Shown: positions 1 to 36,597 of the stretch, piece by piece
Layout of the letters: each line of letters begins with the position of its first letter
Numbering within the stretch: the stretch's first letter is position 1
From: a virus
DNA length: 36,597 nt
Strand: one strand, 5' to 3'
Virus record (IMG/VR): IMGVR_UViG_3300032291_003437
Location: 1-36,597 of that record
Notes under the pieces: generated by a model
Seen by the model: only the letters and a program-made list of their open reading frames with translations
Told to the model about the DNA's origin: nothing
Database searches by the model: none
Program-made: the position numbers and the translations under genes

Positions 1-63
1 GCAGCACACACTAAACAGGTTTGAAATGGTTTAAACCGCTTCAAGTCGGTGTGAAATGGGTCT
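1..63. repeat. Left terminal inverted repeat / transposase-binding end
   Basis: Two direct copies of a TGAAATGG-type site lie at 22-32 (TGAAATGGTTT) and 52-63 (TGAAATGGGTCT), 30 bp apart. The same site occurs twice in inverted orientation at the other end of the element (36428-36460). An outer ACAC at 8-11 lies exactly 10 nt before the first site, and the right end mirrors this with GTGT 10 nt beyond its last site. Arrays of short sites at both ends are expected for MuA-type transposases. The exact terminal nucleotide and the target duplication are not visible, because the window starts within or right at the end. Confidence 0.7.
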
Positions 64-96
64 GTGAGGCAATCTTCCGAAAACACCACAGTCGGC

Positions 97-125
97 TTGC
101 TGGATGTTTGGCTGAACAGTAAACT
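97..125 (+). promoter_or_regulatory. Candidate sigma70-type promoter of the methylase gene
   Basis: TTGCTG (97-102) and TAAACT (120-125) are separated by 17 bp. Transcription would start only a few bases before the ATG at 134, giving a near-leaderless mRNA. The hexamers match consensus only partly (3/6 and 4/6), so this is a suggestion from spacing and position. Confidence 0.35.
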
Positions 126-133
126 AGAGCCGT

Positions 134-946
134 ATGAACACTTTCAAGCCTATCATCCGCTGGCCTGGCGGTAAAACCAGGCTTCTTGGCCGCCTGCTGC
201 CGCTGATCCGCCCTCATCGTCTTTTTGTGGAGGGCTTTGCTGGCGGGGCGGCGCTCACACTCGCCAAGCCGCCTTCCAAGGTGGAGGTGCTTAACGACAT
301 TAATGGTGAGTTGGTGAACCTCTATCGTCACGCTCAGTTCCATCTGGAGGCTCTCGTGACCGAGGTGGAGTTCACCTTGAACGCCCGCGACGAGCTGAAC
401 GCACTGATCGAGCAGCCTGGGCTGACCGGGCTCCAGCAGGCTGCCCGCTATCTGCTCAGGAATCGCCTGAGCTTTGGCGGATCTGGCAGCTCCTTCGCGG
501 TTTCCAAACAGGCTCAGCCCAGCCGGGCGGCGGTTTTGGAAAAATTGAAGGGTTTTTCCGCCAGGCTGGACAAAGTGGCCATCGAAAACCTGCCATTTGA
601 GAGGCTGTTCGCGAACTATGACTCTGCGGAGACCTTTTGGTTTTTGGACCCGCCTTACACTGTGGGCGAGGTGGACACTTACGCGGCCTGGGATCAGACT
701 CGCATGGCTGGCTTTGCCGCCGCTGTCGAGGCATTGAAGGGTGACTGGCTCGTGACCGTGAATGACACGGCTGAGAATCGGGCGCTTTTCGGGCGTCACG
801 AGATTGAGGGTGTCACGACGCAGTCTGGCGCGGTGAATCGCCGCCATCAGCCAGGCGCGACGTTTGGAGAGCTGATCATCCGCCGCCGGGCCGTAAAGGC
901 GGTAGCCTTCAGCACGGCCAGGCAGCCGCTCAGGATGGCCGCTTAG
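134..946 (+). CDS. dam: DNA adenine-N6 methyltransferase (Dam/D12 class)
   Basis: A 270-aa D12-class adenine methyltransferase that transfers a methyl group from S-adenosylmethionine to adenine in a short DNA target. The N-terminal PGGK motif (residues 11-14), the SAM-binding FVEGFAGGAA (31-40) and the catalytic DPPY (172-175) are all present and in the expected order, so the enzyme looks intact at the usual family length. It is the only plus-strand gene in the left arm and sits just inside the left terminal repeats, like an accessory modification gene. It probably protects phage DNA from host restriction, a role played in Mu by the unrelated Mom system. Its stop codon interlocks with that of the convergent portal gene (4-bp overlap). 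The target sequence cannot be read from the protein. Confidence 0.93.
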   Translation: MNTFKPIIRWPGGKTRLLGRLLPLIRPHRLFVEGFAGGAALTLAKPPSKVEVLNDINGELVNLYRHAQFHLEALVTEVEFTLNARDELNALIEQPGLTGLQQAARYLLRNRLSFGGSGSSFAVSKQAQPSRAAVLEKLKGFSARLDKVAIENLPFERLFANYDSAETFWFLDPPYTVGEVDTYAAWDQTRMAGFAAAVEALKGDWLVTVNDTAENRALFGRHEIEGVTTQSGAVNRRHQPGATFGELIIRRRAVKAVAFSTARQPLRMAA

Positions 947-2379
947 AGTCCACCCCATGCTCCGCCGATGGTGGCCGCCTCGACGAAGGACAAGGCCGTC
1001 TCCGGGGCCAGGTGGGGGAATGCCCTGGTAAGCCTGGCCAGCGCATCGTCTGGCGAGGATGCTCCCAGAACGATCCCCTCAACGGTTTGCTCCGCCGAGA
1101 GTGATAGCATCCGGCCTGGCTGAGCCGGTGCCGGATCTAGCTGGAGCTGCATCCCGACACGCTCGCTGAGTGTGGTCAGCGCCGATGGTGCCAGGCTGAT
1201 GCCTGCCAGCTTGAGTTTGGCGAGTACGTCGGCGGTGTCACTGACCTCCTCGGTCTGCTGGCCGAAAACGATCTTCGGCGGCTCGCCGGGGATGTTGTTG
1301 ATGCGGAGCAGCGGGCGGAAAAGATGGGTCCGCAAGGTCTCAGCCAGCATGGCGGCGTCAAACTGCCGGATGTCGGCGCGGACTTGGCCTTGCAAATCGC
1401 TTACACCTGAGCCCAGGCCGGTGGCCTTAGCGGTGGAGCTTAGCTCTTGCCCGAGGATGGCCCGGCTCATCTGGGCGGTGCAAAGCTCAAAGAAGCGCTG
1501 GTGAGCATCAGCGCTGCCCGTCTGCGCCTGCACCAGCTCCACCTGTGTGTTGGTGCTCACAGCCATGCCGCCGATGCGGGTGGCCATTTTGAAGGCACGC
1601 TCCAACACGGCCTGGCTGCGTGTGTCATCTTTGGGAAATTTGCCCACCGGGAATGGCGTGCCAAAGCGCTCTAAAAACCGGACCCACCAATCACGAGTCA
1701 TCGTCTTGAGGAAAAACCACCACACGAGACCGCGAATCGGGCCGCCCCAGGTCGGCGGGGTGGGGAGAAGGTTGCCGGTGTGGGCGATGTAGGCCGAGCC
1801 GGGGCGAAACCACTGCCCCGTGGGCAGGCGCGTCACAGGATCGACCCGCTCCAGCTCCAGATAGCCACTCGTCCAGCGAGCCAGCTCCACAGGGACGTGG
1901 CGGATGGTGCCCCAGTCATACATGAGGCCAGGCACCGTGGCGGGCTTGTAGGTCCGCTCGATGATGCCGATGGGCCAGATGTGGCCACGCAGCAGCGGGA
2001 GGCAGACCGCCATCTTGAAATTATCCAGCCTACCCACAGCGTCACGGATCACATCGGCGGCGAGTTTATCCTCCGGCTTTTTGGGGTCAGCCGGGAGAAT
2101 GGCGGGCTCATCTCCGAGGACGGCGAGGAGGCGGGTGGCGACGAGGCCCGCGAGGTCGGTGTCTGCCGCGAAGGCATCCCTCACCAGGGCGAAATAGTTC
2201 CGTGTGTCTCCCAGCTCAGCGCTGGCGATGGCGGAGTGAACGAAATCCGCGTCCAGCATCGGCAGCGTGGAGCTGGGCTGGTTCAGTGGATTATCGACGG
2301 TCTCCAGCGTCACGGGGAGCCAGTCTTGCGACTGGATGCGGAGCTTGCGGAGGAGTTGGGAGCGAGAGGGTCTAGGCAT
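943..2379 (-). CDS. Portal protein, Mu gp29-like (DUF935)
   Basis: A 478-aa portal protein that forms the ring at the capsid vertex through which DNA is pumped and to which the tail joins. DUF935 landmarks are visible: an aromatic-rich stretch ending FLERFGTPFPVGKF, and a later region RAILGQELSSTAKATGLGSG followed by a helix with QFDAAMLAETLRTHLFRPLL. I chose the ATG at 2377-2379 (MPRPSRSQLLRK). It overlaps the end of the terminase gene by 8 bp, which suggests translational coupling, and the reading frame upstream of it lies inside the terminase gene. It is the last gene of the leftward late block, and its TAA interlocks with the TAG of the methylase gene. In Mu the portal gene is followed by gene 30; here the gp30 homologue is 25 kb away on the other strand. 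Confidence 0.9.
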   Translation of the reverse strand: MPRPSRSQLLRKLRIQSQDWLPVTLETVDNPLNQPSSTLPMLDADFVHSAIASAELGDTRNYFALVRDAFAADTDLAGLVATRLLAVLGDEPAILPADPKKPEDKLAADVIRDAVGRLDNFKMAVCLPLLRGHIWPIGIIERTYKPATVPGLMYDWGTIRHVPVELARWTSGYLELERVDPVTRLPTGQWFRPGSAYIAHTGNLLPTPPTWGGPIRGLVWWFFLKTMTRDWWVRFLERFGTPFPVGKFPKDDTRSQAVLERAFKMATRIGGMAVSTNTQVELVQAQTGSADAHQRFFELCTAQMSRAILGQELSSTAKATGLGSGVSDLQGQVRADIRQFDAAMLAETLRTHLFRPLLRINNIPGEPPKIVFGQQTEEVSDTADVLAKLKLAGISLAPSALTTLSERVGMQLQLDPAPAQPGRMLSLSAEQTVEGIVLGASSPDDALARLTRAFPHLAPETALSFVEAATIGGAWGGL

Positions 2380-4015
2380 GAAGGCGGGTTTTGATGTCAT
2401 CCACCATGTTCCGCATCCAGGACGGCCATGGGCTGCGTTCCGAGGGTTGCGCAAAGTCGCCGCGTGGGAGGTCGAGAGTTTGCACACCGCCTTCCGATTC
2501 GAGGGCAAAGACACTCAGCTTCGTGCTGTCGAAGCTGTCGCCATGGTTGCCAGCGGCATCGAGATCACAGACAAAGAGGCCTTTCTCCTTTTTCTGGAGA
2601 AGAAAATCATCCTTCACCCATTTATCCGGCGGGAGAGCTAGGAGCCGATCAGTGGCCGTATTCACGAGCAGGCCTCCGAGCTTTTCCTTCATCCGCATCT
2701 TAGCCTTCGGATTGTCGGGATCTTCCAGCGTCTCCCCGCTCACCACGATGATGACGGTAAAGCCAGCCGCTTCGAGCGCCGTCTTCACCTGCGTGGCAAA
2801 GTAACGCTCATTCGAGCCGTCAATACCCACGGCCTTGAGCGAGCCTCCGGCGTGCTTCAAGGTCTCACATGACCGGACCACGAGGCCCTTCGAGAATTCA
2901 GGATTCGCGCTCTTCCAGCGCACAATGAGCCGGGCGCGGCGCTCCGAGCCTTTGCCTTGCGTCAAGGTGATCGAGCTGGGATTGCTCTTGGCGTTCGTCG
3001 TCGTGGCGATGTCGTAGCCAGCGCCCCAGGTGCCAGCACAGGCCACGTTCTGGACGTGACCCACCACACGGGCCAGCGTGGCCTCTTCCTGGCCTTCTTC
3101 GATGGTCCCGAGGTCAAAGGCGAGGCAATCCTCCGCACCCTTCTCCTGAGCGGCATCAATGGCCGTGCTCGGCATGGCGACAAGGCCGCCGGGGATGCGT
3201 TTGAGGCCATAGTTGCGGTCCCAGGCGTCTTTATCGAGTGAGCGGGAGCGATGCACGGCGGCTGGCACCGGCTGGCGAGTCTTGAGGTCGTAGAGCTTCA
3301 CCCCGGCGGCCTCGGCATCATAAACGTCCACACGGAGGCAGAGCACGCCAGCGGCAGACTCATACCAGTGGCCATCCGCACACGGCTCAAAGGTCATGCC
3401 TGGGATGGGCGGCAGGCCGATCTTGTAGCACAGATGGCTTTCATCTGGCGGGGGCGTGGAGGCCATCAGCACGCGGAAGGTGGGGTCACGGCTGGCGATG
3501 GGCTCCATGGCCTCAAAAACCTCCGCGAAGTCGGGAATGAAGCCGATCTCGTCAATGAGCACGTCGCCGGAGAAGCCGCGAGCCGTGGCAGGATTTGGCG
3601 CGATGATCTGCGTGCGGCTGACCACCGTCCGGGAATGGTGGAGGCGCATTTCGAGGCGGCTACGCTCAAAGAGATCCGCGATGCCATCGAGGTCGATGCT
3701 CTTGTATTCCTTGCCTGCCACACCATCGGCAATGCCGAGCTGCATCTTCGCGCTTTCGGCCTCCGCCTTCATGGAGTTCATGGCATCGGCGAGTACAGCC
3801 GCCTCCTTGTAAATCAGTTCCTTGCCCACGTTCAGCGAGGCGCTGGCGAAGGTCACGAGGCGGCCTGGATGCTTCATCATCTGGCGGAGGCTGATGCCCG
3901 CAAACGTCGTGGTCTTGCCGAATTGACGGCGGGCCTCGAAGTAGATCATGCCCACCTCACCGAAGCGCTTCATGAGCGCGAGCTGGGGCGGGAGCCAAAC
4001 GAGCTTCTTCATCAC
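2372..4015 (-). CDS. Terminase large subunit, Mu gp28-like
   Basis: A 547-aa packaging motor and nuclease. The N-terminal ATPase has a terminase-style Walker A region (EARRQFGKTTTF, residues 27-38) and a Walker B with catalytic acid (DVLIDE, 151-156). The C-terminal half (from about residue 330) looks like the RNase H-fold nuclease, with candidate metal-binding acids in GYDIATT, VGIDGSNERY and the late NHGDSFDSTKLS segment. Full family length, no visible damage. It overlaps the small-subunit gene upstream by 4 bp (ATGA) and the portal gene downstream by 8 bp, so all three are one translation unit. By analogy with Mu it probably packages headful DNA starting near an element end; that is inference. 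Confidence 0.9.
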   Translation of the reverse strand: MMKKLVWLPPQLALMKRFGEVGMIYFEARRQFGKTTTFAGISLRQMMKHPGRLVTFASASLNVGKELIYKEAAVLADAMNSMKAEAESAKMQLGIADGVAGKEYKSIDLDGIADLFERSRLEMRLHHSRTVVSRTQIIAPNPATARGFSGDVLIDEIGFIPDFAEVFEAMEPIASRDPTFRVLMASTPPPDESHLCYKIGLPPIPGMTFEPCADGHWYESAAGVLCLRVDVYDAEAAGVKLYDLKTRQPVPAAVHRSRSLDKDAWDRNYGLKRIPGGLVAMPSTAIDAAQEKGAEDCLAFDLGTIEEGQEEATLARVVGHVQNVACAGTWGAGYDIATTTNAKSNPSSITLTQGKGSERRARLIVRWKSANPEFSKGLVVRSCETLKHAGGSLKAVGIDGSNERYFATQVKTALEAAGFTVIIVVSGETLEDPDNPKAKMRMKEKLGGLLVNTATDRLLALPPDKWVKDDFLLQKKEKGLFVCDLDAAGNHGDSFDSTKLSVFALESEGGVQTLDLPRGDFAQPSERSPWPSWMRNMVDDIKTRLHA

Positions 4016-4671
4016 CAGGCATCGCCGAACAGGTGCTTGCCCAGCGCCTCCAGTTTGGTGTCTGCGGCCATGTCCGAGGTGGCGATCTCTTTTGCCTTCT
4101 CATCCTTGGAAAACTCAATGAACAGCTCGGTCGTCTCGCGTTGGAATCGTTTTTTGTCGAGAGTCAGCTTCTCTTGGTCGAGGCCATGCTTCGACTTGTC
4201 CAATTGCAGGCGTTCATCGTCCTGCTCGATCTTAGCGATGGAGGCCAACGCCTTTGCCAGTTTGTCCACGCCGACGCCCGTGATCGCAGGCTTGCCCTTC
4301 TCGTCGAATTCGACGCTTTGCCCCTCTTCGAGGGCCTCGTGAATTTTGCCCACAGCGACGGCGAGAAAACCTTTGGACATGCGCCCTCCGGCCGCTTGAG
4401 CCAGGCGCAAGCTCAGCTCACCGAGCTTCTCGATCTTGCGGACTTCACCTTGATCTTTCATCCAGTCCTCGAATCCACCACTGCGCCAAAGGGAAAGATT
4501 TGCATCACTGATCGGCTCACCGTTGAAGCTCTTGGCGAGCACCTGCTTGACGACCTCTTCACCATTGAGCCACTCCAGAAGAGTTTGCCCGCTCTCGTTG
4601 TCTCGCAGGCGCATGTTTAGCTCCTCGCGGATGGCGAGGGGGAGGCGTGCGATTTTTCCGGTGCGGGCCAT
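4012..4671 (-). CDS. Terminase small subunit-like protein, Mu gp27 type (DUF3486)
   Basis: A 219-aa protein with the typical DUF3486 start: a basic MARTGKIARLP followed by helices LREELNMRLRDNESG and an EEVVKQVLAKSFNGEPISDANLSLWRSGG segment that reads like a DNA-binding helix-turn-helix. The middle and end are charged and predicted helical. In Mu-like phages this gene lies directly upstream of the large terminase, as it does here (4-bp overlap), and is thought to recognise phage DNA for packaging. I see no ATPase motifs. Function is assigned from position plus the family-like N-terminus. Confidence 0.8.
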   Translation of the reverse strand: MARTGKIARLPLAIREELNMRLRDNESGQTLLEWLNGEEVVKQVLAKSFNGEPISDANLSLWRSGGFEDWMKDQGEVRKIEKLGELSLRLAQAAGGRMSKGFLAVAVGKIHEALEEGQSVEFDEKGKPAITGVGVDKLAKALASIAKIEQDDERLQLDKSKHGLDQEKLTLDKKRFQRETTELFIEFSKDEKAKEIATSDMAADTKLEALGKHLFGDAW

Positions 4672-4682
4672 GAAGGTGAAAA

Positions 4683-4925
4683 TTAGGCGGGGGTGATCGC
4701 GGGGAACTCTTCCAGCCCATCCCAGCCGAAAACGACGGGTGAGCAGACCTCATCGAGCTGCTCACAAAGGTCACTCGCCACAAAGAGGCTCGTTTGAGCC
4801 AAGTGCTTCGTGCTGCTGTCACGGCTGCTCATCATGACGCTCACGTCTGCCTTGGCACCTGCCACGAGCAGGCGCTTGAGGTGGACGGCTTCAGCGTGAG
4901 AAAGGCGCAATTCGACGGGAGACAT
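4683..4925 (-). CDS. Small phage protein of unknown function
   Basis: An 80-aa protein starting MSPVELRLSHAEAVHLKRLL. The frame opens 36 bp further upstream, but I prefer the ATG at 4923-4925 because it falls just after the endolysin stop (7-bp gap), whereas the earlier start would lie inside the endolysin gene. No membrane segment or known motif. Position between endolysin and small terminase suggests a late role, perhaps in packaging; nothing in the sequence proves it. Confidence 0.6.
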   Translation of the reverse strand: MSPVELRLSHAEAVHLKRLLVAGAKADVSVMMSSRDSSTKHLAQTSLFVASDLCEQLDEVCSPVVFGWDGLEEFPAITPA

Positions 4926-4932
4926 TGTGGAT

Positions 4933-5379
4933 TTACTTTTTGCCGAAGACTTGCTGCGCATGCTTCCAGTCGCGGAAGCTGGCGTCTTCGAGGTGAGGGG
5001 TTTCCCAGCTCAGATGGCGGAGGCCGAGTTTTTCGGCGATGGCCTGGGCGCGGGCGTAACTTTTCGTGTCATCCCAGTCGGCCTCATACATCCCAGCGGC
5101 TTTTGGGTGAGGCTTGAGCGGAACGAAGTCGATGGCCAGCCCATACTGGTGCATGCTCTGCCACGGCCCTGCATTGGTCACTTTGCGGCCCTTCACCGTG
5201 CGACCGATGGCGTAAAGCTCAGCTTGGCGTTCGGGCGTGCGCAGGCCCTCATAAATGTAGATGTTCAGACCTGCGTGCTCACACCTCTGTGACCAGGTGA
5301 TGACTTTTTTCCCAAAGTCAGGTTTGAGAGATGCGATTTTAGCCCGCTCGATTTTGACGACTGCGTCCAGGGAGATCAT
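4933..5379 (-). CDS. Endolysin: L-alanyl-D-glutamate-type peptidase (M15/VanY family)
   Basis: A 148-aa zinc peptidase predicted to cut peptidoglycan stem peptides at lysis. The M15 metal and catalytic signature is clear: SMHQYGLAIDF (His77 and Asp84) and the later WETPHLE (His129), with the substrate-side YEGLRTPERQAELYAIGR segment before it. Length matches single-domain phage enzymes such as the Ply500 catalytic domain; there is no separate cell-wall-binding domain and no signal peptide, so a holin must release it. The start overlaps the upstream gene by 4 bp (ATGA). The holin candidate lies three genes upstream at 6601-6843. Confidence 0.9.
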   Translation of the reverse strand: MISLDAVVKIERAKIASLKPDFGKKVITWSQRCEHAGLNIYIYEGLRTPERQAELYAIGRTVKGRKVTNAGPWQSMHQYGLAIDFVPLKPHPKAAGMYEADWDDTKSYARAQAIAEKLGLRHLSWETPHLEDASFRDWKHAQQVFGKK

Positions 5380-5648
5380 GCCTTCCTCCGTTCTTTGTTG
5401 AGGATGCCTTCGCCGGTGATCTGATAGACCTTCACGGCGCTGGTTTCAGACTCAAAGGCGTGCTCGACCAGGTGGAGGCGTTCCAGCGTGGTGAGAGCGT
5501 CCTCGACTTCGGCGCGGGTGTAATCCGTGCGCCGCAGAAAGACGTTGTGGAGCGTGTCAAAGCGGTGTGCGCCCTGCTTTCGGTGGTAGAGGGCATCGAG
5601 CACCTCGGCGCGGCAGTCTTCTTTGCGGATTTGATCGAGTTCGTTCAT
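5376..5648 (-). CDS. Small winged-helix-like protein
   Basis: A 90-aa protein (MNELDQIRKEDCRAEVLDAL...) with the pattern of a winged helix: helix, helix, a recognition-helix-like YTRAEVEDALTTLERLHLVEHAF, then a beta hairpin VKVYQITGEG. Such proteins bind DNA or serve as small adaptors. A GTG three codons upstream is an alternative start. It is translationally coupled to the endolysin (ATGA). No specific function can be named. Confidence 0.6.
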   Translation of the reverse strand: MNELDQIRKEDCRAEVLDALYHRKQGAHRFDTLHNVFLRRTDYTRAEVEDALTTLERLHLVEHAFESETSAVKVYQITGEGILNKERRKA

Positions 5649-5681
5649 GGCCCGCACTCATCCGGCGGCGGGTCTCGCGGC

Positions 5682-5990
5682 TCATGATGCAGGGCGGCGC
5701 TTGCGTGGTTGGCCGCCGCGTGTGAAGGCGAGGATCTCGGCAGCGGTGGCGGGCACAATGGTGAAGGCGGCTTCGATTTCCGCTCGTTTGGCGGCTTTGG
5801 CGGCCTGGCGGGCTTTATCGGCACTGGTGCTGTGGACTTCGGCCCCGTGGCGGTGCTGCATCGCGGGCCAGAGCGTGAGGACGGCGTTCAAGGGGCCTTC
5901 AAAAAGAGCTTTTTCGAGGCTGTAGCCCCATTCGGCCATCATGTGTTCAATGGCCACGAGGAGCCAGCCGGGACCGCGTGCGTGATTCAC
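5682..5990 (-). CDS. Conserved-looking small phage protein, unknown
   Basis: About 102 aa, beginning at a GTG (MNHARGPGWLLVAIEHMMAEWGYSLEKALFEGPLNAVL). The same frame is open upstream to the end of the preceding gene and encodes a plausible helix (DLEERLHALARA), so the true start may be a non-ATG codon further upstream. The C-terminus is Ala/Lys-rich and ends in a basic GGQPRKRRPAS tail, suggesting nucleic-acid contact. Unknown function. Confidence 0.5.
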   Translation of the reverse strand: MNHARGPGWLLVAIEHMMAEWGYSLEKALFEGPLNAVLTLWPAMQHRHGAEVHSTSADKARQAAKAAKRAEIEAAFTIVPATAAEILAFTRGGQPRKRRPAS

Positions 5991-6046
5991 CGCACGGGCG
6001 AGGGCATGGAGGCGCTCTTCGAGGTCGGCGGCGGTCGGCGGCTCGT

Positions 6047-6520
6047 TTAGGCCGCTGGCGGCTTTTTTCCGGCTTCATCTCCAGCGCCGTTGAGGCGGGT
6101 AAATTCGCCGCGAAGCCAGGCGTCAATGCGCAGGGTGTCCGCGATGTCAAAAGGCTCCATGAATTCCTGAACGGCCTCGGCAAAGGCGGCGGCATCCCCG
6201 CTCTGCACGAGCTGGCGTGCCCGTTTGGGCTGTCCCACGAGGAAGGCGCTCACGAGCTTGCCTCCGCAGGTGTTGAGCAGGGGCTCTTGCTCGGCCAGCT
6301 TGTCGATCTTGCCTAGCATCAGCAGGTAGGCCGGATGGATGGGCGGGAAAGTCACGCCCTTGATCGTGAAGCCTGTGGCAGCATCCAGTAGCGTGTCCGC
6401 TTCGACCTGGCTGATGCCGTGGCGAAGGGCATCTTGCTCCGCGTCCTGACCGGCAAAATGGACGGCAGCGTTCGCGTGGAGTTCGGAGATGGTGGGCTTT
6501 TGGGAGGCAGGCGAGTTCAT
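6047..6520 (-). CDS. Phage protein of unknown function
   Basis: A 157-aa soluble protein (MNSPASQKPTISELHANAAVHF...). The central VTFPPIHPAYLLMLGKIDKLAEQ and a helical C-terminal half with FMEPFDIADTLRIDAWLRGEF are reminiscent of small tail-assembly or packaging accessory proteins. I cannot assign a family. It is followed by a short gap to 5990. Its upstream region holds a GGGCTTTAGCCC palindrome pair (6543-6590). Confidence 0.55.
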   Translation of the reverse strand: MNSPASQKPTISELHANAAVHFAGQDAEQDALRHGISQVEADTLLDAATGFTIKGVTFPPIHPAYLLMLGKIDKLAEQEPLLNTCGGKLVSAFLVGQPKRARQLVQSGDAAAFAEAVQEFMEPFDIADTLRIDAWLRGEFTRLNGAGDEAGKKPPAA

Positions 6521-6542
6521 GGGTGGGTTTTGTTGGTCGTTT

Positions 6543-6600
6543 GGGCTTTAGCCCGTGATTGGAAGGCTCAGAGAAGCGGGCTAAAGCCCGAACTACGAAC
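6543..6600. repeat. REP-like palindrome pair (GGGCTTTAGCCC / GGGCTAAAGCCC)
   Basis: GGGCTTTAGCCC (6543-6554) and CGGGCTAAAGCCCGAACTAC (6577-6596) face each other across 20-odd bases and can pair. The second arm with its tail GAACTACGAA recurs at 11677-11700, 25562-25585 and, with CCGCCTAAAGGCGG as stem, at 15765-15788. This looks like a dispersed host-type REP family. Confidence 0.7.
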
Positions 6601-6843
6601 TCAGGGCTTCGGTGCCTCGCGTTCGCGGCGGTCGAGTTCGAGGGCGGTGATGCTCTCTTGGCTCTTGAGCTTCCCTCGCTGGTAAACGTAGATCGCTCCG
6701 AGGAGCATGGTGCCGCCGCTTGCCCAGGCGAGCGTGGTCATCGAGAGGGCCGCTTGAGCCGTGAGCAGGATGCCGCAGATGATCACGGTCCAAAACTCGG
6801 TGGTGGAGACGCCCGGCTTGAGAGGGGGAGTGGGGAGAGACAT
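6601..6843 (-). CDS. Putative holin
   Basis: An 80-aa protein with two hydrophobic segments (about residues 17-36 and 38-55) and a charged C-terminal tail (YQRGKLKSQESITALELDRREREAPKP). Small size, two membrane spans and placement in the lysis area between a lipoprotein and the endolysin fit a holin that makes the inner-membrane hole releasing the endolysin. It lacks any diagnostic family motif I can name. Its leader (6844-6880, read on the minus strand) is a run of TTCATC/TTCGTC words. Confidence 0.65.
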   Translation of the reverse strand: MSLPTPPLKPGVSTTEFWTVIICGILLTAQAALSMTTLAWASGGTMLLGAIYVYQRGKLKSQESITALELDRREREAPKP

Positions 6844-6939
6844 AAAAGGACAAATGACGAATGACGAATGATGAAGGGGAGGATCTCGCTCGCTGAAGGC
6901 GGCCCAGTCAGTGACTGAGCCGGGATTCAGCGGGCGGCC

Positions 6940-7368
6940 TCACCTCGAGATCGAGGCCGCCGTGGCACCTCTCAGGTGCTCTCCGGCTGCTTCCACAGCG
7001 AGGCTGGCGATGCGCAGGGCGAGGGCTTGAGCCTCGGGAGAATCAAAGGGCGTTTCGGTGATGAGGAGCTTGGCGGCATCCCCAGCGGCTTGCACGGTGG
7101 CAGCGGCGAGGGGTTTGTTTTCCGCATGCAAATTGACCGCCACGGCGCTGCTCACTTGAGAGGCCACTTGAAAGCCGAGCTGCTTCGCGGCGGCTTTGAC
7201 ATCCACCTTTTCACCGGCGGCTTTTTGCGCAGCTAGGTCGATGCTGGCGCGGGCCAAGGTCACACCGGTGTCGATGGCATCACGCTTCGTGAAGGCCGCA
7301 CAGGAGGTGAGGTGAAACCCGCCGATGGCGAGCATAAAAACAAGGATGACTTGGCCGATGAATTTCAT
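6940..7368 (-). CDS. Small lipoprotein, possibly a lysis (outer spanin-like) protein
   Basis: A 142-aa protein starting MKFIGQVILVFMLAIGGF with lipobox LTSC (Cys23), so predicted to be lipid-anchored. The mature part is Ala-rich and helical (VKAAAKQLGFQVASQVSSAVAVNL...). I chose the ATG at 7366-7368 rather than the upstream in-frame start because it places the signal peptide at the N-terminus. Its position next to the holin suggests a role at the outer membrane during lysis, but it is longer than typical o-spanins and is not Pro-rich; it could also be a superinfection-exclusion lipoprotein. The gene end overlaps a GGCGGCCTC/GAGGCCGCC hairpin (6933-6961). Confidence 0.7.
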   Translation of the reverse strand: MKFIGQVILVFMLAIGGFHLTSCAAFTKRDAIDTGVTLARASIDLAAQKAAGEKVDVKAAAKQLGFQVASQVSSAVAVNLHAENKPLAAATVQAAGDAAKLLITETPFDSPEAQALALRIASLAVEAAGEHLRGATAASISR

Positions 7369-7482
7369 GACGTGGGCTGGAGGTGGCTTGTTTTGTGAGG
7401 AGTGGCGGCGGGGAGGAAAACCAACCATGAAAAACTCCCCGCCGCCGTTTGGGTGAAGCGCTCGTCTTCACCTCACCCAAAG

Positions 7483-8178
7483 TTAAGAGGCAGTGGCATT
7501 CACCACGGCGCTGTATTCACCCTGGCCGTCCACGCTATCGACGGCGGCCACGCGGTAGTGGCGGCTTTGACCGGTGGTTACGGTGTGGGTGTAGGTGCTC
7601 GGCGTCGGTGTGGCGAGGTTTGCCCAGGTCACGCCCGCATCACTGGAGACTTGGATCTTGTAGGTGTCGGCATCCGTGATGTCGTCCCAGTTCACGACGA
7701 TCTGGCCGCTGCCAGGCGTGGCGGTGGCCACAGGGATGCCGATGTCGAGCAGGAAGCGCTCATTCGTGGCCGTGGCCACGCGGTAAGCGGGCTCGCCGTT
7801 GAGGCTGTCCCACATCTGAATGGTAAAGGAGAATTTGCGCTCCTTGCCATCGTCATAGGTGATCTTGGCACCCGTCATCACGCGGGCGGAGATGCCAGGG
7901 AGATCGACGAGCGTGATGAGGTTGTAGAGGCCGGGCAGAGAGACGCCGATGTCAAAGCAGGTCTCAATCGTGGCCGTGACGCCGGGCTTCTTGATGATGT
8001 GGGCGCGGAGGCCGCCTGCGCCATCGGTCAGCTCTTCGGCCTCGCCGGTTCGCTCCAGCTCGAATTTGGTGATCTTGCCAAAGGTGCTCCCCAGGACAGC
8101 CGTCCCGATGAGCGGGCGGGCGCTGCCGAGTTGCAGGATGTCATTGGCGGCAAAGGTGGTGGCGAAGGTGGCGGGCAT
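7483..8178 (-). CDS. Tail tube-like protein with C-terminal fibronectin III/Ig-like domain
   Basis: A 231-aa protein. Residues 1-130 align visibly with the 161-aa product of 11693-12178 (shared QLGSA.P.IGTA.LG..FG, later PG.......E, and L..Q.WD...) and probably form the tail-tube or major tail fold. Residues ~140-231 form a fibronectin type III domain (WDDITDADTYKIQVSSDAG...HYRVAAVDSVDGQGEYS), a common decoration on tail tubes. The start is supported by the late box GCAAGCGCCGCCC 57 nt upstream (8223-8235). Assignment to the tail is inference from the Ig-like tail and neighbours. No sheath gene is visible, so the tail may be non-contractile. Confidence 0.65.
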   Translation of the reverse strand: MPATFATTFAANDILQLGSARPLIGTAVLGSTFGKITKFELERTGEAEELTDGAGGLRAHIIKKPGVTATIETCFDIGVSLPGLYNLITLVDLPGISARVMTGAKITYDDGKERKFSFTIQMWDSLNGEPAYRVATATNERFLLDIGIPVATATPGSGQIVVNWDDITDADTYKIQVSSDAGVTWANLATPTPSTYTHTVTTGQSRHYRVAAVDSVDGQGEYSAVVNATAS

Positions 8179-8222
8179 GGTGAGCAGAGCGTAGGATGAA
8201 GAGCGAAGGGCGGAGGGGTAGA

Positions 8223-8235
8223 GGGCGGCGCTTGC
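8223..8235 (-). promoter_or_regulatory. Late box upstream of 8178 gene
   Basis: GCAAGCGCCGCCC on the minus strand, first base 57 nt before the start codon; member of the recurrent element described in the findings. Confidence 0.55.
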
Positions 8236-8241
8236 GTGCGA

Positions 8242-10848
8242 TCAGTTGAAGATGAGAAAATTGACCTTCATCTCGGCAGAGGGAGCCGTGAGTAAGTGGA
8301 TCGTAAATGAGCCCGCTGCTGGCACGGCCCGGATGTTGGCAGCCGTGCTGTCATTGGTCGCCATGGTGACCAGCACGATGCTGTTGGCGGTCACTTGACT
8401 GTTGGTGACGGTTAAGGAGGTGGCACCGGCAGCAAAATTCACCGAACCGCACTGCGTGTTGATGGTGCGGGCTCCCGTGGTGCCTGCGGGGGTATTCGTG
8501 CGTCCGATGCCGGAGATGGGCACGTTGTTGAGTGTGAAACCTGTAGCCGTTGCGACCCAAATATAAGTTCCATTCAAGTAAGCATCCAAGCGGCGTGCCG
8601 AGGTTCCATCATCATAGACGCGGAGACCTGTCGTTGTGCCTGCCGCGATGAGTTGAGGAGCTGAAGCATTTGCCACGAGCCCTACGCGATCCATGGGCAG
8701 CATGCGCGTCGTTCCCGCTCCGCTGGTGCTCACGACTAGATTGCCACCGCCATCCACCACGGAGCCTGTGTTGACGAGGCCCGTGCCACTGCCGCTCGCC
8801 ATCACGCGGGACATGGCCAGATGCAGCGTGCCCGCATTGGTGATGCTGTGGGAGGTGCCCGCGCTGTCCACGCGGCAGTTGGTCAGCCAGAGGGCGGAGC
8901 CGCTGGCCACGTCCACGCCAGGCCGGTTGCCCGTGGTGCCCCAAGGGAGGAGTTGACTGCCTTGCACTCGCACGTTGGAGTTTCCTCGAACAATGAGCCC
9001 TGCGAATCCCACGGCTGCCGAGGCGCGGCAATTCGTGATCACCACGTCCGTGCTGTTGTTCACATCCACGCAACCGTTGAGACTTTCATCAAACCAGCAG
9101 TTTTCCAGCACGGCGAAGCTCTTGTTGTTGAGATTGCCTGTGAGGCCATCAATCGAGATGGAAAACTGGCCGCAGTTCGCCATGATGCTCTCCGAGATCC
9201 ATGCGGAGGCTCCGCTGGATAAAGAGATGCCGTTGAAGCCAAGGCTTTCGATGTAAACGCGCTCGACCTTTTGAAAGTAGCCCGTGAGGGAGACGCCGCT
9301 CGTGGTGCCGTAGAGGTACTCGATTCGCACATCTCTCAGGGCCTCATTGATAAAGCCAGCCATTTCAATGACGTGTTTGCCGGACGCGCTCCATTGGTAG
9401 TAACACCCCTCCACGCTAAAGCCCTCAATGCGGGTGTCGAAGCAGTTGCCGTTCGTTTTTGCCAGCATCGCCGTGGCGGCCAGATCGTGATTGGGTGAGG
9501 GGAAAAAGATCGTGTTGGCGGTGCCATGGCCAATGATGCCAGCGGCCTTTTGCGTGGAGGCGCTTTCGGTGAAATCGAAGAGCAGCTTATCAAAAATGTA
9601 ACCGCCCGATGGCACCTCCACCAGGGCGCGAGGCTGCATGGCTTTGGCGGCGGTTACGGCGGCTAAAATGGCCGTGGTATCATTGGTGCCAAAGACCAGG
9701 TGAATGCCCGTGTAAGCACCGATGCCAGTGCCGCTGCCACTGACGACGATGGTGGTCGAATTCGTGACGCTGGCAATCGAACGAACCGAAAGCCGCAGAA
9801 CCTTACTAGCCGTCTCTACGCCCCAAATCGTCTTGCCTACATCAGCGGCTGTGAAATTGGCCGTGGCACTGGTCACCGTGGTGGAGTTATTCGAAAGCAC
9901 GGCATCCGTCACCTTCCTGGAATCGCCCTTGGCTCCGTAGTTCTTCACGTTGAGGGTGGTCCCTTTGGGGGCCAGCGCGGTGATGGCTTGGCTGATGCGT
10001 TGCGGGCTGAATTTGCGAATGGCGCTCTCCGTGCCCGCTTCCGCCTCCGCCTGGCTGGCGGCGGTCTGCACATCTTCTTTGGTGGCAAGGCCGCTGGTCA
10101 GCTCGCTTTGCTCCGCCATATCGGTGGCAAAGCTAGGGTTGGGGTAGGTGCCAGAGAGCACACCGCCTGCGCCTGTTGAGCTACTCATGAGCGTGCCCGT
10201 GTGCGAGGGCAACGTTAGCGTGTAATTGTCGGCCAACGAAGACCCGGCAATCAAGCGCACGGAATGGGAAGAATCCGCATCGAAAATGTGAAGCAGCCCC
10301 GAAGTAACTCCACCGCCAGCGATGTTGATCCGACTATTAAAAGTCGGATTACTCAGCAGTGCAAAATCCGTGATTGTGGCGCTTTGTGTGGCCAAGGTGC
10401 CTAATCCCAAAGCTGTGCGGGCATTGCCCGGCGTGAGGTTCACCCAATCCCCCGCGCTCTTCACGAGAAAGTCATTGGTGGCCGCGCTGGTGATCGTCAC
10501 ATCGGTGAGGCCGGTGAGGTTTGCCGCCGAGGCGATGCTGATACTGCCGCCCAAGCTCACGGCGGTGCCGTTGATTGTCACGCTGCTATTGAGCAGCTTG
10601 GCATTTGTTAGGCTGCCATCGGCGATTCGGGCGATGGGGAGCGTGCCGGTGGTGATGTTGCTCGCGTTGATCGCACTGGTGAGAGAGTAGAGCTCGGTGA
10701 AGTTCGTGTTCACCTTGCCAAAGGCGGTGCGCAATGTGTCGCCGGTGCCATCGCTGGGTGTGGTGCCGATGTTGATGGTCTGCTGAGCGCCGTAGCACGA
10801 GGCCAGGAAGGCGGTGAGGATGAGGAGGATGATGGCGGGGAGCTTCAT
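8242..10848 (-). CDS. Tail spike/fibre with pectate-lyase-like beta-helix and lipoprotein-type signal peptide
   Basis: 868 aa. Residues 28-55 carry the fibre-attachment motif GTTPSDGTGDTLRTAFGKVN. About 60-295 is a Gly/Ser/Thr-rich shaft, and LNVKNYGAKGDS near 300 starts a pectate-lyase-superfamily right-handed beta-helix running to about 700, the fold used by spikes that bind or cut surface polysaccharide. The last ~85 residues (VNFAAGATSLTVTNSQVTANS...) resemble a fibre C-terminal trimerisation domain. The oddity is the N-terminus: MKLPAIILLILTAF followed by LASC (Cys18), a textbook lipoprotein signal peptide, unexpected for a virion protein assembled in the cytoplasm. The start is supported by the late box GGAAGCTCCGTAA at exactly -54. 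Alternatives: initiation nearer residue 20, or a phage-encoded surface lipoprotein derived from a spike. Confidence 0.8.
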   Translation of the reverse strand: MKLPAIILLILTAFLASCYGAQQTINIGTTPSDGTGDTLRTAFGKVNTNFTELYSLTSAINASNITTGTLPIARIADGSLTNAKLLNSSVTINGTAVSLGGSISIASAANLTGLTDVTITSAATNDFLVKSAGDWVNLTPGNARTALGLGTLATQSATITDFALLSNPTFNSRINIAGGGVTSGLLHIFDADSSHSVRLIAGSSLADNYTLTLPSHTGTLMSSSTGAGGVLSGTYPNPSFATDMAEQSELTSGLATKEDVQTAASQAEAEAGTESAIRKFSPQRISQAITALAPKGTTLNVKNYGAKGDSRKVTDAVLSNNSTTVTSATANFTAADVGKTIWGVETASKVLRLSVRSIASVTNSTTIVVSGSGTGIGAYTGIHLVFGTNDTTAILAAVTAAKAMQPRALVEVPSGGYIFDKLLFDFTESASTQKAAGIIGHGTANTIFFPSPNHDLAATAMLAKTNGNCFDTRIEGFSVEGCYYQWSASGKHVIEMAGFINEALRDVRIEYLYGTTSGVSLTGYFQKVERVYIESLGFNGISLSSGASAWISESIMANCGQFSISIDGLTGNLNNKSFAVLENCWFDESLNGCVDVNNSTDVVITNCRASAAVGFAGLIVRGNSNVRVQGSQLLPWGTTGNRPGVDVASGSALWLTNCRVDSAGTSHSITNAGTLHLAMSRVMASGSGTGLVNTGSVVDGGGNLVVSTSGAGTTRMLPMDRVGLVANASAPQLIAAGTTTGLRVYDDGTSARRLDAYLNGTYIWVATATGFTLNNVPISGIGRTNTPAGTTGARTINTQCGSVNFAAGATSLTVTNSQVTANSIVLVTMATNDSTAANIRAVPAAGSFTIHLLTAPSAEMKVNFLIFN

Positions 10849-10889
10849 AGGAATGAGGAAGGATGAATGATGAATGATGAATGACGGGT

Positions 10890-10902
10890 TTACGGAGCTT
10901 CC
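10890..10902 (-). promoter_or_regulatory. Late box upstream of 10848 gene
   Basis: GGAAGCTCCGTAA on the minus strand, 54 nt before the ATG. The leader between is built from TTCATCA/TTCATCC words. Confidence 0.5.
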
Positions 10903-11618
10903 TCGCGCCAGGCGAGGTTGAGGGTCACGATGCTGCCGCTGATGACGGCCCCGGAGGCGCGGAGCGCGAGGCCCTCATTGGGGCGCAGAATAAGCGGCGC
11001 ATTTTCGAGGGCGGGAGAGATCACCACGTCTTCGGCAGCGCTCAGGTGCCCCAGGAGCATCATTACCGCTCCAAACGTTGCGCTGGTGGTGGTGACACCG
11101 CCGGGTGCATGGCGGGCATCCACACCGGCGGCGGTGGCATTGGCGCTGTCCCGGATCGAAGGCGTGGCCGCCGTGCCGCCGGTGGGCGTGGTGCCGGTGA
11201 AGCGCTGAAGGCTGTAGAGGCTCCGCGTGGCCGCTGGTGTACCGGTGAAGCTCAGCAGGGCCAGCAGGCTGTGGAGACGCATCACATTGGTGCCGGTGTT
11301 TTTGATGGCAAAGTAAGTGGTGCCATCCGTGAGCGTGGAGGGCACGAGATTGAGGCTCAGACTGTACTCACTCTCCGGCATGCCATCGAGCACGATGCGG
11401 CCCACACGGGCCGTGCCTGCGATGAGAGAGGGCAGAGCGGTGACCTGTGTTTTTTGGTCGCCACTTGTGAGCGTGGCATCCAGGGCGATGCCGAGATCTG
11501 AGCCGGCCGCATTGTTGAGCACCACGCGGGAGAGGTGTTTGGTTCCGGTTTCGGAGATCGTGTGCGTGGCGATGAGCGTTCCGGCTCCTTGAGTGACGGC
11601 GATGGATGATGCGGGCAT
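10890..11618 (-). CDS. Probable virion structural protein, unknown
   Basis: A 242-aa protein, beta-rich and Thr/Ser/Ala-rich (MPASSIAVTQGAGTLIATHTISETGTKHLSRVVLNNAAG...), with no signal peptide or membrane segment and few charged residues. It resembles extended-beta virion components such as tail or fibre-attachment proteins. It lies between a tail-tube-like gene and the spike gene. Start supported by the late box GCAAGAGACGAGG at -54 (11660-11672). The intervening leader is a GA-rich word repeat containing SD-like AGGAGG. A CGGGCTAAAGCCCG palindrome lies just upstream of the box. Confidence 0.6.
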   Translation of the reverse strand: MPASSIAVTQGAGTLIATHTISETGTKHLSRVVLNNAAGSDLGIALDATLTSGDQKTQVTALPSLIAGTARVGRIVLDGMPESEYSLSLNLVPSTLTDGTTYFAIKNTGTNVMRLHSLLALLSFTGTPAATRSLYSLQRFTGTTPTGGTAATPSIRDSANATAAGVDARHAPGGVTTTSATFGAVMMLLGHLSAAEDVVISPALENAPLILRPNEGLALRASGAVISGSIVTLNLAWREEAP

Positions 11619-11659
11619 GCCTGCTTCCTATTCGGCCTCGTGCTCGTCCTCCTACTGGT

Positions 11660-11672
11660 CCTCGTCTCTTGC
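11660..11672 (-). promoter_or_regulatory. Late box upstream of 11618 gene
   Basis: GCAAGAGACGAGG on the minus strand, 54 nt before the ATG; identical to the box at 13144-13156. Confidence 0.65.
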
Positions 11673-11676
11673 GGCA

Positions 11677-11700
11677 CGGGCTAAAGCCCGAACTACAAAC
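11677..11700 (+). repeat. REP-like palindrome CGGGCTAAAGCCCG-AACTAC
   Basis: Copy of the family seen at 6577-6600 and 25562-25585. Read on the minus strand, its tail supplies the stop codon (TAG, 11693-11695) of the 11693-12178 gene. Confidence 0.7.
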
Positions 11701-12178
11701 CGCTCAGCGGCACGCCTCCTAGCATCCCCTGCCAGGCAGGGGCCACGAGCACCTCGTCGATGTTGTCGGTGCCGCCACCGATGAGCAGGCGATAGGCCTT
11801 GGCGCTCTCCATGGTATCCCACTGGCTGAGCTGCAGGGTGAGCAGCCGCTCCCCGCCGCTGAAAGCCACGCGGCTGCCTTCCATCACGCGGCCCATGATG
11901 GACAGGTAAGGGAACAGCACCTCCTCAAGCAATCCAGGCGGCTGCACGGATAGCTCGAAAGCGCAGGTCATTTCGATCACAAAGCCGGGGTTGTTGATGA
12001 GCAAGATAAGCAGCTCACCGGCATCATTGGTGATGGGCACGCGTTCACCGGTGCGCACAAGGAAGGCTTCCAGCACGGTGCCAAACTGCGTGCCCAGCAT
12101 GGCCGTGCCGATCACCGGCGCGGCGCTGCCGAGCTGGTAGTGGCTGAGGGCGGGAAGGGTGTCGGTGAAGGTGAGCAT
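11693..12178 (-). CDS. Tail tube-like protein (paralogue of the 7483-8178 product)
   Basis: A 161-aa protein (MLTFTDTLPALSHYQLGSAAPVIGTAMLG...) clearly related to the first 130 residues of the 231-aa protein at 7483-8178 but without its fibronectin-like domain. The frame continues upstream to a start at 12211. I chose the ATG at 12176-12178 because it puts the paralogues' N-termini in register and lies 55 nt from a late box (GGAAGAGCGGCCC, 12221-12233). Possible roles are a second tube subunit, tail completion or tail-tip protein. The C-terminus ends inside a REP-like repeat that provides the stop codon. Confidence 0.6.
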   Translation of the reverse strand: MLTFTDTLPALSHYQLGSAAPVIGTAMLGTQFGTVLEAFLVRTGERVPITNDAGELLILLINNPGFVIEMTCAFELSVQPPGLLEEVLFPYLSIMGRVMEGSRVAFSGGERLLTLQLSQWDTMESAKAYRLLIGGGTDNIDEVLVAPAWQGMLGGVPLSGL

Positions 12179-12220
12179 GGCGGGGAGCATGGGGCGTGGA
12201 GCCTGGGGCATGGAGCCGGA

Positions 12221-12233
12221 GGGCCGCTCTTCC
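12221..12233 (-). promoter_or_regulatory. Late box upstream of 12178 gene
   Basis: GGAAGAGCGGCCC on the minus strand, 55 nt before the ATG at 12178. Followed by a leader of reiterated CCATGC/CTCCACGCCCC words, a leader style shared with the 35213 gene. Confidence 0.5.
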
Positions 12234-12244
12234 GTTGGACACTT

Positions 12245-12323
12245 GAGTTGATGGTCTATGGTTGATTGTTGATGGTGTCAGAGGCTCAGAGGCTCAGAGG
12301 CTTGGTCCATCAACCATCAACTC
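12245..12323. repeat. Word-mirrored intergenic inverted repeat (GTTGATGG family)
   Basis: GAGTTGATGGT (12245-12255) pairs with ACCATCAACTC (12313-12323). Further GTTGAT/ATCAAC words lie inside each arm, and three 8-nt repeats of CAGAGGCT lie in the loop (12280-12302). Similar hairpins occur at 13185-13252 and 26997-27095. Confidence 0.7.
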
Positions 12324-12330
12324 GAAACCA

Positions 12331-12891
12331 TCAACCAATCACCAGCGGCACCGCCTCGACCTCATCCGGTGCATACGTCACGGTGAATTCATGGGCTCGC
12401 TGCACGGTGGGAATCTTGGGATCACTCAGCCAGTAGTAGCGGCCAGGCTCCATCACGGGCCAGTGCTGCTGCACGTCCTGATGCGTGGGAAAGTGGATGC
12501 CGAGCATCCAGCCGCAGACTTGGGAAGTGCGATGCAGCAGGGAGCTGTTGTTGAAGCTGGCGGTGCCGCTGTCCGCCGTGGGCATCTCCGCATCCGCCGT
12601 GATGGCACTTAGGGAGCTGGGGCGTTGCACGCTCACGAGATCGCCCATGTTCACGGCCAGGTTTTGGCCGCCCATTTGCACGATGACGAGCACGGTCATC
12701 TGCCGCTCGGCACGGCCTGTGCCAGGGCGCTCTTGCTGCCATTGCAGGATGACGCGGAAACGTCCCGCGCTGCCACTGAGCAGGCTCAAGGTTTGCTCCA
12801 CCGTTTCGCTCTGCGCGAACACGCCACCCGCCGCGATGGTTTTGGCCCTCAGATGGATGCCGAGGGTGTTGAAGAGGCGTTCAGCGGTCAT
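12331..12891 (-). CDS. Probable tail/neck protein, unknown family
   Basis: A 186-aa protein. The N-terminal half (MTAERLFNTLGIHLRAK...FRVILQWQQERPGTGRAERQMTVLVIVQ) alternates helix and strand like small tail-terminator or neck proteins of long-tailed phages. The C-terminal half (GRYYWLSDPKIPTVQRAHEFTVTYAPDEVE) is beta-rich. Tail-terminator assignment is a guess from size, fold pattern and position upstream of the tube-like gene, the usual order. A degenerate late box (GCAGCGCCAGCC, 12932-12943) lies 52 nt upstream. Confidence 0.5.
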   Translation of the reverse strand: MTAERLFNTLGIHLRAKTIAAGGVFAQSETVEQTLSLLSGSAGRFRVILQWQQERPGTGRAERQMTVLVIVQMGGQNLAVNMGDLVSVQRPSSLSAITADAEMPTADSGTASFNNSSLLHRTSQVCGWMLGIHFPTHQDVQQHWPVMEPGRYYWLSDPKIPTVQRAHEFTVTYAPDEVEAVPLVIG

Positions 12892-12900
12892 GGCGTGCGG

Positions 12901-12961
12901 AAAAGATCAAAAATGAAAGATAAAAGATGAAGGCTGGCGCTGCTTTGATCTTTGATCTTTT
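12901..12961. repeat. Word-mirrored inverted repeat (GATCAAA family)
   Basis: AAAAGATCAAA (12901-12911) pairs with TTTGATCTTTT (12951-12961), between two minus-strand genes. It could act as a weak terminator or a structured leader, but there is no GC-rich stem. Confidence 0.5.
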
Positions 12962-13103
12962 AGCCTTGATTCTTTCCGGCCATCCTGCGGGCTTCCTTGA
13001 GGCTCACGGTTCGCACGCCGGGCTGAGGCGCGGGCGCGGGCACTGGGTCAGGAGTCGGAGCCGGAGTCGGTGAGGGAGCTGGAGGGGTGGAATTCTTAGC
13101 CAT
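12960..13103 (-). CDS. Small proline-rich protein
   Basis: A 47-aa protein (MAKNSTPPAPSPTPAPTPDPVPAPAPQP then VRTVSLKEARRMAGKNQG): a Pro/Ala linker-like first half and a basic helix at the end. The ATG at 13101-13103 is preceded at -53 by a perfect late box (GCAAGAGACGAGG) and a GA-rich leader, which argues it is a real gene despite its size. Function unknown; it may be a virion or assembly peptide. Confidence 0.6.
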   Translation of the reverse strand: MAKNSTPPAPSPTPAPTPDPVPAPAPQPGVRTVSLKEARRMAGKNQG

Positions 13104-13143
13104 GTGCCTCCCTATTCGTCCTCGTCCTCGTCCTCCTACTCGT

Positions 13144-13156
13144 CCTCGTCTCTTGC
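13144..13156 (-). promoter_or_regulatory. Late box upstream of 13103 gene
   Basis: GCAAGAGACGAGG on the minus strand, 53 nt before the ATG. The leader repeats GAGGAC words and includes AGGAGG. Confidence 0.65.
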
Positions 13157-13184
13157 TGGGGAGGTTGATCGTTGAGGGTTGATT

Positions 13185-13252
13185 GTTGATGGTCTCCAAG
13201 CCCACGCGTCGCGCCACTGCTCACCATCGACCATCAACTAAACACCATCAAC
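13185..13252. repeat. Word-mirrored intergenic inverted repeat (GTTGATGG family)
   Basis: GTTGATGGT (13185-13193) pairs with ACCATCAAC (13244-13252), with extra GTTGA/TCAAC words on either side. It fills most of the gap between two minus-strand genes. Confidence 0.65.
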
Positions 13253-13256
13253 GTCT

Positions 13257-13691
13257 TCACTTCCCCTTCTTCTCCAACGCAAAATCCGCCTTCGTGCCGA
13301 TCACGCCTAATGCCCGCTCCATGGTGAGCTGCCAGCCGGTGAAGCGCTCCATGGCTTCGTCAAACTTTGCCATGCTGTCTTCGTGCTGTGCTTGCTGCTG
13401 CGTCATCCACGACTCGAAGCGCTTTTCAATGCGGGCATCGCTGTCCTTGTGCTCCTGTTTGGCCTTCTCAGCTTCCTCTTCGATTTGGGCTCTTGCGGCA
13501 GCCAGCTCCGCCTTCGTGGCATACAGTTCGTGGGCCGGTGGGGAAGCTTGCGGAAAGAGGCGGTCCCACAAGGCCATGCCTTGATTCGCGAGGCCGACGA
13601 TGCCGAAGACTCCGGCGATGATCCATCCCATGCCTGCATAGGAGGTGGGCTCAGGCAGTTCGGCGAGCAAAGGGCAAAGAGTGGAAAGCAT
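13257..13691 (-). CDS. Membrane-anchored coiled-coil protein
   Basis: A 144-aa protein with one membrane span (about residues 20-42, YAGMGWIIAGVFGIVGLANQGMALW) followed by a long charged coiled coil (about 55-125, ATKAELAAARAQIEEEAEKAKQEHKD...). This resembles an inner-membrane spanin or a holin-associated protein, yet it lies far from the lysis genes. The start at 13691 rather than the longer frame is supported by the late box GCAAGAGCCGGAC 55 nt upstream. First gene of the left-arm late block. Confidence 0.6.
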   Translation of the reverse strand: MLSTLCPLLAELPEPTSYAGMGWIIAGVFGIVGLANQGMALWDRLFPQASPPAHELYATKAELAAARAQIEEEAEKAKQEHKDSDARIEKRFESWMTQQQAQHEDSMAKFDEAMERFTGWQLTMERALGVIGTKADFALEKKGK

Positions 13692-13715
13692 CGCCTCACA
13701 CCTGCCCCGCCTGCG

Positions 13716-13738
13716 CGGACGCATCCGGCCCGCGTCCG
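13716..13738. repeat. REP-like hairpin CGGACGC/GCGTCCG
   Basis: Seven-bp stem (13716-13722 with 13732-13738) around a 9-nt loop. It overlaps the late box of the 13691 gene and is related to the GCGGACG/CGTCCGC hairpins at 17158-17175 and 32738-32755. Confidence 0.6.
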
Positions 13739-13746
13739 GCTCTTGC
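13734..13746 (-). promoter_or_regulatory. Late box upstream of 13691 gene
   Basis: GCAAGAGCCGGAC on the minus strand, 55 nt before the ATG; identical to the box of the protease gene on the other arm (29328-29340). Confidence 0.65.
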
Positions 13747-13794
13747 GGGGAGGGTTGGCCAGGTCAATGCAGTCACCGGCTCATCTCTTCGGCT

Positions 13795-14232
13795 CTAAAA
13801 CCCCTCCAGCTTCTGCTTCTCTTTCGCGGCCCTAGCTTCATCTCGCCGTTTCTTTTGGGGCTTCGTCATCACGATGAGCATGCCTTCGCCCATCATCTGC
13901 GTGGCATAACAGGTCTCATTTTGCCACGACTGCTGCCCGATGGCGCTGTTAAGAATCTCATTCCATTGAGTGCCGTTCACATCGCGCAAGGTCATCACTT
14001 CCACCTCGGAAAGGTCACCTTCTTTTTGGTAGGCGATCTCGACGCACTTCCCTTCATCAAAGACGCACATAATGAGAAGATCACCCTTCTGAAAACCGAT
14101 GGTCATCGTCTCCTTTTCGACCTTCAACGGCTCGCCATAGCGAGCGATGCATTCAGCGGGTGTTTCGCCGATGCGGGCGTTTGCAGCAGTGCCTAGTGCA
14201 AAAAGAAGTAGCAGGTGGAGGATTGCCCTCAT
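13795..14232 (-). CDS. Secreted protein co-expressed with the repressor (candidate lysogenic-conversion gene)
   Basis: A 145-aa protein with a clear Sec signal peptide (MRAILHLLLLFALGTAANA, cleavage after residue 19) and a mature domain beginning RIGETPAECIARYGEPLKVEKE. The start codon overlaps the repressor stop (ATGA at 14229-14232), so it is translated from the repressor mRNA and should be made in the lysogen rather than during lytic growth. It has two cysteines near VFDEGKC and NETCYA and a basic C-terminal tail. Exported lysogen-expressed proteins often block superinfection or alter the host surface; the exact job is unknown. It carries no late box. Confidence 0.75.
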   Translation of the reverse strand: MRAILHLLLLFALGTAANARIGETPAECIARYGEPLKVEKETMTIGFQKGDLLIMCVFDEGKCVEIAYQKEGDLSEVEVMTLRDVNGTQWNEILNSAIGQQSWQNETCYATQMMGEGMLIVMTKPQKKRRDEARAAKEKQKLEGF

Positions 14233-14708
14233 GATGTCAGTTCTTCGATTTTCAGAGCGCGGTATTGATCAAGCGCATTGTGTAATCCTTTGAGCGCCCA
14301 ATCCAAAGCCTCAGTAGACTCAATCGAGTCAAATTGAGAGAGTAAATACTGGCACGTTGAAAGCATGGCGAGGCTCGTTTGAGGCTGGGGATTAGGCCCT
14401 GAGCGGGAGCCACTTCCAGCGGGCGCGGCGATGCGGGAAGTGATTTTGTAGAGCGCAGGCTCCTGAAGAAGGCTATTTCCATCTCCCGTTAAAAGCCACT
14501 GAACGGATACATTCAAAGCCTTAGCGAGCTTCGATAGGTTTTCGGGGTCGGGGATCACGCCGCCAAGCCAACGGCTCAAGGCGGGAGGGTGAACGTTCAT
14601 ACCCTGGGCGATGGCGGTTTTTGTGCGGCCATCCCGCTCCACAGCTTCTGCTAAGCGTGAAGAAAAATGATGCTTTGCGTTAAAAAGCTCTTGCGGGCCT
14701 GAATTCAT
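14229..14708 (-). CDS. XRE-family phage repressor
   Basis: A 159-aa protein with an N-terminal XRE helix-turn-helix (about residues 17-75; RTKTAIAQGMNVHPPALSRWLGGVIPDPENLSKLAKALNVSVQWLLTG) and a C-terminal helical part with no LexA/CI protease site, so probably not RecA-cleaved. It is divergent from the small HTH gene at 14753 across a 44-bp gap that contains two direct operator-like repeats. This is the expected arrangement of the Mu c/ner switch. It is the master lysogeny repressor by position. Confidence 0.85.
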   Translation of the reverse strand: MNSGPQELFNAKHHFSSRLAEAVERDGRTKTAIAQGMNVHPPALSRWLGGVIPDPENLSKLAKALNVSVQWLLTGDGNSLLQEPALYKITSRIAAPAGSGSRSGPNPQPQTSLAMLSTCQYLLSQFDSIESTEALDWALKGLHNALDQYRALKIEELTS

Positions 14709-14725
14709 GTGGTAAAACGGGTTTA

Positions 14726-14750
14726 TCGGAAACGAACACTTCGGAAACGA
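14726..14750. promoter_or_regulatory. Divergent early operator: two TCGGAAACGA direct repeats
   Basis: TCGGAAACGA occurs at 14726-14735 and 14741-14750 (15-bp period, a little under 1.5 helical turns) in the 44-bp gap between repressor and Cro-like gene. A possible rightward promoter is TTGCGG, 16 bp, then TAAAAC just upstream, which would put the repeats over its start site. Bound protein (repressor or Cro-like) is inferred. Confidence 0.6.
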
Positions 14751-14752
14751 TC

Positions 14753-14944
14753 ATGGCAAAACCACAACCCGCAACACCAATTTACCACGGGCGCAAATGG
14801 CCCGTTGGTCTTCACAATGCCGCGAGGCGGCTCGGCTGCTCACCCGGCCACCTTTACCATGTCCTCAAGGATAAGCGTGAAGGGCAGTGGCTCAAAGACG
14901 GCTACAAAGCCCTCGTGGCCGAACTCAAGGAGGGTGCAGCATGA
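14753..14944 (+). CDS. Small Cro/Ner-like HTH regulator
   Basis: A 63-aa protein; residues ~20-45 (LHNAARRLGCSPGHLYHVLKDKREGQW) form a helix-turn-helix with the recognition helix SPGHLYHVLKDK. First gene of the rightward early transcript and divergent from the repressor, the place occupied by ner in Mu and cro in lambda. It likely represses one or both divergent promoters during lytic growth. It starts 3 nt after the second operator repeat, so the message is nearly leaderless or the operator lies in the leader. Confidence 0.7.
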   Translation: MAKPQPATPIYHGRKWPVGLHNAARRLGCSPGHLYHVLKDKREGQWLKDGYKALVAELKEGAA

Positions 14945-15138
14945 AGCCTCTCGCCCTCCTTAACGTGCTCCTTTTTGCCCTCGAATGGCAGGAGCTGGCC
15001 CGCTGCAATGTGCGCTTCGCGCTCTCCGCGCTGCCTGCCTTTGCCGACCAGCGCGGCCACTACCTGGCCAGTGCCCGTGAGGATGCCTCCCGTGGCAGCC
15101 GCCTCCTGCACATCTGGGCCGCCCGCACGCTGGGCTGA
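14941..15138 (+). CDS. Small early protein, unknown
   Basis: A 65-aa protein (MKPLALLNVLLFALEWQELARCNVRFALSALPAF...) whose ATG overlaps the previous stop (ATGA). Helical and moderately hydrophobic at the N-terminus. I cannot tell whether this is a membrane anchor. Coupling to the Cro-like gene supports real translation. Confidence 0.55.
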   Translation: MKPLALLNVLLFALEWQELARCNVRFALSALPAFADQRGHYLASAREDASRGSRLLHIWAARTLG

Positions 15139-15178
15139 CCTCACTGACCCTGCTGACACCACTGACCTCTGAACCACC

Positions 15179-15772
15179 ATGAACACCGCCCTCATCCCTC
15201 ATCCCCGCTTCTCCACCGCCTCTCCCATCGTCACCGCTCGTGAGACAGCCCTTGCGGCTGCCTGCCTAGGCCTCAAAAGCCAGCTCATCGTGCAGGCCAC
15301 GAAGATCACACGGCTCGAAGAAGACAAACGTGCCCTCACGAGAGCCCTGCACCGCACCGCCTGTGCCGGGCATGCCCTCCCAGAGGTGCTGGGGCTCATC
15401 ACCCTCGTGGGCGTGGCGCTGACCATCAGACAGATCTTAGGCTCTCACGCTCTGGTGGCCTACGTCATCGGTTTTGGCCTCGGGCTGGCCTGGATGATCC
15501 TCCTGCTCATGCGCGCCGCACCCGCCAGGAACACCGCGCGGCCTCGCCAGCATCCGGCGCACATCGACGAGCCGATGAGTGATGTGCAAATCATCGAGGC
15601 CATTCGCCGTCGTGATTTGCCCTTGGGCGCGGCCTACGCCGATGAGAGCGAATTCGAGCCCTTTGAGCGTGCCATTCCCACGCATCCCGAGGCCCTCACC
15701 CGCCAGCTCAATGAGCTCATCCCCGCCCGCGAGCGCTTCGAGCATACGGCCCAGGCTCTCCAGACCGCCTAA
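15179..15772 (+). CDS. Early membrane protein, unknown
   Basis: A 197-aa protein with an N-terminal soluble coiled region (QATKITRLEEDKRALTRALHR), two membrane spans (about 70-88 and 91-111) and a charged C-terminal domain. Proteins like this in early phage regions may act in exclusion or membrane sensing, but nothing here is diagnostic. The leader is a CTGACC/CACTGACC word run. The stop codon lies inside a REP-like palindrome (15765-15788). Confidence 0.6.
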   Translation: MNTALIPHPRFSTASPIVTARETALAAACLGLKSQLIVQATKITRLEEDKRALTRALHRTACAGHALPEVLGLITLVGVALTIRQILGSHALVAYVIGFGLGLAWMILLLMRAAPARNTARPRQHPAHIDEPMSDVQIIEAIRRRDLPLGAAYADESEFEPFERAIPTHPEALTRQLNELIPARERFEHTAQALQTA

Positions 15773-15788
15773 AGGCGGAACTACGAAC
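15765..15788 (+). repeat. REP-like palindrome CCGCCTAAAGGCGG-AACTACGAAC
   Basis: Same tail as the CGGGCTAAAGCCCG family with a different but compensated stem, which supports selection for a hairpin. It provides the TAA of the upstream gene and lies ~57 nt before the ATG at 15826. Confidence 0.65.
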
Positions 15789-15825
15789 CTTCATCTTTCA
15801 TCCTTCATTTTTCATTTTTTCCGCC

Positions 15826-16938
15826 ATGTCCTCCCCTCTCCCCACCGCCCCCAAATCCCGCCGCCGTGAGTGGCTCGATAAATACGATCTCACCATTGCG
15901 CCGGAGGTGGCTCAAACGCCTGAGAACCGCCGCCTCATCGAATCACTGGCCGCTGGCTGGCGTGAACGCATCGCCGCCGGGGCTGATCCCCACACCCTCA
16001 TTCGCGAGACGATCAAGATTAGCGCGGATAAGCAGGTGGGAGATGGCCGCCACCGTCTGGAGGCTGCCTTGCTGGTGCCGGAGATCACTCAGATCGAATG
16101 TGAGTATCTGGACGGGGCGGATTTCGTCACCCTGGTGGCGGAGATGCTCGTCGAGCGCCGTCACTACACGAAGAGCGGCCTCGCTTATGCTTTGCGGCAC
16201 ACGGCCATTCAGGCCGCGAAGATGGGTAATGCCGCCAAAAGTGTCAATCTGGTCAATAAGGTCGCTGGGGGCGGTTATCGAAAGCCGATTGAATCGGCTT
16301 TCGATAAAAAGAGTCCCGAAATGACCCTCAAGGCCCTCGCCGCCAGTGCGGATGTCTCCGTCGATCTGCTTCAACAGGCCGCGAAGCTGGAGCAGTTTTA
16401 CATGCCGAAGGCGGACAAGCTCATCACGGATTGGACCGCGCTGCATCAGGATGAGGCGGAGCGCTTTCTGGCCTGGCAGGATTCTCGCCCTTACTCCTCC
16501 ATGCCCTGGACGATGTGGCGCATGGAGCGCCTGGCTGAGATGGGCATTGCCGACGATGCCGCCAGCGTGAACGTGATCCCCCGCCACTGGCGGGAGGTGG
16601 AGGAAGACAAGATTTTCAACGGCGTGCATGATCCTGATGGCGAAGAGTGTGACCGCCTCAGCTACAGCCTCGGCTCCTGCCTCAAGGCAATGGGAAGCTA
16701 CTTCGCCACCGCAGGCAAGACACGCGCCGATTTGAAGCCGGAGGCTCCGCTGCTGCATCTCACCATCGAAAACAAGGTGAAGAGCTTTTTCTCCACCGCC
16801 TTTGCCAACTGGGGTGAGATCGACATGCCGGGCCGCCTCGTGGTCATCCAGCGCATGCAAAGCCTGGTTATCGAAGCGCCTGAGGACGTGCGCCAAGGCC
16901 TGCTCGTGGCGCTCACGAAGAAAGGAGGCGCTCAGTAA
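15826..16938 (+). CDS. ParB-like domain protein
   Basis: A 370-aa protein. Residues ~55-130 (IRETIKISADKQVGDGRHRLEAALLV ... FVTLVAEMLVERRHYTKSGLAYAL) match the ParB/Spo0J N-terminal pattern with a DGRHR box (73-77), and the following helices (about 165-185, EMTLKALAASADVSVDLLQQA) look like the ParB HTH. ParB proteins bind DNA and use CTP in partition; phage relatives also act as regulators or nucleases. No ParA partner is visible, though the AAA ATPase at 21768 is in the same early operon. The C-terminal half is unassigned. The leader is a TTCATC/TTTCATCC word run ending TTCCGCC just before the ATG. Confidence 0.6.
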   Translation: MSSPLPTAPKSRRREWLDKYDLTIAPEVAQTPENRRLIESLAAGWRERIAAGADPHTLIRETIKISADKQVGDGRHRLEAALLVPEITQIECEYLDGADFVTLVAEMLVERRHYTKSGLAYALRHTAIQAAKMGNAAKSVNLVNKVAGGGYRKPIESAFDKKSPEMTLKALAASADVSVDLLQQAAKLEQFYMPKADKLITDWTALHQDEAERFLAWQDSRPYSSMPWTMWRMERLAEMGIADDAASVNVIPRHWREVEEDKIFNGVHDPDGEECDRLSYSLGSCLKAMGSYFATAGKTRADLKPEAPLLHLTIENKVKSFFSTAFANWGEIDMPGRLVVIQRMQSLVIEAPEDVRQGLLVALTKKGGAQ

Positions 16939-16939
16939 C

Positions 16940-17200
16940 ATGAAGACGCCTGACCTTACCGCCTACTTCAATCCGGCGTGCGCTTTCAGTGCGCAGAGCC
17001 TCGCGCTAACGCTGCAATCGCTGCCAGTGCTCACGGCCTCGATTGTGATCACGGCCCTCAAGGAGGCCAGTATTCGTGATCAAGGATTCGAGCAGGCCTG
17101 CGGCTTCCGCAATGCGGAGACTGCGCTCTCGGAGGTGATCATTCCCAGGAAGCCTAAGCGGACGGGGGCGTCCGCGCTCCGCAAGCCAACACGCGGCTGA
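16940..17200 (+). CDS. Small early protein, unknown
   Basis: An 86-aa protein (MKTPDLTAYFNPACAFSAQSLALTL...) starting just after the ParB-like stop. The C-terminus (IPRKPKRTGASALRKPTRG) is basic and is encoded by a REP-like hairpin (17158-17175), so this tail may be a late addition to the gene. Unknown function. Confidence 0.5.
   Translation: MKTPDLTAYFNPACAFSAQSLALTLQSLPVLTASIVITALKEASIRDQGFEQACGFRNAETALSEVIIPRKPKRTGASALRKPTRG
17158..17175. repeat. REP-like hairpin GCGGACG/CGTCCGC inside a coding end
   Basis: GCGGACG (17158-17164), GGGG loop, CGTCCGC (17169-17175), followed by GCTCCG. An almost identical copy lies in the 32474-32809 gene. Confidence 0.65.
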
Positions 17201-17296
17201 CCCATTTCAACCACGCCTCATCACGCGGTCACTTGAGGCCGCATGTCCCCGCCTCCCAGCCTCCGCGCTCCCATCTCCCATCTCCCGTCTACTTCT

Positions 17297-19201
17297 ATGT
17301 CTCTCACCCGTGCCCAGCTCGCCGAATGCGCCGCCCTGCGAAAGCAGGAGGTGAGTTTTGCTGTGCTGGCGGGCCGCTACGGGGTGAGCGCCCCGACGCT
17401 CTGCCGCCTGATGCAGAGGCATGAAAGCAATGGCGGCGATGAAAAGGCCACGTTGGCGAAGGCCTACGCCACCGGGCCTCGCGATGAGCATCAGCTCACG
17501 AATGAGGAAATCCGCGTGCTGAAGCTGGGCGTGATCGAGAACCGCAGCCGCCGCCTCGCGGCCATGAAGCTGCTAGCCTCGGCAGCCTGCCAAGAGGATA
17601 CCCACGCCAAGCTGAGCGCCGTCTTTGACCGCGCTGCCGAAACGCGGATGGATGAGCAGTTCCCAAAGTGGTTCACGCGGGCATGCATTGTCACCGATGA
17701 GGAGCGTCTCGCCTTCCGAGGCAGCAAGGCCTTTGAAAGTGTGAATGGAGCCCGCCGCCGTGGGGCGTTTGTCCGCGTCGAAGGTGAAGACGTGCCGCTG
17801 GTGCCGAATGCCCTGTGGATCTTCGATGACGAGAGTGAGAACCGCATGCGGGCGGAGCTGGATGAAGCCGGTAAAGTGCGGCTCAACCGCCAGACGCTCA
17901 AGGCCATGGATGTGGCTGCGGCTTTCTTCCTCGGTGGCATGAACATCGACCGCGATAGCGATGGCTACCGCCTCGAAGATCAAGCCCGCTTCTTCTTAGA
18001 GCTGGTCGATGCCCATGGCCTGCCTCAGCGGGTGGGGCTGGAGAAAGGCCCCTGGGACAACAACTTCTGGCTCGGCATCCCGCAGAAGCGAGAGTGGTGG
18101 CAAACCAAGGAGTGCGTGAATTACCGCTTCGGTGGCATTGATGTCAATGCAGGCGGCCCCTGCCAGGTGATTCAGTTTACGACCTCACGCCAGAAGGGCC
18201 TCATCGAAGGTGCCTTCAATCACCGCCAGAATCTCGATGCTCATAAAACGCTCGATATGGGCCGCTTCCGCGGAGAACACGAGCTGGCCGCCAAACACAT
18301 CAGCCGTGCCCGTGCCGGCCAGATGGATGCCTTCGCCAAGTTCCCCGAGGCAGGCATCAGCGCGGACATCAGCGCGGAGACCATGGAAGAGTTCAATGAT
18401 GAGGCCAAGCGCCGCGCTTACCTCTATGGCCCGCGCAAAGTGGTGCCCTCCGAGCTGTATGCCGAGGCCGTGAAGCGGGAGCTGCCCGCCTCCGAGCGCT
18501 GGCGTTTCCTACCCGTGAAGGTGGCCGTCACGGTGCGGAACATGCACATCGCGGTGAAGGTGCCTCGTCACGACATCCCATTTCAGTTCAGTGCCGAAGG
18601 ATTCAAACCACAGTGGGATTCCCAGCCCTGGCTACCGCATGGCTGGCGTGTCTTCGCCTGCTTTGATCCGCAGCGCCTCGATGTGGGCTGCCACATCTTC
18701 AATGCGCTGCATCCCGATCACCCGCAGAATCCGGGCCGCTATCCGCTGGGCATGCCTCTCGGTGTGCTGCCCTTCGCCCCGCTGGCTCCCCAGGCCAGTG
18801 ATGAAGCGCCGGACATGACGGGCCGCGCTCAAACCGTGAAGTACATCCGCAGCGAAGTGCGCATCATGAAGGCGATGAGGAAGACGATCCGCGTCTCCAC
18901 CACCGTGCAGGCCGGGCGCACACGCACCGCCCGCATCGGCAGCCCTGATCCGCTGGCACCGCTGAACCTTGAAAGCGGAGCCCCGCCGGTGGGAGCACCT
19001 AATGGGATGCCCGCCGCTCATTTTGGAGACGCCCGCAGTGGGGCTGATCATACCACGGGCAGCGGTGAACGGGCTGCACGCGGCGGCCTGGACCACGAAG
19101 CGCGGCCAAAGAACAGCGCCGGGCGTCTCCAATTCACTCCCGTCACCTCCAAACGAGACGCCGCTCTCGCCGCCCTCGAAGCCCTGGAAGCAAACCTCTG
19201 A
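17297..19201 (+). CDS. DDE transposase, MuA-like
   Basis: 634 aa from the ATG at 17297; an in-frame start at 17243 is possible but would add a low-complexity leader-like stretch. An N-terminal HTH (VSFAVLAGRYGVSAPTLCRLMQRHE) is followed by a linker and an RNase H-like core. Probable catalytic residues are Asp177/178 in WIFDDESEN, Asp254 in EKGPWDNNFW and Glu304 in KGLIEGAFNHRQ. D-to-D and D-to-E spacings of about 76 and 50 compare with 67 and 56 in MuA. A beta-barrel-like Mu C-terminal region follows (from about 375, YGPRKVVPSELYAEAV), with a basic tail. It should bind the TGAAATGG sites at both ends and drive integration and replicative transposition with the ATPase at 21768. Confidence 0.88.
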   Translation: MSLTRAQLAECAALRKQEVSFAVLAGRYGVSAPTLCRLMQRHESNGGDEKATLAKAYATGPRDEHQLTNEEIRVLKLGVIENRSRRLAAMKLLASAACQEDTHAKLSAVFDRAAETRMDEQFPKWFTRACIVTDEERLAFRGSKAFESVNGARRRGAFVRVEGEDVPLVPNALWIFDDESENRMRAELDEAGKVRLNRQTLKAMDVAAAFFLGGMNIDRDSDGYRLEDQARFFLELVDAHGLPQRVGLEKGPWDNNFWLGIPQKREWWQTKECVNYRFGGIDVNAGGPCQVIQFTTSRQKGLIEGAFNHRQNLDAHKTLDMGRFRGEHELAAKHISRARAGQMDAFAKFPEAGISADISAETMEEFNDEAKRRAYLYGPRKVVPSELYAEAVKRELPASERWRFLPVKVAVTVRNMHIAVKVPRHDIPFQFSAEGFKPQWDSQPWLPHGWRVFACFDPQRLDVGCHIFNALHPDHPQNPGRYPLGMPLGVLPFAPLAPQASDEAPDMTGRAQTVKYIRSEVRIMKAMRKTIRVSTTVQAGRTRTARIGSPDPLAPLNLESGAPPVGAPNGMPAAHFGDARSGADHTTGSGERAARGGLDHEARPKNSAGRLQFTPVTSKRDAALAALEALEANL

Positions 19202-19228
19202 AATCAGCAATCCCTCCCCGCACTCGTC

Positions 19229-19609
19229 ATGCCCCACTCATCAGCTCCTCTTCTCTACCGCATTCAGGCGAATCTTGGCATCATCGCTGAGCTGCGCCGC
19301 GAAGCTCTCACCAGCGTGCTGCACCTAGCCCTTGGCCGCACTCAGGCAGACAGCGCCACACGTCTCGAGATCGTCTCCCGCTTTGAGGGTTATGAGCACG
19401 AGTTTTGGACAGCCGCCAAAGTGGAGCTGGAGCTGATTTCAAACGGACGCACAGAAACGCGTTTTGACGCGCCGCCGCCTCCTTTCGCCGTCTTGACACC
19501 TGAAACCGCTCCTGACGCGCCAGACGCGGTTCGCCGAGCCTCGCCGATGGCATCTGGCGGAGATGCGCCCCCGCTCACAGGCCTGCCCGCTGCTGGCGAG
19601 GTTTTCTAA
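19229..19609 (+). CDS. Early protein, unknown
   Basis: A 126-aa protein. The first ~75 residues are helical (LLYRIQANLGIIAELRREALTSVLHLALGR...) and the rest is a Pro/Ala/Asp-rich, probably disordered tail. Located between the transposase and other small genes; no motif. Confidence 0.5.
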   Translation: MPHSSAPLLYRIQANLGIIAELRREALTSVLHLALGRTQADSATRLEIVSRFEGYEHEFWTAAKVELELISNGRTETRFDAPPPPFAVLTPETAPDAPDAVRRASPMASGGDAPPLTGLPAAGEVF

Positions 19610-19652
19610 CCATCCACCAACCGCCTTCAACCATCCACCCCGCCTCAACGCC

Positions 19653-19979
19653 ATGCTCCTCTCCGAACTCCAGCGCCAAATGGGCCAGCTCAGCGCCCAC
19701 ATCACCGTCGTGAGCCGCGTGCTTGCTCTTGAGCACATTGTTGACGCTCCGCGTCGTGATGAAGTGCTTGCCGCCATCCCTGGTCTCCGCCTCCGGCTCC
19801 GCCAGCTTCATACTCGCTACTACGCTCTCGAAGCCCGCCTTCCCACGCCTGAGACACTCAGCGCGGCGGCCTATGGCCGGGCCATGGCTCTTGGCCTCGG
19901 CATTGAGGCCGCTGAGGCGGAGCGCAGCAAAGCCTACCATCACGCTCGCCAGAACAAGAGCCTGCCCCGCTTCGCCTGA
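19653..19979 (+). CDS. Small helical early protein, unknown
   Basis: A 108-aa all-helical protein (MLLSELQRQMGQLSAHITVVSRVLALEHIV...). I chose the ATG at 19653 over the longer frame because the upstream part is a CCATCCACC-word leader. No recognisable domain. Confidence 0.5.
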   Translation: MLLSELQRQMGQLSAHITVVSRVLALEHIVDAPRRDEVLAAIPGLRLRLRQLHTRYYALEARLPTPETLSAAAYGRAMALGLGIEAAEAERSKAYHHARQNKSLPRFA

Positions 19980-20003
19980 TCCACCCACACCACATCCACG
20001 CCC

Positions 20004-20348
20004 ATGAAAGACACCGCACCCACACCACCTGATATGTCCAAAGAGCAGGCCGCTGAGCTAAAGCAGCTCCGCCGCGCCATCTCGAAGGTCGAATCCGACA
20101 TCAACAAAGAAGAGAATCGCCTCCGCCGCGACATCGCGAAAATCGACCGCGCTATCACGACGAACCGCCTCGTGATCCTCCGCCGCGCTCAAGGTGAGAT
20201 CAAAGAGCAGGCCGCCGCATGGCTCAAAGAAGCCAAGCCACTCAAGGCACAGCTCGCCCGCCTCATCGAAGGCCGCGCCCCCGCCTTCAAGGTGCGGGAC
20301 AGCATCGCTAAACGCATCGCCATCCTGGAAGGCCGCCTGGCCTCCTGA
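20004..20348 (+). CDS. Coiled-coil early protein, unknown
   Basis: A 114-aa highly charged coiled coil (MSKEQAAELKQLRRAISKVESDINKEENRLRRDI... and a second helix to the end). Composition resembles the N-terminal coil of Gam-type proteins, and the next gene also begins with such a coil, so the two may associate. Confidence 0.55.
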   Translation: MKDTAPTPPDMSKEQAAELKQLRRAISKVESDINKEENRLRRDIAKIDRAITTNRLVILRRAQGEIKEQAAAWLKEAKPLKAQLARLIEGRAPAFKVRDSIAKRIAILEGRLAS

Positions 20349-20373
20349 TTTCAAGCTCAAGCCCTAAACGACC

Positions 20374-20925
20374 ATGAAGCCAAAAACCGAAATCGTCACA
20401 CCGACCGCCAGCGAGATCCCCGCGCTGGAAAACCGCCTGGCGGAGATCGCCAAGGAAATGAGCCGCCTCAGCGCGGAAGAGAAGAGCATCAAAAAACGCC
20501 TGGAGCTGTATGCGCTAGCCAATCCCGATGGGCACGCGCCTTTGAAGGATGAGAAGCGCGAAGGCCGGAAGATGGCCCTCCCTGCTGGCAGGGTGGAGAT
20601 TATTCTCCAGAGTGATCTCATCATCGCCAGCTTCCGCGAAGGCGATAAGAAGCACAAAGAGCTGTTGTCCCTGCTGTGTGAGGAATACAGCGAAAACGAG
20701 GCCCCCAAGGTGCTGCGCAAATTCTTCGACCCGCCTTCTAAATGGGAGAACCGCTACGACAACGGCGTGAAGTTTCGCCAGTCCGTGGGTGAGCTGCTGC
20801 CGCCGAAGATCGGCCCGCGCTTCATTTCCCACTGCACTCAAACGGACAAGGCTGGCATCAAGAAGAGCAACATCACCTTCGACATCAAAGCTGCCGCGAA
20901 GGCAGATAGCGAGGAGGAAGCATGA
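20374..20925 (+). CDS. Gam-position protein (possible DNA-end-binding Gam analogue)
   Basis: A 183-aa protein with an N-terminal coiled coil (ALENRLAEIAKEMSRLSAEEKSIKKRLELYALAN) and a mixed basic domain (GRKMALPAGRVEIILQSDLIIASFREGDKKHKELLSLL...). Mu Gam, which shields phage DNA ends from nucleases, has the same length class and the same coil followed by a 'glycine/lysine then beta' layout, and lies in the early region near A and B. I do not see enough identity to be certain, so this is an analogy. The last bases overlap the next gene by 4 bp. Confidence 0.4.
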   Translation: MKPKTEIVTPTASEIPALENRLAEIAKEMSRLSAEEKSIKKRLELYALANPDGHAPLKDEKREGRKMALPAGRVEIILQSDLIIASFREGDKKHKELLSLLCEEYSENEAPKVLRKFFDPPSKWENRYDNGVKFRQSVGELLPPKIGPRFISHCTQTDKAGIKKSNITFDIKAAAKADSEEEA

Positions 20926-21233
20926 ACGCCACCGTCCTCGTGCGTGTGCGGTGGGCTGACTCCGCCGGATGTTTCACCGCACAAACCATGGTGCCGGTGA
21001 AGGATCGCCAGGAGTCCTCCTGCACCTACAGCGCCGAAGTGGCCGCCAAACGGGCCGCCGCGAAGCATTTCCAAGTGGAAGGCGTGAGCCCTGAAGATCA
21101 CATCACGACCCTGACCGCCTGCAAGCCCGGCACAAACATCACCGCCGTGGGTAAAGAATGGGCCGCCTTTGAGTTCGCCCCCAAAGGCTCCACCACACAA
21201 ACCGAACTCTTTCAAGCGGGAGGTGCATCGTGA
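20922..21233 (+). CDS. Small early protein, unknown
   Basis: A 103-aa mixed alpha/beta protein (MNATVLVRVRWADSAGCFTAQTMVPVKDRQESSCTYS...). It overlaps the previous gene (ATGA) and the next one (GTGA), so three genes form one coupled unit. No known motif. Confidence 0.55.
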   Translation: MNATVLVRVRWADSAGCFTAQTMVPVKDRQESSCTYSAEVAAKRAAAKHFQVEGVSPEDHITTLTACKPGTNITAVGKEWAAFEFAPKGSTTQTELFQAGGAS

Positions 21234-21715
21234 ATGCGGCTCGCTTTGAGCAACGCCAACAGGAGAGACTGAGTACTATCCACTCCGATGCTCTCACCGA
21301 CCGCGTCAATGCCTGGGTGAGTCTCGCGCTCACAAAGGCGCAGGTGAAGCCGGTGGCGGAGACGGATAAGGTCATCGCCACGGTGCCACCGTTTCGGAAG
21401 TTCTGCGGCCTCAGCGAGACGGAAGCCGCCGCCCTGGATGATCTGAGGGACAAACTCATCGAGCATGCCCGCTCGGAACTTTGCGCGGGCCGAGAACTGC
21501 ATTCGTGGGAGACGACCGTGCCGGAGGTCTCCCCGGAGGCTCGCCGCCTGGTGCGTATGAGCAATCGACAAACCCTGCTCAAAGAGCGTGCCGCTCAATG
21601 GGGTGGCCAGCGCCAGCTCCTGCCTGCTCACGCGCTGGAGCGCTGCCTGGCAGACATCGACGCGCTCGTCACCCGCCACGCCATGCAGATGCAAGGCGTC
21701 ACCCTTCCCAACTGA
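21230..21715 (+). CDS. Helical early protein, unknown
   Basis: A 161-aa helical protein starting at a GTG that overlaps the previous stop. GGGAGG, 7-12 nt upstream of the GTG, is one of the few good Shine-Dalgarno sites in the window and decides the start. The segment PFRKFCGLSETEAAALDDLRDKLIEHAR suggests a helical adaptor. Unknown. Confidence 0.55.
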   Translation: MNAARFEQRQQERLSTIHSDALTDRVNAWVSLALTKAQVKPVAETDKVIATVPPFRKFCGLSETEAAALDDLRDKLIEHARSELCAGRELHSWETTVPEVSPEARRLVRMSNRQTLLKERAAQWGGQRQLLPAHALERCLADIDALVTRHAMQMQGVTLPN

Positions 21716-21767
21716 AAAAGGAAAAAACTGAAAGTTCAAAGATCAAACCTGAAACCTGAAACTCGTC

Positions 21768-22814
21768 ATGAATCCACTCGTCACCATCTCCCCCTCTCCT
21801 CGCGAGGAGCTTTCCGCCCTCGCTCTTCAAATCGAAACCTACCGCGCTGATAGCGGCGCGACGAAGACGGTCTTTTGCCGCCAGAACGATGCCCTCGGCA
21901 GCGTGCGAACCTATGACAAAATCCTCAACGGTGAAGATGACCTCAACGCCGAAAAATGGCTGGAGGCTTACCGCGCGGTGTGGAGCCGCCTGAAGAATGC
22001 GGATCTCGAAGATCCGAGTGCGGGCAGCGGTGTCACGCTTCTCAAAGAACTCACGGCCCCGGCGGAGCTTTGCCGGGCTTACATCGAATGCCGTGGCCGC
22101 AAGACGCCGGATCGCTTCATTCTGCTCGTGGGTGCCAATGGCACCGGCAAAAGCAGCGCGGTGGAGATCCTCGCCGCTCAGCCCTACGGTGAAAACGTCC
22201 GCACGCTCGAAGCCAGCGCTGCCTGGATTGGCAGCAGTGATCACGGCACCGCCGTGCCTTTGCTGCATGAGATTGGCCGCACCCTTGGCCTCGAAAAGCT
22301 GCCGGGCCGCAAGCAGAAGCTCATGCACGCCATCGTCAGTAAGCTCAAAGAACGCCGCTGGTGCCTAGCCATTGAAGAAGGCCAGCACCTTTGCTCCCAT
22401 GGCCTTGATACGCTCAAGGGCCTGCTCAATACCACGCCTTCGACGATCATTCTCACCGGCCAGCGGAAGCTCTTCACCAAGCTCAGCAATAGCGAAACAG
22501 GCCGCCAGCTTGTGCATAACCGCCTCGCCTCTCTGGTCATCGTGGGCGGTAGCCAGGGCATGAGTGCGGAGGATGTGAAAGCCCTCATGCATGCCGCCGG
22601 AGTGGAGCTGGAGGAGCGCCGTTTTGACGACGTGGCCCGCGCCCTCATCACCGAAGGTAAAACACGCGGCTGCCTGCGCTTCGCCTCCCGTGTGCTCGCC
22701 GCCTACCGCACCGAGACCGATGAGACCGATGGAAAGCCCAAGATGAAGCCGGGGGCTGATACGCTGCTGACCCTCATCAACCGCGAGAAGCGCAGCCGCG
22801 ATGGCGCGGAGTGA
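21768..22814 (+). CDS. MuB-like AAA ATPase (transposition target selection)
   Basis: A 348-aa ATPase. Residues ~15-60 form an XRE-like HTH (KTVFCRQNDALGSVRTYDKILNGEDD), as at the start of MuB. The AAA core has Walker A GANGTGKS (122-129), Walker B CLAIEE (199-204) and a sensor-like TIILTGQRKLF. The C-terminal helices (LRFASRVLAAYRTE) match the MuB/IstB-type C-terminal domain position. It should bind target DNA, recruit and activate the transposase, and provide target immunity. Its leader is a run of AACTGAAA/AACCTGAAA words. Confidence 0.85.
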   Translation: MNPLVTISPSPREELSALALQIETYRADSGATKTVFCRQNDALGSVRTYDKILNGEDDLNAEKWLEAYRAVWSRLKNADLEDPSAGSGVTLLKELTAPAELCRAYIECRGRKTPDRFILLVGANGTGKSSAVEILAAQPYGENVRTLEASAAWIGSSDHGTAVPLLHEIGRTLGLEKLPGRKQKLMHAIVSKLKERRWCLAIEEGQHLCSHGLDTLKGLLNTTPSTIILTGQRKLFTKLSNSETGRQLVHNRLASLVIVGGSQGMSAEDVKALMHAAGVELEERRFDDVARALITEGKTRGCLRFASRVLAAYRTETDETDGKPKMKPGADTLLTLINREKRSRDGAE

Positions 22815-22859
22815 AGCGGCGGAAAACTGAAAACTGAAAACTGAAAATTAACACCCCCG

Positions 22860-23126
22860 ATGAGCACCTTGAACCAAACTCCTTACCGCACCGTCGAGCC
22901 GGGCATTCGCCAGTATCGCACGGGCCTCTTCATCGCCGTCATCACGCGGCATGATAAAACCGCGCCGGGGCTGGCTCGCTCCTACTGCCGCTCCGGCCTC
23001 CGCTCCATCGGTGAGGCGCGGGCGGCCCGCGCGGAGCTGCAGAGGCTGCATCCGAAGCGCAAACAAGGCCGCAAGCCGGGGCCGCAAGGCCGCCGCCTTA
23101 AAGGCGGAATGAGGAAACCAGAATGA
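22860..23126 (+). CDS. Small basic early protein, unknown
   Basis: An 88-aa protein; GLFIAVITRHDKTAPGLARSYCR is the most structured part and the C-terminus (KRKQGRKPGPQGRRLKGG) is strongly basic, suggesting DNA or RNA contact. The leader is three GAAAACT words. The 3' end runs into a CCGCCTTAAAGGCGG palindrome. Confidence 0.5.
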   Translation: MSTLNQTPYRTVEPGIRQYRTGLFIAVITRHDKTAPGLARSYCRSGLRSIGEARAARAELQRLHPKRKQGRKPGPQGRRLKGGMRKPE

Positions 23127-23139
23127 GGAAATCCGAATC

Positions 23140-23436
23140 ATGAACACAATCACCGCTTTCGCCTGGGCCTCTGGCCTCATTGAATACACCACACCCGTGC
23201 GCCGCCGCACGGTGCCCGAAGGGGCGCTGCCTATCGCCACCGCGCCAGCCAAGGAGTTGAAAGACATCATCGAAGTCATCGCCCGGCACGGGCAGGGGGC
23301 CAGTAAAAACAAGCTGCTCGTTCCGGGCATCCCCGAGGCCTCAATGTTTAAATACGATCCGCTCACGAAGCTCATTGAGTTCAAAGACGCCGTGCATCGC
23401 AGCCTCAAACGACGCGGCATTGTGGCCGCCGTGTGA
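23140..23436 (+). CDS. Small early protein, unknown
   Basis: A 98-aa protein (MNTITAFAWASGLIEYTTPVRRR...; LKDIIEVIARHGQGASKNKLLVPGIPEA). The leader is made of GAATGAGGAAA words. No recognised domain. Confidence 0.5.
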   Translation: MNTITAFAWASGLIEYTTPVRRRTVPEGALPIATAPAKELKDIIEVIARHGQGASKNKLLVPGIPEASMFKYDPLTKLIEFKDAVHRSLKRRGIVAAV

Positions 23437-23476
23437 TCTCGGGCCATCAACCATCAACTCTGAACCATCCACCGCC

Positions 23477-24121
23477 ATGTCTCCCCATCAGCTCAAACAG
23501 CTCGGCATGGCCGCCAGTGCGGCGGTGAAGCATCAGCGCTCGATTGGAGCGCTGAGCGCCGCCGCGCTGCCGCCGGATCTGCGCGGGGAGACCGTGAGTG
23601 CGCAGAATGACTTCTGGCGGCATCAGCAGACGGGCCTTGCCACGAACCGCGTGTGTTCGTTCAAAGAGCTGCGGAACCAAAATCCCGATGAGTTCCGGCT
23701 CGTCATGCAGCACTTTGAATCGCTGGCAGGCCCGGCCTACCAGGCGCGTGCGGTGAAGAGCACGGTGCGCGTGATCGATCAGCGGCCTGGTCACACACCC
23801 CAAGGCGCTGGTATGATCCGCGCCGTGTGGGCCGTGGCACGCGAGCAGGGGCTCAATGCATCCTACGTCGAAAGCGTGTGTTTCGGGAAGTTTGGCGGCG
23901 TGACGGATTTGAGCCTGCTGAACATGGGCCAGCTCAAGCAGCTCATCGCCACGCTGAGGAGGCGGGGGAAGGGCGTGGAGCATGGAGCAAAGGGCATGGA
24001 GTCAGAGCCCCAAGCTCCAAGCCCCAAGCCCCAAGCCAAGACGCCCTCTCGCTCTCGTGACTACGTCCTCAAAAAGCACCTCAAACCCTCCGATGTGCCC
24101 GCCGATGACATCCCCTTTTGA
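23477..24121 (+). CDS. GemA-like (Mu gp16/DUF1018-like) protein, tentative
   Basis: A 214-aa protein. The region MIRAVWAVAREQGLNASYVESVCFGKFGGVTDLSLLNMGQLKQLIATLRRR (about 113-163, quoted in part) follows the DUF1018 pattern of helices, a short 'fgv.sl..Lt' turn and a closing helix, as in Mu gp16/GemA, which affects host gene expression. The position after the B-like gene fits. The C-terminal ~50 residues are a low-complexity linker (EPQAPSPKPQAKTPSRSRD) encoded by CCAAGCCC/CATGGAG words and look like an inserted repeat. The upstream in-frame extension is a CCATCAAC-word leader and is excluded. Confidence 0.45.
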   Translation: MSPHQLKQLGMAASAAVKHQRSIGALSAAALPPDLRGETVSAQNDFWRHQQTGLATNRVCSFKELRNQNPDEFRLVMQHFESLAGPAYQARAVKSTVRVIDQRPGHTPQGAGMIRAVWAVAREQGLNASYVESVCFGKFGGVTDLSLLNMGQLKQLIATLRRRGKGVEHGAKGMESEPQAPSPKPQAKTPSRSRDYVLKKHLKPSDVPADDIPF

Positions 24122-24186
24122 CTTCACTGACCTCACTGACGCTGCTGACGTTTCATCCTTCATCTTTCATCCTTCATCTTTTCCCC

Positions 24187-24432
24187 ATGCACGGCCACAT
24201 CACCCACGCCTTCACCATCAGTCTCCTCACCACAGGAGATGCCACGCTTGAGGGCACCGCTTACACCCTCCATGCGCCCAACATCGAAGCGGCCATCCAA
24301 AACGCCCAGCTCATGCTCTCCACACGCCTGCCGGAAGAGGTGAACGCCGCTCTCATCCAGTGCCCCACGCTCACACTCTCTGGTCAGGCGAGCTGGAACG
24401 CCTCCCTCGAAGGCCTGCGGATTCCCCGCTGA
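24187..24432 (+). CDS. Small early/middle protein, unknown
   Basis: An 81-aa protein (MHGHITHAFTISLLTTGDATLEGTAYTLHAPNIEAAIQNA...) with a beta-beta-alpha pattern. The leader is a clear TTCATCCTTCATC word run, and the frame upstream of the chosen ATG simply translates that run. Unknown function. Confidence 0.5.
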   Translation: MHGHITHAFTISLLTTGDATLEGTAYTLHAPNIEAAIQNAQLMLSTRLPEEVNAALIQCPTLTLSGQASWNASLEGLRIPR

Positions 24433-24474
24433 AAACTTCAGCAATCAGCAATCAGCATTCAGCAATCCTCAATC

Positions 24475-25281
24475 ATGCCTTCTCCCACTGAATCCACCTT
24501 CCCGCGCCCCGTGTGGGCCATGTGCGCCCACTGGCGGCAGCTCGGCCTTCGCCTGCCTGCGCCGACCGCTCACATTCCCGCCCTCGGCTTATTCCGCTGG
24601 GTCAGCAACAACGATGGCACCTATACGCCGATTGAGGAGACGCACGATGCGTGGATTCGCCTCGGGGAGGCGGAGAGCCTCATCAATGGCCTTTCCACTG
24701 AGGTGCTCAAAAAGCTCATCGACGCGGGCTTTGTGCATGCCTGCGCTCCCGCGCCCTCGCTAAGCCTCGTGAACGTGGCCAGCCTGCTGCTGCATGTGGA
24801 GGATCATGGCTGTGACCCGAATCAGTGGAATCGTGAAATGCGGATGCGCTATGCCACCGGCCTCCAGCCGGAGGAGTGGGAGGCCAGCCGCCGCGCCTTT
24901 GCCCCGGCGGAGCAGGGCAAGCTCCGCGCCATGGGCATCTTCACCTGGACGGCCATGCGCGGCGGTGGCTACCGCCCGGAATATTCGATCCAAGATGCCC
25001 TCATGCGCGTGAGTGAGGTAGAGCGCCTGCCGCTCGGCATCAGCGCGGAGGTGCTCTTCCGCCTGGTGCGTGCGCAGCTCGTGCGCGGCACCGCCATGGC
25101 CCCTGCCTCCACGATGGTGGATGTGTGGGATCTGCTCATGCACTTCGAGCAAACCAGCGGCCCCAACATGACAGCCTTCTGGACACCTGAACGCCGCGCC
25201 CTCTACGCCGAAACCGAAAGCCGCGATGAAGCCCACGCGGCGGAGATGGCGGCCCTGCGGGAGATGGAGGCGGAGGGTTGA
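24475..25281 (+). CDS. Tandemly duplicated-domain protein, possible DNA-binding regulator
   Basis: A 268-aa protein made of two copies of one ~90-residue domain: residues 37-127 and 153-246. Conserved positions include LGLFRW/MGIFTW, a GxYxP turn, GLSTEVLKKLIDAGFV/GISAEVLFRLVRAQLV, a VxVxxLLxHxE helix and WxxExRxxYA. The 'EVLxxLIxAGFV' block resembles a helix-turn-helix or winged-helix recognition segment. It sits where Mu-like phages place middle/late activators (Mor/C), but I see no Mor/C homology. The leader is an AATCAGCAATCAGC word run. Confidence 0.6.
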   Translation: MPSPTESTFPRPVWAMCAHWRQLGLRLPAPTAHIPALGLFRWVSNNDGTYTPIEETHDAWIRLGEAESLINGLSTEVLKKLIDAGFVHACAPAPSLSLVNVASLLLHVEDHGCDPNQWNREMRMRYATGLQPEEWEASRRAFAPAEQGKLRAMGIFTWTAMRGGGYRPEYSIQDALMRVSEVERLPLGISAEVLFRLVRAQLVRGTAMAPASTMVDVWDLLMHFEQTSGPNMTAFWTPERRALYAETESRDEAHAAEMAALREMEAEG

Positions 25282-25370
25282 GGCGCGGAGCCCATCCTCC
25301 TCGTCCTCCTACTCCTACTCGTCCTCGATTTCAGCGCTCTCGACCACCACCAAACCTAGACCATTAGACC

Positions 25371-25559
25371 ATGAAAATCGCCGCCTTCCACGACAACGAT
25401 ACCACCACGCTGGTGGACGCTGAAACCGATGAAACTGCCTACGAGATCAATCACTATGATGACTTCCAACGTGGTGACATGGAGCCGCTAGAGGCCGCTC
25501 GTGATTGGTGCCGCGAGCACGGGCACACTCTCATCGAGTGGGAGGGCGAAGCACTCTAA
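25371..25559 (+). CDS. Small acidic protein, unknown
   Basis: A 62-aa acidic protein (MKIAAFHDNDTTTLVDAETDETAYEINHYDDF...). Acidic proteins of this size in phage early regions can be DNA mimics, e.g. anti-restriction proteins, but the charge density here is only moderate. Followed at once by a REP-like palindrome. Confidence 0.5.
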   Translation: MKIAAFHDNDTTTLVDAETDETAYEINHYDDFQRGDMEPLEAARDWCREHGHTLIEWEGEAL

Positions 25560-25561
25560 GC

Positions 25562-25585
25562 GCGGGCTAAAGCCCGAACTACGAA
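25562..25585 (+). repeat. REP-like palindrome GCGGGCTAAAGCCCG-AACTACGAA
   Basis: Same element as at 6577-6600 and 11677-11700, placed directly after a stop codon. Confidence 0.7.
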
Positions 25586-25601
25586 GCAAGAAATCAAAAC
25601 C

Positions 25602-25952
25602 ATGAAAATCACCGCCATCATCGCTGACGACCGCCGCCCCGAGGGCTGCCCTGAATGCTACACTGCCACGCATTGGGACGCGAGTCCTGGTGAGCAGGCC
25701 CGCCAAATAGAGACCCTCGTCAGACGTTTCAATGAGACCCTTCGGCCTCATGAGCTGCCGCGCCGTGTGCTGGGCATCACCAGTGAGGAGATCGACGAGG
25801 CGGATGCCTTCAACATGGGCATGGGCGCTTATAACTTTGGCGGCGGCCTGGAGACTAACTACTGGCCCGCCGGGCATGCCAATCATCAAGCCTGGCAGGA
25901 TGGTTGGGAAGCAGCTCAGAAACTCAATGAGGAGGGTGAAGGCGATGAGTGA
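25602..25952 (+). CDS. Early/middle protein, unknown
   Basis: A 116-aa protein (MKITAIIADDRRPEGCPECYTATHWDASPG...; FNMGMGAYNFGGGLETNYWPAGHANHQAWQDGW). The CPEC pair could bind metal or be redox-active. Gly/aromatic-rich centre. It overlaps the next gene by 8 bp. Confidence 0.5.
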   Translation: MKITAIIADDRRPEGCPECYTATHWDASPGEQARQIETLVRRFNETLRPHELPRRVLGITSEEIDEADAFNMGMGAYNFGGGLETNYWPAGHANHQAWQDGWEAAQKLNEEGEGDE

Positions 25953-26655
25953 TCACCTGGACAAAATCAAGAAGCTGCTGCGGCTCTCGCAATCAGCCAA
26001 TGCCCATGAAGCGGAGCTGGCGATGCAGCGGGCCATGGAGCTGGCGCTCAAGCATGGCGTGGATCTGGCCTCGCTGGCGGATGATGCGGAAGTGGGCGGC
26101 ATTGTGCATCGCTTCTTCCCGCTGAAAGCCCGCCTGGCACGCGAATGGAAGATGGCGCTGAACATCGCGTCGGCGCACTTTGAAGTGAGCCCGTGCATTG
26201 ATACACGCCGCCGCCGCGTGCTCTTTGTGGGCCGCGAGGATGCCATCACGGTGGCAGATTATATCGTGACCTTTCTGGTGCGTGAAAGCCGCCGCCTGTG
26301 CGCCGTCTTCGCCGATGAACAGCGGGCCATGCGCCGCAAGATGACCGGCGGCAAACGGGCCGCCTTCATGACGGGCTTTTTCTTGGCGGTAGGCCAGCGC
26401 CTTCGTGAGCGGCGCTTCGATCTGATGCGCGAGGATGAGCGTTATGCCATCGTGCTGAAGAGCGAAGCGGATAAACGCGAGGAAGAAATGGGACGCGTCT
26501 TTGGCAAGACGAAGAGCATCCAGCTCAAAGCGCCGCCGCGCTCGAAGGCGACGATGGCAGGCTGGCATGCGGGCCAGGAGACGAACCTTAACCGCCCGCT
26601 GAGTGGCGCTGCGCCAGGCGCGGCCATCAGCCAGGGCATGCTGGCGCTGCCATGA
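25945..26655 (+). CDS. DUF2786-containing protein
   Basis: A 236-aa protein beginning MSDHLDKIKKLLRLSQSANAHEAELAMQRAMELALKHGVDL, the characteristic DUF2786 start found in many phage and plasmid proteins of unknown function. The middle domain (IVHRFFPLKARLAREWKMALNIASAHFEV...RRRRVLFVGREDAITVADYIVTFL) is the usual companion domain. GAGGAGGGTGAAGG just upstream gives a good ribosome site and decides the start, which overlaps the previous gene by 8 bp. Confidence 0.75.
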   Translation: MSDHLDKIKKLLRLSQSANAHEAELAMQRAMELALKHGVDLASLADDAEVGGIVHRFFPLKARLAREWKMALNIASAHFEVSPCIDTRRRRVLFVGREDAITVADYIVTFLVRESRRLCAVFADEQRAMRRKMTGGKRAAFMTGFFLAVGQRLRERRFDLMREDERYAIVLKSEADKREEEMGRVFGKTKSIQLKAPPRSKATMAGWHAGQETNLNRPLSGAAPGAAISQGMLALP

Positions 26656-27002
26656 GCCTCACCCGCATCTCTGATCACGCCATTCTTGCCACCGTCATCG
26701 TGACGGCGAGCGTGAAGGTGCGGCGGCACATGGATCGTGGCAATGCGGCCCGGACACGCACCTACCTGTTTCCGCTTTCGGTGGATGGCAGCGGCAGCAA
26801 GAGCCTTCACGAGCTGCCGGAGGCCCTGCGGCAGATGGGCGGTGAGATCATCGCCAAGGTGCAGAGCTGGGAAGGCGGCCCACGCACGCCTGGGAAGCCG
26901 ATCACGGACCCGCTGGACACGCTGGCGAAGCAGCACGCCGATGAGGCCACCACGCCGATTCAGAAGGCCATACTGGCGGCGGGGAAGCCGGGAGGTGGTT
27001 GA
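26652..27002 (+). CDS. Small protein, unknown
   Basis: A 116-aa protein coupled to the DUF2786 gene (ATGA overlap). N-terminal MSLTRISDHAILATVIVTASVKVRRHMDRG looks partly amphipathic; the rest is soluble. Last gene of the early/middle block before the right-arm late genes. Confidence 0.5.
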   Translation: MSLTRISDHAILATVIVTASVKVRRHMDRGNAARTRTYLFPLSVDGSGSKSLHELPEALRQMGGEIIAKVQSWEGGPRTPGKPITDPLDTLAKQHADEATTPIQKAILAAGKPGGG

Positions 27003-27095
27003 TGGTCTTTGGTCGATGGTTGATGGCCGGAGATCGCGTGAAGCATGCGTCTCAGAGCCTTGGAATCCATCAACCATCAACTCTCCACCATCAAC
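26997..27095. repeat. Word-mirrored inverted repeat (GTTGATGG family)
   Basis: GGTTGATGG at 26997-27005 and 27018-27026 faces CCATCAACC (27067-27075) and ACCATCAAC (27087-27095) across ~40 nt. It lies at the boundary between early/middle and late blocks and is followed by GAACCACGAACC-type words (27116-27150). Confidence 0.65.
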
Positions 27096-27101
27096 GCTCC
27101 C

Positions 27102-27114
27102 GCATCCGCCGCAG
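27102..27114 (+). promoter_or_regulatory. Degenerate late box upstream of 27156 gene
   Basis: GCATCCGCCGCAG, exactly 54 nt before the ATG. It differs from the GCAAGCGCCGC version at two positions. Confidence 0.35.
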
Positions 27115-27155
27115 AGAACCAAGAACCACGAACCAAGAACCACGAACGCTTCCCC

Positions 27156-28652
27156 ATGTTCACCTTCACCCCCATGCCCCACGACGAGGCCGTCAAGCGC
27201 ATCGCCTCTCTGCCCATCGTGAGCCGTGAGGTGATGCAGGGGCTGCTGCCTGAGCTGCGGGCGCATGCGTTCACCGTTTCCGGCCTCACGAAGGCCAGCC
27301 AGCTCTCACGGGTGAAGAAGCTCCTCGAAAGCGTGCCTGCGGGCGCGAACTGGGACGAGGCCAAAAAGCAGGTGGTGGGTGAGCTGGCCACCGCTGGCAT
27401 CACGGGCAAAGAAGCTCAGCGCCGGGCGGAGACCCTGCTTCGCACCACCGCCTTCCGCGCCTACGCGGCCACACGCTATCAGGTGCTCATGCGCCAGACG
27501 GATGTGTTTCCTTTTTGGCAGTATAAGACCGCCGGGGATGGCCGCGTGCGGCCTGCGCACACGGCCCTGCACAATCGCATTTTTCCCGCCGGGCATCCGG
27601 TGTGGCAGCGCATCTTCCCGCCGTGGGGATGGGGCTGCCGCTGCCTCGTGGTGCCGCTGACGAGGCGAACGGCGGAGCGCCTTGGCGTCGAGGGTGAAGA
27701 GCGAAGGGCAAAGGGCGAAGGGCAGCCAGAGGTCGAAGCTCCTCTTTTCGACAAAGATGGCCTTCTGAAAGGCCAGCGCCAAGCGCCCATCCTGTACACA
27801 CCGAAAGAGGCTGATCTCATCTCCCGGAACGCCAAGCTGCCAGATGGAACCAGCATCGAGGTGGAGCCGTCCTGGGGCCGCGCCCCGTGGAGCGAGAAGG
27901 GCAATCTGCGGCCTTCGTGGGATTACCTTGAGGAGCTTTACAAAGACGATGCGGAGGCCTTTGCGGCCTTCCGTGAATGGGCGGAGAAAACCGAGATCTC
28001 GAAAGGCCGCACGGTGGGCATGTGGATTGATGGGGCGAGGAAATTCAAGCAACCCATGCACCGCACGAGCGGCGGCCTCTTGATTGATCTCACGGATGCG
28101 GAAGATGCGGAGATCCGCCGCTCGATGGCGGATCGTTCCGAGCTGCGCCTGGGTGCTGCCATGAAGCCGCTGAAGGATGACATGGCGGGCCATGAGCAGG
28201 TGGCCGCCTTTGAGGCTGAGGTGGCAAAAGACAGTCACGAGAACGGAGCCACCTGGGGCCTTGATGGAAACGAGCGCGAGCGCGTGAGGAGTGAGTTCAC
28301 TGAGCATGTGACGCTCAAGACACGCTTCATGCACGGCGCGGTGACGAGCCACAGTCATCCCAACGGCGGCCCGCCCAGCCTGGTCGACCTCAACAATCTG
28401 TTCGATGCGATGCCGGTGGAGATGCGCATCATCACAGCGGATCATCTGCACCGCGTGCGGCCTGGCAAGGCGGCCCGCCCCCAGCTCCGCCTGCGAGACA
28501 TCCCCGAGCTTCAACCGCTGCTGCAAGCGTCCGGCGCTGTAGCGGAAAGCCTGGGAGGTTCAGATTCCCACAAGGGCTCAAACATCGCCGCTGTGGTGCT
28601 GGACTGGCTGGCACGGAACGACTACATTGAATACGAAAGGATTCCAAGATGA
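27156..28652 (+). CDS. MuF/gp30-like head morphogenesis protein with C-terminal JAMM-like domain
   Basis: 498 aa from the ATG at 27156; the longer frame only adds word-repeat leader. Residues ~120-170 form the MuF signature (WQYKTAGDGRVRPAHTALHN ... PPWGWGCRCLVVPLT), typical of minor head proteins that sit near the portal and may be injected. At about 179-195 a repetitive linker (EGEERRAKGEGQPE) is encoded by GAAGGGCAAAGGG words. The C-terminal part (about 230-498) is not standard Mu gp30: it carries HSHP at 399-402 and S408xxD411, resembling the HxHP...SxxD zinc motif of JAB/JAMM isopeptidases. The spacing is one residue shorter than in RadC or AMSH. MuF proteins fused to toxin or enzyme domains are known, so this may act on the recipient cell. 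Alternatively it is a head-maturation peptidase. Confidence 0.82.
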   Translation: MFTFTPMPHDEAVKRIASLPIVSREVMQGLLPELRAHAFTVSGLTKASQLSRVKKLLESVPAGANWDEAKKQVVGELATAGITGKEAQRRAETLLRTTAFRAYAATRYQVLMRQTDVFPFWQYKTAGDGRVRPAHTALHNRIFPAGHPVWQRIFPPWGWGCRCLVVPLTRRTAERLGVEGEERRAKGEGQPEVEAPLFDKDGLLKGQRQAPILYTPKEADLISRNAKLPDGTSIEVEPSWGRAPWSEKGNLRPSWDYLEELYKDDAEAFAAFREWAEKTEISKGRTVGMWIDGARKFKQPMHRTSGGLLIDLTDAEDAEIRRSMADRSELRLGAAMKPLKDDMAGHEQVAAFEAEVAKDSHENGATWGLDGNERERVRSEFTEHVTLKTRFMHGAVTSHSHPNGGPPSLVDLNNLFDAMPVEMRIITADHLHRVRPGKAARPQLRLRDIPELQPLLQASGAVAESLGGSDSHKGSNIAAVVLDWLARNDYIEYERIPR

Positions 28653-28825
28653 GTGACCGCCGGAAATTCAACAACGAGGAAGCCGCCATCAGCGAGGCTG
28701 CCGAGGCGGAGCTGAGCCGTGAAATCCTCAAGGAGGCGGAACGCCAGGAAAAGGCCCGTGTGGAGGCCGGGCTGCCGCGCCCGCCGTTGTTTCCGCACTT
28801 GAAGGCTGAGCACGCTGAAGCGTGA
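28649..28825 (+). CDS. Small charged helical protein
   Basis: A 58-aa protein (MSDRRKFNNEEAAISEAAEAE...FPHLKAEHAEA) whose ATG overlaps the stop of the MuF gene (ATGA). Almost entirely one charged helix. Its coupling to the MuF gene suggests an assembly factor, or an immunity-like partner of the MuF C-terminal domain; the latter is speculation. Confidence 0.55.
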   Translation: MSDRRKFNNEEAAISEAAEAELSREILKEAERQEKARVEAGLPRPPLFPHLKAEHAEA

Positions 28826-28834
28826 GCAACGTGC

Positions 28835-28847
28835 GCAAGTCTCCCGC
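28835..28847 (+). promoter_or_regulatory. Late box upstream of 28889 gene
   Basis: GCAAGTCTCCCGC, 54 nt before the ATG. It is followed by CTCCCT/TGTCTC words. Confidence 0.55.
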
Positions 28848-28888
28848 TCTCCCTGTCTCATGGTCTCCTTGTCTCCGACTCTGGCCCC

Positions 28889-29320
28889 ATGTCCGCCACG
28901 CCCATCAGCCTCACCCTCAAGATCGACGAGATCTCCCCCAGTCTCGACAAACTGGCGAGTTCGAAGCTCAAGAGAAGGATGCTGGATGCGGCAGGCACAC
29001 TCATCAGCAGCATGGGGCAGCGAGCCTTTGATGAGCCGGGATTGAGGCCCAGCTCGTGGCCGGCGCGGAAGGACAAGAAGCCGCATGCACTCCTGATTAA
29101 GAGCGGGGATCTGCGCCAGAGCCTTCACCATGAGGTGCAAGGGGATACCGTCCGCATCGGCAGCCCGAAGGCATATGCGGCGGTGCATCAGCTCGGTGGC
29201 AAAAAGAGGCCCATTCCGGCTCGGCCCTTCCTGCCGGTGCTCAATGGGCAGCTCACCGGGGAAGCGGTCGAGGAACTCAATGAGGTGATGAGTGCGCTCA
29301 TTGGTGAAGCGGGGAAGTGA
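28889..29320 (+). CDS. Mu gpG-like virion morphogenesis protein (PF05069-type)
   Basis: A 143-aa protein. Family landmarks are the N-terminal helix (SPSLDKLASSKLKRRMLDAAGTLIS), FxxPGxRPSSWPARK, LIKSGDLRQSLHHEV, and the closing YAAVHQLGGKKRPIPARPFLP. Members act in tail completion or head-tail joining, and in Mu gpG follows gpF and precedes gpI, the order here. It lies between the small coupled gene and the protease gene. Confidence 0.85.
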   Translation: MSATPISLTLKIDEISPSLDKLASSKLKRRMLDAAGTLISSMGQRAFDEPGLRPSSWPARKDKKPHALLIKSGDLRQSLHHEVQGDTVRIGSPKAYAAVHQLGGKKRPIPARPFLPVLNGQLTGEAVEELNEVMSALIGEAGK

Positions 29321-29327
29321 TCAAGCC

Positions 29328-29340
29328 GCAAGAGCCGGAC
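29328..29340 (+). promoter_or_regulatory. Late box upstream of 29381 gene
   Basis: GCAAGAGCCGGAC, 53 nt before the ATG, identical to 13734-13746 on the opposite arm. The GA-rich leader contains GGAGGAGG. Confidence 0.65.
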
Positions 29341-29380
29341 ACGAGGCGGAGGAGGAGGCGGAGGCGGAGGAAGAGAGGGC

Positions 29381-30457
29381 ATGCCTGAACGCCTCCTTTG
29401 CCTACGCGCCCCCGGCCTCCACACGCCGCAGTTTGATCCTGCCAAGGATGCGGAGCTTCCGCAGCGCCTTCTGGTTTTGCCCTGGGGCACCAATACGACC
29501 ACCCAAGGCCCCGTGGTGTGCAATGAGACCACCGCCGCCGTGTTGCTGAGCAACAATGCGGCGCGTGGTTTTGATCGGCCCGTGCTGGACTTTGAGCACA
29601 GCAGTGAACCTGCTGCTCCAACGTATCGCGGTGAGCCCGCGAAGATCGCCGGGCATGGCACGCTCGAAGTAGTGCCCGGTGAAGGTGTGTACCTGCTCAT
29701 GGCACATTGGACGCCCGAAGGCCGCGAAAGCGCCGGTGGTGGCCACTACCCGGACCTCAGCCCCGTGGTGAAGGTGAATGACAAAAACGAGGTCATTGCC
29801 CTCAAATCCGCCGCTCTCTGCCGCCATGGCGCAACGCCCGGCTTGGTATTCCTCAGCGCCGAAACCACGCCGCATCATCAGGCCACGACCAAGCCAACGG
29901 CCAAGTCTCAAGCGCTTCGCCCCTCTGCTCTCCGCCTCAAACTCCTCTCCACCATGACCAAGCCACCTGCCACCGCTGACGAATTTCTCGCCGCCCTGCG
30001 AGACATGATGAACCTGCCTGCCGAGGCCACGCCGGAGGAAGTCTTCGCTGGCCTGCAAAAGATGCTGGCCGCCAAAGCGGAGAAGTATGACGACAAGGAC
30101 GAGATGAAGAGCCTGAGCGCCACCATCACGGAACTCAAGACGGCTCTCACCACCCAAAACGAAAGCCTCAAGCTGCTCTCTGCTTCGCATGCCGAGGGCG
30201 AGCGCCAGCGCATCATCGACGCCGCCACGCGGGAAGGTAAGGTCATCAGCAAGACGCTGGCCGCCAAGCTGAGCCTTGAAGACCTCCGTCTCCTGAGCGC
30301 GGAAACCCCTGTCACCGTGCCGATGCAGATCGAGACACCGGAAGGTGTGAAGCTCCTCAGCGCCGATGGCAAGCCCATCGTGAGCGCAGAACAAGCCGCC
30401 ATCGATAAGCTCATGGGCGTCTCAGACGAAGACCGCGCCAAGTATCTCAAGGCCTGA
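29381..30457 (+). CDS. Head maturation protease, Mu gpI-like
   Basis: A 358-aa protein. The N-terminal protease domain (about 1-165) shows the Mu gpI pattern: FDRPVLDFEHSS (64-75, with candidate catalytic Asp/His) and a beta-strand HYPDLSPVVKV (122-132). A linker rich in Thr/Pro/Lys joins it to a helical scaffold domain (about 192-358). In Mu the same gene yields both protease and scaffold (gpZ) through an internal start; here an in-frame ATG at 29954 is well placed for that. It is predicted to cleave scaffold and capsid proteins during prohead maturation. Confidence 0.8.
   Translation: MPERLLCLRAPGLHTPQFDPAKDAELPQRLLVLPWGTNTTTQGPVVCNETTAAVLLSNNAARGFDRPVLDFEHSSEPAAPTYRGEPAKIAGHGTLEVVPGEGVYLLMAHWTPEGRESAGGGHYPDLSPVVKVNDKNEVIALKSAALCRHGATPGLVFLSAETTPHHQATTKPTAKSQALRPSALRLKLLSTMTKPPATADEFLAALRDMMNLPAEATPEEVFAGLQKMLAAKAEKYDDKDEMKSLSATITELKTALTTQNESLKLLSASHAEGERQRIIDAATREGKVISKTLAAKLSLEDLRLLSAETPVTVPMQIETPEGVKLLSADGKPIVSAEQAAIDKLMGVSDEDRAKYLKA
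29901..29913 (+). promoter_or_regulatory. Late box inside the protease gene, upstream of the internal scaffold start
   Basis: CCAAGTCTCAAGC, 53 nt before the in-frame ATG at 29954; it shares AAGTCTC with the 28835 box. A CTTCGCCCCTCTGCTCTCCGCC leader (shown in part) follows, similar to the leader of the 8178 gene. Confidence 0.45.
29954..30457 (+). CDS. Internal-start scaffold protein (gpZ-like product of the protease gene)
   Basis: The ATG at 29954 is in frame with the protease gene and would make a 167-aa scaffold (MTKPPATADEFLAALRDM...) that is helical and acidic with a coiled coil (MKSLSATITELKTALTTQNESLKLLSA). Support: the known Mu I/Z arrangement, a junction at the linker between domains, and a late-box plus low-complexity leader inside the gene like those before ordinary late genes. 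Confidence 0.55.
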   Translation: MTKPPATADEFLAALRDMMNLPAEATPEEVFAGLQKMLAAKAEKYDDKDEMKSLSATITELKTALTTQNESLKLLSASHAEGERQRIIDAATREGKVISKTLAAKLSLEDLRLLSAETPVTVPMQIETPEGVKLLSADGKPIVSAEQAAIDKLMGVSDEDRAKYLKA

Positions 30458-30546
30458 CCTAACCCCGCCTGCATCGCTTCGCCAAGCATGGCGGGCAGGT
30501 GACTCCACTGACCCTTTTTTCAATCCACTCCTAATCCTCACACATC

Positions 30547-31356
30547 ATGGCCTCTAAAGCTGGCATCTTTGAAATCCAAACCTGGGGAGCTGACCGCTCC
30601 ACCATCACGCACAATCCGCAGGCGGCTGTGACCGGCCTCCCCGTGGCGGCCTCTGAAATCATTTATCAGGGCTGCCTCGTGGCCTATGACCCCATCAACA
30701 GCCAGGCGGTGACGGCGGACCCCACCATGGCGGCCTCCGCCATCGTGCAGGGCTTTGCCTCCCTCACCAGTGACAACCGCACGGGTGCCAAGGGTGCCAC
30801 GACGGTCGAGGTGCAAAGCGGTCTCGTGCGCCTGAAATCGGATGGCAACCTCACCGCCGCCCATCTGCGCCGCCCCTGCCGCGTAGTCGATGACCACACC
30901 GTGGGCGTCCCTGCTTGGACGGGTGCGGATCGCCTCGCCGGTATCCTAATGGCCATTGATGGCACCTTTGCCTGGGTGCTCGTGGTGCCCGAGATCAATG
31001 CCCAGCTCACCGGCCCCTTCCGCCGCCGCGTGATCGTGGATGCCGATGGTGCCACGCTGACCGCTGGTGACAGCGGTGCCATCGTGAGCAATGCCGGTGC
31101 CTCCGGTGCTGCCACCTTCCTCCTACCTGCCGCCACGGTGGGCCTCGAATTCAGCTTCGTAGTCGAGGCCGCTCAAGAGCTTCGCATTGATCCGAGCGGA
31201 ACGGAAACCATCGCCCTGCCAGCCACGGGCGTGCAGCAGGCCGCTGGCAAATACATCACCGCCGATGCCATCGGTGAGCGCATCCACATCGTCTGCATCA
31301 CGGCAGGCACCTGGGATGCCCTCTACCACCAAGGCACCTTCACCGCTGAAGCCTAA
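30547..31356 (+). CDS. Head decoration-like protein
   Basis: A 269-aa protein. The N-terminal ~150 residues (GIFEIQTWGADRSTITHNPQAAVTGLPVAASEII..., later LRRPCRVVDDHTVGVPAWTGADRLAGILM) resemble capsid decoration or stabilising proteins encoded directly before major capsid genes. The C-terminal ~100 residues (GAIVSNAGASGAATFLLPAA ... GERIHIVCITAGTWDALY) form a separate beta domain often appended to virion surface proteins. Its position between scaffold and capsid supports the call. Confidence 0.65.
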   Translation: MASKAGIFEIQTWGADRSTITHNPQAAVTGLPVAASEIIYQGCLVAYDPINSQAVTADPTMAASAIVQGFASLTSDNRTGAKGATTVEVQSGLVRLKSDGNLTAAHLRRPCRVVDDHTVGVPAWTGADRLAGILMAIDGTFAWVLVVPEINAQLTGPFRRRVIVDADGATLTAGDSGAIVSNAGASGAATFLLPAATVGLEFSFVVEAAQELRIDPSGTETIALPATGVQQAAGKYITADAIGERIHIVCITAGTWDALYHQGTFTAEA

Positions 31357-31416
31357 TCCGCCACGCCTCCGCATCCGCCTCCTTCTTCTCTTTTTTAGCC
31401 ACACTCCTCACCACCC

Positions 31417-32367
31417 ATGAACATCCAATCCACCGCCGCCATGACTCGCGTCCGCGAGAACTGGCAAGTCAAGTTCCTCAAAGCCTTCACTGAAGGCGGC
31501 CAGCCTGCGGCTGAGCAGTTCTGCCAGCGCGAGACCTCCCGCAAGGCCGTGGAGATCTACAAGCTCCTCGTCAAGTTCCCCGGCTTCAAGCAGTTCACCG
31601 GTGAGCTGCAAAAAGAAGGCATGGCCTGGATGGATCATTCCATTCCGAACCGTGAGTGGCATGACACCATCGAAGTGCCCCGTGCGGACATTGAGCGCGA
31701 TGACATCGGCCAGTATGACAACATGTTTGCCCTGCTCGGCCAGGCGGCCCGCCGTCATCCTGATGAGCTGCTGGCGGCGGTGATGGCCTCCGGCTTCACC
31801 ACGAACGATTACACTGGTCAGGCCTTCTTCTCGGCCAACAAGCCGCACATCCCCGGCGTGGCGGAGGCGCTGACCTTCAGCAACCTCATGACCGAGAAGC
31901 CTTCCGCTGGCTCCCTCGAAAAGGCTTACCAGATCATGGCGAACATCAAGGACGCCAATGGCAAGCCGATGAGCCTGGGCGGCAAGAAGCTTGTCGTCTG
32001 CTCGGACAAATACGGCAGCACCTTCCGCAAGCTGCTCAAGGCGGAAACCATCTCCGAAGTCATCACCGGCCAGGGTGTGGCCGCCGTGGCGAACATCTAC
32101 AGTGGCACGGCGGATCTCATCGTCTTCCCGCACCTCAACACGGCGGCGGATGAGCATAAGTGGTTCCTGCTCGATCAGAGCTGGCCGCTCCGCGCTTTCG
32201 TCCTCCAGACGGAAGTCCAGCCCCGTTTCATCGCCCAGGACGGCGAGAAGGATGAAGGCCCCTTCAACCGCAAGGTAAACGTCTATCAGGGCTACTATCG
32301 CGGCAACGTGGGCTTTGGCCTGCCTCAGCTCGCGGTAGGCTCCACCGGCGCGGATGCCGCGCTGTGA
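31417..32367 (+). CDS. Major capsid protein, Mu gpT-like
   Basis: A 316-aa protein with the gpT pattern: KFPGFKQFTGELQKEGM, then SIPNREWHDTIEVPRADIERDD (quoted in part), then NMFALLGQAARRHPDELLAAVM, the HK97-type coat of Mu-like phages. Full length, intact. The gene is followed within 40 bp by a strong intrinsic terminator (32407-32440), which would separate the highly expressed capsid transcript from downstream genes. Confidence 0.9.
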   Translation: MNIQSTAAMTRVRENWQVKFLKAFTEGGQPAAEQFCQRETSRKAVEIYKLLVKFPGFKQFTGELQKEGMAWMDHSIPNREWHDTIEVPRADIERDDIGQYDNMFALLGQAARRHPDELLAAVMASGFTTNDYTGQAFFSANKPHIPGVAEALTFSNLMTEKPSAGSLEKAYQIMANIKDANGKPMSLGGKKLVVCSDKYGSTFRKLLKAETISEVITGQGVAAVANIYSGTADLIVFPHLNTAADEHKWFLLDQSWPLRAFVLQTEVQPRFIAQDGEKDEGPFNRKVNVYQGYYRGNVGFGLPQLAVGSTGADAAL

Positions 32368-32406
32368 TCGAATTAACACACTGATGCGAGTTGTGCGCAT
32401 CAAGGG

Positions 32407-32440
32407 GGCCGCGCCAGCCGAAAGGCGGCGCGGCCTTTTT
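32407..32440 (+). terminator. Rho-independent terminator after the capsid gene
   Basis: GGCCGCGCC (32407-32415) pairs perfectly with GGCGCGGCC (32427-32435), extended by GCC/GGC capped with a GAAA tetraloop, and followed by TTTTT. The strongest intrinsic terminator in the window. Confidence 0.9.
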
Positions 32441-32473
32441 GTGAAGAGACTGAAAACTTAAAATTGATCCGCC

Positions 32474-32809
32474 ATGACAAACGCCCAAAAACGTAAAGCT
32501 GAACAGGAGGCTGCCGCGAAGCTCAAAGCCGAACAGGAGGCCGCTGATGCTGCCGCGAAGCTCAAAGCCGAACAGGAGGCCGCTGAGGCTGCCGCAAAGC
32601 TCAAAGCTGAGCAGGAGGCCGCTGAACTGGCCGCTCAAGAAAAGCGCCATGCTGAGCAGCTCGCCGCCATCGAAGCCGAGGAAGCCGAACTGGCCTCGAA
32701 GCTCAAAGCCGAACAGGAGGCCGCTGAGGCTGCCAAAGCGGACGAGGGCGTCCGCGCTCCGTTCCCCGCCGCGCCGCGCTACTGGACGCCGCCGCCGCCG
32801 GTGCTGTGA
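32474..32809 (+). CDS. Repeat coiled-coil protein (KLKAEQEAAEAA repeats)
   Basis: A 111-aa protein: three near-identical 13-residue units AKLKAEQEAAEAA (residues 15-53), a divergent stretch, a fourth unit (about 75-87), and a Pro-rich end (APRYWTPPPPVL). It forms one long charged helix, as in TolA-like spacers. The part before the Pro-rich end contains a REP-like hairpin (32738-32755) within the coding region. Function unknown; the position after the capsid suggests a virion accessory. Repeat number may vary between relatives. Confidence 0.6.
   Translation: MTNAQKRKAEQEAAAKLKAEQEAADAAAKLKAEQEAAEAAAKLKAEQEAAELAAQEKRHAEQLAAIEAEEAELASKLKAEQEAAEAAKADEGVRAPFPAAPRYWTPPPPVL
32516..32632 (+). repeat. 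Three tandem 39-bp coding repeats
   Basis: Three in-frame 39-bp units encoding AKLKAEQEAADAA-type peptides, nearly identical in DNA, with a partial fourth copy further on (about 32696-32734). Their similarity suggests recent slippage or recombination. Confidence 0.85.
32738..32755. repeat. REP-like hairpin GCGGACG/CGTCCGC inside a coding region
   Basis: GCGGACG (32738-32744) and CGTCCGC (32749-32755), followed by GCTCCG; nearly identical to 17158-17181. Encodes the ADEGVRAP stretch. Confidence 0.65.
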
Positions 32810-32863
32810 TTCCTTCAACAATCAGCAATCGGCATTCAGCAATCGTCATTCCTTCCGCCTCCC

Positions 32864-33295
32864 ATGGCCTACCTCTCTCTCATCGACCTCGACGGCTCCA
32901 TCCCGGCGCAGTTCCTCCTTCAGGCCCTGGATGATGACAACGATCAAGTGATCGACGCGGCGGTGTGGACGAAGGTCTTGGCTGCGGCGGAAGAAGAGGT
33001 GGATTCGTTTCTGGAGGGCCGCTTCACCCTGCCGCTCACGACCGTGCCGAAGCTCATGAAGCAGGCCACTCAGGCCTTCGTGTGTGAGCTGCTCTACCGC
33101 CGACGTGGCACCCCGGACGAGACAAACCCCTGGAAGAAGCAGGCCGATGGCCTGCGCAAACGCCTGGCTCAAGTGCAAGCCGGAGACCTCAAGCTCTCCG
33201 CCGCGCCAGACAGTGATGCCATCATGCCTGATCCGGCTGCCGTGGTGATTTTGGAGGATTCCGCGCTCGGCACCACGGGCCGGAGGCTGGCTTGA
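32864..33295 (+). CDS. Mu gp36-like protein (DUF1320), head-tail connector
   Basis: A 143-aa protein with the DUF1320 pattern: an N-terminal SLIDLDGSIPAQFLLQALDDD, then DAAVWTKVLAAAEEEVDSFLEGRFTLPL, then a helical KLMKQATQAFVCELLYRRRG. In Mu-like phages this gene follows the capsid gene, and its product is thought to be a connector/adaptor protein. The leader is an AATCAGCAATC word run. Confidence 0.85.
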   Translation: MAYLSLIDLDGSIPAQFLLQALDDDNDQVIDAAVWTKVLAAAEEEVDSFLEGRFTLPLTTVPKLMKQATQAFVCELLYRRRGTPDETNPWKKQADGLRKRLAQVQAGDLKLSAAPDSDAIMPDPAAVVILEDSALGTTGRRLA

Positions 33296-33304
33296 GAAGA
33301 ACCC

Positions 33305-33392
33305 TTCAACAATCAGCAATCAGCAATCGTCAATCTGCGGTTCCTCGGGGGAAGAATACTCGATTGATGAACTCTGATTGCTGATTGTCGAA
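33305..33392. repeat. Word-mirrored inverted repeat (AATCAGCA family)
   Basis: TTCAACAATCAGCAATCAG (33305-33323) pairs at 18 of 19 positions with the segment 33374-33392. It fills the gap before the tape-measure gene and lies just upstream of that gene's late box. Confidence 0.75.
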
Positions 33393-33403
33393 GTGGATCC
33401 GCC

Positions 33404-33416
33404 GCAAGAGCCGAGG
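33404..33416 (+). promoter_or_regulatory. Late box upstream of the tape-measure gene
   Basis: GCAAGAGCCGAGG, 54 nt before the ATG at 33458; the leader is GA-rich. Confidence 0.65.
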
Positions 33417-33457
33417 AGGAGGAGGAGACAGAGCCGGAGGTGGATGAATGAGGCCGC

Positions 33458-35155
33458 ATGGGCAACATCCTCGAATACGCACTCCGGCTGAATGACTCCG
33501 GCTTCACGGGGCCGCTAGGGCGGGCACGCACGGAACAGGCGCGTTTTGTGGCTGAAGGCCAGCGCATCGGGCAAACGGGGGCACGCTTTTCAGCCATCAC
33601 GCCGATGATCATGGGCACGGTGGCCGCCCTTGGAGCAGCGACAGCGGCGGCAGTGGGCTTTGCGGTCAAAACGGCGGCCTCGACTGAGCAAACACTGGTG
33701 CAATTTAAGACGCTCACGGGCTCCATGGACCAAGCTAAGGCCACGCTGGCGGAGCTGCAAGATCTCGGGGCCAGCACGCCCTTTGAACTGCCTCAGCTCG
33801 CGGATGCGGCCAAAAAGCTCCTCGCCGCCCGCGTGCCTACCACGGCGCTGCGCTCTGAACTGACGGCCCTCGGCAATATCAGCGCTGCGACAGGCGCGGA
33901 TCTCGGCAACCTGGCCACCGTATACGGTCAGATGGCGGACAAAGGCAAGATCTACGCGGAAGACATGCAGCAATTCGTGGAGGCCGGGGCCGGTGAAATC
34001 AAGCAGGTGCTAGCCGAAAGCCTCAAGGTGAGCACCTCAGCCCTGAACGATCTCATGAGTGATGGCAAGGTGGGCTTCTCCGACATGCAGCGTGCCGTCC
34101 AGCAGCTCGCGGGCACTCAGGGTAAATGGGCATCCTCCATGGATGAGCAAAGCCGGACCTCCATCGGCCTGCTGAGCACACTAAAAGACAACGTGATGGG
34201 CATCTTCCGTGAGATGGGCCAGCCGCTGAATGATGGCCCGGTGAAAGCCTGGCTAAACTCCGCCGTCAACGCTACCAAAAGCGCGGGGACAATGATCGCC
34301 GCCAGCATCCAGCAAGGCCGCGTGGGTGAGCTGCTCTACCACAGCCTCGTGCTCGGCACGAAGATGGGCGTGGATGCGGTAGTCGGCCAAATGCGCAAAC
34401 TGCCGGATTATCTCTCCAGCTCCTTTGAGACGATCAGCCAGCTCTTCATGGCGGCCATCAGCGGGAACTTCGATGTGGTGAAAAGCACCATTAAAGGCTT
34501 CATGGATGGCAGTTTCGAGACGGATAAGAGCGCTCAGATGAAGTTCTTTGCTGAGCTGCGAAAAGGCCAGCAGGCGACGACGGCTGAAACGGTGAAAACC
34601 GCCACGGCGGCCAAAGACTGGGCGAAGGCGCTCGATTCGGTGGCGGCTGCGGAGGATAAGGCCTCGGCAGGCAAAGCAGGTCGCGGTGGAGCCGCTGCCA
34701 CCAGCGAGGGCCGTGGCCGCATCCGCTCGCTCCGCGATGGTAGCACGGTGGCAGCAAGCAGTGATCGAAACACGACTTTTGGGCCGGTGTCACAATTCGC
34801 CCGGCTCAACCAGCGGGTGCTCAGCGGCCCGAATGAGGGCCAATTCGCCAACGCTGCCTTTGGTGGCAGCGGCGTCGGACCCCAGGGCAAAGGCCGCCTG
34901 ATGGGCGGCGGGCTGGATGCCCTCCGCACCATGAACCCCGGTGACAAGATGGGAACCTTCAAACGCCCCTTGGCGACGGCTCCGAACCTCACGCCTCCCG
35001 CCGCCGCGAAGGCCACGGCAGAAAGGCAAAAGGACGTGACCGCTCGTGTGCAGGGGCAATCCAGTGGCGGCGGAGGCGGCGGCCTGCTCGAAGAGATCAA
35101 GCGCCTCGTCTCGCAGATCGAAGCGCACACCGCGAAGCTCGAAGTGGTGAGGTAA
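33458..35155 (+). CDS. Tail tape measure protein
   Basis: 565 aa. The N-terminus (ILEYALRLNDSGFTGPLGRARTEQARFVAEG) and hydrophobic segment (about 47-72, ITPMIMGTVAALGAATAAAVGFAV) are followed by the conserved tape-measure block (FKTLTGSMDQAKATLAELQDLGASTPFELPQLADAAKKLLA ... YGQMADKGKIYAEDMQQFVEAGAGEIKQVL, quoted in part). The C-terminal third is Gly/Ala/Ser-rich. It sets tail length; at 565 aa the tail should be short. It works with the tube-like proteins encoded on the other arm. Confidence 0.88.
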   Translation: MGNILEYALRLNDSGFTGPLGRARTEQARFVAEGQRIGQTGARFSAITPMIMGTVAALGAATAAAVGFAVKTAASTEQTLVQFKTLTGSMDQAKATLAELQDLGASTPFELPQLADAAKKLLAARVPTTALRSELTALGNISAATGADLGNLATVYGQMADKGKIYAEDMQQFVEAGAGEIKQVLAESLKVSTSALNDLMSDGKVGFSDMQRAVQQLAGTQGKWASSMDEQSRTSIGLLSTLKDNVMGIFREMGQPLNDGPVKAWLNSAVNATKSAGTMIAASIQQGRVGELLYHSLVLGTKMGVDAVVGQMRKLPDYLSSSFETISQLFMAAISGNFDVVKSTIKGFMDGSFETDKSAQMKFFAELRKGQQATTAETVKTATAAKDWAKALDSVAAAEDKASAGKAGRGGAAATSEGRGRIRSLRDGSTVAASSDRNTTFGPVSQFARLNQRVLSGPNEGQFANAAFGGSGVGPQGKGRLMGGGLDALRTMNPGDKMGTFKRPLATAPNLTPPAAAKATAERQKDVTARVQGQSSGGGGGGLLEEIKRLVSQIEAHTAKLEVVR

Positions 35156-35158
35156 GGC

Positions 35159-35171
35159 GCAAGCGCCGCGT
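35159..35171 (+). promoter_or_regulatory. Late box upstream of 35213 gene
   Basis: GCAAGCGCCGCGT, 54 nt before the ATG at 35213; the leader uses CCCCATGCTC words. Confidence 0.6.
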
Positions 35172-35212
35172 GAGGCCCTGATGCCCCATGCTCGCCGCCC
35201 CATGCTCCACGC

Positions 35213-35944
35213 ATGCCCATTGCTGACCGCGCCTCCACCGTTGTCCTTTCCACCCTGCCCGCCGGGCAGTGGCAGCTCATCGGCCAGGTGCCGAAACCGA
35301 TGGAGGCCGGATTCGATGTGCTCGAAGCCCGCTGGCTGGCTGATTTCCGGGGCGAGGCAAAAACAGCGGTCGAGGTAATGGAGGCCTTCCCCCTTGGCAT
35401 GCGTTTTGGTGCCCTTGATTTCTGGCTTCGCGAGGCCACACCTCAGCGGGTGGGTGGCAATGTCTGGATCGTGGCGTGTCGCTACGAAGGCCGCATCAGC
35501 GCCGCGAAGCCGCCCCACCTGGCTATCAGTGGGGCCGCCGGGGCGGACAGCCTCGTAATCACTGGCCCCGGCACTGGCTCCACGACGCTCTGGAATAGCT
35601 GGCTGCCCTTTCCTGTGACTTTGACCGGGAGCGGTAGCCTCAGTCTCTCCATCCGCGAAAACGTGGCCGCTTTTGAGTATTCCTACTTTGCCATTGGAGA
35701 GCCCCGCTCGGATCTCATCGGCTGCGGTGAATTCGGCGGCGTGGTCAGAGTCTCACCACCCGTGTACATGCCAACCCGAGGCTTTCCATGGTCGGATTTC
35801 ACCAGCGCGAGCTGGCGACTCAACGTCCCTGCCGGGTGGGTGCTCGATGACCTGCGAGCGGATACCATCACCGGCTCCTCGCCAAAGATTTCGTGGATCA
35901 CTGAGGCCTGGGTGAACACACCTCTCTACAAGCCGCAGTCCTAG
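35213..35944 (+). CDS. Probable distal tail protein
   Basis: A 243-aa beta-rich protein (VVLSTLPAGQWQLIGQVPKPMEAGFDVLEARWLADFRGE..., later WLPFPVTLTGSGSLSLSIRENVAAFEYSYFAIG). It follows the tape measure directly, where distal tail or tail-tip genes usually lie. No sheath, baseplate or hub family signature was recognised. Start supported by the late box at -54. Confidence 0.55.
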   Translation: MPIADRASTVVLSTLPAGQWQLIGQVPKPMEAGFDVLEARWLADFRGEAKTAVEVMEAFPLGMRFGALDFWLREATPQRVGGNVWIVACRYEGRISAAKPPHLAISGAAGADSLVITGPGTGSTTLWNSWLPFPVTLTGSGSLSLSIRENVAAFEYSYFAIGEPRSDLIGCGEFGGVVRVSPPVYMPTRGFPWSDFTSASWRLNVPAGWVLDDLRADTITGSSPKISWITEAWVNTPLYKPQS

Positions 35945-35946
35945 CC

Positions 35947-36429
35947 ATGGTCTCCCGCTCCGCCAGTCTCAAGCTCGAAGCGTCAAAAACGAGCATCGTG
36001 AGCGGTGCCGTGCTCAACGGACACCAGCGTGAGCTGGCTCAGCGAGCCCCCCTCTTTCCCACCACCCGCCTCCGGCGCGGCTATGGCTTTGAGTTCACCG
36101 GCACCGGTCGTGCTCAGGTGCCAGCCTTGCAAAAGCAGACCTTCCCCGAAGGCAAGGCCTGCATCCTCACCCCGTCCGCGCTCCGCCGCCTGGAAGCCCA
36201 AGCCGCCCGTGCCCTCCCCGCCAAGCCGAGCACGAGAAGACGGTTCTGGCACGACCAATTAGGCGGCCTGTTCGGTGGAACCTCCTCACCCGTGCCACTG
36301 CCCGCCACCGGCAGCCTGAGCACCCTCGCCACCCAAACCCTTTCCGCCGATCTAGCCCCCAGTATGCACCCTGGCTTGTCCATCGGCGTCACCGGATGGG
36401 GTCCCCCCCGCCGCCCTATCGGTTCATAG
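35947..36429 (+). CDS. Right-end phage protein, unknown
   Basis: A 160-aa basic protein (MVSRSASLKLEASKTSIVSGAVLNGHQRELAQRAPLFPTTRLRRGYGFEFTG..., later RRFWHDQLGGLFGG). Starts 3 nt after the previous gene, so probably co-translated. It ends at the right terminal repeats. May be a tail-tip accessory; unassigned. Confidence 0.5.
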   Translation: MVSRSASLKLEASKTSIVSGAVLNGHQRELAQRAPLFPTTRLRRGYGFEFTGTGRAQVPALQKQTFPEGKACILTPSALRRLEAQAARALPAKPSTRRRFWHDQLGGLFGGTSSPVPLPATGSLSTLATQTLSADLAPSMHPGLSIGVTGWGPPRRPIGS

Positions 36430-36478
36430 ACCCATTTCATCGACTTTCAGACCCATTTCATTTTTGGCGCGTGTACGC
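36428..36478. repeat. Right terminal inverted repeat / transposase-binding end
   Basis: AGACCCATTTCA occurs at 36428-36439 and 36449-36460 (21-bp period, two helical turns), inverted relative to the left-end sites. GTGT at 36471-36474 lies 10 nt beyond, mirroring ACAC at 8-11. Recognisable prfC coding begins at 36481, so the junction is probably between about 36475 and 36481. Confidence 0.75.
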
Positions 36479-36480
36479 CC

Positions 36481-36597
36481 TGCCGCCGCCGCGGTGTGCC
36501 GATCTTCACCTTCATGAACAAGCTCGACCGGCCCGCCCGCGAGCCTTTGGCGCTACTCGACGACCTCGAAACCGTGCTCGGCATCGGTGCCTGTCCC
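36481..36597 (+). CDS. prfC: Peptide chain release factor 3, internal fragment (host flank)
   Basis: 39 codons reading [20 protein letters not shown] then [19 protein letters not shown]: the GTPase-domain region of RF3, including the NKLD guanine-specificity motif (residues 14-17 of the fragment). The gene runs off the window. Upstream codons (36463-36480) do not match the expected KLFxV sequence, which places the phage/host junction near 36480. It appears that the element disrupted prfC, or that this is one copy in a population. Confidence 0.85.

Follow-up and report, generated by a model that had tools for sequence, protein, structure and literature searches.

A beta-helix phage spike with a predicted export signal in front of a T4 gp9/gp10-like docking motif

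The usual view is that tail fibres and spikes are assembled in the cytoplasm along with the rest of the tail, and the beta-helix tailspikes of the Sf6 type and of the Klebsiella phage depolymerases are virion spikes made in that compartment. Export of virion proteins by Sec prior to assembly is known for the coat proteins of filamentous phages; these phages, however, are not tailed, and their coat is assembled at the membrane. The superinfection-exclusion lipoproteins Llp and Cor are short, under about 100 amino acids.

In phage T4, the N-terminal domain of gp9 is reported to bind the baseplate protein gp7 (PMC3004832). In proteins of the gp9/gp10 type the motif follows directly upon the initiator Met, with no signal in front of it. 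Signal peptides have been described for other phage products. Lambda Lom, whose gene lies between the spike and fibre genes, is reported as an envelope protein with a signal peptide (PMC12309495), but it is an outer-membrane beta-barrel and not a spike; some endolysins likewise are reported to carry signal peptides, with late proteins exported by Sec (PMC6116005), but these are lysis enzymes and not tail parts. A search of the open-access literature, which leaves out most subscription papers, turned up no report of exported tail fibres, with PMC8144416, PMC8825819, PMC3338817, PMC9658697 and the three papers cited above among those consulted.

Here we analyze a virus contig of 36,597 bases from a Mu-like phage (Portal_Mu at 943-2514, E 7.7e-50), the whole of which we call the window. 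Its spike shares the N-terminal motif of T4 gp9, gp10 and their kin. In the precursor the motif starts only at residue 21, behind a predicted export signal; if that signal is cut off where we predict, the motif would be spaced from the mature end as it is in those proteins. With its 868 residues the protein is too large for the class of Llp and Cor, which we considered and rejected.

The spike gene and its N-terminus

The spike gene (8242..10848, minus strand) is an open reading frame for 868 amino acids that starts with ATG; its product begins MKLPAIILLILTAFLASCYGAQQTINIGTTPSDGTGDTLRTAFGKVNTNFTELYS. The N-terminus of its product, MKLPAIILLILTAFLASC, consists of a hydrophobic segment with a lipobox (L15-A16-S17-C18), followed directly by the docking motif. 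This motif, residues 21-55 (AQQTINIGTTPSDGTGDTLRTAFGKVNTNFTELYS; 10684..10788, minus), is recognized by three comparisons: Pfam T4_gp9_10_N (PF07880) matches residues 22-59 with an E value of 3.4e-4, its 21.1 bits lying below the family's gathering cut-off of 25; PHROG 677, "baseplate wedge tail fiber protein connector", matches residues 21-245 (E 1.1e-5); and residues 2-35 of T4 gp10 can be aligned with residues 22-55 of the spike (E 0.046). Further downstream, a pectate-lyase-like region (residues 296-676; 8821..9963, minus) qualifies as a right-handed beta-helix, with Beta_helix (PF13229) scoring 27.2 bits over residues 516-659 against a cut-off of 25.9. The AlphaFold model is poor (mean pLDDT 48.8), too poor to address the N-terminus or the trimer, and its better part, approximately residues 296-660, is the beta-helix; in Foldseek it matched the Sf6 tailspike, Klebsiella phage depolymerases and alginate epimerases with E values of 1e-5 to 1e-3 and low TM scores; the likeness to these tailspikes consists of the Pfam domain and weak fold matches. 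The C-terminal domain (residues 788-867; 8248..8487, minus) resembles phage spike and fibre C-termini, with a weak K1-lyase_C match and 46% identity to gp15 of EBPR podovirus 3. These results confirm the anatomy given in the original prediction, which described a beta-helix spike with an attachment motif behind a hydrophobic segment ending in LASC.

The putative signal peptide occupies residues 1-20 (MKLPAIILLILTAFLASCYG; 10789..10848, minus) and ends in a site of the signal peptidase I type between CYG and AQQ. The lipobox LASC (residues 15-18; 10795..10806, minus) would offer signal peptidase II an alternative site before Cys18, and our own predictor finds the sequence features of a lipoprotein here, namely an n-region with K2, a hydrophobic core and LASC. 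That the N-terminus carries an export signal is supported by sequence, and the arrangement recurs in other phages, as described below. That the window's spike is specifically a lipoprotein, as had been proposed, is possible; as a label for signal-bearing spikes in general, however, "lipoprotein" appears too narrow, because the lipobox Cys occurs in only 3 of 17 such N-termini (those of the window, L196 and L262) and a site of the type I kind is common instead.

Signal-bearing spikes in other phages

In ordinary proteins the position of the motif is nearly invariant: the nearest in-frame start lies exactly 16 residues before its GD in 96 of 97 occurrences (47 loci), and the sole exception, L212, is itself signal-bearing. 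With a general pattern, inspection by eye of 163 occurrences at 120 loci found no signal peptide directly before the motif. Plain motif starts are also present in Nonlabens phages P12024L and P12024S and in one Bradyrhizobium phage. Nevertheless, 16 further distinct N-termini, all from contigs of uncultured phages, have a predicted Sec signal in place of the initiator Met, bringing the number to 17 with the window. Three of them (L005, L006 and L014) were found among relatives of the window, three others (L160, L196 and L212) by alignment scan, and L219 as a chance match of a differently framed pattern. The framed pattern proper looked for non-polar residues correctly spaced ahead of the motif. 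It matched 76 stretches in the viral collection, and of the occurrences in the 71 loci newly fetched for these, 17 resembled signals and 70 did not. Repeated records were merged: L006/L019, L212/L242 and L005/L018/L020 are each one contig, and L232/L252/L258/L269/L276/L285, L250/L268 and L283/L300 were each counted once in the 17. The original prediction had called for the N-termini of homologues with and without the signal to be compared, and this comparison did yield both forms.

The GC content of 16 signal-bearing loci ranges from 34 to 61%. We suspect hosts among the Bacteroidota and Verrucomicrobiota. All 17 N-termini combine a hydrophobic core with either a cleavage site or a lipobox, and most also have a charged n-region. 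Motif columns that were not part of the search pattern are about as conserved with the signal as without it (N in 13/17 versus 12/17; D in 15/17 versus 17/17). Each of the 19 signal-bearing records examined contains exactly one motif protein and no separate signal-less copy was seen in them, with the qualification that many are fragments in which a second, signal-less spike could be missed, and that L252/L258 and L283/L300 are near duplicates; among the proteins seen, the signal-bearing one would then be alone in being able to occupy the docking site. Between L250 and L268, 2 of 19 signal codons differ, as against 63 of 81 mature codons, which suggests either that the signal has been kept while the rest diverged or that it was recently exchanged. 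Among phage records, we found no hit covering 80% of signal plus motif in the best 60 of 1782 records matching the first 60 residues of the window's spike, nor with two further queries in the best 40 of 58 and the best 40 of 1297; a scan of genome contigs returned a single locus, which lacks the signal-plus-motif arrangement. Cysteine content was considered as a sign of oxidative folding and then dropped: signal-bearing spikes average 0.34% against 0.14% in controls (P 0.037; 15 spikes, L196 and L231 left out), and 6 of the 15 have no cysteine at all.

The motif would come to lie at the mature N-terminus of the window's spike only if the signal were cleaved, and a candidate site fits. We asked at each offset, counted in residues to GD, whether a small residue stood at -1 and a small or aliphatic one at -3. 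The rule is crude and the set small, and the question is only whether a site fits. The rule is satisfied at offset 15 in 11 of the 17 signal-bearing N-termini, with 7 of 17 at the next best offset, and offset 15 is where an ordinary MAQQTINIG protein begins once its Met has been removed. The docking motif of signal-bearing spikes keeps its spacing from the predicted mature end. An automatic site picker placed the cut at this offset in only 7 of 17; in the window it cut after Cys18, and its choice for L262 was plainly wrong. In the window the cut would probably fall between CYG and AQQTINIG, with AQQTINIGTTPSDGTGDTLR as the semi-tryptic peptide expected at the new N-terminus, but it may instead fall before Cys18 with a lipid attached.

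A comparison at a single locus is provided by L306, the closest relative and the one match to the window's terminase in the viral collection (86% identical; among phage records this terminase had no match). In the same slot L306 has a spike with the same motif and no signal, lying between matching genes: the upstream neighbour (10890..11618, minus), which is 76% identical in L306 and serves as the synteny anchor, and the downstream neighbour, a tail-type protein (7483..8178, minus) with 72% nucleotide identity to its counterpart. The two spikes are 66% identical over residues 21-58 and share, by alignment, a second stretch at residues 191-286 (9991..10278, minus; 40%). In L306 the start codon of the spike shares its A with the end of the upstream stop codon (TAATG), and the protein begins M-ARQNINLG. 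At this junction the window has instead a leader of 41 nt (10849..10889, minus), not present in L306, which separates the upstream stop from the spike start, and then 20 signal codons followed by AQQTINIG. By this comparison, the predicted signal has been gained or lost within the window/L306 lineage. A spike bearing a putative signal thus occurs together with a tail of a kind that, in the relative, accepts a plain spike. A further scan, with the upstream neighbour as query, added no third phage to this pair.

Neighbouring genes and possible fates of the spike

Signals are also predicted on genes near the signal-bearing spikes. Among same-strand ORFs of at least 100 amino acids in the 5 kb that follow signal-bearing motif genes, 18 of 46 were called, versus 2 of 229 in the controls (Fisher P 6e-14), a difference for part of which host or phage group may account, the controls being mostly other phage types; upstream, 6 of 58 were called. 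This count covers 16 loci, with both L250 and L268 included and the window and L231 left out, and 111 of 120 control loci that had a usable motif ORF. The calls come from a home-made, uncalibrated predictor, which called 29 of 915 control ORFs, made several doubtful calls and missed an evident signal in L014. At L278 (7698-12695) the motif gene is followed by four consecutive ORFs with predicted signals, and L212 and L014 also have several signal-bearing ORFs downstream. The window's immediate downstream neighbour has no predicted signal; the gene next after it (6940-7428, minus) is lipoprotein-like by our predictor, with an LTSC lipobox, and may encode an outer-membrane spanin or some other protein of the envelope. 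The counterpart of this gene in L306 (6268-6768) has the lipobox LAAC. The tail-type proteins encoded at 7483-8178 and 11693-12211 are apparently related (a 58-nt stretch is 72% identical), the former having an extra C-terminal Fn3-like part.

Taken together, we favor, tentatively and at close to an even chance, a model in which a real spike is made as a Sec precursor, exported, trimmed to its docking end and attached to tails outside the cytoplasm. The signal would stand in place of the initiator Met of an otherwise ordinary gp9/gp10-anchored spike, and the signal peptidase cut would recreate the usual mature N-terminus, A-Q-Q-T-I-N-I-G. The spike would then wait, folded, in the periplasm until lysis mixes the compartments and allows it to join tails made in the cytoplasm, the joining itself thus probably occurring at lysis. 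What we read in the sequences is the signal, the fixed docking motif behind it, the recurrence of this arrangement and the signal-less L306 spike; from these we infer export, cleavage, trimerisation, docking at the baseplate and the timing of docking. We think that an exported spike would still end up on tails, given its conserved docking end and spacing and the with/without pair, and for the same reasons it does not follow that export removes the spike from virion assembly, as the original prediction had reasoned. The lipid-anchored form, possible in the window and clear by sequence in L196, would be tethered to the membrane, which is awkward for transfer to tails.

The strongest competitor, a serious one though in our view somewhat less likely than tail docking, is that the exported spike is not a virion part but is displayed on the envelope or released at lysis, where it would block receptors or bind or degrade matrix polysaccharide, the docking motif being a leftover or serving trimer formation. 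This was in essence the surface-displayed copy of the original prediction. It would account for the three lipoboxes and the signal-bearing downstream genes at least as well as tail docking would, and it is in line with the lectin-like Laminin_G_3 domain of the signal-bearing motif protein of L268 and with the signals at the start of beta-helix relatives in which the motif is absent (L003, L012 and L013, three of six inspected); moreover, the presence nearby of genes that lack the motif but whose products are predicted to be exported hints at a possible role for the cassette outside virions. However, it leaves the conserved motif and its conserved distance from the predicted mature end to be explained, as well as the plain spike in the same slot of L306, and in a diderm a protein cut by the type I enzyme remains periplasmic up to lysis if no other route of secretion is available.

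Another possibility is that the signal works poorly, with a cytoplasmic fraction, uncleaved or made from a second start, entering virions while the remainder is exported. We regard this as unlikely. Some in-frame start does lie 13-20 residues before GD in 8 of the 17 N-termini, but ATG is found in L160 alone, the others being GTG or TTG, codons that occur for Val and Leu anyway, and in the window there is no in-frame ATG, GTG or TTG from codon 6 to GD, which speaks against the two starts suggested originally. It is very improbable that the hydrophobic N-terminus plays no part in export and forms a structural plug in the virion, given the recurrent cores with a cleavage site or lipobox and the mostly charged n-regions. 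A wrong start or a sequencing error can hardly be credited: there is no clear ribosome-binding site upstream of the spike start, but each of the 20 signal codons has G or C in the third position, as is usual in this phage's coding sequence, and the 16 further N-termini come from other contigs.

To return to attachment of exported spikes to tails, unrelated phages with the same arrangement suggest that tail building may in some cases be completed outside the cytoplasm. In its general form, namely that some tailed phages make two-compartment virions, with heads and tails from the cytoplasm and Sec-exported fibres and spikes that are cut back to their docking end and added at lysis, and with the signal gained or lost at a single locus between close relatives such as the window and L306, the proposal is conceivable but falls short of an even chance. 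Signal-bearing spikes in several phage contigs, with a predicted cut that would restore the docking end, together with a with/without pair at one locus, make extracytoplasmic virion assembly directly testable. If the spikes are displayed or released instead, they would constitute a class of phage-made surface proteins filed as tail fibres; in either case, the annotation of such phages and the prediction of their receptor-binding proteins would have to be revised.

Sequences upstream of the spike

A late box at exactly -54 had been taken to support the spike's start. A 12-nt box (GCCGCAAGAGCC/AC) is indeed found upstream of three genes, at 11664-11675 (minus), 29325-29336 (plus) and 33401-33412 (plus), that is, at -57, -56 and -57 of genes 11618 (minus), 29381 (plus) and 33458 (plus), respectively. 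Its best match before the spike, however, is poor, being equalled by 1398 of 5000 random stretches, and does not sustain the claim, with the proviso that the box meant there was undefined and may differ from ours. Further copies or near copies of the 12-nt box lie at 13499 and 13749 (minus). An AT-rich leader repeat of the TTCATCATTCATC type (minus strand) stands just before three genes, at 6846-6875, 10852-10881 and 12902-12931, and near 7103 in L306 there is peptide read-through of a similar AT-rich leader.
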